This document shows positions 1 through 64,000 of a DNA stretch of 64,000 bases, piece by piece. The stretch's first letter is position 1, and every line of letters starts with the position of its first letter. The notes beneath the pieces are model-generated. The model saw only the letters and a list, made by a program, of their open reading frames with translations, searched no databases and had not been told where the DNA came from. Origin of the DNA: Streptomyces sp. JH14 (lineage in GTDB: Bacteria; Actinomycetota; Actinomycetes; Streptomycetales; Streptomycetaceae); assembly GCF_029428675.1 (NCBI RefSeq), contig NZ_JAJNEL010000001.1, positions 5,208,001 to 5,272,000 on the forward strand, in the 5' to 3' direction. The position numbers and the translations under genes are program-made.

Positions 1-171
1 CGTGGCGTGCGGGGAGGCTGAGCTGCATGCCGAACGTGTCGTCATCACCGTCGATGCGCGGAACGAGGTGCAGCAGGGACGGCCGTGGCGAGCCGCCAAC
101 GCCGAGCGCCCGCCTTCCTCCCCGGTGGGGGAGTGGAAGACGGGCGCGCTCGGGCCGGGATTTTCCGTGGG

Positions 172-792
172 TCAGGCCTGCGGGGCGGCGGACTTGATCG
201 CGGAGATGTCGAAGTTCAGCTTGACCTTGTCGCTGACCATCACGCCGCCGGTCTCCAGCGCCGCGTTCCAGGTCAGGCCCCAGTCGGAGCGGAGGATGTT
301 CGCGCTGCCCTCGAAGCCGATGCGCTCGTTGCCGTAGGGGTCGGTGGCGGTGCCGTTGAACTCCAGGTCGATGGCGAGCGGACGCGTCACGTCCTTGATG
401 GTCAGGTCGCCGGTGACGCGGTACGTGTCGCCGCCGAGCTGCTCGGCATGGGTGGAGCGGAACGTCATCTTCGGGAACTTCTCGGTGTCGAAGAAATCGG
501 CGCTGCGCAGGTGGTTGTCGCGGTCGGCGATACCGGTGTCGATGCTCTCGATCGTGACGTCGATGGAGGCGGTCGAGTTCTTGGGGTTCGAGCCGTCCAG
601 GTTCAGGGTGCCCTCGTGTGCGCCGAAGGAGCCGCGGACGTTGGTGACCATGGCGTGACGCACGGTGAAGCCGATGCTGCTGTGCGACGGGTCGATCGTG
701 TACTCGCCGGTCAGGGCAGCGAGGGCGGGGTCCACCGTGGTGGTGGCGGTGGTGGCGGTTGCGTCGGCGGACTTGCGGTTGAACAGAGCCAT
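172..792 (-). CDS. YceI family protein
   Basis: A 206-residue protein of the YceI family, small lipocalin-like beta barrels that bind an isoprenoid-type lipid. The conserved opening is visible as GEYTIDPSHSSIGFTVRHAM near residues 29-48, with the family pattern LTIKDVTRPLAIDLEFNG further on. There is no signal peptide, so this is the cytoplasmic actinobacterial form; the first 25 residues are a Thr/Ala-rich extension. The ATG at 792 follows GAGGAGGAGCC, a strong ribosome site. It stands alone, divergent from the exported protein at 1027. A duplicated TTGTTCAA motif lies just upstream and probably binds a regulator; such genes in actinobacteria are often MarR-controlled, but no marR gene is present here. 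The physiological ligand is unknown. Confidence 0.9.
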   Translation of the reverse strand: MALFNRKSADATATTATTTVDPALAALTGEYTIDPSHSSIGFTVRHAMVTNVRGSFGAHEGTLNLDGSNPKNSTASIDVTIESIDTGIADRDNHLRSADFFDTEKFPKMTFRSTHAEQLGGDTYRVTGDLTIKDVTRPLAIDLEFNGTATDPYGNERIGFEGSANILRSDWGLTWNAALETGGVMVSDKVKLNFDISAIKSAAPQA

Positions 793-833
793 GGCTCCTC
801 CTCGGGGGACGTGATCGAGCGGGGTCGAAGGTG

Positions 834-886
834 TTGTTCAACCTTCAACGACATTCACCGTAGCCCCATCTTGTTCAAAGTTCAAC
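834..886. promoter_or_regulatory. Duplicated operator-like repeat upstream of yceI
   Basis: TTGTTCAACCTTCAAC at 834-849 is repeated as TTGTTCAAAGTTCAAC at 871-886, 37 bp apart. On the yceI strand these read as pairs of TTGAA half-sites. The AT-rich pair lies 42-94 bp before the yceI start, where a promoter should be, so a repressor site (MarR type would be usual for yceI) is an inference. Confidence 0.45.
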
Positions 887-1026
887 ATCTCGCGCAGATC
901 TTTTTCGTGGTCCGTCCGGCGGGTCGTGGCGCCCGCCGCGCCGGTGCGCGATGCCCTCTGGCGGACGCGCGTAGAACTCGGGCACTATCTCCCTGCCCTT
1001 GTTGTCATGAGCAGGAGGAGTCCCCC

Positions 1027-1551
1027 ATGGTGTCCCGAATGACACTGCGCCCCGTCCTGACCGCCCTCGCCCTCGTCCTCGGTGCGCTGTTCGTCCCCGG
1101 CGTCGGCGCCTTCGGTGCCGGCGCCACCCAGGCGCACGCCGTCACCAAGCTCACGCACGCGCAGGCGACGTCCAGGTTCAGCTCGTCCGGCATCACCTGG
1201 TCGTCGTCCGGCGGCTGCTCGAACCGGAACGTCGCCACCTGCACGTCCTTCGACCAGCTCAACCTCCCCACCGCCCAGGGCGCCCAGACCCTGAAGAGCG
1301 CCACCGGCTGCGCGCTCAACATCACCGGCGGCACCGAGACCGGGCACGCCAGCGGTACGTACTCCCACTGGAACGGCTACAAGCTCGACTACAGCAAGTC
1401 CACCTGTCTCACCAACTACATCCACAGCGCCTTCAGCTACATAGGACTCCGCGGTGACGGCGCACCCCAGTACAAGTCCGGCTCCGGGAACATCTACGCG
1501 GACGAGGGCAACCACTGGGACGTCCTCTACTACAACTGCGGCGGCTGCTGA
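1027..1551 (+). CDS. Exported M15-like (D-Ala-D-Ala carboxypeptidase-type) protein
   Basis: A 174-residue exported protein. A signal peptide covers about residues 1-37 (Arg near the N-terminus, hydrophobic LTALALVLGALFVPG core, cleavage near AHA). The mature part carries HWNGYKLD, which fits the HxxGxxxD zinc-binding pattern of M15 peptidases, and near the C-terminus EGNHWDV, which resembles the ExxHWH catalytic Glu/third-ligand motif with Asp in place of the last His. It is therefore probably a small cell-wall peptidase or a derived non-catalytic relative. Six cysteines suggest disulphides, and it ends in CGGC. The ATG at 1027 follows AGGAGG; an in-frame ATG at 1039 is the alternative. It is convergent with the GH64 gene and shares a hairpin terminator with it. 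Family assignment rests on motif spacing only. Confidence 0.75.
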   Translation: MVSRMTLRPVLTALALVLGALFVPGVGAFGAGATQAHAVTKLTHAQATSRFSSSGITWSSSGGCSNRNVATCTSFDQLNLPTAQGAQTLKSATGCALNITGGTETGHASGTYSHWNGYKLDYSKSTCLTNYIHSAFSYIGLRGDGAPQYKSGSGNIYADEGNHWDVLYYNCGGC

Positions 1552-1565
1552 CGACCCCGCTGACA

Positions 1566-1605
1566 GGGGTGCCCCTGCCCGGCGGAGTCCGGGCGGGGGC
1601 ACCTC
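1566..1605. terminator. Bidirectional hairpin terminator
   Basis: A 14-bp stem with one G-T wobble (GTGCCCCTGCCCGG at 1569-1582 with CCGGGCGGGGGCAC at 1589-1602) and a 6-nt loop sits between two convergent genes. There is no U-tract, as is common in streptomycetes. Confidence 0.7.
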
Positions 1606-1624
1606 GCGGATCATCCGCCGTGGC

Positions 1625-2851
1625 TCAGGAGCCCACGCTCACCGTGAACCGCCGCGGGTTGCCGTCGTTCGCCGCCCCGGAGACGTCCGGCCGGCCGTCG
1701 GGGCGCACGTCGTCGTACGGGAACGCGTACCCGATCGGGGTGTTCGCGTGCACCACGCGCGACCAGTGGTTCGTGACCGCGCCCTGGTAGTAGTCCGCCA
1801 CCGATGTGCCGTTCGGCTGGTCGGGGTGGGTGAGCATGAGGGACCGGTTGAAGCCCGCCGCCAGCCGTGCCAGCAGGGCCTTCTTGTCGTCGGAGTCGCC
1901 CGGGTTGTTGGTGAACGGCCCGTGGTTGCAGGTGAAGATGTCCTTCGACACCGGCTTGGTGAAGGTGTGGCCGCCGTCGAAGGTCAGGATGTCGCCGCTG
2001 ACCCGGCCGGTCCGGATGCCGCGCCCGCCCTGGAGATCGATCCGCAGGTCCGTGTTCCGGTACTTCTCCCAGACCTGGTCTATCTGTGCGGTGAACACGT
2101 CCCGGAGCGGCATCTGGTCCGGGCGGTCGAAGTACGGCGCCATCAGGTTCTGCGGCGAGATCACCCGCAGCACGCTGCCGTCCCCGCCGCGGATCACCAG
2201 CTTGTCCCACGGCTGTCCGTCCGCCGCCGCCTGTGCGGTCAGCCCGTCGGCGATGCGCTGCACGGCGCCGCCGGGCAGGGGCGCGACCGTGTGTGTCGTG
2301 TCGCCCTCCAGTGTCAGGCCGATCGGCAGCGCGGTGACCAGGTCGACGTAGCTGATGTTCGCGTACAACTGCTGCGGGTTGAAGGTGAACTCGCAGAACG
2401 ACCAGGTCCGCCCGTAGTTCGGGTCGGCTGACGTCGAGAACGCCGGCTCGACCAGTGCCGGGCCCGGGTTCAGGAAGAAGTCGAGCTTGCTGTCGCGTAC
2501 GAAGTAGACGCGGGCGCCGTACATCTGAGGCAGCGTCAGGACGACGGGTCCGGCGCCGGCGGACTTCAGCGGGATGGCGCAGTCGACCGGCAGCGGGGTC
2601 TGCGGTGCGGCGGGGGAGTCGGGGCGGTAGACGCTGCCGTCCGCCCGCAGCAGCATCCAGCGGTCGGTGCCCTGCTCGTGGCCGGTGACGTAGGCGTACA
2701 CCGTGCCGGGCAACGAACGGTTCTCCAGGGCCAGTTCGCAGGTGGCGGCCGCCGCCGAGGCGTGCGGGCTGAGGGCGCTTCCCCAGGTGGGGTAGGTGAG
2801 CGCGGCCGCCGTGGCGGCGACGCCCGTCAGGAACAGTCTGCGCGAGATCAC
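1625..2851 (-). CDS. GH64 beta-1,3-glucanase, Tat-exported
   Basis: A 408-residue glycoside hydrolase of family 64, which releases laminari-oligosaccharides (typically laminaripentaose) from beta-1,3-glucan. The start is GTG at 2851 after AGGAG at 7-nt spacing; it opens with SRRLFLTG, a twin-arginine signal, and a hydrophobic run to about residue 37. The two catalytic carboxylates of the family, separated by 16 residues in the characterised Streptomyces matensis enzyme, match Glu154 in FCEFTF and Asp170 in SYVDLV here. No carbohydrate-binding module follows, so this is the compact form. The open frame extends upstream to 2962, but the ribosome site and Tat motif decide for 2851. A perfect LacI-type palindrome at 2972-2987 probably controls it. 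Its likely target is fungal or plant beta-glucan. Confidence 0.93.
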   Translation of the reverse strand: MISRRLFLTGVAATAAALTYPTWGSALSPHASAAAATCELALENRSLPGTVYAYVTGHEQGTDRWMLLRADGSVYRPDSPAAPQTPLPVDCAIPLKSAGAGPVVLTLPQMYGARVYFVRDSKLDFFLNPGPALVEPAFSTSADPNYGRTWSFCEFTFNPQQLYANISYVDLVTALPIGLTLEGDTTHTVAPLPGGAVQRIADGLTAQAAADGQPWDKLVIRGGDGSVLRVISPQNLMAPYFDRPDQMPLRDVFTAQIDQVWEKYRNTDLRIDLQGGRGIRTGRVSGDILTFDGGHTFTKPVSKDIFTCNHGPFTNNPGDSDDKKALLARLAAGFNRSLMLTHPDQPNGTSVADYYQGAVTNHWSRVVHANTPIGYAFPYDDVRPDGRPDVSGAANDGNPRRFTVSVGS

Positions 2852-2971
2852 GAGGGACTCCTGAGGTGTGGGGGCCGCGGACGGGAACGATCGTGCGGGG
2901 GGATGGGACAAGGGGGCGTCCGCGGTGTGCACCACTCTCGTGACACCCGTGGTTGGCGTCAAGACTTGTGA

Positions 2972-2987
2972 CTGAGAGCGCTCTCAG
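2972..2987. promoter_or_regulatory. LacI-family operator-like palindrome
   Basis: CTGAGAGCGCTCTCAG is a perfect 16-bp palindrome with the central GAGCGCTC typical of LacI-family operators in streptomycetes (the CebR site TGGGAGCGCTCCCA is the known model). It lies 121 bp upstream of the GH64 start, suggesting sugar-responsive repression. Confidence 0.7.
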
Positions 2988-3326
2988 AAAGTCGGATCCT
3001 TCGTAACTCGACGCATGGATGCGGTAGTTGCCGGGTGACACCTTGAAATGCCCGTGCCGTATCCGTCAGGACCTGAACGCCGCGCCCGTCGCGTTGTGAT
3101 GCTTCCGGGGGTGCGCCGATCTCCCGGTCGTCTGCGTGGACCTGCGGCGTCCGTGCGCGGCGGAGTGACGGCCCCGCCTGCCCGGAGGGGCCGGGGCCGA
3201 GACGCGTGAGGGGGATCGGCCGGGCGGCGGCCCACTTGGACTTACGTAGCGCGGTTGTTGGACTGGCGCGCCCCTCGGAGCCGTACCTCGTTGACGGTGT
3301 CCCGACACGGGGACTACTCAGGGCAC
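2988..3326. other. Intergenic region between GH64 and GH101 genes
   Basis: This 339-bp divergent region holds the promoters of both exported glycosidases. Apart from the palindrome at its left edge I see no convincing repeat, RNA or small gene. Confidence 0.5.
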
Positions 3327-6300
3327 ATGTCGCGAAGATTCACTTCGGCGGGCGCTGTCGCCGCCGCCTCAGCCGCCGTCCTGGCGCTCGTGGGGACCGC
3401 GCTCCCCGCCGCAGCCGCCGCCCCCTCACCCGCCGCAGTCGGCGCAGCCGTCCCCGCGGACGCCGCCGTCATCGGATCCGCGCAGCTCTCGGTCGCCGTT
3501 GCCGACGACTTCCCGCGCGTCCTGTCGTACACCGACCGGGCCAGCGGCAGCCGGCTGTTCGGCAGTACGCAGCCGGTCACCGCGGTCACCCTCAACGGCG
3601 CAGCACATGTGGTGCAGTTGAAGGGCGCCCCCCGGGTCACCGCCTCGACCGCGCGGTACACGCTCACCTTCCCCGACCTGCCCGGCGTCGAGATCGACGC
3701 CTCGTTCTCGGTCTCGGGACGTGCCACCACCTTCAAGGTGACGGCCGTCCGCGACACCGAGGCCTTCCGGGTCGGCACCATCGACATCCCCGGCCACGAC
3801 CTGGTGTCCGTCGGCTCGACGGACACCGGCGCCGCCACCGCGTTCACCCGCTTGGACCCGGACTCGACGAAGACCGCCGACGTCTTCGCCAAGGTCACCA
3901 CGGACACCGTCGCCGACAAGGCGCCGGTCGGCGCCTCGTACGCCATCGTCAACACCGGCACGCTCGCCGCGGCCGTCGAGTCCAACTCCTCGTACGACAA
4001 GCCCTCCGGTGCCACCGGTGGCGACGACGCCCGGTTCTGGCACCAGGCCCGCAAGGCCGACGACGGAAGCGTCAGGGTCGGTGTCTGGTCCGGGCAGTGG
4101 ACCTACCGCGGCGACGGCGCTCCGAAGCCGGAGAGCGGCGCGAACCTGCCCTGGGCCAAGGTCGTCGTCACCCCCGACGCCAACGGTGACCAGACCGTCG
4201 ACTGGCAGGACGGCGCCGTCGCGTTCCGTACCATCGGCGTCACCGCGCCCGGCAGCGACGACACCGCGGACCGGGTGATCACCCACATCCCGTTCAACTT
4301 CGCCAGCCAGGCCACCCACCCCTTCCTGCGCACCCTCGACGACGTCAAGCGGATCTCGCTGGCCACCGACGGCCTCGGCCAGCTGGCGCTGCTCAAGGGC
4401 TACGCCGCCGAGGGCCATGACTCCGCCCACCCCGACTACGGCGGCAACTACAACGAGCGTGCGGGCGGGCTGAAGGACCTCAACGAGCTCCTCAGGGACG
4501 GCAAGAAGTGGGGCGCCACCTTCGGCGTCCACGTCAACGCCACCGAGGCGTACCCGGAGGCCGACGCCTTCGACGAGCAGCTCGTCGACAGGACGAAGCC
4601 CGGCTGGAACTGGCTCGGCCAGAGCTACTACATCGACCAGCGCCGCGACATCAACAGCGGCGACCTGGCCAAGCGCTTCCAGCAGCTGCGCAACGAGACC
4701 GACCCCAACCTCAGCCTGCTCTACATCGACGTCTACTACACGCACGGCTGGATCGCCGACAAGACCCTGCAGTCCGTGCAGAAGCAGGGCTGGAACGTCG
4801 CCACTGAGTGGGCCGACAAGTTCGAGCGCGGCTCGCTCTGGTCGCACTGGGCCAACGACCTCGACTACGGCGGGGCCACCAACAAGGGCCTCAACTCGCA
4901 GATCATCCGGTTCATCCGCAACAGCGAGAAGGACGTCTGGAACAACGACCCGGTCCTCGGTCAGACCGCCATCGACGAGTTCGAGGGCTGGACCGGCGAG
5001 ACCGACTGGAACGCCTTCTACGACAACGTCTGGCAGCGCGACCTGCCGGCCAAGTACCTCCAGCAGCAGAAGATCACCCGCTGGGAGGGCAACGACATCA
5101 CCTTCACCGGCGGTGTCCGGGGCACGGTCGAGGACGGCAGGCGGACCTTCTACGACCACGGCCGCAAGGTGCTCAGCGGCACCGACTACCTGCTGCCGTG
5201 GGACGGCGGAAAGAAGCTCTACCACTACAGCAAGTCCGGAGGCACGAGCAGCTGGGCGGTCCCGTCCACGGGCAGGTACACCGTCTACCGGCTCACCGAC
5301 AACGGCAGGGCCAAGGCCGGCACGGTCGAACCCGTCGACGGGAGGATCACGCTGACGGCCACCGCCGGTCAGCCGTACGTCCTCTACCCGGACCACGCAC
5401 CCGCCGCCGCCGACCCGAAGTGGGGCGAGGGCACCCCGGTCGGCGACCCCGGCTTCAACGACGACGGGCTCGACGCCTGGTCGAAGACCGGCACCGTCGC
5501 GCGTGACACCGACGGCCAGGGCCGCAACAGCGCGAAGCTCTCCGGCGAGGGCACGGCCGCCGTCGCGCAGCGCATCACCGGTCTCAGGCCCGGCGCGCGC
5601 TACACCGCCTCCGCGCTGATCGAGGTCCAGCCCGGTGGGACCCGGCACACGACGCTCTCGATCGGCGGCAGGTCCGTGGCCGTGGACCGCTCCACGGCCA
5701 AGGACAACGTCGCCGCATCGGACTGGCACGGCACGTACTTCCAGCGCGCCAAGGTGAACTTCACCGCCCCCGCCGACGGCCGGACCACGTTCCGCATCGA
5801 AGCGGCCGGCGGCAGCACCGCGACGGTGCGCGCCGATGACGTGCGGATCGTCGCCAACGCCCCGGCGACCAAGAAGAACACGGTCGTGTACGAGGACTTC
5901 GAGGACGTCGACCAGGGCTGGGGCCCGTTCCTCAAGGGCGACGCGGGCGGCTCCACCGACCCCCGTACGGTCATCTCCCAGCTGCACGCCCCGTACACCC
6001 AGGCCGGCTGGAACGGGAAGCTTGTCGACGACGTGATCGGTGGCAAGGAGTCCCTCAAGGCCCACGAGGAGAACAGCGGGCTCGTCTACCGGACCGCCCC
6101 CTGGACGGTGCCGATGGCCGACGGCCACCGCTACACGGTGGAGTACGACTACCAGTCCAGCCACGCCGGTGCCTACGAATGGGTCGACGGCTACGACCGG
6201 ATCACGGCCGCCGGTGACCCCGACGCGGTCGAGACCCGGGCCACGGCGATCGGCCGGCAGCGCACCACCGGCCACTTCACCGAGACCGTCACGGCGGGCT

Positions 6301-7199
6301 GCGGTGACACCTGGACCGGGCTGCGCAAGCGCGACGACGCGCCCGACGGTGCCGACTTCGTGCTCGACGGGTTCACCGTGACCGACCTCGGTCCGGCCCC
6401 CGCCGGTGAGCAGGCCGCCTGCGGCACGCTCAGCGTCGACCCGGCCGCCGAGACCCTGGAGCCGGGCACGGCCAACGTCGTCGAGGCGAGCTTCACCAAC
6501 TACGAGGCGACGGCCGCCACCGACGTGTCGGTCGGCCTCACCGTCCCTGACGGCTGGAAGGCGGAGCCGGTGGGCGCCGTCACCTTCGACTCCGTGGCGG
6601 CGGGCGCCGAGGTCACCGGCAGCTGGCAGGTCACCCCGCCGGTGGACGCCGAGTACCGGACGTACAGCCTGGGCGCCGAGGCGACGTACACGGCCGGCGG
6701 GTCGCAGCGGACCCTCGGCGCGCAGACGTCCGTACGGACCCTGCCGCCGCCGCCCACCACGGACAGCTGGGCCAGCGACCTCGACTGGACGGCGGCCGAG
6801 AACGGCTGGGGACCGGTCGAGCGCGACCTCTCCAACGGTGAGACCGGCGCCGGTGACGGGACCGCGCTGACGATCGGCTCCACCGTCTACGCCAAGGGCC
6901 TGGGCAGCCACGCCCCGGCGAGGATCCGCTACTACCTCGGAGGCAGGTGCACCTCGTTCACCGCCGAGGTGGGTGTGGACGATGTACAGAAGACCGCGGG
7001 CAGCGTGCAGTTCCGCGTCACCGCCGACGGTACGGAGAAGGTGAAGTCACCCGTGCTGAAGGCGGCCGACACCGCCTGGTCGCTCACGGCGGACGTCACC
7101 GGTGCGAAATACGTCGAGCTGCTCGTCGCGGACGGCGGCGACGGCAACGGCAATGACCACGCGGACTGGGGGAACGCGCGGTTCCACTGCGGCGGCTGA
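3327..7199 (+). CDS. GH101 endo-alpha-N-acetylgalactosaminidase, exported
   Basis: A 1290-residue exported glycosidase of family 101, which removes the Gal-beta-1,3-GalNAc disaccharide from Ser/Thr of O-glycoproteins. A Sec signal with an AAAAA cleavage region spans residues 1-33. The N-terminal beta-sandwich is followed by the barrel, in which LLYIDVYYTHG carries the nucleophile Asp (about residue 468) and ATEWADKFERG the acid/base Glu (about 494), matching Asp764/Glu796 of the pneumococcal enzyme. Galactose-binding-like modules follow (about 700-1050), then an NEW3-type domain (about 1040-1140) and a C-terminal NPCBM domain with NGWGPVERD and GLGSHAPARI. The ATG at 3327 starts directly at the signal MSRRFT. 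Length and modular order are usual for actinobacterial GH101. A hairpin terminator follows immediately. Confidence 0.93.
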   Translation: MSRRFTSAGAVAAASAAVLALVGTALPAAAAAPSPAAVGAAVPADAAVIGSAQLSVAVADDFPRVLSYTDRASGSRLFGSTQPVTAVTLNGAAHVVQLKGAPRVTASTARYTLTFPDLPGVEIDASFSVSGRATTFKVTAVRDTEAFRVGTIDIPGHDLVSVGSTDTGAATAFTRLDPDSTKTADVFAKVTTDTVADKAPVGASYAIVNTGTLAAAVESNSSYDKPSGATGGDDARFWHQARKADDGSVRVGVWSGQWTYRGDGAPKPESGANLPWAKVVVTPDANGDQTVDWQDGAVAFRTIGVTAPGSDDTADRVITHIPFNFASQATHPFLRTLDDVKRISLATDGLGQLALLKGYAAEGHDSAHPDYGGNYNERAGGLKDLNELLRDGKKWGATFGVHVNATEAYPEADAFDEQLVDRTKPGWNWLGQSYYIDQRRDINSGDLAKRFQQLRNETDPNLSLLYIDVYYTHGWIADKTLQSVQKQGWNVATEWADKFERGSLWSHWANDLDYGGATNKGLNSQIIRFIRNSEKDVWNNDPVLGQTAIDEFEGWTGETDWNAFYDNVWQRDLPAKYLQQQKITRWEGNDITFTGGVRGTVEDGRRTFYDHGRKVLSGTDYLLPWDGGKKLYHYSKSGGTSSWAVPSTGRYTVYRLTDNGRAKAGTVEPVDGRITLTATAGQPYVLYPDHAPAAADPKWGEGTPVGDPGFNDDGLDAWSKTGTVARDTDGQGRNSAKLSGEGTAAVAQRITGLRPGARYTASALIEVQPGGTRHTTLSIGGRSVAVDRSTAKDNVAASDWHGTYFQRAKVNFTAPADGRTTFRIEAAGGSTATVRADDVRIVANAPATKKNTVVYEDFEDVDQGWGPFLKGDAGGSTDPRTVISQLHAPYTQAGWNGKLVDDVIGGKESLKAHEENSGLVYRTAPWTVPMADGHRYTVEYDYQSSHAGAYEWVDGYDRITAAGDPDAVETRATAIGRQRTTGHFTETVTAGCGDTWTGLRKRDDAPDGADFVLDGFTVTDLGPAPAGEQAACGTLSVDPAAETLEPGTANVVEASFTNYEATAATDVSVGLTVPDGWKAEPVGAVTFDSVAAGAEVTGSWQVTPPVDAEYRTYSLGAEATYTAGGSQRTLGAQTSVRTLPPPPTTDSWASDLDWTAAENGWGPVERDLSNGETGAGDGTALTIGSTVYAKGLGSHAPARIRYYLGGRCTSFTAEVGVDDVQKTAGSVQFRVTADGTEKVKSPVLKAADTAWSLTADVTGAKYVELLVADGGDGNGNDHADWGNARFHCGG

Positions 7200-7227
7200 T
7201 CGAGCCGACGTCGATCCGTGAGCGGTT

Positions 7228-7261
7228 GAGGGGGCGGGGCCGGTCGTGGGCCCGCCCCCTC
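7228..7261 (+). terminator. Hairpin terminator after GH101
   Basis: GAGGGGGCGGGGCC at 7228-7241 pairs with GGGCCCGCCCCCTC at 7248-7261 with a single mismatch and a 6-nt loop, 28 bp after the stop. Confidence 0.75.
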
Positions 7262-7495
7262 TCGGTAGCATGCCTCCTGTGCACGCCGCGCCCGCCGACG
7301 GCCGTGCGGGCACCGGCCGCCGTGTGGAGTGCGCCACAGTGAGTCTTTGTCGAGCTTTCACAATCAGGAGCGGTTGGACGCTGGTGGGTCGCCTGCATGG
7401 CGCACGGGTTCTGTCCGGCTCCACCAGGAAACGGGGCGGGAGACTGTACAGAGTCGACGGCAGGATTTTCTTGGTCGGCTTCGTAGGGTCGATAC

Positions 7496-9079
7496 ATGAC
7501 CGTTGTGGACGAAATCCCGGGCGAGCCGAGTGACACCCGTGGCCGGGTGGCCGAACTGCTGGCACTGCGTGAGCAGGCGCGGCGCGGACCGAGTGACCGG
7601 GCGACCGAGGCGCAGCACGCCAAGGGCAAGCTGACGGCCCGTGAGCGCATCGAGCTGCTCCTGGACCCGGATTCGTTCAAGGAGGTCGAGCAGCTGCGCC
7701 GGCACCGGGCGACCGGGTTCGGCCTGGAGGAGAAGAAGCCCTACACCGACGGTGTCATCACCGGTTGGGGAACGGTCGACGGCCGCACGGTCTTCGTCTA
7801 CGCGCACGACTTCCGGATCTTCGGCGGCGCGCTGGGTGAGGCCCACGCCACGAAGATCCACAAGATCATGGACATGGCGATCTCGGCGGGTGCTCCGCTG
7901 GTCTCGCTGAACGACGGCGCCGGTGCCCGAATCCAGGAGGGCGTCAGCGCGCTCGCCGGGTACGGCGGCATCTTCCAGCGCAACACCCGCGCCTCCGGTG
8001 TCATCCCGCAGATCAGCGTGATGCTCGGCCCGTGTGCGGGCGGCGCGGCCTACAGTCCCGCCCTCACCGACTTCGTGTTCATGGTCCGCGAGACCTCCCA
8101 GATGTTCATCACCGGACCGGACGTCGTGAAGGCGGTCACCGGTGAGGAGATCACGCAGAACGGCCTCGGCGGCGCCGATGTGCACGCCGAGACCTCGGGC
8201 GTCGCGCACTTCGCGTACGACGACGAGGAGACCTGCATCGCCGAGGTCCGCTACCTGATCGGGATGCTCCCGTCGAACAACCGGGAGAACCCGCCCACCG
8301 TGGCGAGCGACGACCCGGCCGACCGGCGCGGAGACGTCCTGCTCGACCTGGTGCCCGCCGACGGCAACCGCCCGTACGACATGCACAAGGTCATCGAGGA
8401 GCTCGTCGACGACGGCGACTACCTGGAGGTCCACGAGCGCTGGGCCCGCAACATCATCTGCGCCCTGGCCCGGCTCGACGGCCAGGTCGTCGGCATCGTC
8501 GCCAACCAGCCGCAGTCGCTGGCGGGCGTGCTGGACATCGAGGCGTCGGAGAAGGCGGCCCGTTTCGTCCAGATGTGTGATGCATTCAACATTCCTATCA
8601 TCACTCTTTTGGACGTACCCGGCTTCCTGCCCGGCGTCGATCAGGAGCACGGTGGAATCATCCGGCACGGGGCGAAGCTGCTCTACGCGTACTGCAACGC
8701 CACGGTGCCGAGGATCTCGCTGATCCTGCGCAAGGCGTACGGCGGTGCGTACATCGTGATGGACAGCCAGTCCATCGGTGCGGATCTCACCTACGCCTGG
8801 CCCACCAACGAGATCGCCGTCATGGGCGCCGAAGGTGCCGCCAACGTCATCTTCCGTCGGCAGATCGCCGACGCCGAGGACCCGGAGGCCATGCGGATCC
8901 GCATGGTCAAGGAGTACAAGGCCGAACTGATGCATCCGTACTACGCCGCGGAGCGCGGCCTGGTCGACGACGTCATCGACCCCGCCGAGACGCGCGAGGT
9001 GCTGATCGCCTCGCTCGCGATGCTCCGGTCCAAGCACGCCGACCTGCCGTCGCGCAAGCACGGCAACCCCCCGCAGTAG
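7496..9079 (+). CDS. accB: Acyl-CoA carboxylase beta (carboxyltransferase) subunit AccB
   Basis: The 527-residue carboxyltransferase subunit of an actinobacterial acyl-CoA carboxylase. With a biotinylated alpha subunit encoded elsewhere and the epsilon subunit next door, it makes malonyl-CoA and methylmalonyl-CoA for fatty acids and polyketides. Both halves of the crotonase-like fold are present: the oxyanion-hole segments GPCAGGAAYSPAL (about 180) and KAYGGAYIVM (about 412-422). Residue 420 is Ile in GAYIVM; in the S. coelicolor enzymes this position is Asp in PccB (propionyl-CoA-specific) and Ile in AccB (accepts acetyl-CoA too), so AccB is the better call. Codons 362-374 are a run of A/T-ending codons unlike the rest of the gene. 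The ATG at 7496 has only a weak GGGTCG ribosome site. A CTGTACAG palindrome lies upstream at 7444-7451. Confidence 0.95.
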   Translation: MTVVDEIPGEPSDTRGRVAELLALREQARRGPSDRATEAQHAKGKLTARERIELLLDPDSFKEVEQLRRHRATGFGLEEKKPYTDGVITGWGTVDGRTVFVYAHDFRIFGGALGEAHATKIHKIMDMAISAGAPLVSLNDGAGARIQEGVSALAGYGGIFQRNTRASGVIPQISVMLGPCAGGAAYSPALTDFVFMVRETSQMFITGPDVVKAVTGEEITQNGLGGADVHAETSGVAHFAYDDEETCIAEVRYLIGMLPSNNRENPPTVASDDPADRRGDVLLDLVPADGNRPYDMHKVIEELVDDGDYLEVHERWARNIICALARLDGQVVGIVANQPQSLAGVLDIEASEKAARFVQMCDAFNIPIITLLDVPGFLPGVDQEHGGIIRHGAKLLYAYCNATVPRISLILRKAYGGAYIVMDSQSIGADLTYAWPTNEIAVMGAEGAANVIFRRQIADAEDPEAMRIRMVKEYKAELMHPYYAAERGLVDDVIDPAETREVLIASLAMLRSKHADLPSRKHGNPPQ

Positions 9080-9154
9080 CCGAGGCGGCCGCACCACCGC
9101 GCACCCCGGGCACAGCCCGCCCTGCACACTGCCCAGAAGACGGAGAACCCCTAC

Positions 9155-9364
9155 ATGAGCACTACTCCTGCCGATTCCGTGCTGCGCGTCGAGAAGGGTC
9201 TTGCCGACCCCGAGGAGCTGGCCGCGATAACCGCAGTCCTGCTCGCCCGCGCAGCCGCAGCGCCCGCTGCCGCCGCCCCGGCCCACCGCAGCCGCACCCA
9301 CGCCGGCTGGCGCCGCCTGGAGCGCACCCCGGGCTTCCGCGCCCCGCACTCCTGGCAGGGCTGA
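9155..9364 (+). CDS. accE: Acyl-CoA carboxylase epsilon subunit AccE
   Basis: A 69-residue protein starting MSTTPADSVLRVEKG, followed by ADPEELAAITAVL, the conserved epsilon-subunit helix, then a C-terminal RTHAGWRR and Trp near the end. Epsilon subunits bind the beta hexamer and stimulate the carboxylase. The position 75 bp after accB, on the same strand, is the standard arrangement. Two strong hairpins follow, so accBE is probably a closed transcription unit. Confidence 0.92.
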   Translation: MSTTPADSVLRVEKGLADPEELAAITAVLLARAAAAPAAAAPAHRSRTHAGWRRLERTPGFRAPHSWQG

Positions 9365-9372
9365 CCACGCTC

Positions 9373-9432
9373 GTCCTCGGCCGCCGGACGGGCCCGGAGC
9401 CGGTCTCCCGGCCCCGTCCGGCGGCCGAGGAC
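9373..9432 (+). terminator. Strong hairpin terminator after accE
   Basis: A perfect 20-bp stem: left arm 9373-9392 (GTCCTCGGCCGCCGGACGGG) and its exact complement at 9413-9432, with a 20-nt G/C loop, starting 9 bp after the accE stop. Confidence 0.85.
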
Positions 9433-9460
9433 AGCACACGGCCACAGGCGCCCGCACAAC

Positions 9461-9500
9461 CGAATGGCCCCGCACTCCCGAAGGGGTGCGGGGCCATTCG
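9461..9500. terminator. Hairpin terminator between convergent accE and cvnD2
   Basis: CGAATGGCCCCGCAC at 9461-9475 pairs perfectly with GTGCGGGGCCATTCG at 9486-9500. It probably ends the minus-strand conservon transcript, 21 bp after the cvnD2 stop. Confidence 0.8.
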
Positions 9501-9520
9501 CATGTCCGGCGGGGCGGGCC

Positions 9521-10102
9521 CTACCGCAGGCGGGCCATCAGCGCGTGCTCCACGAGCGTGATGAGCGCGCTCTTGGCGTCCGCGCGGTGGCGTGCGTCCG
9601 TGGTCAGGATCGGGGTGTCGGGGCCGATCTGCAGGGCCTCGCGCACCTCGTCGGGGGTGTAGGGCTGGTGTCCGTCGAAGCCGTTGAGGGCGATGACGAA
9701 GGGCAGTCCGCTGTTCTCGAAGTAGTCGACGGCGGGGAAGCAGTCGGCGAGACGGCGGGTGTCCACCAGGACGACGGCGCCGATGGCGCCGCGGACCAGG
9801 TCGTCCCACATGAACCAGAACCGGTCCTGGCCCGGTGTACCGAAGAGGTACAGGATCAGGTCCTGGTCCAGGGTGATACGGCCGAAGTCCATGGCCACCG
9901 TCGTGGTGGTCTTGTCCCCGGTGTGCGTCAGGTCGTCGATGCCCGCGGACGCGGACGTCATCACGGCTTCGGTGCGCAGCGGGTTGATCTCCGAAACGGC
10001 ACCGACGAACGTGGTCTTACCCACGCCGAAGCCCCCTGCCACCACGATCTTCGCGGAGGTAGTGGAGCGGGCTGCTCCGCCGCTAGAGCTTGCGAAGTCC
10101 AC
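9521..10102 (-). CDS. cvnD2: Conservon small GTPase-like protein CvnD (copy 2)
   Basis: A 193-residue Ras/MglA-like nucleotide-binding protein, the D component of a conservon. The P-loop GGFGVGKTT is at about residues 23-31, the switch II equivalent FGTPGQDRFWFMW at about 86-98 and the guanine-base motif appears as NGFD rather than NKxD. CvnD proteins work with CvnA, B and C in membrane-associated signalling in streptomycetes. The start is GTG at 10102 inside the end of cvnC2 (20-bp overlap), indicating translational coupling. It differs from the second copy at 14828 by only 6 residues, and one 307-nt stretch differs by a single base. Copy numbers 1 and 2 follow my recollection of the S. coelicolor order. 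Confidence 0.93.
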   Translation of the reverse strand: MDFASSSGGAARSTTSAKIVVAGGFGVGKTTFVGAVSEINPLRTEAVMTSASAGIDDLTHTGDKTTTTVAMDFGRITLDQDLILYLFGTPGQDRFWFMWDDLVRGAIGAVVLVDTRRLADCFPAVDYFENSGLPFVIALNGFDGHQPYTPDEVREALQIGPDTPILTTDARHRADAKSALITLVEHALMARLR

Positions 10103-10748
10103 TGAGCACCCTTTCGAGCAGTGTCACATCTGGCTGGCCGCCGGCGGACTCGTCGCCGCCGGGCTGATGGATAGCGACGAGTCCGGCCTCGGCCAGGTCG
10201 GCAACGAGGATCCGGGCAACGCCGAGGGGGATCGAGAGAAGCGCCGAGATCTCGGCGACCGACTTGATCTCGAAGCACAGCCGGCAGATCCGCTGGTGCT
10301 CGGGCAACTGCCCTTGCAGCCGGGACGGATCGGCCGTGGTACTGACCAACGCCTCAATGGCGAGCTGGTAGCGCGGTCGGGTCCGGCCGCCGGTCATGGC
10401 GTACGGACGGACCAGCGGGTTGTGCGCCGCGGGAGCGGCAGGCTCGGGGGCCCGCCGAGGCTGCACCGGCTGAATGCGGGGCTGCTGGGGCGAGTCGATC
10501 CGGTGCGGACGCTGAGGACGCTGCGGCTGCTGCCAGCCGCCGTCCTGCGGCTGATGCCACCCGCCGTCCTGTGCCTGCTGCCACCCGCCGTCCTGCGCCT
10601 GCCGGTGCGGGTACGGCTGCTGGGGCTCGTAAGGCTGCTGAGAGCCCTGTCTGCTGGGTGTGGAGGGGAAGTTGAAGCGATTGTCCCCGTGCTCACCCGG
10701 TGTTTGCTGACCACCGTCGTATTGGTGTCCGCCTGGGGGTGTTGCCAC
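10083..10748 (-). CDS. cvnC2: Conservon DUF742 protein CvnC (copy 2)
   Basis: A 221-residue DUF742 protein. The conserved core, from LVRPYAMTGGRTRPR to the C-terminus LLERVLSGLRKL, contains a predicted winged-helix-like segment around VAEISALLSIPLGVARILV. The N-terminal 100 residues are a Gln/Pro/Gly-rich low-complexity extension with repeated QAQDGGWQ-type units, absent from the 135-residue copy 1. The GTG at 10748 follows GGAGGAGG. It overlaps cvnD2 by 20 bp and lies 89 bp after cvnB2. Its biochemical role is unknown; in the conservon model it is a partner in the CvnA-D complex. Confidence 0.9.
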   Translation of the reverse strand: MATPPGGHQYDGGQQTPGEHGDNRFNFPSTPSRQGSQQPYEPQQPYPHRQAQDGGWQQAQDGGWHQPQDGGWQQPQRPQRPHRIDSPQQPRIQPVQPRRAPEPAAPAAHNPLVRPYAMTGGRTRPRYQLAIEALVSTTADPSRLQGQLPEHQRICRLCFEIKSVAEISALLSIPLGVARILVADLAEAGLVAIHQPGGDESAGGQPDVTLLERVLSGLRKL

Positions 10749-10837
10749 GATTCCTCCTCCGACTGCCGGTCCCGATCCCAGTGGGGCCGCGCCACCGCAC
10801 CTTATGGTGCGGTGGCGCGAAACGCACTGTGTGTCTA

Positions 10838-11260
10838 CTAGTTAAGAAGACTTCCCTGAAGTTCGGCGCGGAGGTCCGGGGTCAGGACGGTTCCCGCGCG
10901 GTCGACCAGAAGGGCCATTTCGTATCCAACCAGACCGATATCGGCGTCCGGGTGGGCAAGAACAGCCAGCGAAGATCCGTCGGAGATGGACATGATGAAG
11001 AGGAATCCCCGCTCCATCTCCACAACTGTCTGGTTCACCGCGCCGCCCTCGAAGATCCGGGAGGCGCCCGCGGTCAGCGAGGTCAGACCGGAGGCGACGG
11101 CCGCCAGCTGATCGGCACGGTCGCGCGGGAATCCTTCGGACATGGCCAGCAGGAGTCCGTCGGCGGAGACCACCACCGTGTGCGACACCCCGGGGGTGTT
11201 GTCCACGAAGTTGGTGATCAACCAGTTGAGATTCTGCGCCGCCTGGCTCATCGGGCTCAC
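10838..11260 (-). CDS. cvnB2: Conservon roadblock/LC7 protein CvnB (copy 2)
   Basis: A 140-residue roadblock/LC7 domain protein, the family of MglB-like regulators of small GTPases, so the natural partner of CvnD. Core features are LNWLITNFVDNTPGVSHTVVV and the hydrophobic DGLLLAMSEG strand. The preferred start is GTG at 11260, which shares one base with the cvnA2 stop (TAGTG) and has AGGAG 7 nt upstream; ATG at 11251 is the alternative. It differs from copy 1 by a handful of residues only. Tight overlap with cvnA2 implies co-translation. Confidence 0.93.
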   Translation of the reverse strand: MSPMSQAAQNLNWLITNFVDNTPGVSHTVVVSADGLLLAMSEGFPRDRADQLAAVASGLTSLTAGASRIFEGGAVNQTVVEMERGFLFIMSISDGSSLAVLAHPDADIGLVGYEMALLVDRAGTVLTPDLRAELQGSLLN

Positions 11261-11261
11261 A

Positions 11262-14200
11262 CTAACGCTCCTGGTTGTAGGTATTACTTGTGTCCGAACC
11301 AGCGTCACGACCCCGCTGAATGCCCCGACGCAGGTTGCTCAACCTGCCCCGGACGTCCTCAGGGGCGCGGGAGACCTGAGGGCCGCCCTGCTGGGTCTGC
11401 TCCGCCGTGCCCTCGACCAGATTGGCCTTGGGCACTCGCCGGGGAAGCCCGGACGGAGTGACCCCGCCCGCCTTCGGCTCCTTGAGCTTCTCGGCCCGCT
11501 CCCAGCGCTCGTCGTTCGTCGAGCGCCAGTCGTCGGAGCCGTTCCCGTCCTGCAGCGCGGGCGACGGCCGCTGCGACTGCTGCTCTGCTGCGACGGACTG
11601 ATCGTTTCCGCGGCCGGTGGGCTGCCAGTGCTGCTGACCGCCCCGGCGCGGCAGACCGGCATCGGTCATCTCACGGCCGGCGTTCGGGGTGTGACCCGGA
11701 CGTTCGAAGCCTACGCGCTCCTGCGGCTCCGCGGGGGCGCTCGCGACAGATTCCGGTTCGGCCTGGGACATGGGCTCGTAGGCACCCTGGTACGCGCCCT
11801 GATCTGCCCACTCTTCCTGGTGGGGCTGGGCGGCGAACGGGTCCTCGTAACCCTGCTGGGCGTTGTCCGCGGTGGCATATGCCGCCTCCGGATAACCGCC
11901 CTGCGCGGGGTAGTCGGCGGGCTCCGCGTAGCCGTTGCCGCCGCTGTACGGGTCGTAGCCGCCGTCGTAGGCGCCCTGCGCGTACTGCCCCTGCTGCTGA
12001 CCGTTCGGATCCTGCTGCGGGTCCTGTGCGTACGCGTCGTCCGCGTAGGAGCCGTCCTGGTAAGAGGCGTCCTGGAAGGCGCTGTCCTGGTGCGAGGCGT
12101 CCTGGAACGCCTCGTCCTGGAACTGCGGGCGCTCGCCCCCTGTCTGGGCCTCCAGCGCGGCCCGGCGCTCCTCACGCATCAGCGAGCGGCCCACCGGGTC
12201 CAGCTGTGAGGGATCGACCTGCTCCTCGTAGCGCGAGTCGTCGAAGCCGAGCTCGGCCGCCGTGCGCATCTGGGGCAGGTGCGGCTCGAAGGCCTGCTGC
12301 CGCGGAATGATCGAGGAGACCGTGAAGTCGTCCTGGGCGGGGGCCGGTTCGAGCTCGCCACCGCCACCGTGGGTGATCGCGTCCGGCAGCATGACCAGCG
12401 AGGTGGTTCCGGCCTGCTCGCCCGAGGGGCGCAGCTGGACCCGGATGCCGTGCCGGTCGGCGAGCCGGCCGACCACGAAGAGACCCATCCGCTGGGACAC
12501 CGCGGCGTCCACCGTCGGCGGGTTGGCCAGCTTGTGGTTGATGTCCGCGAAGTCCTCGGCGGTGAGGCCGATGCCCTTGTCGTGGATCTCGATCATCACG
12601 CGGCTGTCCGGCAGCCGGGTCGCGGTGACGCGGACCTTGGTCTGCGGCGAGGAGAACGTGGTGGCGTTCTCCAGCAGCTCGGCCAGCAGGTGCACGAGGT
12701 CGGTGACGGCCTGACCGTGGATCTCGGTCTCCGGGACGCCGGAGAGCTCGATGCGCTCGTACGACTCCACCTCGGAGGAGGCGGCCCGCAGGACGTCCAC
12801 CAGCGGAACCGGCTGGTTCCAGCGGCGGCCCGGCTCCTCACCGGCGAGAACGAGGAGGTTCTCGCCGTTGCGGCGCATACGGGTGGCCAGGTGGTCCAGC
12901 CGGAAGAGGCTCTCCAGCTGGTCCGGGTCGGCCTCGTTGTTCTCCAGGTCGGTGATGAGGGTCAGCTGGCCCTCGATCAGCGACTGGTTGCGGCGCGACA
13001 GGTTGGTGAAGATCGCGTTGACGTTGCCCCGCAGCATGGCCTGCTCGGCCGCCAGCCGCACCGCCTCGCGGTGCACCTGGTCGAACGCGCGGGCGACCTC
13101 GCCGATCTCGTCCTGGGTGGTGATCGGGATCGGCTGGACCCGGGTGTCGACCCGGCCCGGCTCGGTCCGCGACAGCTGGTCGACGAGCATCGGCAGCCGC
13201 TGCTCGGCGATCGAGAAGGCGGCGGTACGCAGCTGGCGCATCGAGCGGCTCATCTGCCGGGCCACGAGGCCGGCCAGGAGGAAGGCGACCAGCAGCGCGA
13301 CCAGCACGATGGCGGCGTTGACGATGGCGGCGGTCTTGGCGTCGGACGAGATGTTCGCGGCCTCGGTCACCGCCTTGTCGACGAGCTCCTCCTCGACCGT
13401 GGTGTAGCCGTCGAACTTGGCGGTGGAGGCGGCCATCCAGGTCTCGGGGGTGATCCCCTTGGCCTTCAGGTCGTCGGGCGACTGCCCCTGGCCGATCTGC
13501 TGGGCCATCCCGTCGAAGACCGAACCGTCGATGCTGGGGGGTGCGACGAAGGGCACACCTGCCGCGTCGGCCTGCGCCTTGGCGGCCTTCAGCTTCGCGG
13601 CGCCCTCGGTGGCCTTGCCGACCATGACCTCCTTGAGGCGGGTCGCGTCCGCCTGCGTACCGCCGGAGACGTACTCGCCGAGGGCGATCTGCTCCAGGTA
13701 GTTGTACGAGCCGAAGGCCTTGACCTGGGCGTTGAACTTGGCGTTCTGCTGGCTCGGGCGCACCAGCAGGTGCATACCGATGGAGCGCTGAAGCGATTCT
13801 GCGGCCTTGGCCAGCTCGATCGCGTAGACCGTACGGCCGTAGCTCGTGATGTTTCCGGTGCCGAGGCCCAGCTCGTTGCAGAACTCCATCAGGGAGTGCT
13901 GGACCTTGACGTAGCCCTCTTCCGTCTTCACCGGGTCCATGGCCTCGGCGTAGGCGGCCTTGCGCAGGTCGGAGAGCTTGGGCTCCTCGAGCCGGAAGAG
14001 CTGGATGCGGCGCTCCAGGCCTTCCTTCTTCGGCCTGCCCTCCAGCGACTGGTCGAACTTGGTCTTGGCTGCGTCCGTGGTGGCTCGGACCTGCGAGACG
14101 ACGGCTGCGTCCCGCTTGTTCGACAGCAGGGACTGGGCGGACAGGTCACGCTCGTTGAGCAGTGCCTGGCCGTACTCCGAGGCCGCGCGCACGATCAGCG

Positions 14201-14468
14201 CGGTCTTCTCGGCGTCCTGGGCCTCTCTCCAGGTGTCGACCGACCCCTTCACCTGGAAGCCGCCCATGACCAGGCCGACCAGTACGGGAATCAGAAGGAT
14301 TGCGTTCAGCCGGGTGGGTACCCGCCAGTTGCGCGGGGACAGCCGACTTGTGCTGCCACCGGCCGGTGCCTCTTCGGACACTTCGGCGGGCGCCGCCGCG
14401 GTGCGCGGCGGCGGGGTGAAGTTACCCCGCTCCTGCTGCGCCGCGGAGCCCTCGTTGCTACGCCTCAC
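11262..14468 (-). CDS. cvnA2: Conservon sensor kinase-like protein CvnA (copy 2)
   Basis: A 1068-residue membrane sensor. Order: short cytoplasmic N-terminus, TM1 at about 53-72, an extracytoplasmic sensing region (about 73-377) of the nitrate/sulphonate-sensor (NIT) type, TM2 at about 378-401, a HAMP-like segment, a helical region with LDHLATRMRRNGENLL (about 525), and a GHKL ATPase with LLAELLENATTF (N-box, about 592) and the glycine motif HDKGIGLT. The last 370 residues are Gln/Tyr/Gly-rich and ordered only at the very end (VSRAPEDVRGRLSNLRRGIQ). Such proteins look like histidine kinases but have no adjacent response regulator. Start: GTG at 14468 with AGAGGTTG 11 nt upstream, the same signal as in copy 1. 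Confidence 0.92.
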   Translation of the reverse strand: MRRSNEGSAAQQERGNFTPPPRTAAAPAEVSEEAPAGGSTSRLSPRNWRVPTRLNAILLIPVLVGLVMGGFQVKGSVDTWREAQDAEKTALIVRAASEYGQALLNERDLSAQSLLSNKRDAAVVSQVRATTDAAKTKFDQSLEGRPKKEGLERRIQLFRLEEPKLSDLRKAAYAEAMDPVKTEEGYVKVQHSLMEFCNELGLGTGNITSYGRTVYAIELAKAAESLQRSIGMHLLVRPSQQNAKFNAQVKAFGSYNYLEQIALGEYVSGGTQADATRLKEVMVGKATEGAAKLKAAKAQADAAGVPFVAPPSIDGSVFDGMAQQIGQGQSPDDLKAKGITPETWMAASTAKFDGYTTVEEELVDKAVTEAANISSDAKTAAIVNAAIVLVALLVAFLLAGLVARQMSRSMRQLRTAAFSIAEQRLPMLVDQLSRTEPGRVDTRVQPIPITTQDEIGEVARAFDQVHREAVRLAAEQAMLRGNVNAIFTNLSRRNQSLIEGQLTLITDLENNEADPDQLESLFRLDHLATRMRRNGENLLVLAGEEPGRRWNQPVPLVDVLRAASSEVESYERIELSGVPETEIHGQAVTDLVHLLAELLENATTFSSPQTKVRVTATRLPDSRVMIEIHDKGIGLTAEDFADINHKLANPPTVDAAVSQRMGLFVVGRLADRHGIRVQLRPSGEQAGTTSLVMLPDAITHGGGGELEPAPAQDDFTVSSIIPRQQAFEPHLPQMRTAAELGFDDSRYEEQVDPSQLDPVGRSLMREERRAALEAQTGGERPQFQDEAFQDASHQDSAFQDASYQDGSYADDAYAQDPQQDPNGQQQGQYAQGAYDGGYDPYSGGNGYAEPADYPAQGGYPEAAYATADNAQQGYEDPFAAQPHQEEWADQGAYQGAYEPMSQAEPESVASAPAEPQERVGFERPGHTPNAGREMTDAGLPRRGGQQHWQPTGRGNDQSVAAEQQSQRPSPALQDGNGSDDWRSTNDERWERAEKLKEPKAGGVTPSGLPRRVPKANLVEGTAEQTQQGGPQVSRAPEDVRGRLSNLRRGIQRGRDAGSDTSNTYNQER

Positions 14469-14637
14469 TCGACCAACAACCTCTCGGCGTCGGCACCTAC
14501 GCTGTGCCGTTTTTCGTTCAGGGCCGTACTACTCGGGAGTTTCGTCGAATTGCAGCACGGGGACCGGCCGCGTTCCAAACAGTCGGAATCAGCCATTCCG
14601 AGTGGTCCAGGCCCTAGATAAAACGGGCATAAAGAGC

Positions 14638-14661
14638 GAGCCCCGCCAAAAGGCGGGGCTC
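14638..14661 (-). terminator. Hairpin terminator, distal, after cvnD1
   Basis: A perfect 10-bp stem GAGCCCCGCC / GGCGGGGCTC closed by AAAA; read on the minus strand it is followed by GCTCTTTAT. It lies 167 bp beyond the cvnD1 stop. Confidence 0.75.
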
Positions 14662-14738
14662 ACGTGAGCACAGCGACACCAATTGAATGCAACGGGTATT
14701 GATGCCGGAGCAATTCTCATTCGAAACGTTATGAACAC

Positions 14739-14774
14739 GGGGGTGGATCGTGTCAAACGACACAGTCCACCCCC
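14739..14774 (-). terminator. Hairpin terminator, proximal, after cvnD1
   Basis: GGGGGTGGA at 14739-14747 pairs with TCCACCCCC at 14766-14774, and the inner GTGTC with GACAC around an AAAC loop; one mismatch and one wobble in between. It starts 54 bp after the cvnD1 stop. Confidence 0.7.
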
Positions 14775-14827
14775 GAGCGCCTACAGCAACTTCCGTACGG
14801 CCCTACCGACTTGCGGTGAGCCTCCGG

Positions 14828-15409
14828 CTACTTCAGGCGGGCCATCAGCGCATGCTCCACGAGCGTGATCAGGCCGCTCTTCGCATCGCCGCGGTGGCGT
14901 GCGTCCGTCGTGATGATCGGGGTGTCGGGGCCGATCTGCAGGGCCTCGCGCACCTCGTCGGGGGTGTAGGGCTGGTGTCCGTCGAAGCCGTTGAGGGCGA
15001 TGACGAAGGGCAGTCCGCTGTTCTCGAAGTAGTCGACGGCGGGGAAGCAGTCGGCGAGACGGCGGGTGTCCACCAGGACGACGGCGCCGATGGCACCGCG
15101 GACCAGGTCGTCCCACATGAACCAGAACCGGTCCTGGCCCGGTGTACCGAAGAGGTACAGGATCAGGTCCTGGTCCAGGGTGATACGGCCGAAGTCCATG
15201 GCCACCGTCGTGGTGGTCTTGCCGCCGGTGTGCGTCAGGTCGTCGATGCCCGCGGACGCGGACGTCATCACGGCTTCCGTACGCAGCGGGTTGATCTCCG
15301 AAACGGCACCGACGAACGTGGTCTTACCCACGCCGAAACCGCCCGCCACCACGATCTTCGCGGAGGTGGTGGCCCGGGCCGCACCGCCGCTAGAGCTTGC
15401 GAAGTCCAC
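14828..15409 (-). CDS. cvnD1: Conservon small GTPase-like protein CvnD (copy 1)
   Basis: 193 residues, the same length and architecture as the D gene at 9521: P-loop GGFGVGKTT, switch-like FGTPGQDRFWFMW, and C-terminal ITLVEHALMARLK. Differences are at six positions (for example Ala13 for Ser, Gly63 for Asp, and Lys for Arg at the end). DNA identity to the other copy is far higher than the flanking cvnA genes show, pointing to gene conversion or recent copying. The start is GTG at 15409, inside cvnC1 by 20 bp. Confidence 0.93.
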   Translation of the reverse strand: MDFASSSGGAARATTSAKIVVAGGFGVGKTTFVGAVSEINPLRTEAVMTSASAGIDDLTHTGGKTTTTVAMDFGRITLDQDLILYLFGTPGQDRFWFMWDDLVRGAIGAVVLVDTRRLADCFPAVDYFENSGLPFVIALNGFDGHQPYTPDEVREALQIGPDTPIITTDARHRGDAKSGLITLVEHALMARLK

Positions 15410-15797
15410 TGAGCACCCTTTCGAGCAGTGTCACATCCGGCGCGCCGCCGGCCTCTCCGTTGCCCGGCTGGTGGATGGCCACCATGCCGGCTTCCGCCAG
15501 GTCCGCAACAAGGATCCGGGCCACACCGAGCGGCATCGACAGCAGCGCCGAGACCTCGGCGACCGACTTGACCTCACGGCACAGGTGGCAGATCCGCTGG
15601 TGCTCCGGGAGCAGGGTCCCCAGGTGCGCCGGGTCGGCCGTGGTCGAGACCAGCGCCTCTATGGCGAGCTGGTAGCGCGGCCGGGTCCGGCCGCCGGTCA
15701 TGGCATACGGACGGACCAGCGGCTGGTCGCCTTCACCTTCGTACGACGCGTTGTGCAGCGCGCCGTACGGATCGGGTGAGGCGGGTGGCGGGGTCAT
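15390..15797 (-). CDS. cvnC1: Conservon DUF742 protein CvnC (copy 1)
   Basis: A 135-residue DUF742 protein containing LVRPYAMTGGRTRPR and ending LLERVLSGLRKL like copy 2, but with only a 25-residue N-terminal lead instead of a 100-residue Gln/Pro-rich one. The two cysteines in RICHLCREVKSV are also present in copy 2 (RICRLCFEIKSV). ATG at 15797 follows GGAGGATTC. It overlaps cvnD1 by 20 bp and lies 133 bp after cvnB1. Partner of the conservon complex; molecular function unknown. Confidence 0.92.
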   Translation of the reverse strand: MTPPPASPDPYGALHNASYEGEGDQPLVRPYAMTGGRTRPRYQLAIEALVSTTADPAHLGTLLPEHQRICHLCREVKSVAEVSALLSMPLGVARILVADLAEAGMVAIHQPGNGEAGGAPDVTLLERVLSGLRKL

Positions 15798-15930
15798 GAA
15801 TCCTCCGGGCGTGACAGCTGAGCGTCGGCTTGCCGTCTTAAGGGGCCGGTGGGGGGCTGAAGCGGCCGGACGGTCGAGGGTGGAAGTGCGGGACCTGGGG
15901 GGATCGCGTCGTTCACCAATTCATGGCCGC

Positions 15931-16353
15931 CTAGTGGAGCAGGCTGCCCTGGAGCTCGGCGCGCAGGTCGGGGGTCAGGACGGTTCCCGCGCGGTCGACC
16001 AGAAGGGCCATCTCGTACCCGACCAGACCGATGTCGGCGTCCGGGTGGGCGAGCACGGCCAGCGACGAGCCGTCCGAGACGGACATCAGGAAGAGGAACC
16101 CGCGCTCCATCTCCACGACGGTCTGGCTGACGGCGCCGCCCTCGAAGATCCGGGAGGCGCCCGCGGTCAGCGAGGTGAGCCCGGAGGCGACGGCCGCCAG
16201 CTGGTCGGCGCGGTCACGCGGAAATCCTTCGGACATGGCCAGCAGGAGTCCGTCTGCGGAGACCACCACCGTGTGCGACACCCCGGGGGTGTTGTCCACG
16301 AAGTTGGTGATCAGCCAGTTCAGATTCTGTGCGGCCTGACTCATCGGGCTCAA
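15931..16353 (-). CDS. cvnB1: Conservon roadblock/LC7 protein CvnB (copy 1)
   Basis: 140 residues with the roadblock/LC7 fold, nearly identical to copy 2. The homologous start is TTG at 16353, directly after the cvnA1 stop (TAG then TTG), with AGGAG 7 nt upstream; ATG at 16344 would shorten it by three residues. The matching position in copy 2 is GTG, so this codon is probably used in both. It would act with CvnD1 as an MglB-like regulator. Confidence 0.93.
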   Translation of the reverse strand: MSPMSQAAQNLNWLITNFVDNTPGVSHTVVVSADGLLLAMSEGFPRDRADQLAAVASGLTSLTAGASRIFEGGAVSQTVVEMERGFLFLMSVSDGSSLAVLAHPDADIGLVGYEMALLVDRAGTVLTPDLRAELQGSLLH

Positions 16354-19300
16354 CTAACGCTCCTGCTGGTGAGTGGGGCCGAGTGGGAAACTGCCGGTCG
16401 ACGGGCCGTTGTTGTTGGCCTGCCGCCCCTGCTGGATACCCCGGCGGAGATTGGTCAGACGCCCGCGCACGTCATCGGGCGCACGCGAGACCTGGGGACC
16501 TGACTGATGGCTCTGCTGCTGGGCGGTGCCCGGCACCAGATTGGCACGCGGTACCCGGCGAGGCAGACCGGAAGTGGTGATTCCGCCTGCTGCGGGCTTC
16601 TTGGCCCGCTCCGCCTGCCGTACGAGTTCGTCGTTCGGCGAGGCACGCCAGGACGTGGTGCCGGCGCCCGTGTCACCCGCACCGCGACGCGGCATCGGGG
16701 GAGTGGGACGGCTCTGTGCGGCGGGCCGCTGTGGGGCGGCGGCCGGTGCCTGCGGCTGCTGCTGACCGCCCTGCTGCGGGCCGTGGAACCAGTTCGTCTC
16801 CAGGGTGTCGTACAGCGGTGTACGACCGTCCCCGGGGCCGGCCGCCGGAGGCAGCGCCTCGGGCTGCGGCTGCGGCGGCAGCACCGGACGGTACTGCGCC
16901 TCGTTCGCCGGAGCGGGGGCGGGACGCGGGGGACGGAAGTCCTCGTTGTCCCGGCCGCGCTGACGCGGTGCCGGCAGCCCCTGGTCCTGCGAGGGCTGCG
17001 GGCGGCCGAAGTCCGGGCGGGCGAACTGAGCGGTGCCCGCCGGGTCCTGGTACTGCGGGACCTGGTTGTGCGGCGCCGGTGCCGAGAAGTCGGGGCGGGC
17101 GAACTCGGCGGTGGAGCCGGGGCCCTGCCGGTCGTCGAGCGGCGGGCGCTGGCCCATCGAGGGGTTCATCGGCCGCTGGAACTGGCCGCTGGACTCGGGC
17201 TCCTCGTGACCGCGCGGGGCGTCGAGCGGAGCACGCCGCCCCGCCGACGGGTCCTCGGTGCCCCAGCTGGCGGCCTGCGGACGCTGCGGCTGCGGATTGC
17301 CACCGGGCAGCTCGGCACGGGGACCGCCGACGGGCGGCAGCTGACGGCCGGGGCCGCCGGACTGCTGGAAGCCGCCCTGGTTGTCGGGGGCGTTGTGCCG
17401 GGCCTGCTGCGGCTGCGGCGCCTGCCGTCCGGCCGGACCGTTCTGCTGGCCGGGCTGCTCGTACTGCCCCGGCCGGCTCTGGCCGAACAGGTTGGTCTGA
17501 CCGGGCTCCGTACGGCCGGGGTCGCTCTGGCCGCCCCGGGCGCCGAGCCGGGCACCGCCGCCGAAGGCACCGGCGGCTCCGCCGCCCTGACGCGGCGGCT
17601 CCTGACGCGAGAAGTCCTGCGGGCCGTTGCCGGACATCCCGGCGTTCTGGAAGCCGGCGTTCTGCTGGCCCTGCTGAGGCTGCTGGTTCGGCTGGCCCTG
17701 CTGCTGGCGGGGGCCGCCGTCGCGCGCCGGCAGTGCGGCCCGCGGACCGGAACCCGTACCGACCTGCCCGCGCGGCGCACCGGCCGTCGCGCCGAGACCC
17801 CGTGCGGCCGGAGCCCCCGGAGTACCGCCGAGCCCGGGACGGTTGCCGCCCCGGTCGCCCGACTGCTGGCCCGCGGCCTGCTTCGACGGCGGCTGCTTGC
17901 CGCCGTGCGCGACATCGACGGGGAGCATGACCAGCGCGGTCGTACCACCGGAGTCGGAGGGCCGCAGCTGGATCCGGATGCCGTGACGCAGGGACAGCCG
18001 GCCGACCACGAACAGACCCATGCGACGGGAGACCGAGACGTCCACGGTGGGCGGCGACGCGAGCCGCTCGTTGATGGCCGCGAGGTCCTCGGGGGAGAGA
18101 CCGATACCGGTGTCGTGGATCTCCACGAGCACCCGGCCGTCGGGCAGCGCGTGACCGGTGACCCGGACCTTCGTCTGCGGCGAGGAGAACGATGTGGCGT
18201 TCTCCAGCAGCTCGGCGAGCAGGTGCACGAGGTCGTTGACCACGCGGCCGGCGACCTCGGTGGCGGGCACCGCGGCCAGTTCGATGCGCTCGTACTGCTC
18301 CACCTCGGAGGCGGCGGCACGGAGCACGTCGACCAGCGGGACGGGGCGGGTCCACCGGCGGCCCGGCTCCTCGCCCGCGAGGACGAGGAGGTTTTCGCCG
18401 TTACGGCGCATACGGGTCGCGAGGTGGTCGAGCTTGAAGAGTGAGGACAGCTGGTCCGGGTCGGCCTCGCGCGACTCCAGCTCGGAGATGAGCGAGAGCT
18501 GACGCTGGATGAGACCCTGCGAACGCCGCGAGAGGTTGGTGAACATCGCGTTGACGTTGCCCCGCAGCAGGGCCTGCTCGGCGGCGAGGCGGACTGCCTC
18601 ACGGTGCACGTCGTCGAAGGCCGCGGCCACCTTGCCGATCTCGTCCCGGGAGTGCACACCGACCGACTCGACCGAGGTGTCGACGTCCTGCGGGTCCGCC
18701 TCGGAGAGCTGCTTGACGAGCTCGGGCAGACGGTCCTGGGCGACCCGGGTCGCCGTGTCCTGCAGTCGCCGCAGCGAGCGGATCATGGACCGGGCGACGA
18801 CGAAGGCGCCGACCAGCGAGACACCGAGCACCAGCAGGATGAGCGCACCGCTGATGATGGCCTCGCGCTCCGACTGGTCGCGAAGCTCGCGGGCCTTGCC
18901 CTCCATGTCGCCGAGGAGGGTCTCCTCGATGGTCTTCATCGCCTGGATCTTGGTGGAGCTCTGGTCGTACCAGTCCAGGTACGAGCGGCGCGACGTGCCC
19001 TTCATGCCCGTGGGGCTGTCGAGCACCTTCTGCGCGTAGGTGTCGGCCGCCTTGATCTCCGGGTTGCCGTTCTCCAGCGTGGCCGTCAGTTCCTCGGCGT
19101 TCTGGCCCGTGGCCGTGTACGTCGCGTTGAACGACTTCAGCGCCAGCGTTTCCTTCTTGAGGGCGGCGCGGCCGAACTGCTGGTCGTTCTGGTCGAAGTG
19201 CGGTGCCTTGTCGTTGCCGCTGGGCAGTGCGGCAGCGATGATCGCCCGCTGCACCGACGCGTACTCCTTGGCGGAGGAGAACGCCGCCAGGGCGCGGGTG

Positions 19301-20049
19301 CGCTTGATCATCTCGGGGTTGCTGGTCGCCTGCGCCATGTCCTGCGAGAGGCTCAGCAGCAGGGTGATCAGCTGGCTGTACGCGTCGACGGTCTGGAGGC
19401 TCGGGGTGTCCGCCTCGTACGCGCTCTTGCGGATGTCGCGGATCTGGCCCAGCTGGCTGGAGATCTGCGCGACGCTCGCGTGGATGCCCTCGAGGGCCTC
19501 GTCGCCGTCGGTGTTGCCGATCGCGCTCGTCGCGTCGAAGAACGCGGCCTTCGCCCGGTCGGTCTTCTTGCGCGGCTCGGTCACCTTGAAGTCGGTGGCC
19601 TTGACCCCGTTGGACAGCGGACCGGCCGACCGGTCGCGCTCCTCCTGGAGCGCCTGGGCGAGCGAGGTCGCCTGCTTGGTCATCTGGGTCAGCAGCTGCA
19701 TGTGGTCCAGCTGCTGAATGTCGTTCATGGAGTCGTTGATGCGCAGACCACCCAGGGTGGTCGCGGCGACTACCGGAAGGGCGAGCAGCGAGACCAGGCG
19801 CGTACTGATGCGCCAGTTGCGAAGAGCTATCCGCGAGCCCGTATTGATCGGACCGCGGGCCTTGAGCGCGGCCACCTGATCGGCGCCGCTGCTCGCCGCG
19901 GCAGCCGAGCGCGGGGCACGGTCGCTGCTGTCGCCGGCCGCGGCCGGTCCGGGGTTCTGGGCGTGCTGGGGCGAGGAACCGCGGTCGGTCCCGCCGCGCG
20001 GCTCCTGTTCCGCCGCAGCGCTGCCATCCCTCTTGAAACGTCCCTGCAC
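16354..20049 (-). CDS. cvnA1: Conservon sensor kinase-like protein CvnA (copy 1)
   Basis: A 1231-residue membrane sensor: TM1 at about 84-101 (LVSLLALPVVAATTLGG), NIT-type extracytoplasmic domain to about 395 (contains ATSLAQALQEERDRS, typical of the domain), TM2 at about 398-420, HAMP-like linker, LDHLATRMRRNGENLL (about 545), GHKL ATPase with LLAELLENATSF (about 607) and HDTGIGLS. About 525 C-terminal residues are a Gln/Pro/Gly/Arg-rich disordered tail ending in VSRAPDDVRGRLTNLRRGIQ, a motif shared with copy 2. The frame is open to 20340, but GTG at 20049 is preceded by AGAGGTTG at the same 11-nt spacing seen in copy 2, so I choose it. No response regulator is nearby; signal and output are unknown. 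Confidence 0.9.
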   Translation of the reverse strand: MQGRFKRDGSAAAEQEPRGGTDRGSSPQHAQNPGPAAAGDSSDRAPRSAAAASSGADQVAALKARGPINTGSRIALRNWRISTRLVSLLALPVVAATTLGGLRINDSMNDIQQLDHMQLLTQMTKQATSLAQALQEERDRSAGPLSNGVKATDFKVTEPRKKTDRAKAAFFDATSAIGNTDGDEALEGIHASVAQISSQLGQIRDIRKSAYEADTPSLQTVDAYSQLITLLLSLSQDMAQATSNPEMIKRTRALAAFSSAKEYASVQRAIIAAALPSGNDKAPHFDQNDQQFGRAALKKETLALKSFNATYTATGQNAEELTATLENGNPEIKAADTYAQKVLDSPTGMKGTSRRSYLDWYDQSSTKIQAMKTIEETLLGDMEGKARELRDQSEREAIISGALILLVLGVSLVGAFVVARSMIRSLRRLQDTATRVAQDRLPELVKQLSEADPQDVDTSVESVGVHSRDEIGKVAAAFDDVHREAVRLAAEQALLRGNVNAMFTNLSRRSQGLIQRQLSLISELESREADPDQLSSLFKLDHLATRMRRNGENLLVLAGEEPGRRWTRPVPLVDVLRAAASEVEQYERIELAAVPATEVAGRVVNDLVHLLAELLENATSFSSPQTKVRVTGHALPDGRVLVEIHDTGIGLSPEDLAAINERLASPPTVDVSVSRRMGLFVVGRLSLRHGIRIQLRPSDSGGTTALVMLPVDVAHGGKQPPSKQAAGQQSGDRGGNRPGLGGTPGAPAARGLGATAGAPRGQVGTGSGPRAALPARDGGPRQQQGQPNQQPQQGQQNAGFQNAGMSGNGPQDFSRQEPPRQGGGAAGAFGGGARLGARGGQSDPGRTEPGQTNLFGQSRPGQYEQPGQQNGPAGRQAPQPQQARHNAPDNQGGFQQSGGPGRQLPPVGGPRAELPGGNPQPQRPQAASWGTEDPSAGRRAPLDAPRGHEEPESSGQFQRPMNPSMGQRPPLDDRQGPGSTAEFARPDFSAPAPHNQVPQYQDPAGTAQFARPDFGRPQPSQDQGLPAPRQRGRDNEDFRPPRPAPAPANEAQYRPVLPPQPQPEALPPAAGPGDGRTPLYDTLETNWFHGPQQGGQQQPQAPAAAPQRPAAQSRPTPPMPRRGAGDTGAGTTSWRASPNDELVRQAERAKKPAAGGITTSGLPRRVPRANLVPGTAQQQSHQSGPQVSRAPDDVRGRLTNLRRGIQQGRQANNNGPSTGSFPLGPTHQQER

Positions 20050-20628
20050 TAGCGTCGCAACCTCTGGACCAGGCGTCCCCCCGCGTAGACGGGCAGGACG
20101 GTGTCGGCGTCGTGGGGCGTTGTTTCCCGCCCCATGGTGGTCGTGAGTGACCGGCGCTCTTCCCCTTCCCGCCGCCACTCGGCGCTGCGTTGCGCCCCTG
20201 CGCGCCGGCCTGAAACCCGCGGCGGTGCGTGGAATTCCAGCACAGTGCCGGATCTCCAACAAGGCCCAGGCGCCACGCTGTGACCGGAGTGACACGGTGT
20301 GACGGCTTGGTAACCAGGCGTGGAGAGTGTTCACGGGCAAAGCGGATCATTACCGGTTAATCAGATGCGCCCGAGAGGTGTCCCAGTCGACATGATCAGG
20401 AGCGGAATGGCTGATTCAGTGGCGCAATGTCCGTTTTCTCGATCACGATCGAGCGTCCGGAATGGGGCAATTGTCGACGACTTCGTGAGCAAACTCACAT
20501 GATGATCGCCGTCTCATCCGGGGATCGGGCGGGAATTGGATGTTTAGCCTGGCGCTTTACAGGGATGGCAAATCCGACAACCGGCGCCCCTCCGGGTGGC
20601 GCCCGTAGCGACAGGGTCCGAACGGCAG
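20050..20628. other. Long divergent regulatory region before cvnA1
   Basis: These 579 bp separate cvnA1 (minus) from the small repeat protein (plus). GTGAC occurs three times in 20278-20305. A palindrome CTCGATC-AC-GATCGAG is at 20438-20453, and GTGAG-CAAA-CTCAC is near 20486-20499. Base composition from about 20330 to 20580 is clearly more A/T-rich than coding DNA, as expected for promoters. Short open frames here lack coding bias and I do not call them. Confidence 0.5.
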
Positions 20629-20811
20629 ATGAAGACGACGATGATGTTCCGCAACATTGCCAACCCCCGGCGCACCACGCTGGCGCACCTCGAGGACGCC
20701 GAAGCGCTGCAGACGCCGGAGCAGCCGGAGCACGCCATCGACCTGCCGACGCAGACGGCCAACCCACGGCGCACCATCCTGATGACAGCCCCGGCCGCCG
20801 CCACCGAGTAA
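20629..20811 (+). CDS. Small protein with duplicated ANPRRT motif
   Basis: A 60-residue protein that I cannot assign to a family. It contains the motif ANPRRTTL near residues 11-18 and ANPRRTIL near 44-51, joined by an acidic, Pro/Glu-rich linker (HLEDAEALQTPEQPEHAIDL). Codons are strongly G/C-ending, which supports translation. There is no signal peptide, membrane segment or cysteine. The ATG at 20629 has only a weak AGGG signal; ATG at 20641 or 20644 is possible. It lies between divergent cvnA1 and the fumarylacetoacetase-family gene 83 bp downstream on the same strand. I recall a small hypothetical gene at this place in S. coelicolor (SCO5545), so it may be conserved. The two copies of the same octapeptide could be docking sites or processed units; that is speculation. 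Confidence 0.65.
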   Translation: MKTTMMFRNIANPRRTTLAHLEDAEALQTPEQPEHAIDLPTQTANPRRTILMTAPAAATE

Positions 20812-20893
20812 TACGCGCAGTTGTCCCCTTCACCCGCGTTAGCCTGGGGCGTCAGTCTTCAGCCAGCCAGCAAGTGAGGGGCGACAGCATCCC

Positions 20894-21679
20894 GTGCGCA
20901 TCGCCAGGTTCTCCATCGACGGCAATGTCGCGTTCGGCGCGGTCGAGGGCGACGGCACCGTCGACTCCGGCGACCTCGTCCTCGACATCATCAAGGGCAT
21001 CCCGTACGTCGACTTCGAGCTCTCCGGTACCAAGGTCCCGCTGAGCAAGGTCCGGCTGCTGCCGCCCGTGCTCCCCAACAAGGTCGTGGCCATCGGCCGC
21101 AACTACGCGGAGCACGCCGCCGAACTCGGCAACGAGGTCCCGGAGGTACCGGTCGCCTTCTTCAAGCCCACCACGTCGGTGATCGGCTCCGGGGACGCCA
21201 TCGAGTACCCCTCCTTCTCCGACGACGTGCATTACGAGGGTGAACTGGCCGTGGTCATCGGCCGGATGTGCCGCGAAGTGCCGCGTGAGCGCGTCAAGGA
21301 CGTCATCTTCGGCTACACCTGCGCCAACGACGTCACCGCCCGCGATGCCCAGAAGCGTGAGAAGCAGTGGGCCCGGGCCAAGGGCTTCGACACGTCCTGC
21401 CCGCTCGGCCCCTGGGTGGAGACCGACCTCGACCCCAGCGATCTCGGTGTCCAGACCACGGTCAACGGCGAGCAGCGCCAACTGGGCCGTACGAGCGAAA
21501 TGATCCGCTCCATCGAGGATCTGGTCGTCCACATCACGGAGGCCATGACGCTGCTTCCGGGCGATGTGATCCTCACGGGCACCCCGGCAGGGGTCGGTCC
21601 CCTGCAGGTCGGCGACGAGGTCGCCGTCACCATCGAAGGCATCGGCACTCTCACCAACAAGGTGATCAAGCGTGGCTAA
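20894..21679 (+). CDS. Fumarylacetoacetate hydrolase family protein
   Basis: A 261-residue protein of the FAH superfamily, metal-dependent enzymes that hydrolyse or decarboxylate beta-keto acids. The catalytic core shows the conserved [22 protein letters not shown] and the metal ligands in [12 protein letters not shown], then DVTARDAQ, and [13 protein letters not shown] near the C-terminus. Such single-domain members usually act on acylpyruvates or similar catabolic intermediates; the substrate cannot be read from sequence. GTG at 20894 follows GAGGGG at rather long spacing. The last 8 bp overlap the gltX start, so the two genes are translationally coupled. Confidence 0.9.
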
Positions 21680-23147
21680 CACGAACTCCCCCCGCGTACG
21701 TTTCTGTCCCTCCCCGACCGGCAACCCCCACGTGGGCCTGGTCCGCACCGCCCTCTTCAACTGGGCCTTCGCCCGGCACCACGGCGGCACCCTGGTCTTC
21801 CGGATCGAGGACACCGACGCGGCCCGCGACTCCGAGGAGTCGTACGAGCAGCTGCTCGACTCGATGCGCTGGCTCGGCTTCGACTGGGACGAGGGCCCGG
21901 AGGTCGGCGGCCCGCACGCGCCGTACCGGCAGTCGCAGCGCATGGACATCTACAAGGACGTCGCCGAGAAGCTCCTGGCCGGCGGGTACGCGTACCACTG
22001 CTACTGCACCACCGAGGAGCTCGACACCCGCCGCGACGCCGCCCGTGCCGCCGGCAGGCCGTCCGGCTACGACGGCCACTGCCGTGACCTGACCGCCGAG
22101 CAGACCGCCGGGTACGAGGCCGAGGGCCGGACGTCCATCGTCCGCTTCCGGATGCCCGACGAGGCGCTCACCTTCACCGACCTGGTCCGCGGCGAGCTGA
22201 CCTTCCAGCCGGAGAACGTGCCCGACTACGGCATCGTCCGGGCCAACGGCGCCCCGCTCTACACGCTGGTCAACCCGGTCGACGACGCGCTGATGGAGAT
22301 CACCCACGTCCTGCGCGGCGAGGACCTGCTCTCCTCCACCCCGCGTCAGATCGCCCTCTACAAGGCGCTGATCGAGCTCGGCATCGCCAAGGACACCCCC
22401 GTCTTCGGGCACCTCCCGTACGTCATGGGCGAGGGCAACAAGAAGCTCTCCAAGCGCGACCCGCAGGCCTCGCTCAACCTGTACCGCGAGCGCGGCTTCC
22501 TCCCGGAGGGGCTGCTCAACTACCTCTCGCTGCTCGGCTGGTCGATCGCCGAGGACCGCGACATCTTCTCCGTCGACGAGATGGTGGCCGCGTTCGACAT
22601 CAAGGACGTCAACGCCAACCCGGCACGCTTCGACCTGAAGAAGTGCGAGCACATCAACGCCGAGCACATCCGCATGCTCGACGTGAAGACCTTCACCGAG
22701 GCGTGCGGCCCCTGGCTGAAGGCCCCGTTCGCCCCGTGGGCCCCGGAGTCCTTCGACGCGGAGCAGTTCGCGGCGATCGCCCCGCACGCCCAGACCCGCG
22801 TGACCGTCCTCTCCGACATCACGGCCAACGTCGACTTCCTCTTCCTCGACGAGCCGGCCGAGGACGAGGCGTCCTGGGCCAAGGCGATGAAGGAGGGCTC
22901 CGACGCCCTGCTCGTCACCGCCCGCGCCAAGCTGATCGCCGCTGAGTGGAACGCCGAGGCCCTCAAGAACGCGGTTCTCGCCGCGGGCGAGGAGCACGGC
23001 CTGAAGCTCGGCAAGGCCCAGGCCCCGGTCCGCGTCGCCGTCACCGGCCGCACGATCGGCCTGCCGCTCTTCGAGTCCCTGGAGATCCTGGGCCGCGAGA
23101 AGACGATCGCCCGCATCGACGCGGCGCTGGCGAAGCTGGCCGCGTAA
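21672..23147 (+). CDS. gltX: Glutamyl-tRNA synthetase GltX
   Basis: A 491-residue class I aminoacyl-tRNA synthetase that charges tRNA-Glu (in organisms lacking GlnRS, also tRNA-Gln, later amidated by GatCAB). The HIGH-type motif is [10 protein letters not shown] at residues 13-22 and the KMSKS-type motif is KLSKR at about 257-261. A Rossmann core is followed by the C-terminal anticodon-binding helical domain. The GTG at 21672 is inside the preceding gene. It is fitting that the Glu and Gln tRNA genes lie about 1 kb downstream. A strong hairpin follows. Confidence 0.97.
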
Positions 23148-23166
23148 GCGTCTCCTGCACGCCCGG

Positions 23167-23204
23167 AGGGGGCGGCCACCGGATCGTCCCGGTGGCCGCC
23201 CCCT
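23167..23204 (+). terminator. Hairpin terminator after gltX
   Basis: A perfect 15-bp stem GGGGGCGGCCACCGG / CCGGTGGCCGCCCCC with loop ATCGTC, extended by an A-T pair, 20 bp after the stop. The rest of the 296-bp gap to the HAD gene holds nothing I recognise. Confidence 0.85.
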
Positions 23205-23443
23205 TCCGTATGCCGCGGACGGTCGCGTCGATGTCCTGCGCGCGGGGCTCGACGGGCCGCCGGCACCGCTGTCCTGGCCGGTCGTGGCGAGGAGTCCCAG
23301 CGGGTCCGGCAGGGCCCCGCGACGCGGCCAGCCGGGGAACGGGGCCACGGCGGGAAGACGCCGGTGCGCCGACGCCGCGGCGGTGCGCCCGGCGATCAGG
23401 GCACTCCCCGGCCTCCTCGGCCGGCGAGCGGTAGCGTGGCCTC

Positions 23444-24163
23444 ATGCCGATCAGAGCCGTGATCTGGGACATCGACGACACGATTTTCGATTACACCGGC
23501 GCCGACCGCATCGGTATGCACAGACATCTGGCGAGCGAGGGCCTGCCCGGCGGGTACGCATCCGTCGAGCAGGCCCTCGACGGATGGCGAGCCCTCACGG
23601 ACGTGCACTGGGCCCGTTTCGCCGCGGGGGAGACCGACTTCCAGGGGCAGCGCCGGGACAGGGTCCGTGCGTTCCTCGGACGGCCGCTCACGGACGCCGA
23701 GGCCGACGACTGGTTCGCGGGGCATCTCGCCCATTACGAGGCCGCCTGGGCGCTCTTCCCGGACGCCGCGCCGGTTCTGGAGGTGCTGGCCGGCCGCTAC
23801 CGGCAGGCCGTCCTGTCGAACTCCAGCATCGTCAACCAGGACCGCAAGCTGCGCGTCCTCGGCGTGCGCGGCCGCTTCGAGGCCGTCGTGTGCGCGGTGG
23901 AGCTCGGCGTCTCCAAGCCCGAGGCCGGGGCGTTCCACGCCGCCTGCGAGGCGCTCGGCCTGGCGCCGAAGGACGTCGTGTACGTGGGGGACGATCCGGA
24001 CGTCGACGCGGGCGGGGCCGTGGCGGCCGGGCTGAACGGGGTCTGGCTGGACCGGGGCGGGCGCGGCGGACGGCCCGATCTGGTGCGCATCACCGGTCTC
24101 GATCAGCTGCCCGGGCTGCTGGCAGGCAATACCCGTTTTGGAGCGTCGGACACCTTCGGGTAA
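23444..24163 (+). CDS. HAD-superfamily hydrolase
   Basis: 239 residues. Motif I is WDIDDTIFD (nucleophile Asp about residue 9, second Asp at 11), motif II is VLSNSS (about 126), motif III Lys is in GVSKPEAGAF (about 158), and motif IV is VYVGDDPDVDAGGA (about 186). A helical cap between motifs I and II makes it a C1-type phosphatase resembling YjjG/DehII-like members. The physiological phosphate ester is unknown. The ATG at 23444 gives MPIRAVIWDIDD, a normal HAD beginning. It is monocistronic, ending 86 bp before the tRNA cluster. Confidence 0.88.
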   Translation: MPIRAVIWDIDDTIFDYTGADRIGMHRHLASEGLPGGYASVEQALDGWRALTDVHWARFAAGETDFQGQRRDRVRAFLGRPLTDAEADDWFAGHLAHYEAAWALFPDAAPVLEVLAGRYRQAVLSNSSIVNQDRKLRVLGVRGRFEAVVCAVELGVSKPEAGAFHAACEALGLAPKDVVYVGDDPDVDAGGAVAAGLNGVWLDRGGRGGRPDLVRITGLDQLPGLLAGNTRFGASDTFG

Positions 24164-24249
24164 TGTTCTTCCTGCGCCGCCCGAGCGGGCCGAAAGATCC
24201 GGCCGGGAAGCGCAAGCCGAACAAAACCCCCCTGGGGGTTGAGTTTTGG

Positions 24250-24321
24250 TGGGCTATGGTGTAATTGGCAACACTACGGTTTCTGGTACCGTCATTCTAG
24301 GTTCGAGTCCTGGTAGCCCAG
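24250..24321 (+). tRNA. tRNA-Gln (CTG)
   Basis: The acceptor TGGGCTA pairs with TAGCCCA; anticodon arm ACGGT-TTCTGGT-ACCGT gives anticodon CTG; T-arm contains GGTTCGAGTCC. No CCA is encoded. An identical copy lies at 24565. Confidence 0.95.
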
Positions 24322-24346
24322 CGCAGAGCTTCATCTGTAACAACAC

Positions 24347-24419
24347 GCCCCCGTTGTGTAGCGGCCTAGCACGCTGCCCTCTCACGGCAGTAGCGCCGGT
24401 TCGAATCCGGTCGGGGGTA
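24347..24419 (+). tRNA. tRNA-Glu (CTC)
   Basis: The acceptor GCCCCCG pairs with CGGGGGT; anticodon arm CTGCC-CTCTCAC-GGCAG gives anticodon CTC; T-arm GGTTCGAATCC. First of three identical copies. Confidence 0.95.
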
Positions 24420-24479
24420 CAGATCCTTCCCGCGAGATCATCAGGGTCGCACCCATGATCTCGATGCAGGATCGCTAGG

Positions 24480-24552
24480 GCCCCCGTTGTGTAGCGGCCT
24501 AGCACGCTGCCCTCTCACGGCAGTAGCGCCGGTTCGAATCCGGTCGGGGGTA
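24480..24552 (+). tRNA. tRNA-Glu (CTC)
   Basis: Same sequence as the copy at 24347, with anticodon loop CTCTCAC. Separated from it by 60 bp containing an ATCATGGGTGCGACC-like inverted stretch. Confidence 0.95.
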
Positions 24553-24564
24553 CTTGTAACACCA

Positions 24565-24636
24565 TGGGCTATGGTGTAATTGGCAACACTACGGTTTCTG
24601 GTACCGTCATTCTAGGTTCGAGTCCTGGTAGCCCAG
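24565..24636 (+). tRNA. tRNA-Gln (CTG)
   Basis: Identical to the tRNA-Gln at 24250, including the TTCTGGT anticodon loop; 12 bp after the previous tRNA-Glu. Confidence 0.95.
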
Positions 24637-24656
24637 CGCAAGATGCAGTAAAATAC

Positions 24657-24729
24657 GCCCCCGTTGTGTAGCGGCCTAGCACGCTGCCCTCTCACGGCAG
24701 TAGCGCCGGTTCGAATCCGGTCGGGGGTA
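24657..24729 (+). tRNA. tRNA-Glu (CTC)
   Basis: Third identical tRNA-Glu, followed after 13 bp by a hairpin terminator that probably ends the whole tRNA transcript. Confidence 0.95.
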
Positions 24730-24743
24730 CAACAGAGCAGTAA

Positions 24744-24780
24744 GGCAAGGGTCCTTCACTTCGGTGAGGGACCCTTTGCC
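24744..24780. terminator. Terminator between tRNA cluster and merR gene
   Basis: GGCAAGGGTCC-TTCAC pairs with GTGAGGGACCCTTTGCC around a TTCG tetraloop, with one bulge. It serves the tRNA operon and, being nearly symmetrical, may also end the minus-strand MerR transcript. Confidence 0.8.
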
Positions 24781-24817
24781 GTAGGTCCGGGGCCCGTTGG
24801 CGCGGGCCCCGTCGCAC

Positions 24818-25459
24818 TCAGAGGCCGTACCGCCGTGCCGACTCCTCCTCCTGGGCCAGCCTGCGCAGCGCCAGCAGCAGCGGTTCGTGGAGCACGACCG
24901 AGGTGACCGCCATCTCCACCTGCTCGGCGCCCGCCGGATACGACTCCATCATGTCCAGGTCCCGCGCCGCGACTTGCTCCATGAGGCGGGCCTGCTCCGC
25001 CAAGTAGTCGATGTCACAGGGATAGCCGAGCCGGATGAGGGTGGCCATCGAGGCGACCAGCGCGCGGTACACCGGGTCCAGCGAGCCGAGGTCCTGGACG
25101 AACGCCCAGCCGAGCCGGTCGAGAAGCCGGTCCGCCTCATGGCGCGCGACGGCCGTTTCAGGGGCCTCCTCGTCCGGCTCGGGGCCGTGCGGCAGCGCCC
25201 ACAGGGCCGCGCCGAGGCGGATCGTGCGGCCGAGGGACTCGTCGTCGACATGGGAGAGGACCTCGCGGGCCGTCGCCACCGGGAGGCGGCCGACCTGGAT
25301 CAGCGCCCGCACGAGACGCAGCCGGCGCAGATGGCTCTCGCCGTATTCGGCCTGGGTCGCGCTGATGCGTTCACCGGGCGGAAGCAGCCCCTCGCGCAGG
25401 TAGTACTTGATCGTCGCGGTCGTGACGCCGCTCTGCTCGCTCAGTTCCGAGAGTCGCAT
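24818..25459 (-). CDS. MerR family transcriptional regulator
   Basis: A 213-residue regulator. It begins MRLSELSEQSGVTTATIKYYLREGLLPPG, the MerR winged helix-turn-helix, followed by the wing and coiled dimerisation helix; the remaining 140 residues are a helical domain with no cysteine pattern for metals and no recognised ligand fold. The frame is open to 25507, but ATG at 25459 starts at the conserved domain and follows GGAAGG. It is divergent from the DUF4188 gene; a perfect palindrome between them is the obvious binding site, so the regulator probably controls both itself and its neighbour. Confidence 0.9.
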   Translation of the reverse strand: MRLSELSEQSGVTTATIKYYLREGLLPPGERISATQAEYGESHLRRLRLVRALIQVGRLPVATAREVLSHVDDESLGRTIRLGAALWALPHGPEPDEEAPETAVARHEADRLLDRLGWAFVQDLGSLDPVYRALVASMATLIRLGYPCDIDYLAEQARLMEQVAARDLDMMESYPAGAEQVEMAVTSVVLHEPLLLALRRLAQEEESARRYGL

Positions 25460-25498
25460 CTTCCGTGCCTTCCCTTGCGCACCCCATTGGGCAGTGTC

Positions 25499-25519
25499 AC
25501 TATCCAATCATTGGATAGT
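25499..25519. promoter_or_regulatory. Perfect palindrome, likely MerR operator
   Basis: Arms ACTATCCAAT and ATTGGATAGT flank one central C (21 bp, fully symmetrical). It sits 40 bp upstream of the merR start and 42 bp upstream of the DUF4188 start, where both promoters must lie. Confidence 0.75.
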
Positions 25520-25560
25520 AACGCTCTCCAATGATCGCCCACGAGGCAGGGGGACATGAC

Positions 25561-26067
25561 ATGTTCGCGAAGCCGATACCGGGACGGACGACCGCGGCCG
25601 CCGAGGGGGATGTGGTCGTCCTGCTCATCGGGATGCGCATCAACCACTTCCGGGGCGTGCACCACTGGCTGCCCGTCCTGGCCGCGATGCCGCGCATGCT
25701 GCGGGAGTTGAGCCGGGACAGGAGTCGTGGACTGCTCGGCTACACGCTGCTGTCCGGGTCGCCGCGGACGTACTACGTCGTCCAGTACTGGGAGTCGAAG
25801 GAGAAGCTGTACGCGTACGCGAGCGCTCCCGACATGTTCCACCGCAAGGCCTGGGCGATGATGAACCGCAAGGAGAAGAAGTCCCGGCAGCATGTGGGGC
25901 TGTGGCACGAGACGTACATCGCACCCGAGGGATCGTATGAATCGATCTACGCCGACATGCCGCCGTACGGACTGGCTGCGGCGACCGGGGTGCTGCCCGT
26001 CGAAGGGCGGGGCCGCAGGGCGGCGGACCGTCTCGCGCACCGCTCGTCCACGGGGCGGGAGGGCTGA
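25561..26067 (+). CDS. DUF4188 domain protein
   Basis: 168 residues of the DUF4188 type, a ferredoxin-like fold related to small heme or cofactor-free monooxygenases. Characteristic pieces are VVVLLIGMRIN, HHWLPVLAAMPRMLREL, YYVVQYWESKEKLYAYA, and VGLWHETYIAPEGSYESIY. The substrate is unknown; some members sit in detoxification or secondary-metabolite settings. The frame is open from 25531, but ATG at 25561 has GGGGG 8 nt upstream and matches the usual N-terminus. It is a single gene paired with the divergent MerR regulator, a typical stress- or xenobiotic-response arrangement. Confidence 0.85.
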   Translation: MFAKPIPGRTTAAAEGDVVVLLIGMRINHFRGVHHWLPVLAAMPRMLRELSRDRSRGLLGYTLLSGSPRTYYVVQYWESKEKLYAYASAPDMFHRKAWAMMNRKEKKSRQHVGLWHETYIAPEGSYESIYADMPPYGLAAATGVLPVEGRGRRAADRLAHRSSTGREG

Positions 26068-26130
26068 ACAGGGCCGCCACGACGCTGGGGCGGCCTCTTC
26101 GGGTCAGGGACGGATCAGGGGGCGGGAAGG

Positions 26131-26847
26131 TCAGCCGGAGCGGCGCAGGGCCTCGCTCAGCCGCGCGGCCGAGTCGATGACCGCCTGGGCGTGCATCCGG
26201 CCCGGGTGACGGGTCAGCCGCTCGATCGGTCCGGAGACCGAGACGGCGGCCACCACCCGGTTCGACGGCCCGCGCACCGGCGCCGAGACCGAGGCGACGC
26301 CCGGCTCCCGCTCGCCGATCGACTGGGCCCAGCCGCGCCGCCGTACGCCGGAGAGCGCCGTCGCCGTGAAGCGGGCCCCCTGGAGGCCGCGGTGCAGGCG
26401 CTCCGGCTCCTCCCAGGCCATCAGGATCTGGGCCGACGAGCCTGCCTTCATGGTGAGCGTGGAGCCGACCGGCACGGTGTCCCGCAGTCCGGACAGGCGC
26501 TCCGCCGCCGCCACGCAGATCCGCATGTCGCCCTGCCGGCGGTAGAGCTGCGCGCTCTCGCCGGTGATGTCGCGCAGATGCGTGAGCACCGGGCCGGCCG
26601 TCGCCAGCAGCCGGTCCTCGCCGGCCGCGGCCGCGAGCTCCGACAGCCGCGGGCCGAGGATGAAACGGCCCTGCATATCCCTCGCCACCATCCGGTGGTG
26701 TTCCAGTGCCACGGCCAGTCGATGGGCCGTGGGTCGTGCGAGCCCTGTCGCCGCGACCAGTCCGGCGAGGGTGGCCGGACCGGACTCCAGGGCGCTCAAT
26801 ACCAGAGCTGCCTTGTCGAGAACGCCGACGCCGCTAGAGTTGTCCAT
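26131..26847 (-). CDS. ndgR: IclR family regulator NdgR
   Basis: A 238-residue IclR-type regulator: N-terminal winged helix-turn-helix (ATLAGLVAATGLARPTAHRL, about residues 25-45) and a GAF-like effector domain to the end. Its position divergent from leuCD identifies it as the NdgR/AreB group of streptomycetes, which controls leuCD and other amino-acid and, in some species, antibiotic genes. The frame runs to 26943, but ATG at 26847 (MDNSSGVGVLDKAALVL) is the family start. NdgR is known to bind the intergenic region with leuC; GTGAAACGC and GTTGCGAAC elements here could be parts of its site. Confidence 0.94.
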   Translation of the reverse strand: MDNSSGVGVLDKAALVLSALESGPATLAGLVAATGLARPTAHRLAVALEHHRMVARDMQGRFILGPRLSELAAAAGEDRLLATAGPVLTHLRDITGESAQLYRRQGDMRICVAAAERLSGLRDTVPVGSTLTMKAGSSAQILMAWEEPERLHRGLQGARFTATALSGVRRRGWAQSIGEREPGVASVSAPVRGPSNRVVAAVSVSGPIERLTRHPGRMHAQAVIDSAARLSEALRRSG

Positions 26848-26901
26848 ACGACGATACTCGCGTCTCACTCTGTGAAACGCAAGTTCAATTTTCCCCGGAA
26901 G

Positions 26902-26930
26902 TTGCGAACCTGTAGGTGCGGCCGTACAAG
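26902..26930 (+). promoter_or_regulatory. Putative leuC promoter
   Basis: TTGCGA at 26902-26907 and TACAAG at 26925-26930 are spaced 17 bp, a fair match to a housekeeping promoter, about 90 bp upstream of leuC and within the presumed NdgR-controlled region. Confidence 0.4.
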
Positions 26931-27020
26931 GGCCGGCAGCCACCGCCCCGTACGGGGGTCAGGACGGGGGCCACGGAATCTCTAGTTGGGCCGGCGACGA
27001 CGCCGGCCGGAGGGAAAGCG

Positions 27021-28445
27021 ATGGGTAGGACACTCGCGGAGAAGGTCTGGGACGACCACGTCGTCCGGCGCGCCGAGGGCGAGCCCGATCTTCTCTTCAT
27101 CGATCTGCACCTGCTGCACGAGGTGACCAGCCCCCAGGCCTTCGACGGCCTCCGCCAGGCCGGACGCAAGGTGCGGCGCCTCGACCTCACCATCGCCACC
27201 GAGGATCACAACACCCCGACCCTCGACATCGACAAGCCGATCGCCGACCCGGTCTCCCGCGCCCAGTTGGAGACGCTGCGCAAGAACTGCGCGGAGTTCG
27301 GCGTACGGCTGCACCCGCTGGGCGATGTCGAGCAGGGCGTCGTGCACGTGGTCGGCCCGCAGCTGGGACTCACCCAGCCCGGCACCACGGTCGTCTGCGG
27401 TGACTCCCACACGTCCACGCACGGCGCGTTCGGCGCGCTGGCGTTCGGCATCGGCACCAGCCAGGTCGAGCACGTGCTGGCCACCCAGACGCTGCCGCTG
27501 GCCCGTCCGAGGACCATGGCGATCACCATCGACGGCGAACTGCCCGACGGCGTCACGGCCAAGGACCTGATCCTCGCGATCATCGCCCGGATCGGCACCG
27601 GCGGCGGCCAGGGCTACATCCTCGAATACCGCGGCTCCGCCATCGAGAAGCTCTCGATGGAAGCGCGGATGACCATCTGCAACATGTCGATCGAGGCGGG
27701 CGCCCGGGCCGGCATGATCGCCCCGGACGAGACCACGTTCGCGTACCTCAAGGGCCGCGACCACGCCCCGCAGGGCGAGGAGTGGGACGCCGCCGTCGCG
27801 TACTGGAAGACGCTGCGCACGGACGACGACGCGGTCTTCGACGCCGAGGTCGTCATCGACGCCGCGGAACTGGCCCCGTTCGTCACCTGGGGGACCAACC
27901 CCGGCCAGGGCGCGCCCCTGTCGGCGAACGTCCCCGACCCGGCTTCGTACGAGGACGCGTCGGAGCGCAACGCCGCCGAAAAGGCCCTGGAATACATGGG
28001 GTTGACCGCGGGGCAGCCGCTGCGCGAGATCAGTGTCGACACCGTCTTCGTAGGCTCCTGCACCAACGGCCGCATCGAGGACCTGCGTAACGTCGCCTCG
28101 GTCCTGGAGGGCCGCAAAGTCGCCGACGGCGTACGGATGCTGGTCGTCCCGGGCTCGGTCCGGGTCGCCCTGCAGGCCGTCGAGGAGGGCCTGGACAAGG
28201 TCTTCACCGCGGCCGGCGCCGAATGGCGGCACGCGGGTTGCTCGATGTGCCTCGGTATGAACCCCGACCAGCTGGCCCCCGGCGAGCGTTCCGCCTCCAC
28301 CTCGAACCGTAACTTCGAGGGCCGGCAGGGCAAGGGCGGCCGTACCCACCTGGTCTCCCCGCAGGTTGCCGCCGCCACCGCCGTGCTGGGCCACCTGGCC
28401 TCGCCGGCCGACCTGTCCGACGCCCGTACGCCTGCCGGAGTCTGA
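27021..28445 (+). CDS. leuC: 3-Isopropylmalate dehydratase large subunit LeuC
   Basis: The 474-residue large subunit of isopropylmalate isomerase (leucine synthesis), an aconitase-family [4Fe-4S] enzyme. The cluster ligands are Cys at about 347 in GSCTNGR and Cys at about 407 and 410 in CSMCLG. Also present are [15 protein letters not shown] and the C-terminal [15 protein letters not shown] at 27021 follows GGAGGG. leuD starts 5 bp after the stop, so the two are one operon under NdgR. Confidence 0.97.
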
Positions 28446-28450
28446 GAATC

Positions 28451-29044
28451 ATGGAAGCTTTCACCGCACACACCGGCCGGGCCGTCCCGCTGCGCCGCAG
28501 CAACGTCGACACCGACCAGATCATCCCCGCCCACTGGCTGAAGAAGGTCACCCGCGACGGCTTCGAGGACGGACTCTTCGAGGCCTGGCGCAAGGACGAG
28601 AACTTCGTCCTCAACCGCCCCGAGCGGGACGGCGCCACGGTTCTGGTGGCCGGTCCCGACTTCGGTACCGGGTCGTCGCGTGAACACGCCGTCTGGGCCC
28701 TGCAGAACTACGGCTTCAAGGCCGTCATCTCCTCCCGGTTCGCCGACATCTTCCGCGGCAACTCGCTGAAGAACGGCCTGCTGACCGTCGTCCTCGACCA
28801 GAAGGTCGTCGACGCGCTCTGGGAGCTGACCGAGGCCGACCCCACGGTCGAGATCACCGTCGACCTGGAGGCCCGCCAAGTCCGGGCCGAGGGCGTCACG
28901 GCCGACTTCGAGCTCGACGAGAACGCCCGCTGGCGACTGCTGAACGGGCTGGACGACATCAGCCTCACCCTTCAGAACGAAGCGGACATCGCGACTTATG
29001 AGGCGGCAAGGCCGACCTTCAAGCCGCGTACAATTAACGCCTGA
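28451..29044 (+). CDS. leuD: 3-Isopropylmalate dehydratase small subunit LeuD
   Basis: The 197-residue swivel-domain subunit that completes the LeuCD isomerase. Conserved segments: [16 protein letters not shown] (about 15-30), [14 protein letters not shown] (about 73-86), and [11 protein letters not shown]. It begins 5 bp after leuC and is followed by a hairpin terminator, closing the operon. Confidence 0.97.
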
Positions 29045-29060
29045 GCAGCGCGTTTCCAGT

Positions 29061-29094
29061 ACTGCGCCCTCTGCCTTCTGGTAGGGGGCGCAGT
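29061..29094 (+). terminator. Hairpin terminator after leuD
   Basis: ACTGCGCCCTCTGCC at 29061-29075 pairs with GGTAGGGGGCGCAGT at 29080-29094 (two G-T wobbles), loop TTCT, 17 bp after the stop. Confidence 0.8.
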
Positions 29095-29148
29095 CGCTTG
29101 TTGAGACCCCGTCGGGCGACAACTCGCCCCAGATGGCACAATCGGTGC

Positions 29149-29376
29149 ATGGAACGCGACAGCCAACTCAAGCTTTACGGCCAAGTCGCCGACCGATTGA
29201 AGGAAGCGCACGCACGAGTGCGCGCACTGCAAGTCCCGGAGGGCGTACGGATGGCGCTGTCCCGGAAGCTGCTGGTCGTCACGGCCACGGCGAAGCACGA
29301 TCTGCCGGGTGCGGCAAGGCGTCTGGACCGTTTGATGAAGGACCTCGATGAGGGCCGATTCCCCGAAGGTGACTGA
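29149..29376 (+). CDS. Conserved small hypothetical protein
   Basis: A 75-residue charged, helical protein (MERDSQLKLYGQVADRLKEA...) with no signal peptide and no known domain. RLKEAHARVRALQVPEGVR and AARRLDRLMKDLDEG suggest two amphipathic helices. It follows the leuCD terminator and precedes hupS, and I recall a hypothetical gene in the same place in S. coelicolor. No convincing Shine-Dalgarno sequence precedes ATG at 29149, so a leaderless message is possible. Function unknown. Confidence 0.75.
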   Translation: MERDSQLKLYGQVADRLKEAHARVRALQVPEGVRMALSRKLLVVTATAKHDLPGAARRLDRLMKDLDEGRFPEGD

Positions 29377-29518
29377 CTCCGCGAACTGCGCAGCGGTCGA
29401 CTTCGTTGCGGCACTAGGGTGATTAGCCCGTTTCGTGTTTGATTTGCGGTATATATCTGCCTAACGTGCGAAAAGGCTTGAACACATTCGTTCTGGCAAT
29501 GTCTCCGAAGGGGAAGAC

Positions 29519-30175
29519 GTGAACAAGGCGCAGCTCGTAGAAGCGATTGCCGACAAGGTCGGCGGCCGCCAGCAGGCCGCAGACGCCGTCGACGTGGTGC
29601 TCGACGCGATCGTCCGTGCGGTTGTCGCGGGAGACCGTGTCTCGGTCACCGGCTTCGGCTCGTTCGAGAAGGTCGACCGCCCGGCCCGCTACGCCCGCAA
29701 CCCGCAGACGGGTGAGCGCGTGCGGGTCAAGAAGACCTCGGTGCCCCGCTTCCGCGCGGGACAGGGCTTCAAGGACCTGGTCAGCGGCTCGAAGAAGCTC
29801 CCCAAGGGCGGCGAAGTGGCCGTGAAGAAGGCGCCCAAGGGCAGCCTCTCGGGCGGTGCTTCCACGCGCGCGACCACCAAGGCCGCAGCCAAGAAGGCCA
29901 CCGCCAAGAAGGCCACGGCGAAGAAGGCCGCCGCCAAGAAGACCGTGACCGCGGCGAAGACCACGGCCGCGAAGAAGACCACGGCGAAGAAGACCACCGC
30001 GGCGGCCAAGAAGACCACGACGGCCGCGAAGAAGACCACGGCGGCGGCGGCGAAGAAGACGGCCACCGCCAAGAAGACCGCGCCGGCCAAGAAGGCCACG
30101 GCGAAGAAGGCGCCCGCGAAGAAGACCACGGCGCGCAAGACCACGGCCAAGAAGGCCGTCGCGCGGAAGAAGTGA
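29519..30175 (+). CDS. hupS: HupS, HU protein with histone-H1-like tail
   Basis: A 218-residue nucleoid protein: an HU domain at residues 1-92 (MNKAQLVEAIADK, GFGSFE, RYARNPQTGE) followed by a 125-residue Lys/Ala/Thr tail made of repeats such as KKTTAKK and KKATAKK, similar to eukaryotic H1. HupS is the sporulation-enriched HU paralogue of streptomycetes, compacting spore chromosomes. GTG at 29519 is preceded by AGGGG. The upstream 140 bp contain an unusually A/T-rich patch (GGTATATATCTG near 29448-29459), likely the promoter. The repetitive tail DNA makes length variation by slippage likely. Confidence 0.95.
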   Translation: MNKAQLVEAIADKVGGRQQAADAVDVVLDAIVRAVVAGDRVSVTGFGSFEKVDRPARYARNPQTGERVRVKKTSVPRFRAGQGFKDLVSGSKKLPKGGEVAVKKAPKGSLSGGASTRATTKAAAKKATAKKATAKKAAAKKTVTAAKTTAAKKTTAKKTTAAAKKTTTAAKKTTAAAAKKTATAKKTAPAKKATAKKAPAKKTTARKTTAKKAVARKK

Positions 30176-30206
30176 GACCGGGCAGCGCAGGGCTGCTCAC
30201 ACGCGC

Positions 30207-30238
30207 CGGGCCGGGCTCCCCAGGGGGAGCCCGGCCCG
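30207..30238. terminator. Hairpin terminator between hupS and the small OB-like gene
   Basis: GGGCCGGGCTCCC at 30208-30220 pairs perfectly with GGGAGCCCGGCCC at 30225-30237, loop CAGG; shared by convergent genes. Confidence 0.8.
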
Positions 30239-30277
30239 CGGGCTGTCCGGGGTCCGCCCTGCGGCCCGGAGCGCCCT

Positions 30278-30481
30278 TCAGAACGTCTGCAGCGTCACCA
30301 GAGTGATCCGCAGGTCCGCGCCCTCGCCCGTGACCTCGATCCGCACCCGCTGCCCGGGACGCAGCAGCCGCAGGCCGCCCGCGTCGAACGCCGGGGCGTC
30401 GAAGTCCACCGGGGTGCCGTCGTCGAGCAGCACGCTGCCGGTGCGGGTCTCTGGGTCGTACGTGTACGAGGTCGCCTGCAT
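30278..30481 (-). CDS. Small cold-shock/OB-like hypothetical protein
   Basis: 67 residues beginning MQATSYTYDPETRTGSVLLDDG and continuing LRLLRPGQRVRIEVTGEG. The alternation of strands with G-x-V-x-DDG and the late GQRVRIEV strand resembles a cold-shock-type OB barrel, although the RNP motifs are not clear. It starts 11 bp after the end of cofC on the same strand, so it is probably co-transcribed with it. Length and composition fit a real gene; function unknown. Confidence 0.8.
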   Translation of the reverse strand: MQATSYTYDPETRTGSVLLDDGTPVDFDAPAFDAGGLRLLRPGQRVRIEVTGEGADLRITLVTLQTF

Positions 30482-30491
30482 GAACGGCAGC

Positions 30492-31157
30492 CTATCGGTC
30501 CCGCGCGGGCACCCCCGTGGCCCAGCGGCCCGCGGTGTGCGGGCCCACGCCGAGGCGGACGGCGGCCCGCAGATCGTCGCCGGTGTCCACGTCCTGGCGG
30601 ACCGATTCGATACCGGCCGACGTGATTTCCACCGCGCCCGAGGAAAGATGCCGGGCTCTCGACAGACCACCGAAAGCCGGACGCAATTCCACCCCCGGTG
30701 AAGCCGACAGAAATGTCGTGCCGATTCCCGCTGCATCCGTAACAAATGCACGAGGGAATTCGGCGGCATTTTCGAGCACCCGGGCCAATTCCTCGGGGCG
30801 CAGTGCGGGCAGGTCCGCGTTGAGTGCCGCGACCGCCGCGGCGGGCCGCCGGCCGCGTACCGCCCGCTCGCCGTGGGCCAGCGCGGCGTTGAGCCCCGCG
30901 GCGGGTTCGTCGGGCACGGTGCGCGCCCCGAGCGCCGCGAGCGCGGCCGCGGCCACCGGGTCGTCCGTGACGACCACCACATCCCGCACGCCCCCGCAGG
31001 ACAGCGCGGCGGCCACGGTGTCCTGGGCGAAGGCCAGCGCGAGCCGGGGACGCAGCAGGTCCCCGGCGGCCCGCCGCAGTCTGCTCTTGCCGTGTGCCAG
31101 CGGCTTCAACGGGACGACCAGGGACCACAGGCCGGTCGGGTCGGTGTTCGTGGCGAT
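30492..31157 (-). CDS. cofC: 2-Phospho-L-lactate guanylyltransferase CofC (start uncertain)
   Basis: A nucleotidyltransferase of about 220 residues in coenzyme F420 synthesis: it guanylates 2-phospholactate or, in many actinobacteria, phosphoenolpyruvate. Visible family features are LWSLVVPLKPLAHGKSRL at the N-terminus, VVVVTDDP, LNADLPALRPEEL (the metal-binding Asp), AGIGTTFL, and SVRQDVDTGDDL near the end. No ATG, GTG or TTG lies at the conserved start. A GAGGGGGGAG sequence leads into ATC at 31157 and ACG at 31151; the nearest ordinary in-frame start is GTG at 31205. I give 31157 as the practical boundary. The gene has a locally A/T-richer stretch around 30690-30780. It is divergent from plsC. 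Confidence 0.85.
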   Translation of the reverse strand: MATNTDPTGLWSLVVPLKPLAHGKSRLRRAAGDLLRPRLALAFAQDTVAAALSCGGVRDVVVVTDDPVAAAALAALGARTVPDEPAAGLNAALAHGERAVRGRRPAAAVAALNADLPALRPEELARVLENAAEFPRAFVTDAAGIGTTFLSASPGVELRPAFGGLSRARHLSSGAVEITSAGIESVRQDVDTGDDLRAAVRLGVGPHTAGRWATGVPARDR

Positions 31158-31326
31158 CTCCCCCCTCGGTGCGCATCGCCGTTCATTCTCGCCTGCCGGT
31201 GCCACAACCCGGAGGGTCGGCTCCGGCGGCGGGGCGTACGGTGTTCTCGACAGAGCGAGGGCCTGGGGCCACAATTGGCCGCCCACGGCCAGGCAGCACG
31301 TCAGGTCCGTAGAGGAAGGTGTCCGA

Positions 31327-32079
31327 GTGTCCGGCCGCAGAATCGGCTTCTGGTACCGCCTGGCGGCGGTCATCGCCAAACCGCCACTGGTGGTTCTGTT
31401 CAAGCGTGACTGGCGGGGAATGGAACACATTCCGGCCGACGGCGGATTCATCACTGCGGTCAATCACAACTCGTACCTGGATCCGCTTTCCTACGGACAC
31501 TTCCAGTACAACACCGGCCGGGTGCCGCGGCTTCTCGCCAAGGCGGGCCTCTTCAAGACGCCCTTCGTCGGAATGATGCTGCGCGGCACCGGACAGATCC
31601 CCGTGTACCGCGAGACGACCAACGCCATGGACGCCTTCCGGGCCGCCGTCGACGCCATCGAGCGCGGTGAATGCGTCGCCTTCTACCCGGAGGGCACCCT
31701 CACCCGCGACCCCGACATGTGGCCGATGGCCGGCAAGACCGGTGCCGCCCGCGTCGCGTTGACGACGAAGGCCCCGGTCATCCCCGTCGCCCAGTGGGGC
31801 GCCAACCTGGCGATGCCGCCCTACGCCAAGGAGAAGAAGCTCCGGCTCTTCCCCCGCAAGACGCTCCAGGTGCAGGCCGGACCGCCCGTCGACCTCTCCC
31901 GGTTCTACGACAAGGAACCGACGCCCGACGTCCTGCGCGAGGCGACCGAGGTCATCATGGCCGCGGTGACCGCCCAGCTCGAAGCCGTACGCGGTGAGAA
32001 GGCCCCCGCCGAGCTCTACGACCACCGCAAGGCGCGTGCCGAACAGCGGCGCAAGGCCGAAGGAGAGGCTCCCAAGTGA
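31327..32079 (+). CDS. plsC: 1-Acyl-sn-glycerol-3-phosphate acyltransferase
   Basis: A 250-residue LPLAT-family acyltransferase making phosphatidic acid from lysophosphatidate. Motif I is VNHNSYLDPLS (NHX4D, about residues 44-54); motif III is FYPEGTLTR (about 121-129). The basic C-terminal tail (HRKARAEQRRK) is common in actinobacteria. GTG at 31327 has GGAAGG 8 nt upstream. The stop overlaps the gpsA start by 4 bp, and gpsA supplies the glycerol-3-phosphate used in this pathway. Confidence 0.93.
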   Translation: MSGRRIGFWYRLAAVIAKPPLVVLFKRDWRGMEHIPADGGFITAVNHNSYLDPLSYGHFQYNTGRVPRLLAKAGLFKTPFVGMMLRGTGQIPVYRETTNAMDAFRAAVDAIERGECVAFYPEGTLTRDPDMWPMAGKTGAARVALTTKAPVIPVAQWGANLAMPPYAKEKKLRLFPRKTLQVQAGPPVDLSRFYDKEPTPDVLREATEVIMAAVTAQLEAVRGEKAPAELYDHRKARAEQRRKAEGEAPK

Positions 32080-33086
32080 CGCACCCCGTAAAGGCAGCCG
32101 TCTTCGGAACCGGCTCATGGGGTACGGCCTTCGGCATGGTCCTCGCCGACGCAGGGTGCGAGGTCACCCTCTGGGGCCGTCGCGCCGAGCTCGTCGAGGC
32201 GATCAACACGACCCGTACCAACCCCGACTACCTGCCGGGAATTGAACTCCCCGAGTCCGTCAGGGCCACCACCGACGCCGCCGAGGCGCTGCGCGGCGCC
32301 GACTTCGCCATGCTCGTCGTGCCGTCGCAGACGCTGCGCGCCAACCTCGCCGACTGGGCCCCGCACCTGGGCCCGGACACCGTCCTCGTCTCGCTGATGA
32401 AGGGCGTCGAACTCGGCACCGCCAAGCGGATGAGCGAGGTCATCGAGGACGTCACCAAGGTCCCCGCGAACCGCATCGCCGTGATCACCGGCCCCAATCT
32501 GGCCAAGGAGATCGCCGAACGCCGCCCCGCCGCGGCCGTCGTCGCCTGCGCGGACGAGTCGGTGGCCCGCCGCCTCCAGGCCGCCTGCCACACCCCGTAC
32601 TTCCGCCCGTACACCCTCACCGACGTGATCGGCTCCGAACTCGGAGGCGCGGTCAAGAACGTCATCGGTCTCGCCGTCGGCATCGCCGACGGGATGGGCC
32701 TCGGTGACAACGCCAAGGGCTCGCTCATCACCCGCGGTCTCGCCGAGACCACCCGGCTCGGCCTCGCCATGGGCGCGGACCCGCTGACGTTCTCCGGACT
32801 CGCGGGCCTCGGCGACCTGGTGGCGACCTGCTCCTCGCCGCTGTCGCGCAACCACACCTTCGGCACCAACCTCGGCCGCGGCATGACGCTGGAAGAGACC
32901 ATCGCCGTCACCAAGCAGACCGCCGAGGGTGTCAAGTCCTGTGAATCGGTGCTCGATCTGGCGCGCCGGCACGGCGTCGACATGCCTCTCACGGAGACGG
33001 TCGTCTCCATCGTCCACGAGGGCAAGCCGCCGATGGTCGCTCTGGGCGAGCTGATGTCGCGCAGCGCGAAGGCCGAGCGGCACTGA
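32076..33086 (+). CDS. gpsA: Glycerol-3-phosphate dehydrogenase [NAD(P)+] GpsA
   Basis: 336 residues. It reduces dihydroxyacetone phosphate to sn-glycerol-3-phosphate for phospholipids. The dinucleotide motif FGTGSWGTA is at residues 9-17; SLMKGVE and GPNLAKEIA mark the substrate pocket, and SELGGAVKNVIGLAVG carries the catalytic Lys. GTG at 32076 is within the plsC stop (GTGA overlap), so plsC-gpsA are coupled, with ddl 74 bp on. Confidence 0.96.
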   Translation: MTHPVKAAVFGTGSWGTAFGMVLADAGCEVTLWGRRAELVEAINTTRTNPDYLPGIELPESVRATTDAAEALRGADFAMLVVPSQTLRANLADWAPHLGPDTVLVSLMKGVELGTAKRMSEVIEDVTKVPANRIAVITGPNLAKEIAERRPAAAVVACADESVARRLQAACHTPYFRPYTLTDVIGSELGGAVKNVIGLAVGIADGMGLGDNAKGSLITRGLAETTRLGLAMGADPLTFSGLAGLGDLVATCSSPLSRNHTFGTNLGRGMTLEETIAVTKQTAEGVKSCESVLDLARRHGVDMPLTETVVSIVHEGKPPMVALGELMSRSAKAERH

Positions 33087-33160
33087 CCGGGCGGCCTGGC
33101 ACGCGGGTCGCCCCCGGGGACGCTGACGAGACCCGTACCAGCAGGTACGCTCATCGCGAT

Positions 33161-34318
33161 ATGAGCAGCGAGAACCTCCCCCAGAGCCCGGAGCAGCAGC
33201 TCCGCAAGCCGCGTGTGGCCGTCGTGTTCGGCGGCCGCAGCTCCGAACACGGTATTTCGGTCGTCACGGCGGGTGCCGTCCTGAACGCCATCGACCGGAC
33301 CAAGTACGACGTCCTGCCGATCGGTATCACGACGGACGGCCGCTGGGCGCTCACCGCCGACGAACCCGGGCGCATGGCCATCACCGACCGGCAGATGCCG
33401 GACGTGGCACAGCTGGCCGAGTCCACCGAGGGCGGCGTGGTGCTCTCCGTCGACCCCGGCAGCCGCGAGGTGGTCTACAGCGAGCCCGGCTCGGTCCCCA
33501 AGGCGCTGGGTGAGGTCGACGTCGTCTTCCCCGTGCTGCACGGCCCCTACGGCGAGGACGGCACCCTCCAGGGGCTCCTGGAGCTGTCCGGAGTGCCGTA
33601 CGTGGGCGCGGGCGTGCTCGCCTCGGCCGTCGGCCAGGACAAGGAGTACATGAAGCGGGTGTTCACCTCGTTCGGGCTGCCCGTCGGCCCGTACGTCGTC
33701 ATCCGCCCCCGCGAGTGGGACACCGACCGCTCCGCCGCCCGCAAGCGCATCGTGGACTTCGCCGGTGAACACGGCTGGCCGCTCTTCATCAAGCCCGCCC
33801 GGGCCGGATCGTCCATCGGCATCACCAAGGTCGACGACCTCGCCGGTCTCGACGAGGCGATCGAGGAAGCCCGCCGCCACGACCCCAAGTTCCTGGTCGA
33901 GTCGCTGCTGCGGGGCCGCGAGATCGAGTGCGGGGTGCTGGAGTTCGAGGACGGACCGCGCGCCAGCGTGCCCGCCGAGATCCCGCCGGTCACCGCGCAC
34001 GACTTCTACGACTTCGAGGCCAAGTACATCGACTCGGCATCCGGGATCGTGCCCGCCCCGCTCACCGACGAGCAGACGGCCGAGGTCCAGCGGCTCGCCG
34101 TCGACGCCTTCGAGGCGGCGTCCTGCGAGGGCCTGGTGCGCGCCGACTTCTTCCTCACCGAGGACGGCAGCTTCGTGATCAACGAGATCAACACGCTGCC
34201 GGGCTTCACCCCGATCTCCATGTACCCGCGGATGTGGCAGGAGAGCGGCGTGAGCTACCAGGAGCTGGTGGACCGGCTGATCCAGGCGGCGTTGCGCCGC
34301 CCCACCGGTCTGCGCTGA
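33161..34318 (+). CDS. ddlA: D-alanine--D-alanine ligase
   Basis: A 385-residue ATP-grasp ligase for peptidoglycan precursor synthesis. Key segments: FGGRSSEHGIS (about 20-30), LHGPYGEDGTLQG (about 126-138), FIKPARAGSSIGI (about 209-221), FYDFEAKY in the omega loop, and the metal-binding EINTLPGFTPISMYP. The Tyr in the omega loop (FYDFEAKY) is that of normal D-Ala-D-Ala ligases rather than VanA-type D-Ala-D-Lac ligases. ATG at 33161. Confidence 0.96.
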   Translation: MSSENLPQSPEQQLRKPRVAVVFGGRSSEHGISVVTAGAVLNAIDRTKYDVLPIGITTDGRWALTADEPGRMAITDRQMPDVAQLAESTEGGVVLSVDPGSREVVYSEPGSVPKALGEVDVVFPVLHGPYGEDGTLQGLLELSGVPYVGAGVLASAVGQDKEYMKRVFTSFGLPVGPYVVIRPREWDTDRSAARKRIVDFAGEHGWPLFIKPARAGSSIGITKVDDLAGLDEAIEEARRHDPKFLVESLLRGREIECGVLEFEDGPRASVPAEIPPVTAHDFYDFEAKYIDSASGIVPAPLTDEQTAEVQRLAVDAFEAASCEGLVRADFFLTEDGSFVINEINTLPGFTPISMYPRMWQESGVSYQELVDRLIQAALRRPTGLR

Positions 34319-34324
34319 GCCGCG

Positions 34325-34810
34325 CTACAGGCTGCTGGGGACCGTCTTCCTGATGGCCGCGGCGAACGCCGCGAGCGGGCTGGCGTCATGGGCGTACGCC
34401 GTCGAGAACGACACCTCGACGTACGCCTTGCGATACGTGGTGGTGAAGCGCGGACCGGCGTCCTCCGGCTGCTCCAGCAGCCAGTTGACGCCGTTCGCGT
34501 CGGTCGCCTTCGCCATCGGATCGTCCATCTTTGCCGGTCGGTCGACACCGCAGCGCAGTACGATCGCCCCGTCCCCCCAACCGGCGGTCAGCTCCGACTG
34601 CGGCCCGGGGTCGTTGCGCTCCTGTCCGGCGACGGTCTTCGGCAGCTCTTTGTGCAGTGCACGGCAGTAGGCTGCGGCTTCCGGCGCCGGGGTGGGAACC
34701 ACGATCGACGCACTGTCCGTGGCGGAACAGCCCGCCGCGGCCAGCAGCAGAACGGCAGCGGACGGACCGAGGAAGACGGGGCGGCGAAGCCGGCGGCGGA
34801 AGGACGTCAC
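34325..34810 (-). CDS. DUF3515 lipoprotein
   Basis: A 161-residue predicted lipoprotein: basic RRRLRRP, hydrophobic stretch, then the lipobox LAAAGC with Cys at about residue 28. The mature domain is DUF3515, an actinobacterial family located next to ddl; CRALHKELPKTV and VLRCGV are recognisable, the two Cys probably pairing. It is convergent with ddlA (6 bp apart). Function is unknown; the neighbourhood suggests a cell-envelope role. Confidence 0.9.
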   Translation of the reverse strand: MTSFRRRLRRPVFLGPSAAVLLLAAAGCSATDSASIVVPTPAPEAAAYCRALHKELPKTVAGQERNDPGPQSELTAGWGDGAIVLRCGVDRPAKMDDPMAKATDANGVNWLLEQPEDAGPRFTTTYRKAYVEVSFSTAYAHDASPLAAFAAAIRKTVPSSL

Positions 34811-34830
34811 CGGCCCAGCGTAGACGGGGG

Positions 34831-35064
34831 CTACAGATGGACGACCGGGCAGGTCAGGGTTCTGGTGATGCCTTCCACCTGCTGGACCTTGGCGACGACC
34901 ATGCGTCCGAGTTCATCGACTGTGTCGGCCTGTGCGCGCACGATCACGTCATAGGGGCCGGTGACGTCCTCTGCCTGGATCACTCCCGGGATTTTCGTGA
35001 TGGTCTCGGCGACGGTCGACGCCTTGCCCACCTCGGTCTGAATAAGGATGTACGCCTGTACCAC
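34831..35064 (-). CDS. Lrp/AsnC-type ligand-binding domain protein
   Basis: A 77-residue stand-alone RAM (AsnC_trans_reg) domain: VVQAYILIQTEVGKA, KIPGVIQAEDVTGPYDVIV, and ITRTLTCPVV. There is no DNA-binding domain, so it may sense an amino acid and modify a partner rather than bind DNA itself. GTG at 35064 has GGAGG four bases upstream, which decides this start over the longer open frame. It precedes the DUF3515 gene on the same strand (20 bp), so the two are probably co-transcribed. Confidence 0.9.
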   Translation of the reverse strand: MVQAYILIQTEVGKASTVAETITKIPGVIQAEDVTGPYDVIVRAQADTVDELGRMVVAKVQQVEGITRTLTCPVVHL

Positions 35065-35384
35065 GGAACCTCCAGGGCGGCCACGAGGATCATGTGGGGG
35101 AAAGAGACGCCACGGTATCGCGTTGCCGCGGGCCGCGGGGAGACCTGCGGGCCCTGTGACGTCCACCGCGTGGCGTACAGATCCCGGAAGTTGACATTTG
35201 TCTTGACAGTACCGACAGCAGTGACGGCCCGCGACCGCAAGTCCAGCGGTGCAGACGGGGGACAGGCATGCCAGTGACAACGGGTGCAGACTGCTTCCGA
35301 CGGCGGCCGGGCCACGGTCCGGGCCTCCGGCCGCCGATCCAGGCCGGACTTCTGTCCGGCGCGATAGATGAGAGGTGAGACTCG
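35065..35384. other. Divergent promoter region, RAM-domain gene / thiL
   Basis: 320 bp without a gene. Two TTGACA hexamers occur close together at 35191-35196 and 35203-35208; either could be a -35 element, but no good -10 follows at 17 bp. Nothing else is evident. Confidence 0.45.
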
Positions 35385-36365
35385 GTGAAGGGAACCGTGG
35401 GTGAGTTGGGGGAGTTCGGGCTCATCAGGGAGCTCACGTCCCGGCTCACCACCACTCCGGCGGTACGGCTGGGGCCCGGCGACGACGCCGCGGTCGTGTC
35501 CGCTCCCGACCGCAGGGTCGTGGCCAGTACGGACGTCCTGCTGGAGGGACGGCACTTCCGCCGCGACTGGTCGACCGCGTACGACGTCGGCCGCAAGGCC
35601 GCCGCACAGAATCTCGCCGACATCGCCGCCATGGGCGCCGTGCCCACCGCGCTGCTGCTCGGTCTGGTCGTCCCCGCCGAGCTGCCGGTCACCTGGGCCG
35701 GCGAGCTGATGGACGGCCTCCGTGACGAGTGCCAGGTCGCGGGGGCGGCCGTGGTCGGCGGCGATGTCGTCCGCGGCGACACCATCACCGTCGCGATCAC
35801 CGCACTCGGCGATCTGCGCAACCACGAACCGGTCACCCGGTCCGGCGCCCGCCCCGGCGACGTCGTCGCCGTGACCGGCTGGCTCGGCTGGTCCGCCGCC
35901 GGGTACGCCGTGCTCTCCCGCGGCTTCCGTTCGCCGCGCGCCTTCGTCGAGGCCCACCGGCGTCCCGAACCGCCGTACCACGCGGGCCCCGCGGCCGCCG
36001 GGCTCGGCGCCACCGCCATGACCGACGTCAGCGACGGACTCGTCGCCGACCTCGGGCACATCGCCGAGGCCAGCAAGGTCCGGATCGATCTGCGCTCCGG
36101 CCTCATCGACATCCCCTCGCAGATGTCCGACATCGGCCAGGCGGTCGGCGTCGACCCGCTGCAGTGGGTGCTGACCGGGGGAGAGGACCACGCGATCGTG
36201 GCGACCTTCCCGCAGGACGTGAAGCTGCCCGCCCGCTGGAAGGTGATCGGCGAGGTCCTCAACCCGTCGGCGCTGCCGCAGGTGACGGTCGACGGTGCGC
36301 CCTGGACGAGCAAGGGCGGCTGGGACCACTTCGGCGGGATCGAGGATGCCCAGGAGAGCCGGTGA
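35385..36365 (+). CDS. thiL: Thiamine-monophosphate kinase ThiL
   Basis: 326 residues; phosphorylates thiamine monophosphate to thiamine pyrophosphate. AIR-synthase-like fold with GPGDDAAVV (about 30-38), ASTDVLLEGRHF (about 47-58), NLADIAAMGA, and AMTDVSDGLVADLGH. GTG at 35385 follows GAGAGG. No other thiamine gene is near; the position beside rpmB and the DAK/FakA gene is the conserved actinobacterial one. Confidence 0.95.
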   Translation: MKGTVGELGEFGLIRELTSRLTTTPAVRLGPGDDAAVVSAPDRRVVASTDVLLEGRHFRRDWSTAYDVGRKAAAQNLADIAAMGAVPTALLLGLVVPAELPVTWAGELMDGLRDECQVAGAAVVGGDVVRGDTITVAITALGDLRNHEPVTRSGARPGDVVAVTGWLGWSAAGYAVLSRGFRSPRAFVEAHRRPEPPYHAGPAAAGLGATAMTDVSDGLVADLGHIAEASKVRIDLRSGLIDIPSQMSDIGQAVGVDPLQWVLTGGEDHAIVATFPQDVKLPARWKVIGEVLNPSALPQVTVDGAPWTSKGGWDHFGGIEDAQESR

Positions 36366-36489
36366 CCGGGTGACCCGGGGGCCTGGCCTGTGTCCTCACC
36401 GCCGTCGGACCTGTTCCGGCGGCGGTGAGGACATTCAGGCCGATCCGACGGCCCGGCCGCCGGGCGCGCAGCAGCCGCGGGAGCACAGC

Positions 36490-36523
36490 AAAAAGCCGGT
36501 CCACCGAGGTGGACCGGCTTTTT
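36490..36523. terminator. Bidirectional rho-independent terminator
   Basis: AAAAAGCCGGTCCAC and GTGGACCGGCTTTTT form a perfect 15-bp stem around CGAG with T-tracts on either strand. It ends both thiL and rpmB, and is the most canonical terminator in the window. Confidence 0.95.
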
Positions 36524-36556
36524 GGGCAACCGGAAGGCTGCGCAACGACGGGGACG

Positions 36557-36742
36557 TCAGCGCGCGACCTTGCCGGCCTTGATGCACGAGGTGCAGACGT
36601 TGAGCCGCTTCGGCGTCCGACCGACCACGGCACGCACGCGCTGGATGTTGGGATTCCAGCGACGGGACGTACGGCGGTGCGAGTGCGAAATGTTGTTGCC
36701 GAAGCCCGGCCCCTTGCCGCAGACGTCGCAGTTGGCAGCCAC
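36557..36742 (-). CDS. rpmB: 50S ribosomal protein L28
   Basis: 61 residues; starts [16 protein letters not shown] and ends [12 protein letters not shown], with [14 protein letters not shown] between. The two CxxC pairs show it to be the zinc-binding (C+) form; streptomycetes usually have a zinc-free paralogue elsewhere under Zur control. It is a single gene with a likely promoter at 36855-36884. Confidence 0.97.
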
Positions 36743-36854
36743 GGGTCACTCCAAAGACTTCAGATGCACTTACAGTGAATTCCGGCGCGCCGGAATCATT
36801 TGACTGAAGTGGCGTACCGGAGGAATGGCCCGACTCTCATCGGGCAACCGAAGC

Positions 36855-36890
36855 AGCATACAACGGCCGCGTCGGTAGAACGAAACTACC
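36855..36890 (-). promoter_or_regulatory. Putative rpmB promoter and adjacent inverted repeat
   Basis: On the minus strand TTCGTT (36884-36879) and TATGCT (36860-36855) are 18 bp apart. GGTAG at 36874-36878 and CTACC at 36886-36890 form an inverted repeat over the -35 region, possibly an operator. Confidence 0.4.
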
Positions 36891-36999
36891 ATGGGTTTCG
36901 CCGCCCTCGCCCCCGCCCCTGTCCCCGCCGGACCTGCGGGGCAGGATTATTCTGCGGTTCAGCCAGCCGCCCACGGTCGCTCTCCAGGAGGAACACCAC

Positions 37000-38628
37000 G
37001 TGCCGCAGACCGCCGACGACATGGACGCCGGCGCGGTGCGTACCTGGTGCTCGCTCGCCCTGGATGCGCTGGGGCGGGAGCGCGCGGCGATCGACGCCAT
37101 CAATGTGTACCCCGTCGCCGACGGGGACACCGGCACCAACCTCTATCTGACGGTGGAGTCCGCGGCCGCGGCCGTCGAGGCGGTCTTCGCCGCGCACGAG
37201 ACCGGTGCGTCCGTGCCCGCCCTCGCCGATGCCGTTCGGGCCATGGCGCACGGAGCGCTGATCGGCGCCCGCGGGAACTCCGGCACGATCCTGTCCCAGC
37301 TGCTGCGCGGCATGGCGGAGGTGCTCGCCGACGGTCATGACGCGGACCATCTGCGGCTCGCGCTGACCCGGGCGGCGTCCGCGGCCCGGCAGGCCGTCGC
37401 CCACCCCGTCGAGGGCACCGTGCTGACCGTGGCCACCGCAGCCGCCGAGGCCGCCGGGCGCACGGCGGGCGACCCGCGTCCGCAAGCGGTGGCGAAGGCG
37501 GCGTATGAAGGGGCGTGCACGGCGCTGGACGCGACCCCCGGGCAGCTTGCCGTCCTCGGGCGGGCGGGCGTCGTCGACGCCGGGGGGCGGGGCCTGGTGA
37601 CCGTCCTGGGCGCGCTCGTCGAAGCGGTCTGCGGAGAGGCGCCCGCGCGCGGGATCCGGGTGATCTCGGGCATCGCCCCCGTGGCCGGCGCCGACTGCAC
37701 GGTGGCCGTCGAGCACGACGGCCCCGCCTTCGAGGTGATCTATCTGCTGGAGGCCGCGGACGACGCGGTCGACCGGTTGCGGACCCGGCTGGACGGGCTC
37801 GGCGACTCGCTCGTCGTGGTCGGTGGCGACGGGCTGTGGAACGTCCACGTCCACGTCGACGACGCGGGCGCGGCCGTGGAGGCCGGCGTCGAGGCCGGCC
37901 GGCCGTACCGGATCCGCATCACGCACTTCGGTGCCGACCGGGTCCACCCGCACCGCAGCGAGCCGGCGCAGCGCGGTGTCGTCGTGGTGGTTCCCGGCGA
38001 CGGGCTCTCCGGCCTGTGCACGGAGGCCGGTGCGACCACGGTGCTCGCCCGGCCCGGGGAGCCGCCCGCCAGCGGCGAACTGGTCGACGCGATCCGCCGT
38101 GCGCACGCCCGCGAGGTGGTCCTCCTGCCCAACGACGCCGATTTGCGCCACACCGCGGCCGCAGCCGCCGAACAGGCCCGCGCCGAAGGGATCCGGGTCG
38201 CCCTCATCCCGACCCGGGCCGCTGTCCAGGGCATCGCCGCGCTCGCCGTCCACGAACCCGACCGCAGCTTCGACGAGGACGTGGTGGCGATGACCGCCGC
38301 GGCCGGCGCCACCCGCTACGGCGAACTGACCGTCGCCGAGCGGCAGTCCTGGACCATGGCGGGCATCTGCCAGGCCGGCGACATCCTGGGTCTGATCGAC
38401 GGCGATGTGGCGGTCATCGGGGAGGACGTGCCCCGTACGGCCCGGGCCGTGATCGACCGGATGCTGGCGGCGGGCGGCGAACTCGTCACGCTGGTACTGG
38501 GCGAGGACGTGACGGACGCCCTGGCCGACGCGCTGGAGGAGCATGTGCGGGAGGGCTATCTCGCGGTGGACACGGTGGTGTACCGGGGCGGCGGCCAGGG
38601 AGCGGCGCTGCTGATCGGGGTGGAGTAG
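37000..38628 (+). CDS. DAK2-domain protein, FakA-like fatty acid kinase
   Basis: 542 residues with the YloV/FakA architecture: N-terminal DhaL (DAK2) nucleotide domain (INVYPVADGDTGTN at about 29-42, RGNSGTILSQLLRG at about 91-104), a middle domain, and a C-terminal DegV-like region. FakA phosphorylates fatty acids bound to a FakB (DegV) protein; whether this organism's protein does so is inferred. It contains ILGLIDGDVAVIGEDV, usual in the family. GTG at 37000 with AGGAGG 8 nt upstream. The same neighbours (rpmB before, recG after) occur in Bacillus and other actinobacteria, but here an Hsp90/TPR pair separates it from recG. Confidence 0.9.
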   Translation: MPQTADDMDAGAVRTWCSLALDALGRERAAIDAINVYPVADGDTGTNLYLTVESAAAAVEAVFAAHETGASVPALADAVRAMAHGALIGARGNSGTILSQLLRGMAEVLADGHDADHLRLALTRAASAARQAVAHPVEGTVLTVATAAAEAAGRTAGDPRPQAVAKAAYEGACTALDATPGQLAVLGRAGVVDAGGRGLVTVLGALVEAVCGEAPARGIRVISGIAPVAGADCTVAVEHDGPAFEVIYLLEAADDAVDRLRTRLDGLGDSLVVVGGDGLWNVHVHVDDAGAAVEAGVEAGRPYRIRITHFGADRVHPHRSEPAQRGVVVVVPGDGLSGLCTEAGATTVLARPGEPPASGELVDAIRRAHAREVVLLPNDADLRHTAAAAAEQARAEGIRVALIPTRAAVQGIAALAVHEPDRSFDEDVVAMTAAAGATRYGELTVAERQSWTMAGICQAGDILGLIDGDVAVIGEDVPRTARAVIDRMLAAGGELVTLVLGEDVTDALADALEEHVREGYLAVDTVVYRGGGQGAALLIGVE

Positions 38629-38706
38629 GACGGATACGGGCGCCGCCGCCCGTGAAGCGTTCTCCCCGGTCGCCGGACGGGCGGTGACATCCAGCCGGTC
38701 GAAGGT

Positions 38707-38737
38707 GGTCCCCCATGCCCCGGGGCCATGGGGGACC
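38707..38737. terminator. Hairpin terminator between fakA-like and TPR genes
   Basis: GGTCCCCCATG at 38707-38717 pairs perfectly with CATGGGGGACC at 38727-38737, with CCCCGGGGC in the loop. A weaker pair (CCGCCCGT / ACGGGCGG) lies at about 38646-38684. Both sit between convergent genes. Confidence 0.75.
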
Positions 38738-38771
38738 GAAGACGAGAACGGCTGCCGGACGGGCCCGATCC

Positions 38772-41717
38772 CTACGCCCCAGGGTCCTCGGCCATGTACC
38801 CGAGTACCGATTCCGCCTCCGCCCGCCGCGCCCGCGCCGTCTCGTCCTCGTCGGCGCCCTCGTACGCCGCGAGCACCCCCCGCGCCCTTGCCCGTGCCTC
38901 CTCGCGTCGGCCCAGGTCCGCCTCCAGCCAGGCGGCCATCAGTTCCGCCGCCGTCCGCGGGCCGAGGAAGTCCGGGCCGGCCTCGGCGAAGCCGGCGACG
39001 GCCCGGCCGACGTGGGAGAGCGCCTCCTCGTACGTACGCGCACGGCCGTCGTCGTCCTCGTCCGGCCCGCCCTCGCACGCGTCGGCGATCAGTTCGCCGG
39101 TCTGGCGGTGGGTGTCCGCGAGCTCCGCCCGCAGCCCGGGCACCTGTTCCGGCTCCGCGGCCGCCAGCGCCGCCTCGCACTCACGCTCCGCCGCGGCCAT
39201 GAACGCCCGCGCCGCCGCCGGTCCCGGCTGCCCCTCCCGGACCGCGATCCAGGCCCGCACCCGCAGCGTCCGCACCAGCGCATGGACGTCGCCCAGCTCC
39301 CGCCACAGCTCTCCGGCCCTCGCATAGGCCTTCTCCGCCTGGGAGTTGAGCTCGGCCCGGTACAGCGCCTGCCCGGCGAGGTTGGCGAGCATCGCGTGGT
39401 CGCGCTGCTCGGGCCAGGACTTGGCGATGTCCGCCGCACCCAGCCAGTGACCGGCCGCCTCCCGCGGTTCGCCGAGCGCGGTCAGCGCGTCGCCGAGCCA
39501 CCACAGCGTCTGGACGACCATGCCGTCGCCGTGGTCGTCGGCCGTGATGTCGGGCAGCACGGCCTCCAGTACGGCTGCCGCCTCCGCCGCCCGCCCTAGC
39601 TGGAGCAGCCAACCGCCGAGCAGATGCCGGGCGTACGCCCCGAGGCCGCCGCTCTCGCCCGCCTCGTCCGCCCAGTGCGCGGCATCGAGCGCGTGCTCGG
39701 TGGCCTCGGCGAACTCCCCGGTGCCGCCGAGGACTTCGGCGAGCTGCAGATGCAGTCGCGCGCGGCCCGGCGCGGGTACGAACGCCGCGCCGTGCTCCAG
39801 AGCCGCGCGGGCGGTGCGCTCGGCCGTCGCGTGGTCGTGGAGCCCGGCCGCGATCCGGGAGGCCTTGGTCTCGTACGCGACGGCGTACCAGGGCAGTCCG
39901 GCGGCGTGGGTCCCGGCGGCTGCTCGTGCGTACAGCTCGCCCGCCCCCACGCCGTCGCCCCGGTAGGCCGCGATGTCGCCGAGGAGACCCACCGCCTCCG
40001 CGGTCCGGGTGGCCATCCCGGCCTGCGCGCCCAGCGGTTCGGTGAAGGCGAGCACCTCCCGTACCCCCTCTTCGAGCGCGTCGACGGCGGCCTCGGCCGA
40101 CGGCCCGTCCGGCGCGGCGAGCACCAGCTGATTGAGGATCCGGGCACGGCAGACCAGCACACCGCCGGCCTGGCGGGCGGTGGCCCGGCCCTCCGCGTGC
40201 AGGGCGAGGGCCCGGTCCACGAGGTCCACGACCTCGGTGAGGGCGCCGGCCGCGTGCCCGGCCTCCATCGAGTGTGCGTACGCGGCCCGGGCGGCCGCGC
40301 CCACGGCCTCGCCCGGATCGCCCGCCGCCCCGTACAGCTCCGCGGCGGTCAGGAACAGCTCGCGCGCCGCCGTCGGCGGGAGCGTGCCGTCCATCGCACG
40401 GTGGTCGTCGATGCAGGCGCGGTCGTGGTCGGAGAGCCCCTGCGCGCCGTCGGCCGCACGCGCGACGGCCTGCCAGGCGGGTCCCGCGTCCGGGTGCTGG
40501 GCGTCGGAGAGACGGCGGGCCTCGGCGAGCAGCCCGGGAAGGCCGGCCGGGGCGTCCACGGCGGGCCCCGAAACGACGGCGACCGGCTCCGTGACCGTCG
40601 CGGCCGGCCGCGCAGCCCGTACACCGAGCGGTAGCCGGTCCAGCAGCGGCTGCTGGTCCATACGCTCCCGCACCAGACCGCTGACCTGCGTAGTGCCGTT
40701 GCGCTCGTCGAAACGGGCGGCGAGCGCGAGCGCCTCCTCGCGGGCGTGTCCGGCCAGCGCCCGCGCGGTCCGGTCGGTACCGGCGGGCCCCGGCACCGGC
40801 TGGTCCCCGTGGCCCAGCACGGTCAGCCGGTCCATCAGCAGGGCGGTCACGGCCAGGTAGTCCATCAGGGAGTCGGGGTTCCCGGTGGCGGTGAAGTAGG
40901 CGGGCCGCTCGGCGAGGATCTCCAGGGCCCGCGCCTCATTGCCGGTCAGCGCGCAGAACTCGATGTGCAGCGCGGCGGAATCCCGCATGGACTCCATCGG
41001 GCGGACCATCCGGTACCCGCGCAGATGGTGGGCGCGCGCCTGCTCGGCCCGGCCGGTGCGCAGCAGCGGGAGCAGCGAGGCCGCCAGCACGGCATGCGGC
41101 TCATGGGCGCAGGTGTGCTCCCCGTCGAGGACCGGCCGCCAGGTGTCGAGCGCCTCCTCGTCCAGTCCCCGGTGCACCTGCCAGGCGCCCTGGCCGTGCA
41201 GTTCGCAGGCGTGGCAGTTGGCCATCCGGTCCCGGTCGGCCGCCTGCCAGGCGGCGTACGCCCGCTCGGCCCGCTCCAGATCGCCGATATGGCGGGCGAT
41301 CTGCAGCTCGCCCTGGCGCACGGCCCGTTCGGAATGCCCGGCCAGCCGGTAGCGGTGCGCCATCTCGCCCTGCCACTTCTCGATGGACGCGAGCGGGATG
41401 TGCGGCTGATCGATCATGGAACTGGACATCCACTTGAACATCCAGAAGAGATGGTGGGTCATGACCCGGTCGAAGCTCCCCGGCTGCTCGTCCCACATGC
41501 GCAGCAGGCGCGCGAAGGGGACGAACATCTTGTCCTTCTCCGAGCTGTAGTTGTACGCCTGCAGCTGGTTGGTGAGCGCCTCGACGAGGAGCGGTACGTC
41601 CCCGGTCCGTTCGGCCTCGGACAGCAGCCGTTCCGCACGGGCGTTGCGGGCCGGGCCCTCCGGCTCCTGGTAGTTGTCCCGCAGCGCCTGCCGGATCGTC
41701 GAGATGTCGGAGCTCAT
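38772..41717 (-). CDS. Large TPR-repeat protein, partner of the adjacent Hsp90
   Basis: 981 residues, helical throughout, rich in Ala/Glu/Leu/Arg with many tetratricopeptide-like units, for example AEKAYARAGELWRELGDVHALVRTLRVRAWIAV and several preceding blocks starting A-L-x-x-x-G-x-x-x-E-A. No catalytic domain, signal peptide or membrane segment. ATG at 41717 overlaps the htpG stop (ATGA), so both are made from one message. TPR proteins are classical Hsp90 co-chaperones in eukaryotes; a dedicated bacterial pair is an attractive but unproven idea. The N-terminal 200 residues contain a CHACELHGQG segment. A long continuation of the open frame upstream is the shadow of htpG. Confidence 0.85.
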   Translation of the reverse strand: MSSDISTIRQALRDNYQEPEGPARNARAERLLSEAERTGDVPLLVEALTNQLQAYNYSSEKDKMFVPFARLLRMWDEQPGSFDRVMTHHLFWMFKWMSSSMIDQPHIPLASIEKWQGEMAHRYRLAGHSERAVRQGELQIARHIGDLERAERAYAAWQAADRDRMANCHACELHGQGAWQVHRGLDEEALDTWRPVLDGEHTCAHEPHAVLAASLLPLLRTGRAEQARAHHLRGYRMVRPMESMRDSAALHIEFCALTGNEARALEILAERPAYFTATGNPDSLMDYLAVTALLMDRLTVLGHGDQPVPGPAGTDRTARALAGHAREEALALAARFDERNGTTQVSGLVRERMDQQPLLDRLPLGVRAARPAATVTEPVAVVSGPAVDAPAGLPGLLAEARRLSDAQHPDAGPAWQAVARAADGAQGLSDHDRACIDDHRAMDGTLPPTAARELFLTAAELYGAAGDPGEAVGAAARAAYAHSMEAGHAAGALTEVVDLVDRALALHAEGRATARQAGGVLVCRARILNQLVLAAPDGPSAEAAVDALEEGVREVLAFTEPLGAQAGMATRTAEAVGLLGDIAAYRGDGVGAGELYARAAAGTHAAGLPWYAVAYETKASRIAAGLHDHATAERTARAALEHGAAFVPAPGRARLHLQLAEVLGGTGEFAEATEHALDAAHWADEAGESGGLGAYARHLLGGWLLQLGRAAEAAAVLEAVLPDITADDHGDGMVVQTLWWLGDALTALGEPREAAGHWLGAADIAKSWPEQRDHAMLANLAGQALYRAELNSQAEKAYARAGELWRELGDVHALVRTLRVRAWIAVREGQPGPAAARAFMAAAERECEAALAAAEPEQVPGLRAELADTHRQTGELIADACEGGPDEDDDGRARTYEEALSHVGRAVAGFAEAGPDFLGPRTAAELMAAWLEADLGRREEARARARGVLAAYEGADEDETARARRAEAESVLGYMAEDPGA

Positions 41718-43645
41718 CGGTCGTCCTCCTGCGGACGGGCGGAGTTCTGCGGCTGTGCGGGGTCCGGGGGCGCGGCCGGGTGCGTGGCCCACTCCAGCAG
41801 CCCGATGAACGCCCGGTTCAGCAGCGCCGAATCGGCCGGCCGCAACGGCCGCTGCGCCATCAGCAGTGCCTGCCCGTACAGCGCCTCCGTGGCGGTCGCC
41901 GCCAGTTCCGGGGTGTCCAGTGAACCGATCCGGCGGACCAGCGGATTGAGATGGTTCAGTACGAGCCGGGCGCGCGGCGCACTTCCGCGCAGCGAGCCGA
42001 GGATTCCCGCCCACAGGTCGTCCGCCTGCTCCTGCGCGTCGGCGCGGGCCTGTTCGTGGCGGGCCGACCTGTCGTCGAGATGCAGCGCGGGCACGGTCAG
42101 CGGATGGAAGGCGCGCAGCGCCACGTCGCAGCCCAGCGGGTCGAGTCTGGCGCGGGCCGCGGCCAGGAAGGTGCCGAGCGCCAGCTCCTGGGCCGGATCG
42201 ACCGTGTCCAGATGCGCGGTGACGGTATCGGCGTCCAGCTCCGCGACCGCCGTTCCCGGCCGGACCGACGGCAGCCGTTCGACCAGCTCGGTGTCGTACG
42301 TGTAGCCGCCGTTGACCACTCCGATGCCCTGCGCGGACGCGATCGGCGCGACCTGCCGGTACTCCTCCACGGTCCGGGTGAAGTGCACCACGGGATGGCG
42401 ACGGGCGAACTCCTCCAGGGACAGCCGGCCGTCCGTCGTCTCGAACGGCAGCCACGGCAGCATCGTCCGCAGCATGGCGCTGTCGTGCCGGGCCAGGGAC
42501 TTCACCCCCAGGTGGTGCACGGACAGGAAATCCGCCAGCCGCTCGGGATCGCCTGCGGCCAGTCCCGTCAGCCAGTCCCTGATCCGCTCGCCGAGCGCCT
42601 CCCGTACGGCGGCGAGGGTCTCGTCCGCGTACAGCGCCTCCCGTGACGCGGTGGGCCGCAGACTGTCCGTGTCGATGACGCACCGCACGAAGAACGCCCA
42701 GTCGGGCAGCAGTTCGTCGGCACGGTCGGTCAGCAGCATCCCCTTGAGATGCACCCGGTGGCCCGCACGCTGCGCCGGGCTGACGGCCGACGGCAGGACG
42801 TACGCGACACCGCGGATCCCCGCGAGCGGCAGATCCAGATCGATCGCGTCGAGCGGCGAGAAGCCGAACTGTTCGTGGCAGTGGCGGGCCAGCGCCACCC
42901 GCCGCCCCGCAGGGCTCGGGTACGGACGGTCCCACGGCGCCGGCAGAGCGGTGACCTTGGCCTCGCCGACCCGCACGTCGTACGGCAGCAGCGAGCCGAA
43001 GTCGCGGGCGAGCGCGAGGACCCGCTCCTCGGCGAGCCAGTCCGCGCTGCCGGGACGGGCGACCAGGTGCACGGTGGTGCCGGGCTCGGGGCGCGCGCTG
43101 TCCGGGAGTGTACGGACGGTGTACGAGCCGTCATCGCGGGCGCACCACTCGACGGGAGGCGCGGCAGGTGTACGGGCCGACCGGCTGACGACCCGGATCT
43201 CGGCCGCGACGACGAAGCAGGCGAGCAGCCCGATGCCGAACTGACCGAGGAACTCGGCACGCGCCGAGGCCAGCCCCTGGACACCGTCACGCTTGGAGCT
43301 GCGGCCGATCGTCGCGAGCAGGCTGTGCACGTCGGTCTCGGTCAGACCGATCCCGCTGTCCTCGATCCGCAGCCGCCCCCCGGAGGCGTACAGCCGTACC
43401 AGCGCGGGCGCGTCCGGCTGCTCGGCGCGGCGGGCCGTGAGGGCGTCCACGGCGTTCTGCAGCAGCTCGCGCAGGTAGACGCGGGGAGAGGAGTAGAGGT
43501 GATGGGAGAGGAGATCGACCAGTCCGCGCAGGTCCACCTGGAAGGTGTGCGGCGACCGGCCGGAAGGGGCCTCACGGGACGGGTCGGAGGTGGATCCGGA
43601 GGACGGATCGGGGGATGCGGAGTTCGCTGAGGTCTCAGATGTCAT
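41714..43645 (-). CDS. htpG: Hsp90-family chaperone (HtpG-like, divergent)
   Basis: 643 residues. The GHKL ATPase motifs are intact: ELLQNAVDAL at 60-69 (Glu60 and Asn63), DSGIGLT at 96-102, and GQFGIGLLACF at 134-144. The middle domain keeps RGVAYVLP and the catalytic-loop Arg region (DSLRPTASREAL); the C-terminal dimerisation part is shorter and poorly conserved. The first 32 residues are a Ser/Pro-rich lead. Compared with canonical HtpG, ELLQN replaces ELISN and the client-binding segments differ, placing it in the divergent actinobacterial group. It is translationally coupled to the TPR gene downstream and divergent from recG. Confidence 0.9.
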   Translation of the reverse strand: MTSETSANSASPDPSSGSTSDPSREAPSGRSPHTFQVDLRGLVDLLSHHLYSSPRVYLRELLQNAVDALTARRAEQPDAPALVRLYASGGRLRIEDSGIGLTETDVHSLLATIGRSSKRDGVQGLASARAEFLGQFGIGLLACFVVAAEIRVVSRSARTPAAPPVEWCARDDGSYTVRTLPDSARPEPGTTVHLVARPGSADWLAEERVLALARDFGSLLPYDVRVGEAKVTALPAPWDRPYPSPAGRRVALARHCHEQFGFSPLDAIDLDLPLAGIRGVAYVLPSAVSPAQRAGHRVHLKGMLLTDRADELLPDWAFFVRCVIDTDSLRPTASREALYADETLAAVREALGERIRDWLTGLAAGDPERLADFLSVHHLGVKSLARHDSAMLRTMLPWLPFETTDGRLSLEEFARRHPVVHFTRTVEEYRQVAPIASAQGIGVVNGGYTYDTELVERLPSVRPGTAVAELDADTVTAHLDTVDPAQELALGTFLAAARARLDPLGCDVALRAFHPLTVPALHLDDRSARHEQARADAQEQADDLWAGILGSLRGSAPRARLVLNHLNPLVRRIGSLDTPELAATATEALYGQALLMAQRPLRPADSALLNRAFIGLLEWATHPAAPPDPAQPQNSARPQEDDR

Positions 43646-43807
43646 CGTCGCAGCGCCGGTGGGGGGACGGGCGACGGCGCGGGTCGGGCGATCCCGCGGA
43701 GGGTGATCGCGAGCGAGGAGCGGGGTCCGAATCCTAGGGGCGCGGACACGTATCCGACCAGGGGATTCCCGCGGTGCGGGCGACTTCTGTCAGTGGTGTG
43801 GTGTGCA

Positions 43808-46012
43808 ATGGATCGCGTGTCTGCGTTCGATGAACCCCTCAGGAAGCTGCTCGGCGGTGCCACCGCGAAGGTGATGGCCGAACATCTCGACCTGCACACG
43901 GTCGGTGATCTGCTGCACCACTACCCGCGGCGGTACGAGGAGCGCGGCCAGCTCACCGCGCTCGGCGACCTCCCGCTGGACGAGCACGTGACGGTCGTGG
44001 CGCAGGTCGCGGACGCCCGGATCATGGTGTTCAACAACGGCAGGGGCAAGCGCCTGGAGGTGACCCTCACCGACGGCAGCGGCCGGCTCCAGCTGGTCTT
44101 CTTCGGCCACGGGGTGCACAAGCCGCACAAGGAGCTGCTGCCCGGCCGCCGGGCGATGTTCGCGGGCAAGGTCTCCGTCTTCAACCGGAAGATGCAGCTC
44201 GCCCACCCCACCTACCAGCTGCTCGACGCCACGGACGCCGACGAGGCCACGGAGGCGGTGGACGCATTCGCCGGCCGGCTGCTGCCCATATACCCGGCCT
44301 GCAAGCAGCTCGACTCCTGGCGGATCGCCAAGGCCGTCGACACGGTGCTGCCCAGCGCCGGGGACGCCGTCGACCCGTTGCCGCCGTCGCTGCGCGAGGG
44401 GCGCGGTTTCACCTCGCTGCCCGAGGCACTCCTGAAGATCCACCGCCCGCAGACCAAGGCGGACATCGCCGACGCCAGGGACCGGCTGAAGTGGGACGAG
44501 GCGTTCGTCCTCCAAGTGGCGCTCGCCCGCCGCCGGTTCGCGGACACCCAGCTCCCGGCGGTGGCGCGGGTCCCCGCCCACGGAGGGCTGCTCGACGCGT
44601 TCGACGCCAAGCTGCCGTTCACCCTCACGGAGGGCCAGGAGAAGGTCTCCAAGGAGATCTTCGACGACCTGGCGACCGAGCACCCGATGCACCGGCTCCT
44701 GCAGGGCGAGGTCGGGTCCGGGAAGACGCTGGTCGCACTGCGCGCCATGCTCGCCGTCGTCGACGCGGGCGGACAGGCCGCGATGCTCGCCCCCACCGAG
44801 GTGCTCGCCCAGCAGCACCACCGGTCCATCACGGAAATGATGGGCGAGCTGGCCGAGGGAGGGATGCTGGGCGGTTCCGACCTCGGTACGAAGGTGGTGC
44901 TGCTCACCGGGTCGATGGGGACGGCGGCCCGCCGCCAGGCGCTGCTGGACCTGGTCACCGGCGAGGCGGGGATCGTGATCGGCACGCATGCGCTGATCGA
45001 GGACAAGGTGCAGTTCCACGACCTGGGGCTGGTCGTCGTGGACGAGCAGCACCGCTTCGGCGTGGAGCAGCGTGACGCCCTGCGTTCCAAGGGCAAGCAG
45101 CCGCCGCACCTGCTGGTCATGACCGCCACGCCCATTCCCCGGACGGTCGCCATGACCGTCTTCGGCGACCTGGAGACGTCCGTCCTGGACCAACTGCCGG
45201 CCGGCCGCTCGCCGATCGCCAGTCATGTCGTCCCCGCCAAGGACAAGCCGCACTTCCTGACCCGGGCCTGGGAGCGGGTCCGCGAGGAGGTGGAGAGCGG
45301 GCATCAGGCGTACGTCGTCTGTCCGCGGATCGGTGACGACGACGATGAGACCGAGAAGAAGAACAAGAAGAAGGCGGCCGAGGAGGACGGCGAGAAGCGT
45401 CCGCCGCTCGCGGTTGTGGAGATCGCCGATCAGCTCACGAAGGGCCCCCTCGCCGGCCTGCGCATCGCCGTGCTGCACGGCAGGATGAACCCCGACGACA
45501 AGGACGACGTGATGCGCCGCTTCGCCGCGGGCCAGGTCGACGTCCTCGTCGCGACGACCGTCATCGAGGTCGGGGTGAACGTCCCCAACGCCACCGCGAT
45601 GGTGATCATGGACGCCGACCGGTTCGGTGTCTCCCAGCTGCACCAGTTGCGCGGCCGCGTCGGCCGTGGCTCCGCGGCAGGCCTCTGCCTGCTGGTCAGC
45701 GAGGCGCACGAGGCGAGCCCCGCCCGCGCCCGCCTCTCCGCCGTCGCCGCCACCCTCGACGGCTTCGAACTGTCCCGGATCGACCTGGAACAACGCCGCG
45801 AGGGCGACGTCCTCGGCCAGGCCCAGTCCGGTGTCCGCTCCTCCCTTCGGGTGCTCACCGTCATCGACGACGAGGAAGTCATCGCCGCGGCCCGCGAGGA
45901 GGCCGTCGCCGTCGTCACCGCCGATCCGGAACTGACGCACCTGCCGGAGCTGCGCACCGCCCTGGACGCCCTGCTCGACAAGGAGCGCGAGGAGTACCTC
46001 GACAAGGGCTGA
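43808..46012 (+). CDS. recG: ATP-dependent DNA helicase RecG
   Basis: 734 residues; branched-DNA helicase that reverses stalled forks. N-terminal wedge/OB domain (about 60-170: HHYPRRYEERG, GSGRLQLVFFG), then helicase motif I GEVGSGKTLVA (about 300), DEQH at about 413, TATPIPRT, and motif VI QLRGRVGRG. A charged insertion with runs of Lys/Glu (DDDDETEKKNKKKAAEEDG) lies in the second RecA domain near residue 515. ATG at 43808; GTG 9 bp later is possible, as the ribosome site is weak. Confidence 0.95.
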   Translation: MDRVSAFDEPLRKLLGGATAKVMAEHLDLHTVGDLLHHYPRRYEERGQLTALGDLPLDEHVTVVAQVADARIMVFNNGRGKRLEVTLTDGSGRLQLVFFGHGVHKPHKELLPGRRAMFAGKVSVFNRKMQLAHPTYQLLDATDADEATEAVDAFAGRLLPIYPACKQLDSWRIAKAVDTVLPSAGDAVDPLPPSLREGRGFTSLPEALLKIHRPQTKADIADARDRLKWDEAFVLQVALARRRFADTQLPAVARVPAHGGLLDAFDAKLPFTLTEGQEKVSKEIFDDLATEHPMHRLLQGEVGSGKTLVALRAMLAVVDAGGQAAMLAPTEVLAQQHHRSITEMMGELAEGGMLGGSDLGTKVVLLTGSMGTAARRQALLDLVTGEAGIVIGTHALIEDKVQFHDLGLVVVDEQHRFGVEQRDALRSKGKQPPHLLVMTATPIPRTVAMTVFGDLETSVLDQLPAGRSPIASHVVPAKDKPHFLTRAWERVREEVESGHQAYVVCPRIGDDDDETEKKNKKKAAEEDGEKRPPLAVVEIADQLTKGPLAGLRIAVLHGRMNPDDKDDVMRRFAAGQVDVLVATTVIEVGVNVPNATAMVIMDADRFGVSQLHQLRGRVGRGSAAGLCLLVSEAHEASPARARLSAVAATLDGFELSRIDLEQRREGDVLGQAQSGVRSSLRVLTVIDDEEVIAAAREEAVAVVTADPELTHLPELRTALDALLDKEREEYLDKG

Positions 46013-46211
46013 GCGCCCGGGACGACATGCGCCGGGCACAGGGGAGGCATGCTCCGACGGCGGCCGGGTCGGGAGACGGCGGCCGCCGGGCACGGGGGAG
46101 ACCCGCTGGCCGCCGGGGCCCCCGGGCCCGAACGGCTCCGACGCCATATCGTGGGACGCACGGCGCCCGCCCCGTCCGGCGGGCCACCCCCGACCCGAGG
46201 ACCAGTCACCC

Positions 46212-46796
46212 ATGACCCGCGTGATCGCCGGCTCGGCCGGCGGACGCCGCCTGGCCGTCCCGCCCGGCACCGGCACCCGCCCCACCTCCGACCGCGCACG
46301 CGAGGGCCTCTTCTCCACCTGGGAGGCGCTGCTCGGCACCCTGGAGGGCATCCGCATCGCGGATCTGTACGCGGGATCCGGCGCCGTCGGCCTCGAAGCG
46401 CTCTCCCGCGGCGCCGTCCACGCCCTGCTCGTCGAGGCGGACGCCCGGGCCGTCCGCACGGTCCGTGACAATGTCCGCACGCTCGGCCTTCCCGGCGCCG
46501 AAGTCCGGACCGGCAAAGCCGAACAGATCGTGACAGGACCGGCGCCCGCGGACCCGTACGACGTGGTCTTCCTGGACCCGCCGTACGTCGTCACCGACGG
46601 CGATCTTGGCGAGATACTGCTCACACTCCGCGCCCAGGGCTGGCTCACGGACGATGCCCTCGTCACCGTGGAGCGGAGCACCAGAGGCGGAGAATTCAAC
46701 TGGCCCAAGGGATTCGAGCCATTGCGGGCCCGTCGCTACGGCGAGGGAACGCTTTGGTACGGTCGCGCCGCCTCTACGTGCGAAGACGCACGATGA
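46212..46796 (+). CDS. rsmD: 16S rRNA (guanine966-N2)-methyltransferase RsmD
   Basis: 194 residues. Starts [19 protein letters not shown], has the SAM motif [18 protein letters not shown] (about 51-68) and the amino-methyltransferase motif LDPPYV (about 120-125). It methylates G966 of 16S rRNA. The stop overlaps the coaD start (ATGA), the usual rsmD-coaD pair. The 199 bp upstream contain nothing I recognise apart from G/C-rich sequence. Confidence 0.95.
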
Positions 46797-47302
46797 CCGC
46801 ACCGGAGAGCGAGGGACTCAAGTTGCGCCGCGCCGTCTGTCCGGGGTCGTTCGACCCCATCACCAATGGCCACCTCGACATCATTGGCCGCGCCTCGAAG
46901 CTGTACGACGTCGTACATGTCGCGGTGATGATCAATCAGTCCAAGAAGGGCCTGTTCACGGTCGACGAGCGGATCGAGCTGATCCGCCAGGTCACCGCGG
47001 ACTTCGGCAACGTCCAGGTCGAGTCCTTCCACGGCCTGCTCGTCGACTTCTGCAAGCAGCGCGACATCCCGGCCATCGTGAAGGGCCTGCGGGCCGTCAG
47101 CGACTTCGACTACGAGCTGCAGATGGCGCAGATGAACAACGGCCTCTCCGGCGTCGAAACGCTCTTCGTGCCGACCAACCCCACGTACAGCTTCCTGTCG
47201 TCCTCCCTGGTCAAGGAGGTCGCGACCTGGGGTGGCGACGTCTCCCACCTGCTGCCGCCGCTGGTCCACCGGGCCCTCGTGGACCGGCTCGCCCAGCAGT
47301 GA
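46793..47302 (+). CDS. coaD: Phosphopantetheine adenylyltransferase CoaD
   Basis: 169 residues; the penultimate step of coenzyme A synthesis. Nucleotidyltransferase signature [14 protein letters not shown] near residues 18-31, [12 protein letters not shown] (about 97-108), and [12 protein letters not shown] near the end. ATG at 46793 overlaps the rsmD stop. The first 9 residues before LRRAVCPGS are a short extension. Confidence 0.96.
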
Positions 47303-47400
47303 ACCACTGACTGCCCGTCACCAGGTGTCGGACGGGCGCCGACTGGCCGTACAGTCGTTCTGTCCGTCTCCAATCAGCAGTAGAGAGTGGCGAGCACACG

Positions 47401-48492
47401 GTGGACGTGCAGAAGAAGCTCGACGAGATCGTCGAAGTGGTCGGGAACGCCCGCTCCATGCCCATGTCGGCGTCGTGCGTGGTCAACCGCGCCGAGCTGC
47501 TCGCGATGCTCGAAGAGGTGCGTGAGGCCCTCCCCGGTTCGCTCGCCCACGCCCAGGAGCTCCTCGGCGGCCGGGAGCAGCTGGTCGAGCAGGCCCGCCA
47601 GGAGGCCGAGCGGATCATCGAGACCGCCCACGCCCAGCGCGGCTCACTGATCTCGGACACCGAGATCGCCCGGCAGTCACAGTCCGAGGCCGACCGCATC
47701 CTGGACGAGGCGCGCCGGGAGGCCGACGAGGTCCGCGCCGAGGCCGACGAGTACGTCGACAGCAAGCTCGCCAACTTCGAGGTCGTCCTCACCAAGACCA
47801 TCGGGTCCGTCGACCGGGGCCGCGAGAAGCTCCTCGGCCGCGGCCAGGCCTTCGACGAGCAGGGGTACGAGGACCCGGACTTCGCGGAGGCCCCCGAGCG
47901 CAGCACCGATCCGGCCACGCTGCAGCGCCGCGCGGACGAGTACGTCGACACCAAGCTCGGCGCCTTCGAGGCCGTGCTGGCCAAAACCCTGGAGGCGGTC
48001 GGCCGCGGCCGGCAGAAGCTGCACGGCCGGGTCGCCACCGACGAGCTCGGCGCGCACATGGCCGCCCAGGACGCCGCGGGCAGCCAGGGCCACACCAGCG
48101 ACGAGGACCACTGGGCCGGTCTCGCCGAGCTCGCCACCCCCGAGCCGCAGCCGGTGCCCCAGCCGGTCCAGCCGCACTTCCCGGCGCAGGCCCAGCCGAG
48201 CTACGCAGAGACGTACGCGTACCAGGAACAGCCCCAGCAGGATATGTACGGCTACCAGCAGCAGCCCGACCCCTACGCGGCCTATCAGCAGCAGGGCTAC
48301 GACCAGGGCCAGGTGCAGCAGCTGCAGGCGCAGGGGTACGACGGCTGGCAGCACCAGCCGCTCCCGGAGCAGCAGATGCACCAGCAGCAGGGGCTCCACC
48401 CGCAGGGCGAGAGCGACCTCGACGAGACCAGCCTGTTCGACACCAGCATGATCGACCTCGACCAGCTCCGCCGGTACGAGCAGGGTCGCTGA
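47401..48492 (+). CDS. SepIVA/DivIVA-like coiled-coil protein
   Basis: 363 residues. Residues about 40-130 are a long coiled coil (QARQEAERIIETAHAQ, SEADRILDEARREADEV). A block of about 34 residues beginning ADEYVDSKL (about 115) is repeated beginning ADEYVDTKL (about 179). The C-terminal 130 residues are Gln/Tyr/Pro-rich and end with SLFDTSMIDLDQLRRYEQGR. The place, just before DUF177-rpmF-rnc, matches mycobacterial SepIVA, a septum- and elongation-associated protein, and older annotations call it cell division initiation protein or F0 b-like. GTG at 47401; function in streptomycetes is inferred. Confidence 0.85.
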   Translation: MDVQKKLDEIVEVVGNARSMPMSASCVVNRAELLAMLEEVREALPGSLAHAQELLGGREQLVEQARQEAERIIETAHAQRGSLISDTEIARQSQSEADRILDEARREADEVRAEADEYVDSKLANFEVVLTKTIGSVDRGREKLLGRGQAFDEQGYEDPDFAEAPERSTDPATLQRRADEYVDTKLGAFEAVLAKTLEAVGRGRQKLHGRVATDELGAHMAAQDAAGSQGHTSDEDHWAGLAELATPEPQPVPQPVQPHFPAQAQPSYAETYAYQEQPQQDMYGYQQQPDPYAAYQQQGYDQGQVQQLQAQGYDGWQHQPLPEQQMHQQQGLHPQGESDLDETSLFDTSMIDLDQLRRYEQGR

Positions 48493-48658
48493 CCGGTTGC
48501 GGTCGGTTCCGGCCGATTCGGGGCCGGAAGTCGGACCCGATTGGGAGCAGGCCTACGCGTCCAGTATCCTGGCTTTTCGGTCGCGCGTATGACTGCGATC
48601 CAGGCTGCCCGCTTCGACTCCGAACCGGTCGGCCCCTCCCCATGGTGCGCGATGCGCC

Positions 48659-49327
48659 ATGCACACGATTTCGAAAGCAGGAAAAGCCCTGAACGGCCAC
48701 CTCGACCACCGAAACCCTCTCGTGTTCGATACGCACGAGCTGGGTCGGCGTCCCGGTGCCCTCCTGCGGCTGACCCGCTCGGTGGACGCCCCCCAGGACC
48801 TCGGTATCGACGGGGTCATCGGTGTGCCGGAAGGCGCACCCGTGGAACTGGACCTCCGCCTCGAATCGGTCATGGAAGGGGTGCTTGTCACAGGCACCGC
48901 CCGTGCGTCGGCCGAAGGGGAGTGCGTAAGGTGTCTGGAGCCGCTGCGCCAAGAGGTTGCGGCGGATTTCCAGGAGATGTTCTCGTACCCTGACGCCGAT
49001 GACCGGGGCCGCGCCAAAGCGGAACCGGCCGACGACGCCGAGGACGACGAGGACAGGCTCTTCATCGAGGACGGCCTGTTCGACCTCGAGCCAGTGCTGC
49101 GTGATGCGGTGGTGCTCGCACTGCCGATGCAGCCGGTGTGCCGGGAGACCTGCGCCGGTCTGTGTTCCGAATGCGGAATCAGGCTGGACGAGAATCCCGG
49201 TCACCACCACGATGCCGTCGACATTCGTTGGGCGGCATTGCAAGGACTCGCCGAGACCGTTTCGGACGGCGAGAAGGACAACATGGGCGGCGCCGAAGCG
49301 GGCGTCGACGAGAAGCAGGAGAAGTAG
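48659..49327 (+). CDS. DUF177 (YceD-like) protein
   Basis: 222 residues of the DUF177/YceD family, the gene almost always placed before rpmF and implicated in 23S rRNA or large-subunit maturation. Hallmarks: [13 protein letters not shown], a Cys motif [10 protein letters not shown], and [13 protein letters not shown], which together suggest a zinc site. The acidic tail ends with DEKQEK. Start uncertain: ATG at 48659 is used here, but the upstream ribosome site is poor and the conserved part begins only at NPLVFDTHE. Three bp separate it from rpmF. Confidence 0.9.
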
Positions 49328-49329
49328 CC

Positions 49330-49503
49330 GTGGCTGTTCCGAAGCGGAAGATGTCGCGCAGCAACACGCGCCACCGCCGGTCGCAGTGGAAGGCTGCGGT
49401 CCCCACCCTGGTTTCGTGCGAGCGTTGCCAGGAGCCGAAGCTGCAGCACATCGCGTGCCCGAGCTGCGGCACGTACAACAAGCGCCAGGTCCTCGAGGTC
49501 TGA
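49330..49503 (+). CDS. rpmF: 50S ribosomal protein L32
   Basis: 57 residues: [20 protein letters not shown], then [18 protein letters not shown], the zinc-ribbon form with four Cys. GTG at 49330 directly follows DUF177, and rnc begins 8 bp after it: a compact DUF177-rpmF-rnc operon. Confidence 0.97.
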
Positions 49504-49510
49504 GCGGCTG

Positions 49511-50344
49511 GTGAGAGGCCCGATGTCTGAGTTGTCCCACGCCAAGAAGCAGGCAGACAACGTCAACACAGCCTCGTCCCACACGCTTCTGGAAGGGCGG
49601 CTCGGGTATCACCTCGAGTCCGCCCTTCTGGTGCGTGCGCTGACCCACCGTTCGTACGCATACGAGAACGGCGGTCTGCCCACCAACGAGCGGCTCGAAT
49701 TCCTCGGGGATTCGGTGCTCGGCCTGGTGGTCACGGACACGCTGTACCGCACCCACCCCGACCTGCCCGAAGGCCAGCTGGCCAAGTTGCGGGCCGCGGT
49801 GGTCAACTCGCGTGCACTGGCGGAAGTGGGCCGCGGCCTCGAACTCGGCTCCTTCATCCGGCTCGGCCGGGGTGAAGAGGGCACGGGCGGCAGGGACAAG
49901 GCGTCCATCCTCGCCGACACCCTTGAAGCGGTGATCGGCGCGGTCTATCTCGACCAGGGCCTCAGCGCGGCCTCGGAGCTGGTCCACCGGCTCTTCGACC
50001 CGCTGATCGACAGGTCCTCCAACCTCGGCGCCGGCCTGGACTGGAAGACCAGCCTCCAGGAGCTCACCGCGAGCGAGAGCCTCGGAGTCCCCGAGTACCT
50101 CGTCACGGAGACCGGCCCGGACCACGAGAAGACCTTTACTGCTGCTGCTCGCGTCGGTGGTGTCTCGTACGGCACCGGCACCGGCCGTAGCAAGAAGGAA
50201 GCGGAGCAGCAGGCGGCCGAGTCCGCCTGGCGCGAGATCAGCGCCGCCGCGGAGGAACGGGAGGCTGCGGCCAAGGCCGCCGCCGAAGGAGGGGCCGCCG
50301 ACACCCCTGCCGACTCGTCGCCCACCGACGTCGCTCCGGCCTGA
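49511..50344 (+). CDS. rnc: Ribonuclease III
   Basis: 277 residues; cleaves double-stranded RNA for rRNA and mRNA processing. The catalytic signature [14 protein letters not shown] is at about 58-71, with [15 protein letters not shown] completing the metal site; a dsRNA-binding domain follows (about 177-245), then an Ala/Glu tail. In S. coelicolor this gene is absB, whose loss blocks antibiotic production. GTG at 49511 gives the N-terminus MRGPMSEL; ATG at 49523 (with AGAGG) is the alternative. A hairpin follows. Confidence 0.97.
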
Positions 50345-50351
50345 CACATCG

Positions 50352-50381
50352 ACCCCTCGGTGCCCTTGCGCACCGGGGGGT
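50352..50381 (+). terminator. Hairpin terminator after rnc
   Basis: ACCCCTCGGTGC at 50352-50363 pairs with GCACCGGGGGGT at 50370-50381 (one wobble), 7 bp after the rnc stop and 83 bp before mutM. Confidence 0.7.
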
Positions 50382-50463
50382 CTGCCGTGTCCGGACGTCC
50401 GGCTGTCCGGGTTTCAAGGACAGGTACGTACCCTTGTTCCGAAGGATCTGAAGGAGCTGCACC

Positions 50464-51324
50464 GTGCCCGAGCTGCCCGAGGTCGAAGTCGTACGGCGCG
50501 GTCTCGACCGCTGGATCACCGGCCGCACGGTCGCCGGCGTCGAGGTCCTGCATCCGCGCGCGGTCCGCCGCCATCTCGCGGGTTCCACGGACTTCGCGGC
50601 CCGGCTCAACGGCAGCCGCCTCGGCAGGGCCATGCGTCGCGGCAAGTACCTCTGGGTGCCGCTGGACGAGGTGTCCTCCTCGCTCCTCGGCCACCTCGGC
50701 ATGAGCGGCCAGCTGCTCGTACAGCCGCAGGACGCCCCCGACGAGAAGCACCTGCGGATACGGATCCGTTTCGACGACACGCTCGGCACCGAGCTGCGCT
50801 TCGTCGACCAGCGGACCTTCGGCGGGCTGTCGCTCCACGAGAACACCGCCGACGGGCTGCCCGACCCCATCGCGCACATCGCCCGCGACCCGCTGGACCC
50901 GGCGTTCGACGATGCCGCCTTCCACACCGCGCTGCGCCTGCGCCGGACGACGGTCAAGCGCGCCCTGCTCGACCAGTCGCTGATCAGCGGCGTCGGCAAC
51001 ATCTACGCGGACGAGGCACTCTGGCGCACGAAGCTGCACTACGACCGGCCCACCGCGACGCTGACCCGGCCCAAATCGGCCGAGCTGCTCGGACACGTCC
51101 GGGACGTGATGAACGCGGCGCTGGACCAGGGCGGCACCAGCTTCGACAGCCTCTACGTCAATGTCAACGGGGAGTCGGGCTACTTCGACCGGTCGCTCCA
51201 CGCCTACGGGCGCGAGGGCGAGCCCTGCCACCGCTGCGGCACGCCGATGCGCCGCCGTCCGTGGATGAACCGTTCCAGTTACTTCTGCCCCCGCTGCCAG
51301 CGGCCGCCGCGCGTCACGGGCTGA
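50464..51324 (+). CDS. mutM: Formamidopyrimidine-DNA glycosylase MutM
   Basis: 286 residues; excises 8-oxoguanine and Fapy lesions, with AP-lyase activity. The N-terminal Pro nucleophile and Glu are in [17 protein letters not shown] forms the void-filling/phosphate site, [15 protein letters not shown] is the H2TH motif, and a CxxC-x16-CxxC zinc finger (CHRCG and CPRC) ends the protein. GTG at 50464. The stop codon TGA lies inside the left terminal repeat of the inverted-repeat element that follows. Confidence 0.97.
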
Positions 51325-51486
51325 GGGCTGTCCCGTCATCCCTGGCGGGCGCACGACGACAGCCGTGGTACCTCGCTGCGTTGTCGGAACGCCCGAATAC
51401 GACCGGTATGAGGACCCTCCTCCGCCTTGCGACACCACATCCGACGCCGCGCGCTGATCCACCAGGGATGACGGGACAGCCCTCAG
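51321..51486. mobile_element. MITE-like element with 25-bp perfect terminal inverted repeats
   Basis: The left arm (51321-51345, beginning CTGAGGGCTGTCCC) and the right arm (51462-51486, ending GGGACAGCCCTCAG) are exact reverse complements over 25 bp. The 116-bp interior carries no gene. No flanking target duplication is clear. From memory, similar elements with an interior GGTACCTCGCTGCGTTGTCGG are scattered in streptomycete genomes, as non-autonomous relatives of insertion sequences; this could not be checked. Its termini provide the stop codons of mutM and of the convergent HxlR gene. Confidence 0.75.
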
Positions 51487-51896
51487 GGCCGCAGGCCCTG
51501 CCCCGGGCGGGCCTCGTCATAGCGGCTGCGGGCGTCCAGCACCTCGGGCATCCGGCCCTCGACCAGCTGGATCAGCCCGAGCAGCCGGCCGGCGACCTCG
51601 TGTCCCAGCGGGGTCAACGAATAGTCGACGCGTGGCGGGTTGGTGGGCTGCGCCTCCCGGTGGACGAGGCCGTCCCGCTCCAGCGCGTGAAGCGTCTGGG
51701 AGAGCATCTTCTCGCTCACCCCGTCGACCCTGCGGCGCAGTTCGTTGAAGCGGGCGCCGGACTCGTGGAGCGCGGTCAGCGTCAGGCTGCCCCAGCGTCC
51801 GGTGACATGTTCCAGCGTGCCGCGCGAGGGGCACTGCCGGGAGAACACGTCGAAGGGCAGGCTCTCGGCGCTCTCCCGCCGGGTGATCTCGTCCAT
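51483..51896 (-). CDS. HxlR family transcriptional regulator
   Basis: 137 residues: a winged helix-turn-helix of the HxlR/DUF24 type, with CPSRGTLEHVTGRWGSLTLTAL (Cys22 is the conserved redox-sensitive position in thiol-responsive members), FNELRRRVDGVSEKMLSQTL (recognition helix), LERDGLVHREA and YSLTPLGHEV. ATG at 51896. Its stop codon lies inside the right arm of the MITE-like element, so its C-terminus may have been altered by the insertion. The usual partner gene, an oxidoreductase, is not beside it. Confidence 0.92.
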   Translation of the reverse strand: MDEITRRESAESLPFDVFSRQCPSRGTLEHVTGRWGSLTLTALHESGARFNELRRRVDGVSEKMLSQTLHALERDGLVHREAQPTNPPRVDYSLTPLGHEVAGRLLGLIQLVEGRMPEVLDARSRYDEARPGQGLRP

Positions 51897-51914
51897 ACAA
51901 CAAGCTTACGCATA

Positions 51915-51943
51915 CACAGCGCTCACCTTCTGAGTGCGCTGTG
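51915..51943. promoter_or_regulatory. Inverted repeat upstream of hxlR gene
   Basis: CACAGCGC at 51915-51922 and GCGCTGTG at 51936-51943 are exact complements, 13 bp apart, beginning 19 bp before the hxlR start. Probably an autoregulatory operator. Confidence 0.45.
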
Positions 51944-52191
51944 CGGGCGTAGGCACTCACCCGGCCACGTGCCTGATGGCGATCGGCTCCCCGGAGGAGA
52001 AGCCTCGATGTCCGGTGCAGGGCTGTGGAGAACCGGTCGGGAAGATCCCCATGCGGATGCAGCCTGACCTGGCAGGACGCCGACCTGCGCATTCTCCCGT
52101 CAGGCACCTCGGTCATCCTTGACAAGGAACAGCGGCGGCCTGGCGGGGCCCGGCACACGGTGTACTACGCCTTGGATTACAGTCCCTGCTC

Positions 52192-52359
52192 ATGACTCAC
52201 ATAGGCAGCATGCTCGATCTCGCCCTCCGGCGACGCGGCAGAGGTTTCCACCTCTACTACTTCGGCGGATCAGCTTGGGTTGTCGGGCTGCTGTGTCTCA
52301 TCGTCGTTGTGGCACTCGCAACGTGGTGGCAGATCGCCAAGCAGCGTCAGAACCGGTGA
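52192..52359 (+). CDS. Putative small single-pass membrane protein
   Basis: 55 residues: a basic segment LALRRRGRG, then YYFGG, then one hydrophobic helix (SAWVVGLLCLIVVVALATWW) and a short basic tail QIAKQRQNR. About 70% of codons end in G or C, lower than neighbours but well above chance for this region. No homologue is known to me, and the ribosome site is unclear. It lies between the hxlR upstream region and the convergent CAP gene, and a hairpin follows 109 bp later. Could also be a chance frame. Confidence 0.45.
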   Translation: MTHIGSMLDLALRRRGRGFHLYYFGGSAWVVGLLCLIVVVALATWWQIAKQRQNR

Positions 52360-52467
52360 CCTGGCTGCGCTGAAACCACGAGGTCGGTGGAGCGGATTCG
52401 GGCGGGAGCTGCTTCGGGACCCGATGCCGTCGAGCGAGACCCGTACGCGGTCGGCCATAGACACAGT

Positions 52468-52510
52468 TTGGGCCGCCTCGGTTGCCGATAACGGCCCCGA
52501 GACGGCCCAA
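52468..52510. terminator. Hairpin terminator next to CAP gene
   Basis: TTGGGCCGCCTCGG at 52468-52481 pairs with CCGAGACGGCCCAA at 52497-52510 with one mismatch. It lies 33 bp beyond the stop of the minus-strand CAP gene. Confidence 0.6.
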
Positions 52511-52542
52511 GAAAGCTGATAGGTCGCCGACCTGCGAAAATC

Positions 52543-53478
52543 TCAGAAGCCGAAGTCCTGCGTCCACCAGGGGCCGCCGGAGCCGAAGTGCACACCGACA
52601 CCGAGCGTCTTGTAATCGCAGTTGAGAATGTTTGCGCGGTGGCCCGCGCTGTTCATCCAGGAGTCCATCACGGCCTGCGCGTCGGCCTGGCCGCGGGCGA
52701 TGTTCTCGCCGCCGAGCCCCTGCACACCGGCCTTCGAGGCACGGTCCCAGGGGGTCCGGCCGTCCGGGTCGGTGTGGTCGAAGAAGCCGCGGGCCGCCAT
52801 GTCGTCACTGAAGTTCTGGGCCAGTGAGGTGAGCGGGGCGCTGGCCGTCACCGGGCTGCAGCCGACCTTCGCGCGCTCCTGGTTGACCAGGGCGAGCACG
52901 GCCGCCTGGGCGGAGGTGGCCGCGGCCGTGGGAGTGGTGGCCGCGCGGGTCGGAGCGGCAGCAGACGTCGTCGGTGCCGCCGGGGCGCTGACCGACGCAG
53001 AGGCCGTCGGCGCGGCGCTGGTCTTGTCCGCCGCCGAGGGAGCGGCGGACCGCTCCGTCTTCTCCGCGGCGGTCTCCGCCTTCTTCGAAGGGGAGGCGGA
53101 CGGCGTGGCCGAGGTGCTCGGCGAGGAGGACGCCTGGGCGCGGCCCGTACCGCGTGTGGCCGTGGCCGACGACATGCCGCGGTCGGCCGGAGAGGCCGTG
53201 GAACCGCCCTGTGTCAGCAGGTCCGGTGCTCCGTCGGCACGGACCCGGTCGGCGGTCGGACCGCCGCCGACCTGGTAGCCGGCACCGCCGGGCAGCAGTC
53301 CGGAGCTCATGGCCACGGCGCCGACGGCCAGTGCCGCGGAGGCGCCGATCAGCCCCGTACGTACGGGAAGGCCGGACCGCTTCTTGCGGCGTGCCCCGCG
53401 GCGCCGGCCCGCGGCCCTGTGCCCGCCCGTGGCCGGATCTGCTTCGGGACCTGCGGCGGAACGTCGATGGCGGCCCAT
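52543..53478 (-). CDS. Exported CAP/SCP-domain protein
   Basis: 311 residues. A basic N-terminus (GRRRGARRKKRSG) precedes one hydrophobic segment (about 43-62), so it is exported or anchored. Then a 110-residue Ser/Thr/Ala/Pro-rich linker, and a C-terminal CAP domain (about 187-311) with ALVNQERAKVGCSPVT, FFDHTDPDGRTPWDRA, GENIARG, and NSAGHRANILN. CAP proteins are diverse exported proteins; the His/Glu cavity residues are present. Cys in KVGCSPV and LNCDYK may form a disulphide. Role unknown; possibly envelope or spore surface. Confidence 0.9.
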   Translation of the reverse strand: MGRHRRSAAGPEADPATGGHRAAGRRRGARRKKRSGLPVRTGLIGASAALAVGAVAMSSGLLPGGAGYQVGGGPTADRVRADGAPDLLTQGGSTASPADRGMSSATATRGTGRAQASSSPSTSATPSASPSKKAETAAEKTERSAAPSAADKTSAAPTASASVSAPAAPTTSAAAPTRAATTPTAAATSAQAAVLALVNQERAKVGCSPVTASAPLTSLAQNFSDDMAARGFFDHTDPDGRTPWDRASKAGVQGLGGENIARGQADAQAVMDSWMNSAGHRANILNCDYKTLGVGVHFGSGGPWWTQDFGF

Positions 53479-53621
53479 CTGCTGCCCCTTCTGGCTATCT
53501 GGACGTCGTGTCGGCGTCGCGGTGCCTCATCCGATCGGGTGAAGCTATTGCGACCGGACTGTACGGCATGGCCTATGGGAGTGAAGTGCTCCATGAGCAA
53601 TTGGCCGGTTAGCGTTCAGCC

Positions 53622-53903
53622 ATGAACGAAGATGTGCGACTCACCGCTTGGGTACGCGGCCGAGTACAGCAAGTAGGGTTCCGCTGGTTCACCAGGGCAA
53701 ACGCTTTGGAGATCGGTGGCCTCACCGGATTCGCCCTCAATCTCGACGACGGCCGAGTGCAGGTGGTCGCCGAAGGGCGACGTGAGAATTGCCACCGTCT
53801 GCTGGAGTGGCTGCACTCCGACGACACACCCGGGCGCGTTGACGGAGTCACTGAGATCTGGGACACCCCGCGCGGTGGTTACGAGGGATTTGCGATCCGC
53901 TGA
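53622..53903 (+). CDS. acyP: Acylphosphatase
   Basis: 93 residues; hydrolyses the carboxyl-phosphate bond of acyl phosphates. Signature [16 protein letters not shown] (catalytic Arg in GFRWF) and [17 protein letters not shown] (catalytic Asn). Located just before smc as in other actinobacteria. ATG at 53622 without a strong ribosome site. Confidence 0.95.
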
Positions 53904-54342
53904 TCCTGATCCGAATGTGAGCCGAATTCGAGGTCGTGTTCGGACGGTGTTCGAGGGGTGTCGTGGGGTGACAGTGCGGGCCGCTCATCTGCGTACACAT
54001 GAAATGACCTGCGGAAGAACAGCATGGTTGCCAAGATTCGGCCGGCGTGCCAGGCTGCGGCAGTAAGGATGATCTCCACGCCCCTCAGGGCCCCGCAGAA
54101 GAGCCGCGCCGCATGATCGTCAAGCCGCGCGCCCCCGGGACGCCCGCCTGTACGGGGTGTGATCGTGTTGACCGTCAAAGTTTTTGGTGAGACGCTGAAA
54201 TCCCCGCGCACCTTAGCTGTTTGGCAGAGCTGGTTGGCAGCAGAACCGCAGTGATGACAGAGCGCTGCCGAGCACCGCGGGTGCGATTCCCTCACGACCC
54301 ACACCGCATCGGTCGGTCACTCAGTGTGGAGGACCATCCATC
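53904..54342. other. Long noncoding stretch before small coiled-coil gene
   Basis: 439 bp with no supported gene. TTGACC at 54168 followed by an A/T-rich stretch may be a promoter. TGGCAGAGCTGG near 54221 and GGGTGCGATTCCC near 54280 resemble tRNA D- and T-arm consensus, but no acceptor stem can be drawn. It is probably a long 5' leader of the gene at 54343. Confidence 0.4.
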
Positions 54343-54555
54343 ATGGCAAAGGCGCTTCTCGGTTACGTCGGCGGTTCCGACCCGCGACTCCTCGCCGAGA
54401 TGCGACGGCTCCAGCAACGCGTCCAGGATCTTGAGTCCGAGCTCGTACGGATTCAGGACGAGAACGACGCGCTCAACGCCGCCGCCCAGCACCAAGAGTC
54501 GCTGCTCGACAGCATCGACATCGACGTACCCCAGGCGGAGCCGGCGCTGACCTGA
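54343..54555 (+). CDS. Small coiled-coil protein upstream of smc
   Basis: 70 residues: MAKALLGYVGGSDPRLLAEM, then a heptad-patterned helix (RLQQRVQDLESELVRIQDEN) and an acidic C-terminus. ATG at 54343 follows GGAGG at 11 nt. Probably a short coiled-coil dimer. I recall a conserved hypothetical in this place in Streptomyces. It is followed by a terminator, so it is separate from smc. Function unknown. Confidence 0.8.
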   Translation: MAKALLGYVGGSDPRLLAEMRRLQQRVQDLESELVRIQDENDALNAAAQHQESLLDSIDIDVPQAEPALT

Positions 54556-54710
54556 CCGATGGCCCACAGGGGCCGGTCGGGCTGCTCACGTCAGCCGTCT
54601 GAGTTCATCACCGGATCGCCACCGGATCACTGAAGATCGTCGCTCTGATCTGTCGCGCTATTGATCCGCCGCGTTCTTGATCCGGCACGCAGTACCGCAG
54701 CAAGATTTGC

Positions 54711-54742
54711 AAGGGGCGCCTCGGCGTCCCTTCTTTCTTTTT
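54711..54742 (+). terminator. Rho-independent terminator with T-tract
   Basis: AAGGGGCGCC at 54711-54720 pairs with GGCGTCCCTT at 54723-54732 and is followed by CTTTCTTTTT. It ends the transcript of the small coiled-coil gene about 110 bp before smc. Confidence 0.85.
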
Positions 54743-54853
54743 CTCCTGGACCTGCGCCGGACCCGCCCCCGGACGTACACCCCTTCCCTTACCGTCTGAT
54801 GTGCCCTGCACCTTCATCAGCGAAACCGAGAGCGAAAGGTAGAGTCCGGCGGC

Positions 54854-57800
54854 GTGCATCTCAAGGCCCTGACCCTGCGTGGTTTCAAATCGTTCGCCTC
54901 CGCCACGACCCTGCGGTTCGAACCGGGGATCACCTGCGTCGTCGGTCCCAACGGTTCCGGCAAGTCCAATGTGGTGGATGCGCTCTCCTGGGTCATGGGT
55001 GAGCAGGGAGCCAAATCCCTGCGGGGCGGCAAGATGGAAGACGTGATCTTCGCCGGCACCACCGGGCGGCCGCCGCTCGGACGCGCCGAGGTGTCACTGA
55101 CCATCGACAACGCGGATGGCGCGCTGCCCATCGAGTACGCCGAAGTGACGATCACCCGCATCATGTTCCGCAACGGCGGAAGCGAGTACCAGATCAATGG
55201 CGACACCTGCCGGCTCCTCGACATCCAGGAGCTGCTCTCGGACTCCGGTATCGGCCGGGAGATGCACGTCATCGTCGGCCAGGGCCAGCTGGACTCCGTA
55301 CTCCATGCCGATCCGATGGGGCGCCGTGCCTTCATCGAGGAAGCCGCAGGCGTGCTCAAGCACCGCAAGCGGAAGGAGAAGGCGCTCCGGAAGCTGGACG
55401 CGATGGGAGCCAATCTGGCCCGTGTCCAGGACCTGACGGACGAACTGCGACGGCAGCTGAAACCGCTGGGCCGGCAGGCGGCGGTCGCCCGGCGCGCCGC
55501 CGTGATCCAGGCCGATCTGCGCGATGCCCGCCTGCGGCTGCTCGCCGACGACCTGGTGCGGTTGCACGACGCACTGCGCAGCGAGATCGCCGACGAAGCG
55601 GCGCTGAAGCAGCGCCGGGAAGCGGCGGAGGCCGAGCTGAAGGCCGCTCTGGCGCGCGAGGCGGATCTGGAGGACGAGGTACGGCGGCTGGCGCCGCGGC
55701 TGCAGCGGGCCCAGCAGACCTGGTACGAGCTGTCGCAGCTGGCCGAACGGGTGCGCGGCACGATCTCGCTCGCCGATGCCCGGGTGAAGAGCGCCACCGC
55801 CGCGCCCGATGACGAGCGGCGCGGCCGCGACCCGGAGGACATGGAGCGCGAGGCGGCCCGCATCCGCGAGCAGGAGGCGGAGCTGGAGGCCGCGCTGGAG
55901 GCGGCGGAACACGCGCTGGAGGACACCGCCGCGCACCGGACCGAGCTGGAAAGGGAACTGGCGGCGGAGGAGCGGCGGCTCAAGGATGCGGCCCGGGCCA
56001 TCGCGGACCGGCGCGAGGGGCTGGCACGGCTGACCGGGCAGGTCAACGCGGCCCGCAGCCGGGCCGGTTCGGCGCAGGCGGAGATCGACCGGCTCGCTGC
56101 CTCGCGCGACGAGGCGCAGGAGCGGGCGATCGCCGCCCAGGAGGAGTACGAGCAGCTCAAGGCCGAGGTGGAGGGCCTGGACGCGGGCGACGCGGAGCTC
56201 GGGGAGCGCCACGACGAGGCCAAGCGGGAGCTGGCGGAGGCGGAGGCCGCCCTGTCGGCCGCCCGGGAGGCCGCCACCGGTGCGGAACGCAAGCGGGCGG
56301 CCGTCGCGGCCCGCCATGACGCGTTGGCGATGGGCCTGCGCCGCAAGGACGGCACAGGGATGCTGCTCGCCGAGCAGGACAGCCTGGCGGGCCTGCTCGG
56401 ACCGGCTGCGGAACTCCTGACGGTGGCCCCGGGCCACGAGGTGGCGGTGGCAGCGGCGCTGGGTGCGGCGGCGGACGCGGTGGCAGTGACGGACCCGGCC
56501 ACGGCAGCACACGCGATCCGCCTGCTGCGCAAGCAGGACGGCGGGCGGGCGGCGCTGCTGCTGGGGGGCGCGGGGCATGCGGGTGCGGTCGACGTGGGGG
56601 GCGTTCCGGGGCAGGGGGCCGGGCCGGGTGCGGCGACGGACGCGGACGCGGGTGTACACCGCCTGCCCGGACAGGCGGCCGGGCCCGGAGCCGGGCAGGA
56701 CACGGAGACGGATGCCGGGTTCGTACCCGGGCCGGGCGGCGAGCAGGGAGCGGTCCCGGCCGACGCCGCCCGGCTGCCCGGGCAGGGCGTCGGTCACGCC
56801 CCCGTGGCGGACACCCCAGCAGACCGGATCGCCGGGCACCCGGAGGTGTCCGGTCCGCTGCTCCGTGCGGTGGCCCGGACCGCCCGGACCGCTGTCGCCG
56901 ATCTCGTCCAGGGGCCGGCCGAGCTGATGGGCGCGGTGCGCCGGCTGGTGCGGGACATGGTGGTCGTCCCCACTCTGGAGGACGCCGAAGATCTCGTTGC
57001 CGCGCATCCCCGGCTGACCGCCGTGACCGCCGAAGGAGACGTCCTCGGGACCCACTTCGCGCACGGAGGCTCCGCCGGGGCGCCCAGCCTTCTCGAAGTG
57101 CAGGCTTCCGTCGACGAGGCCGCTGCCGAGCTGGCGGAACTGGCCGTCCGGTGCACCGAATTGGCCGAGGCCCAGCGGCTCGCGGGGGAGCGGCGCAGCG
57201 CCTGTGCCGCACTTGTCGAGGAACTGGCGGAGCGGCGCAGGGCCGCCGAGCGGGAGAAGTCCGGGGTGGCCCAGCAGCTCGGGCGGCTCGCCGGTCAGGC
57301 GCGCGGCGCGGCCGGTGAGGCCGAGCGGTCGGCCGCCTCCGCCGCCCGCGCCCAGGAAGCCCTGGAGCGGGCGACCGAGGAGGCCGAGGAGCTGGCCGAG
57401 CGGCTGCTCGTGGCCGAGGAGATGCCGGTCGAGGAGGAGCCCGACACCTCCGTGCGCGACCGGCTCGCCGCCGACGGCGCCAACGCCCGTCAGACCGAGA
57501 TGGAGGCCCGCCTCCAGGTCCGTACCCACGAGGAGCGCGTGAAGGGACTCGCCGGACGCGCGGACTCCCTCGACCGAGGCGCCCGCGCCGAACGCGAGGC
57601 CCGTGCCCGAGCCGAGCAGCGCCGCGCCCGGCTGCGCCACGAGGCCGCGGTCGCCTCCGCCGTGGCGTCCGGCGCCCGTCAGCTCCTCGCCCACGTCGAG
57701 GTGTCGGTCGTACGCGCCGAGCAGGAGCGGGCCGCGGCCGAGGCGGCGAAGGCGGAGCGGGAGCGGGAGCTGACCGCCGAGCGCGGCCACGGCCGCGAGC

Positions 57801-58684
57801 TGAAGGGCGAACTGGACAAGCTGACCGACTCCGTCCACCGTGGCGAGGTGCTGGGCGCCGAGAAACGGCTGCGGATAGAGCAGCTGGAGGCCAAGGCACT
57901 CGAGGAACTGGGCGTGGAACCGGCCGGACTGGCCGCCGAGTACGGCCCCGACCAGCTGGTGCCGCCGTCACCGGCCGCGGAGGGCGAGGAACTGCCGGAG
58001 GACCCGGAGCACCCGCGCAACCAGCCGAAGCCGTTCGTCCGGGCCGAGCAGGAGAAGCGGCTGAAGTCCGCCGAACGGGCGTACCAGCAACTCGGGAAGG
58101 TGAATCCGCTCGCCCTGGAGGAGTTCTCGGCTCTGGAGGAGCGGCACAAGTTCCTCGCCGAGCAGCTCGAGGACCTGAAGAAGACCCGGGCCGATCTGCT
58201 GCAGGTGATCAAGGAGGTCGACGAGCGGGTCGAGCAGGTGTTCACGGAGGCGTACCGGGACACGGCCCGCGAGTTCGAGGGCGTCTTCTCGCGGCTCTTC
58301 CCCGGTGGCGAGGGCCGGCTCGTCCTGACCGATCCGGACAACATGCTGGCGACCGGTGTCGATGTCGAGGCCCGCCCCCCGGGCAAGAAGGTGAAGCGGC
58401 TCTCGCTGCTCTCGGGCGGCGAGCGGTCGCTGACGGCCGTGGCGTTGCTGGTCTCGATCTTCAAGGCCCGGCCGAGTCCGTTCTATGTGATGGACGAGGT
58501 CGAGGCCGCGCTCGACGACACCAATCTGCAGCGGCTGATCCGGATCATGGAGGAGCTCCAGGAGAGCTCGCAGCTCATCGTGATCACGCATCAGAAGCGG
58601 ACGATGGAAGTCGCCGACGCGCTGTACGGCGTCTCGATGCAGGGGGACGGAGTCTCCAAGGTCATCAGCCAGCGGCTGCGCTGA
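54854..58684 (+). CDS. smc: Chromosome partition protein SMC
   Basis: 1276 residues; the condensin ATPase that compacts and segregates chromosomes with ScpA/ScpB. N-terminal ATPase half with GPNGSGKSNVVDAL (about 31-44), coiled coil to about 500, hinge about 500-710, second coiled coil, then signature LLSGGERSLTAVALL (about 1185) and Walker B YVMDEVEAALDD (about 1211). The usual streptomycete protein is about 1186 residues; the excess is a Gly/Pro/Ala-rich insertion at about 572-655 inside the hinge, with imperfect repeats of LPGQ. GTG at 54854. Upstream and downstream neighbours (acyP, ftsY) fit the conserved order. Confidence 0.97.
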   Translation: MHLKALTLRGFKSFASATTLRFEPGITCVVGPNGSGKSNVVDALSWVMGEQGAKSLRGGKMEDVIFAGTTGRPPLGRAEVSLTIDNADGALPIEYAEVTITRIMFRNGGSEYQINGDTCRLLDIQELLSDSGIGREMHVIVGQGQLDSVLHADPMGRRAFIEEAAGVLKHRKRKEKALRKLDAMGANLARVQDLTDELRRQLKPLGRQAAVARRAAVIQADLRDARLRLLADDLVRLHDALRSEIADEAALKQRREAAEAELKAALAREADLEDEVRRLAPRLQRAQQTWYELSQLAERVRGTISLADARVKSATAAPDDERRGRDPEDMEREAARIREQEAELEAALEAAEHALEDTAAHRTELERELAAEERRLKDAARAIADRREGLARLTGQVNAARSRAGSAQAEIDRLAASRDEAQERAIAAQEEYEQLKAEVEGLDAGDAELGERHDEAKRELAEAEAALSAAREAATGAERKRAAVAARHDALAMGLRRKDGTGMLLAEQDSLAGLLGPAAELLTVAPGHEVAVAAALGAAADAVAVTDPATAAHAIRLLRKQDGGRAALLLGGAGHAGAVDVGGVPGQGAGPGAATDADAGVHRLPGQAAGPGAGQDTETDAGFVPGPGGEQGAVPADAARLPGQGVGHAPVADTPADRIAGHPEVSGPLLRAVARTARTAVADLVQGPAELMGAVRRLVRDMVVVPTLEDAEDLVAAHPRLTAVTAEGDVLGTHFAHGGSAGAPSLLEVQASVDEAAAELAELAVRCTELAEAQRLAGERRSACAALVEELAERRRAAEREKSGVAQQLGRLAGQARGAAGEAERSAASAARAQEALERATEEAEELAERLLVAEEMPVEEEPDTSVRDRLAADGANARQTEMEARLQVRTHEERVKGLAGRADSLDRGARAEREARARAEQRRARLRHEAAVASAVASGARQLLAHVEVSVVRAEQERAAAEAAKAERERELTAERGHGRELKGELDKLTDSVHRGEVLGAEKRLRIEQLEAKALEELGVEPAGLAAEYGPDQLVPPSPAAEGEELPEDPEHPRNQPKPFVRAEQEKRLKSAERAYQQLGKVNPLALEEFSALEERHKFLAEQLEDLKKTRADLLQVIKEVDERVEQVFTEAYRDTAREFEGVFSRLFPGGEGRLVLTDPDNMLATGVDVEARPPGKKVKRLSLLSGGERSLTAVALLVSIFKARPSPFYVMDEVEAALDDTNLQRLIRIMEELQESSQLIVITHQKRTMEVADALYGVSMQGDGVSKVISQRLR

Positions 58685-58698
58685 AGCTTTACTTGTTC

Positions 58699-58813
58699 TT
58701 CAAGTCTTCAACACACCTTTTGGGCGGTATTGCGCAGAAGTCTGCCCAAAGCGCGATTCGCGACTTCGGAACTTGAACGCATACCCTCTGGAGCGTCGTT
58801 TTCAACTTCAAGT
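58699..58813. promoter_or_regulatory. TTCAA repeats upstream of glcP
   Basis: TTCAAGTCTTCAA at 58699-58711, an inverted TTGAA at 58773-58777, and TTCAACTTCAAGT at 58801-58813 punctuate the 230-bp leader. On the minus strand TTGAAGACTTGAA fits the ROK-family consensus TTKAMKHSTTSAV that I remember for Rok7B7 in S. coelicolor. Repressor sites for the glucose permease are likely. Confidence 0.45.
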
Positions 58814-58914
58814 GGTGGCGGCTGAAGAGTTGTGCGCCACTTGGAGGAGTTCGCCCCCCCACGCCTGACGACTCGCCCCACGCCTGACGACGCGGCCAGG
58901 CACCAGGAGTTCAT

Positions 58915-60333
58915 GTGACCAGCACATCGCAGACACCGGGATCCGGAGCCCGAGCGGCCCATCCGGAACACCTCGGCCATGTCATCTTCATCACGGCGGC
59001 CGCTGCGATGGGCGGCTTCCTCTTCGGCTACGACAGCGCCGTGATCAACGGAGCCGTCGAGGCGATCCGTCACCGTTACGACATCGGCTCTGCAACGCTG
59101 GCCGAGGTCATCGCCATCGCCCTGATCGGCTGCGCCATCGGCGCCGCCACGGCGGGCCGTATCGCCGACCGGATCGGCCGCATCGCATGCATGCGGATCG
59201 CCTCGGTGCTGTTCACCTTCAGCGCCATCGGCTCCGCGCTCCCGTTCGCCCTCTGGGACCTGGCCTTCTGGCGGATCATCGGCGGCTTCGCCATCGGCAT
59301 GGCCTCGGTGATCGGACCGGCCTACATCGCCGAGGTCTCACCGGCCGCCTACCGTGGCAGGCTCGGCTCGTTCCAGCAGGCTGCGATCGTCGTCGGTATC
59401 GCCATCTCGCAGCTGGTGAACTTCGGCATCCTGCAGATGGCCGACGGCGACCAGCGCGGCACGATCGGCGGCCTGGAAGCCTGGCAGTGGATGCTCGGTG
59501 TGATGGTCGTTCCCGCGCTCCTGTACGGGCTGCTGTCGTTCGCGATCCCCGAGTCGCCGCGGTTCCTGATCTCGGTCGGCAAGAAGGAGCGGGCCCGGGA
59601 GATTCTCCGCGAGGTCGAGGGAGGGGCCGTCGACCTCGACGCCCGCGTCCTGGAGATCGAGGCCGCCATGCACCGCGAGCACAAGTCCACCTTCAAGGAC
59701 CTGCTCGGCAGCCGCTTCGGCTTCCTGCCGATCGTCTGGGTCGGTATCGGCCTCTCGGTCTTCCAGCAGCTCGTCGGCATCAACGTGGCGTTCTACTACT
59801 CGTCGACGCTGTGGCAGTCCGTCGGCGTCGACCCGACCGACTCGTTCTTCTGGTCGTTCACGACGTCGATCGTCAACATCATCGGTACGGTGATCGCGAT
59901 GGTCCTGGTCGACCGGATCGGCCGCAAGCCGCTCGCGCTGGCCGGCTCCGCCGGTATGGCGATCGCACTGGCCTTCGAGGCCTGGGCCTTCTCCGCCGAT
60001 CTGGTCAACGGCAAACTCCCGACCGCCCAGGGCGTCGTCGCCCTCGTCGCGGCCCATGTCTTCGTGCTCTTCTTCGCGCTGTCCTGGGGTGTCGTGGTCT
60101 GGGTCTTCCTCGGCGAGATGTTCCCGAACAGGATCCGCGCCGCCGCACTCGGCGTCGCCGCCTCCGCGCAGTGGATCGCCAACTGGGCGATCACCGCGAG
60201 CTTCCCGAGCCTGGCCGACTGGAACCTGTCGGGCACCTACATCATCTACACATGCTTCGCCGTGCTCTCGATCCCCTTCGTGCTCAAGTTCGTGAAGGAG
60301 ACCAAGGGCAAGGCGTTGGAGGAGATGGGCTGA
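58915..60333 (+). CDS. glcP: Glucose permease GlcP (MFS sugar:H+ symporter)
   Basis: 472 residues, twelve membrane segments, sugar-porter subfamily of the MFS. Signatures: FLFGYDSAVINGA in TM1, GRIADRIGR after TM2, PESPRFL at the end of TM6, QQLVGINVAFYYSS in TM7, DRIGRKPL after TM8, and a final PFVLKFVKETKGKALEEM. Streptomycetes import glucose by GlcP rather than by a PTS, and this locus corresponds to glcP1 next to smc. GTG at 58915 with AGGAG 6 nt upstream. Single gene with a terminator. Confidence 0.93.
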   Translation: MTSTSQTPGSGARAAHPEHLGHVIFITAAAAMGGFLFGYDSAVINGAVEAIRHRYDIGSATLAEVIAIALIGCAIGAATAGRIADRIGRIACMRIASVLFTFSAIGSALPFALWDLAFWRIIGGFAIGMASVIGPAYIAEVSPAAYRGRLGSFQQAAIVVGIAISQLVNFGILQMADGDQRGTIGGLEAWQWMLGVMVVPALLYGLLSFAIPESPRFLISVGKKERAREILREVEGGAVDLDARVLEIEAAMHREHKSTFKDLLGSRFGFLPIVWVGIGLSVFQQLVGINVAFYYSSTLWQSVGVDPTDSFFWSFTTSIVNIIGTVIAMVLVDRIGRKPLALAGSAGMAIALAFEAWAFSADLVNGKLPTAQGVVALVAAHVFVLFFALSWGVVVWVFLGEMFPNRIRAAALGVAASAQWIANWAITASFPSLADWNLSGTYIIYTCFAVLSIPFVLKFVKETKGKALEEMG

Positions 60334-60358
60334 TCCCCGCTGCCCCGCTCCTCGACCA

Positions 60359-60394
60359 CGCGTCCCCGGCCCGCGCCCGCGAGCCGGGGACGCG
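60359..60394. terminator. Hairpin terminator after glcP
   Basis: CGCGTCCCCGGC at 60359-60370 pairs with GCCGGGGACGCG at 60383-60394; loop of 12 nt. Convergent LLM gene lies beyond. Confidence 0.75.
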
Positions 60395-60451
60395 CGCATG
60401 TCCGTACGTCACCGCGGCGTGAACGCGTCATGCCGCTGCGGTGAGGGCACG

Positions 60452-61411
60452 TCACTTCGCGAGCGCTTCGCAGAACAGCCGCAGGCTGCGCCACCCCTCC
60501 TCGACCGGCATCCCGCCGCACAGCGGATGCAGCACCAGACTGTCGGCGTCCAGCGCGGCCAGCTGCTGCGGGGTGACGATCCGGTAGACCCCCTCGTCCC
60601 GCAGCGCGGCCACCGTGGTGGCCGCCGAGCGAACGGCCGACCGGATGTCCTTCGACTGCCAGGAGGAGTACGTCCGCGCCTCGTGAAGGAAATACGCGCC
60701 GTACCGTTCCCACGTCCGGTCCGGATCCTCCGACACATGGAGCAGCGGCGTCTCGGCCGCCGGCATCATGCAGAACCCCTCCGTGCCGTGGACCGCGCGC
60801 TGCTCGTGGTAGTACGCCTCCAGCTCGGGCAGATGCGCGCTCGGGAAGAACGGCAGTCCCAGCCGGGCCGCCCGCCGCGCCGCGGCCCGCGAGCTGCCGC
60901 CCACCAGCAGCAGTGGATGCGGCTGGGTGTACGGGCGCGGAGTGACCCGGACCGTACGGCCCCGGTACGGGAAAGGCTCGCCGGTCCACGCCTGCAGCAC
61001 GGTCTCCAGCAGCTCGTCCTGGAACCGGCCGCGCCTGCCCCACTCGACGCCCGCCCGTTCGTATTCCTCGGGCCGGTATCCGATGCCCGCGACCGTCACC
61101 AGCCGCCCCCCGCTCAGCAGGTCGAGGACCGCGATGTCCTCCGCGAGCCGCAGCGGGTCGTGCAGCGGGCCGATGATCGCCGAGACCGTGACCGCGATCC
61201 GGCTCGTGGCGCCGAAGACCGATCCGGCGAAGACGAAGGGAGAGGGCAGCCAGGAGTTGGCGGCGCCGTGGTGCTCCTCGGTCTGCACGGTGTCGACGCC
61301 GTGTGCGTCGGCGTACGCGGCCATCTCCAGCGCCGTGCGGTAGCGGGCCGAGAGGGACTCGGGTGTGGCATCGGGATCGACGAGATTGAACCGGACCACT
61401 GTGAAGGCCAT
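60452..61411 (-). CDS. LLM-class flavin-dependent oxidoreductase
   Basis: 319 residues of the bacterial luciferase-like superfamily. Visible are the TIM-barrel N-terminus (VVRFNLVDPDA), TVQTEEHHGAANSW, DIAVLDLLSGGRLVTVAGIGYRPEEYE, and PLLLVGGSSRAAARRAARLG. Such proteins use FMNH2 or F420; the organism can make F420 (cofC in this window), but the cofactor cannot be decided. ATG at 61411. A short palindrome at 61458-61472 overlaps the stop of the upstream NCS1 permease gene, so the two genes may be an operon or the LLM gene may have its own regulated promoter. Confidence 0.9.
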   Translation of the reverse strand: MAFTVVRFNLVDPDATPESLSARYRTALEMAAYADAHGVDTVQTEEHHGAANSWLPSPFVFAGSVFGATSRIAVTVSAIIGPLHDPLRLAEDIAVLDLLSGGRLVTVAGIGYRPEEYERAGVEWGRRGRFQDELLETVLQAWTGEPFPYRGRTVRVTPRPYTQPHPLLLVGGSSRAAARRAARLGLPFFPSAHLPELEAYYHEQRAVHGTEGFCMMPAAETPLLHVSEDPDRTWERYGAYFLHEARTYSSWQSKDIRSAVRSAATTVAALRDEGVYRIVTPQQLAALDADSLVLHPLCGGMPVEEGWRSLRLFCEALAK

Positions 61412-61457
61412 GACGGGCGTCCCCTTCGCCGGGCGGGCAGGGCGAGCCGGACAGTAA

Positions 61458-61472
61458 CTGACGTAGCGTCAG
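61458..61472. promoter_or_regulatory. Palindrome between permease and LLM genes
   Basis: CTGACG-TAG-CGTCAG, 15 bp with perfect 6-bp arms, 47 bp before the LLM start. TetR-family sites commonly look like this. It includes the permease stop codon on the minus strand. Confidence 0.5.
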
Positions 61473-62905
61473 AAGTGTAGAGGTGTGCCGGTGCGTACCG
61501 CCGGGCGCGGCAGCAGGGCGTACAGCGTCCCGGAGACGGCGATGGTGACCGCCCAGCCCAGGCCGTGGCGCCCGATCCAGGTGGTGGCGAGCGGCCCGGT
61601 GAACCATTCCACGCCGCTCAGCAGCAGCCCCACCGTGAGCCCCGCGGTCCACGCGGCCACGGCGGGCACCGAGTAGCCGCCGGTGTACCAGTAGGCACCG
61701 GTCGGGGTGGTGTCCAGCAGCGCCGCGGCGTCGTACGTACGTCCCCGCAGCAGATCGGCGCCGAAGACGCCGATCCATGCCGAGAACGTCACCGCGAGCA
61801 GCGTCAGAAAGGAGATGAACGCATCGATGAAACCGCTCGCCGTCATCATCAGCATTCCGCCCAGCAACAGGCTGATCGCGGCATTCACCCCCACCGCCCA
61901 GGCGCGCGGGATCGTGAATCCCAGCGTCTGCGCGGTGAATCCGGCCGAATACATCGACATCGCATTGATCAGCACCATTCCGACCACGGCGATCAGCAGA
62001 TACGGCACCGAGATCCAGTCCGGCAGCAGCGTGCCGATGAAGGAGACCGGATCGCTGCTGGTGGCCAGGTCCGGAGTGGCGACCGCCATCACCGCGCCCA
62101 TCAGGACCAGCGGCAGCGAGACGAGCACCGCGCCGCCCACGGTCGCCCCGACCACCGCCCGGCCGGAGGCGGTGCGCGGCAGATAGCGGGTGAAGTCCGG
62201 ACCGGACGGCGCCCAGCTGATCCCACCGGCGGCCAGCGTGCCGGCGCCGGCGACCATCAGCGCCGTCGGCCCGGCCGGCCGGTCGAGGACGGCCCGCCAG
62301 TCGGTGCCCGCCCACAGATGGATCAGTACGAGGACGCTGAAGCCGCCGAAGAGGTACGCCGACCAGGTGCAGCACGTCCGCAGGGCGCCCATGCCGAGCC
62401 CGGACACCAGATAGCTGCCCGCCACGAAGGCCAGCAGCACCGCCATGATCAGTGTGGTGGTGCTCCGGACGGAGAACAGCAGACGGAGCACGGCCAGCAG
62501 GGCGTAGGCGCCGGTGACCGCGTTCACCGTCTCCCAGCCCCAGCGGGCGATCCAGATCAGCGCTCCGGGCAGCAGGTTGCCGCGCTGCCCGAAGACGGCC
62601 CGGGAGAGCGCCATGCCGGGCGCGCCGCCGTGCTGTCCCGCCACCGAGATCAGGCCGACCAGTCCGTAGCTGACGACGGGCGCCGTGGCCGCCACGGCCA
62701 GCACCTGCCAGAAATTGAGCCGGCTGAGGACGACGAGCCCCGCGCCCACGGTGAGCAGCAGCACCGTCATGTTGGCGGCGGCCCAGGTGGGGAAGAGGGT
62801 GCGGACCCGGCCGGTGCGCTCGCTGTCGGGGACGGGTTCCAGGCCGCGGGTCTCCACGAGCGGGATCGTACCTTCACTTCGCACAATTACCGCCAAAAGG
62901 GCCAT
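61469..62905 (-). CDS. NCS1-family permease (cytosine/purine permease-like)
   Basis: 478 residues with about twelve hydrophobic segments. The NCS1 pattern is seen in LFPTWAAANMTVLLLTVGAG (first helix), a helix with GQRGNLLPGALIWIARWGWE, SWAPSGPDFTRYLPR, and NAMSMYSAGFTAQTLG. CodB-like members import cytosine, purines, or other nucleobases and pyridoxine-like compounds. Start: ATG at 62905 is used; GTG at 62884 or 62845 may be the true start as the first 20 residues are atypical. It is followed by the LLM oxidoreductase gene 57 bp on, a possible uptake-plus-catabolism pair. Confidence 0.88.
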   Translation of the reverse strand: MALLAVIVRSEGTIPLVETRGLEPVPDSERTGRVRTLFPTWAAANMTVLLLTVGAGLVVLSRLNFWQVLAVAATAPVVSYGLVGLISVAGQHGGAPGMALSRAVFGQRGNLLPGALIWIARWGWETVNAVTGAYALLAVLRLLFSVRSTTTLIMAVLLAFVAGSYLVSGLGMGALRTCCTWSAYLFGGFSVLVLIHLWAGTDWRAVLDRPAGPTALMVAGAGTLAAGGISWAPSGPDFTRYLPRTASGRAVVGATVGGAVLVSLPLVLMGAVMAVATPDLATSSDPVSFIGTLLPDWISVPYLLIAVVGMVLINAMSMYSAGFTAQTLGFTIPRAWAVGVNAAISLLLGGMLMMTASGFIDAFISFLTLLAVTFSAWIGVFGADLLRGRTYDAAALLDTTPTGAYWYTGGYSVPAVAAWTAGLTVGLLLSGVEWFTGPLATTWIGRHGLGWAVTIAVSGTLYALLPRPAVRTGTPLHF

Positions 62906-62980
62906 TACGCCCTACTCGATCTCCGGCAGCTCCTCCGGCACCGCTCCCCGGGCGCGGCCGTGACCGATACTGGGTGCGTT

Positions 62981-64000
62981 ATGGAATTCGTCATCCTTGC
63001 TGTAGTCATCGCCGCCCTGGTCGTGGCCGGTCTGGTCAGCGGGCTCGTGGTCAGCGGCCGCAAGAAGAAGCAGCTGCCCCCGGCACCGCCGAGCACGCCG
63101 ACCCTCACTCCTCCCGCCGAGCCCCATGTCGGCGAGGAGGCCGAGACACCGCGCGAGGAACCGCGCCGCACCATCGAGGAGGCCGGTCCCCCCGAGGCCG
63201 AGGCTCCCGTCGCGGAAGTCCCGGCAGTCGCCGAGCCGGAGGCGCCCGCCGCCCCTGCGCTCGAGATCCCCGAGCCCACCGCGGGCCGTCTCGTACGGCT
63301 GCGGGCCCGGCTCGCCCGCTCGCAGAGCACTCTCGGCAAGGGGCTCCTGACGCTCCTGTCCCGGGACAACCTCGACGAGGACACCTGGGAGGAGATCGAG
63401 GACACCCTCCTGACCGCCGATGTCGGCGTCGCGCCCACCCAGGAGCTGGTGGAGCGGCTGCGCGAGCGGGTCCGCGTCCTCGGCACCCGCACTCCCGAGG
63501 GGCTGCGCGGCCTGCTGCGCGAGGAGCTCCTCGCCCTGCTCGGCACCGACTTCGACCGCGCGGTCAAGACGGAGAGCGGTGTCGACACCCCCGGTGTCGT
63601 GATGGTCGTCGGCGTGAACGGCACCGGCAAGACCACCACCACGGGCAAGCTGGCCCGGGTCCTCGTCGCCGACGGCCGCAGCGTCGTGCTCGGCGCGGCC
63701 GACACCTTCCGTGCCGCTGCCGCCGACCAGCTCCAGACCTGGGGTGAGCGCGTCGGCGCCCGTACCGTCCGCGGGCCCGAGGGCGGCGACCCGGCCTCGA
63801 TCGCGTTCGACGCGGTGAAGGAAGGCATCGCCGAGGGCGCCGACGTCGTCCTGATCGACACCGCGGGCCGGCTGCACACCAAGACCGGGCTCATGGACGA
63901 GCTCGGCAAGGTCAAGCGCGTCGTCGAGAAGCACGGCCCGCTCGACGAGATCCTGCTCGTCCTCGATGCCACGACCGGGCAGAACGGTCTGGTGCAGGCC
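62981..64000 (+). CDS. ftsY: Signal recognition particle receptor FtsY (partial, 5' part)
   Basis: The first 340 codons of ftsY, cut by the window end. The N-terminus has one membrane segment (FVILAVVIAALVVAGLVSGL), a basic RKKK, then a Pro/Glu-rich acidic A-region to about residue 100, the N domain helices, and the G domain with VVGVNGTGKTTTTGKLA (P-loop), DTFRAAAADQL, and DTAGRLHTK. It docks SRP-ribosome complexes at the membrane. ATG at 62981, divergent from the NCS1 gene. C-terminal NG residues lie outside the window. Confidence 0.97.
   Translation, partial: MEFVILAVVIAALVVAGLVSGLVVSGRKKKQLPPAPPSTPTLTPPAEPHVGEEAETPREEPRRTIEEAGPPEAEAPVAEVPAVAEPEAPAAPALEIPEPTAGRLVRLRARLARSQSTLGKGLLTLLSRDNLDEDTWEEIEDTLLTADVGVAPTQELVERLRERVRVLGTRTPEGLRGLLREELLALLGTDFDRAVKTESGVDTPGVVMVVGVNGTGKTTTTGKLARVLVADGRSVVLGAADTFRAAAADQLQTWGERVGARTVRGPEGGDPASIAFDAVKEGIAEGADVVLIDTAGRLHTKTGLMDELGKVKRVVEKHGPLDEILLVLDATTGQNGLVQA

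Follow-up and report, generated by a model that had tools for sequence, protein, structure and literature searches.

A small gene with two ANPRRT motifs, near-universal in the Streptomycetaceae and divergent from conservon 1

Some conservons are accompanied by accessory proteins encoded beside the operon and outside its four core genes, such as the cytochrome P450 CvnE and the GAF-domain protein CvnF (e.g., CvnF8 of S. coelicolor), and these overwhelmingly accompany a CvnA without a sensory domain (PMC13343842). As for conservon 1, a review, in the portion available, reports that CvnA1 acts through SigU to promote aerial mycelium and the production of the antibiotics ACT and RED (PMC9739842), and the earlier note's description of this operon as having no known output is accordingly outdated. 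As for the gene on the opposite side of the cvnA1 control region, SCO5545 (PMC4595836) and sven5239 (PMC4850268) are only named beside cvnA1, with no function given, in the available text of the two papers that mention them. The small gene analyzed here is probably the counterpart of S. coelicolor SCO5545, judging from its position and from the sequence of a binding site, and, by position, would likewise correspond to S. venezuelae sven5239.

Neither the protein nor a profile built on it has a match in Pfam (to E 1 for the protein), NCBIfam, PHROG, PADLOC or the PDB sequences, or among phages or plasmids; a single one of 60 members gave a weak family match, to DUF6255 (E 0.054). The idea that it is a fragment of an ArsR-type HTH protein was rejected, as no HTH profile matches it. 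The motif strings are likewise absent from the literature searched, subscription papers and supplements being outside its reach. With no family match, and with locus tags that are merely named in the literature, the family is probably annotated but undescribed. To that extent the earlier note's view of it as a candidate for an undescribed component is supported, as we found neither a database family nor a describing paper.

Within the window (the whole 64,000-nucleotide stretch of Streptomyces sp. JH14 that was analyzed), the gene runs from ATG to TAA at 20629..20811 on the plus strand and encodes 60 residues, MKTTMMFRNIANPRRTTLAHLEDAEALQTPEQPEHAIDLPTQTANPRRTILMTAPAAATE, an assignment supported by the ORF list, by homologues and by pN/pS. 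The two motif copies described earlier are indeed present: ANPRRTTL at residues 11-18 (20659..20682, plus strand) and ANPRRTIL at residues 44-51 (20758..20781, plus strand). The repetition of this basic octapeptide had been called exact; the two copies stand, and they match at seven of eight positions, so the repeat is not quite exact. When the protein was shuffled 20,000 times, a 7-of-8 octapeptide pair arose once. Two further descriptions were borne out, namely the acidic 25-residue linker (six acidic residues, no Lys or Arg) and the strong coding bias, GC at codon position 3 being 0.93. An AlphaFold2 model from 60 sequences has a mean pLDDT of 63 and a pTM of 0.17, and lacks strands and any helix longer than three residues; this would fit a mostly disordered protein, a low pLDDT being no proof of disorder.

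The gene behaves as a true one, near-universal in the Streptomycetaceae and under selection. A protein search of 61 genomes matched 35 of the 37 genomes of the same genus; outside the family, it gave a single weak match (E 0.006). Of the same genus, G010 and G001 went unmatched, and G001 is incomplete (79%) and has no close cvnA1 either. Among Streptomycetaceae, 288 of 297 genomes were matched by the protein search, the nine others comprising three of g15, four of g18, G074 (g28) and the incomplete G197 (71%). Diverged versions with both motifs in the same place were recovered by profile search in G061 (g15) and in G064 and G079 (g18); from G074 and G010 the small gene is absent. Class-wide, strong matches were found in 40 same-genus genomes out of 394 genomes searched, and the other matches were weak (E 4e-4 to 0.02), numbering five, or 16 with a broader profile. 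Fifteen genomes from other families of the same order yielded one match, at E 0.05. Ten places with weak matches, outside the family or elsewhere in a genome, were read (six of the eight fetched earlier and all four from the broader profile), and none holds two copies. Because strong matches are confined to the Streptomycetaceae, we regard this as a Streptomycetaceae family at this search sensitivity. A 74-residue frame in L322 (G582) contains LPATTANPKRTIA once. Topoisomerase mimicry was considered and rejected: EYANPRRTVLMDS occurs in a ParC-like protein of G607, at E 0.0035 in one of 394 genomes, which is chance level, and the gene's own genome has KKFGTDRRTVLLES in its ParC-like protein and KFGDDRRSKL in its GyrA-like protein (both names are our reading of PF00521 matches).

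Selection on the gene is centered on the duplicated motifs, while the linker is weakly constrained in sequence and length. For 3000 random pairs among 162 distinct gene sequences (pS 0.24-0.45), pN/pS is 0.011 in copy 1 and 0.148 in copy 2 (residues 43-51), compared with 0.55 (residues 2-10), 0.67 (linker) and 0.74 (C-terminal tail). In the motif copies, pN is 0.004 and 0.055 against a pS of 0.34-0.37, indicating selection on the amino acids. The spacing from copy to copy ranges from 30 to 54 residues, and most of the distinct proteins (129 of 171) have a spacing of 33; in distant genera, little beyond [T/I]ANPRRTxL is still recognizable.

The earlier note had allowed that homologues might lack the repeat, but 196 of 197 homologous loci keep both copies, a count that, like those below, is conditional because the filter applied demanded most of the motif core (A-NP[RKQLN]RT, with ANVRRT also admitted for copy 2). 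Two of the 198 loci filtered failed: L136, a true homologue that reads ANPRRI in copy 1 and retains the gene, and L197, a chance match in G074. Of the loci that entered the set, 80 had been collected by means of motif-derived peptide patterns, and 79 of these passed; the other 118, mostly best-scoring loci, came from genome searches that used no such pattern, and 117 of them, all but L197, passed. There is some redundancy in the set: L189 and L198 represent one gene, and some strains were reached by more than one search. Deviations from ANPRRT affect 15 of 342 copies in 171 distinct proteins, 14 at the first Arg and one at the Pro. A Thr precedes copy 2 in all 171 distinct proteins, a position that the filter did not require.

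The placement divergent from conservon 1 was confirmed by domain searches, which identified, all on the minus strand, cvnA1 (16354..20049), a histidine-kinase-like sensor with NIT (E 2.3e-48), HAMP and HATPase domains; cvnB1 (15931..16353; Roadblock/LC7); cvnC1 (15390..15797; DUF742); and cvnD1 (14828..15409), a small GTPase (Pfam ATP_bind_1). The N-terminal region of cvnA1 lies divergently upstream of the small gene in all 195 loci with enough flank, as counted by tblastn without composition statistics (with them, cvnA1 was missed in 12 loci), and the median distance to the first aligned cvnA1 base is 578 bases (183 loci). On the other side, the next gene downstream encodes an FAA-hydrolase family protein (20894..21679, plus strand), with gltX following it in the window. 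This linkage is not constant: 184 of 192 loci have the FAA-hydrolase gene at a distance of no more than 1.5 kb, the exceptions being L137, L166, L174, L176, L007, L040, L073 and L179. It stands approximately 1.8-1.9 kb from the small gene in L137 and L166, and was not found in stretches of 12.8 and 16 kb (L263, L265) from the genomes of L174 and L176. Nor was gltX found in stretches L259, L263, L265, L271, L276 and L277. The steady neighbor is thus cvn1. The other arrangement that the earlier note had named as refuting its idea, a gene found without any conservon and always in the gltX operon, was not encountered: cvnA1 accompanies the gene wherever it could be looked for, and the gene is not tied to the gltX side. 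At the place usually taken by the FAA-hydrolase gene and gltX, downstream of the small gene, L263 and L265 carry a convergent gene that reads as acyl-CoA-carboxylase-subunit-like. Five tRNA genes (Gln-Glu-Glu-Gln-Glu) lie downstream of gltX in the window, at 24250-24730.

Conversely, G010 and G074 possess cvn1 and the FAA-hydrolase gene but lack the small gene. In other families, nine cvnA-like loci have no two-motif ORF in the 2.6 kb taken as upstream; their cvnA genes are 36-59% identical where aligned, hence only "cvnA-like", and L318 aligned over the middle part only. Cvn1 therefore does not need the small protein, and the constant linkage to cvnA1 may reflect nothing more than common promoter DNA. 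CvnA1 has a variable C-terminal tail (residues 1158-1174), where short stretches such as TTSGLPRRVPRANLVPG and RGRLTNLRRG are better conserved than their surroundings (72 sequences) and resemble docking motifs. GLPRRVPRANL in this tail was rejected as a relative of the small-protein motif, with which it has only PRR in common.

An alignment of 21 upstream regions revealed four strongly conserved blocks in the DNA between the two genes. The one on the cvnA1 side (20236..20264, minus strand; core GGATCTCCAACAAGG with up to three mismatches in 180 of 196 loci) is probably the cvnA1 promoter. The block GTGTCCCAGTCGACATGATCAGGAGCGGAATG (20378..20409; core CATGATCAGGAGCGGAATG with up to four mismatches in 166 of 196 loci) is upstream of a promoter-like element of the small gene. 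Between this block and that element is the palindrome GTGAGCAAACTCAC (20485..20498; up to two mismatches in 190 of 196 loci), which we take to be BldD-box-like. The promoter-like element itself, GTTTAGCCTGGCGCTTTAC (20542..20560, plus strand), in which TAGCCT could serve as a TANNNT-type -10, is found with up to four mismatches in 161 of 196 loci, and at up to three mismatches it is the sole match in the genome assembly; a sigma-70 scan, however, found no promoter. G010, which lacks the small gene, offers a natural deletion: the cvnA1-side block is largely kept and GTGAGCAAACTCAC survives, whereas CATGATCAGGAGCGGAATG and the promoter-like GTTTAGCCTGACGCTTTAC are missing. On the strength of this one genome, we tentatively assign the two surviving elements to cvnA1 and the two missing ones to the small gene. 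The possibility of an upstream ORF was also rejected. The block GGATGTTTAGCCTG reads MFSLTLY, but this frame contains stops in some loci, varies in phase relative to the gene, and lacks its ATG in four loci of distant genera (L170, L171, L172 and L175); GGATGTTTAGCCTG is therefore read as a promoter-like element. The leader (20542-20628) contains a semi-conserved CCGACAACC(C/G)GCGC, which in two of 196 leaders (L112, L171) reads TANPRRT in frame with the gene, upstream of its start, with no ATG, GTG or TTG before it. As for an RNA element in the leader, there was no Rfam match up to E 1, and folding was no better than that of shuffles (z 1.14).

Several regulators have been reported at this region. 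In the available part of PMC4595836, sco5544-5545 is an EMSA-confirmed ScbR2 target with the possible site GGAATGATGCCTTCAGGTGTGCAA (Table 2), which aligns to the end of block GTGTCCCAGTCGACATGATCAGGAGCGGAATG and its 3' flank, making 20404..20427 the putative counterpart of that site. The same source gives expression ratios in the scbR2 mutant of 1.024 and 0.952 for sco5544-5545 (0.952 for SCO5545), i.e., unchanged. The conservation of the block at 20378-20427, ScbR2 site included, in 166 of 196 loci suggests that it could serve another, more general regulator. Moreover, according to those portions of the papers that are available, BldC targets cvn1 directly, and BldD and WhiAB bind there too (PMC6428758), cvnA1/sven5239 is a WhiB target (PMC4850268), and the cvnA1 promoter is among those repressed by WblC (PMC7157823).

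The best explanation, which we hold tentatively and just short of probable, is that a disordered two-motif protein docks bivalently onto a dimeric partner, most likely a component of Cvn1. The retention of the motif pair while the rest drifted indicates that the partner is probably gripped by two identical hooks; conserved motifs, a loose linker and a structureless model would fit a spacer that carries the same docking motif twice. The working parts would be two copies of the linear motif [T/I]-A-N-P-R-R-T-x-L on a short, mostly disordered protein, each docking into the same kind of pocket, with the linker acting mainly as a spacer, such that a single molecule could hold on to the two halves of a dimeric or clustered partner. 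The gene is linked to cvn1 and has a separate conserved promoter-like element; it would be expressed from its own promoter within the control region common to cvnA1. The partner to be favored would be a component of the Cvn1 G-protein system, and the small protein would then tether or damp CvnA1/B1/D1. Expression, binding, bivalency, partner and direction of effect are in this scheme what we infer. A more specific version, in which the protein is a Streptomycetaceae-specific extra component of Cvn1, disordered, with two ANPRRT hooks by which it would bridge a Cvn1 dimer or block it, subject to the developmental regulators that bind the cvnA1 region, appears rather unlikely to hold in full. Little is known about the partners of conservons or their output, and the small gene provides an easy handle on the developmental conservon cvn1; even if the partner is not Cvn1, an almost invariant motif throughout so large a family of antibiotic producers implies an undiscovered binding pocket.

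It is quite possible that the same bivalent protein has a partner unrelated to Cvn1, such as a developmental regulator, chaperone, protease or kinase present throughout the Streptomycetaceae, and that its adjacency to cvnA1 reflects a shared developmental control region. What speaks against this alternative is that the gene has stayed next to cvnA1 in all 195 loci, when its link on the FAA-hydrolase side has been broken several times, while the small gene's own promoter-like element, lost together with it in G010, the existence of cvn1 without the small gene in G010 and G074, and the reported targeting of the cvnA1 promoter region by BldC, BldD, WhiAB, ScbR2 and WblC (in the available parts of the papers cited above) all agree with it.

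Other readings dispense with a docking partner of this kind. Two Asn-Pro-Arg-Arg turns, which presumably resemble SPKK motifs, could contact the DNA minor groove in an SPKK- or AT-hook-like manner, as might a pair of short basic turns joined by an acidic linker. We consider such nucleic-acid binding improbable: each copy has only two Arg, the linker is acidic, and the Ala, Asn and Thr beside the Arg are also conserved, which suggests a shaped protein pocket. It is equally improbable that the protein serves a Ser/Thr kinase or an FHA-domain protein as substrate or decoy, the Thr that follows Arg-Arg being the acceptor. That Thr is present in both copies of 171 distinct proteins, although the filter required it, but L136 has retained the gene with Ile at this position in copy 1. 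No replacement by Ser was seen; the filter excludes Ser, but as it removed only L136 and the non-homologue L197, Ser at the acceptor position is at most rare.

Usual peptide precursors have a conserved leader and a variable core. The earlier note's suggestion of a precursor of a modified peptide found no support. A short repeated peptide in a small ORF would suit a processed or modified product, but here it is the core that would be conserved and the leader that would vary, the immediate neighbors are cvn1, the FAA-hydrolase gene and gltX (the latter two absent near some copies), and there is no family match, making this reading very unlikely. A chance ORF or a leader peptide over conserved DNA is scarcely credible: the weak Shine-Dalgarno would favor it (a 4-base core occurs in 76 of 196 loci, AAGG, AGGT or AGGG alone in 100, and none of these in 20), but the motifs combine a pS of 0.34-0.37 with the very low pN given above.

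We return to the preferred reading, that of a bivalently docking protein, in comparing the locus with known systems. Bivalent adaptors that work through short linear motifs are a general kind of protein. The small protein is like them in its two strongly conserved copies, weakly constrained linker and low-confidence, structureless model, but [T/I]ANPRRTxL matches no family searched and the partner here is putative. It differs from RiPP precursors in that no maturation enzyme is among the nearest genes (cvn1, FAA hydrolase, gltX) and in that its repeated motif is the conserved part rather than a variable core. As with CvnE and CvnF, the gene stands beside a conservon and outside the four core genes; in contrast to those accessories, however, it is transcribed divergently from the conservon, its product has neither a P450 nor a GAF domain by family search, and the CvnA1 next to it has a NIT sensor of its own. 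SCO5545 and sven5239, in the available text of the papers that name them, share with the small gene a place with cvnA1 at a region targeted by ScbR2 and WhiB.
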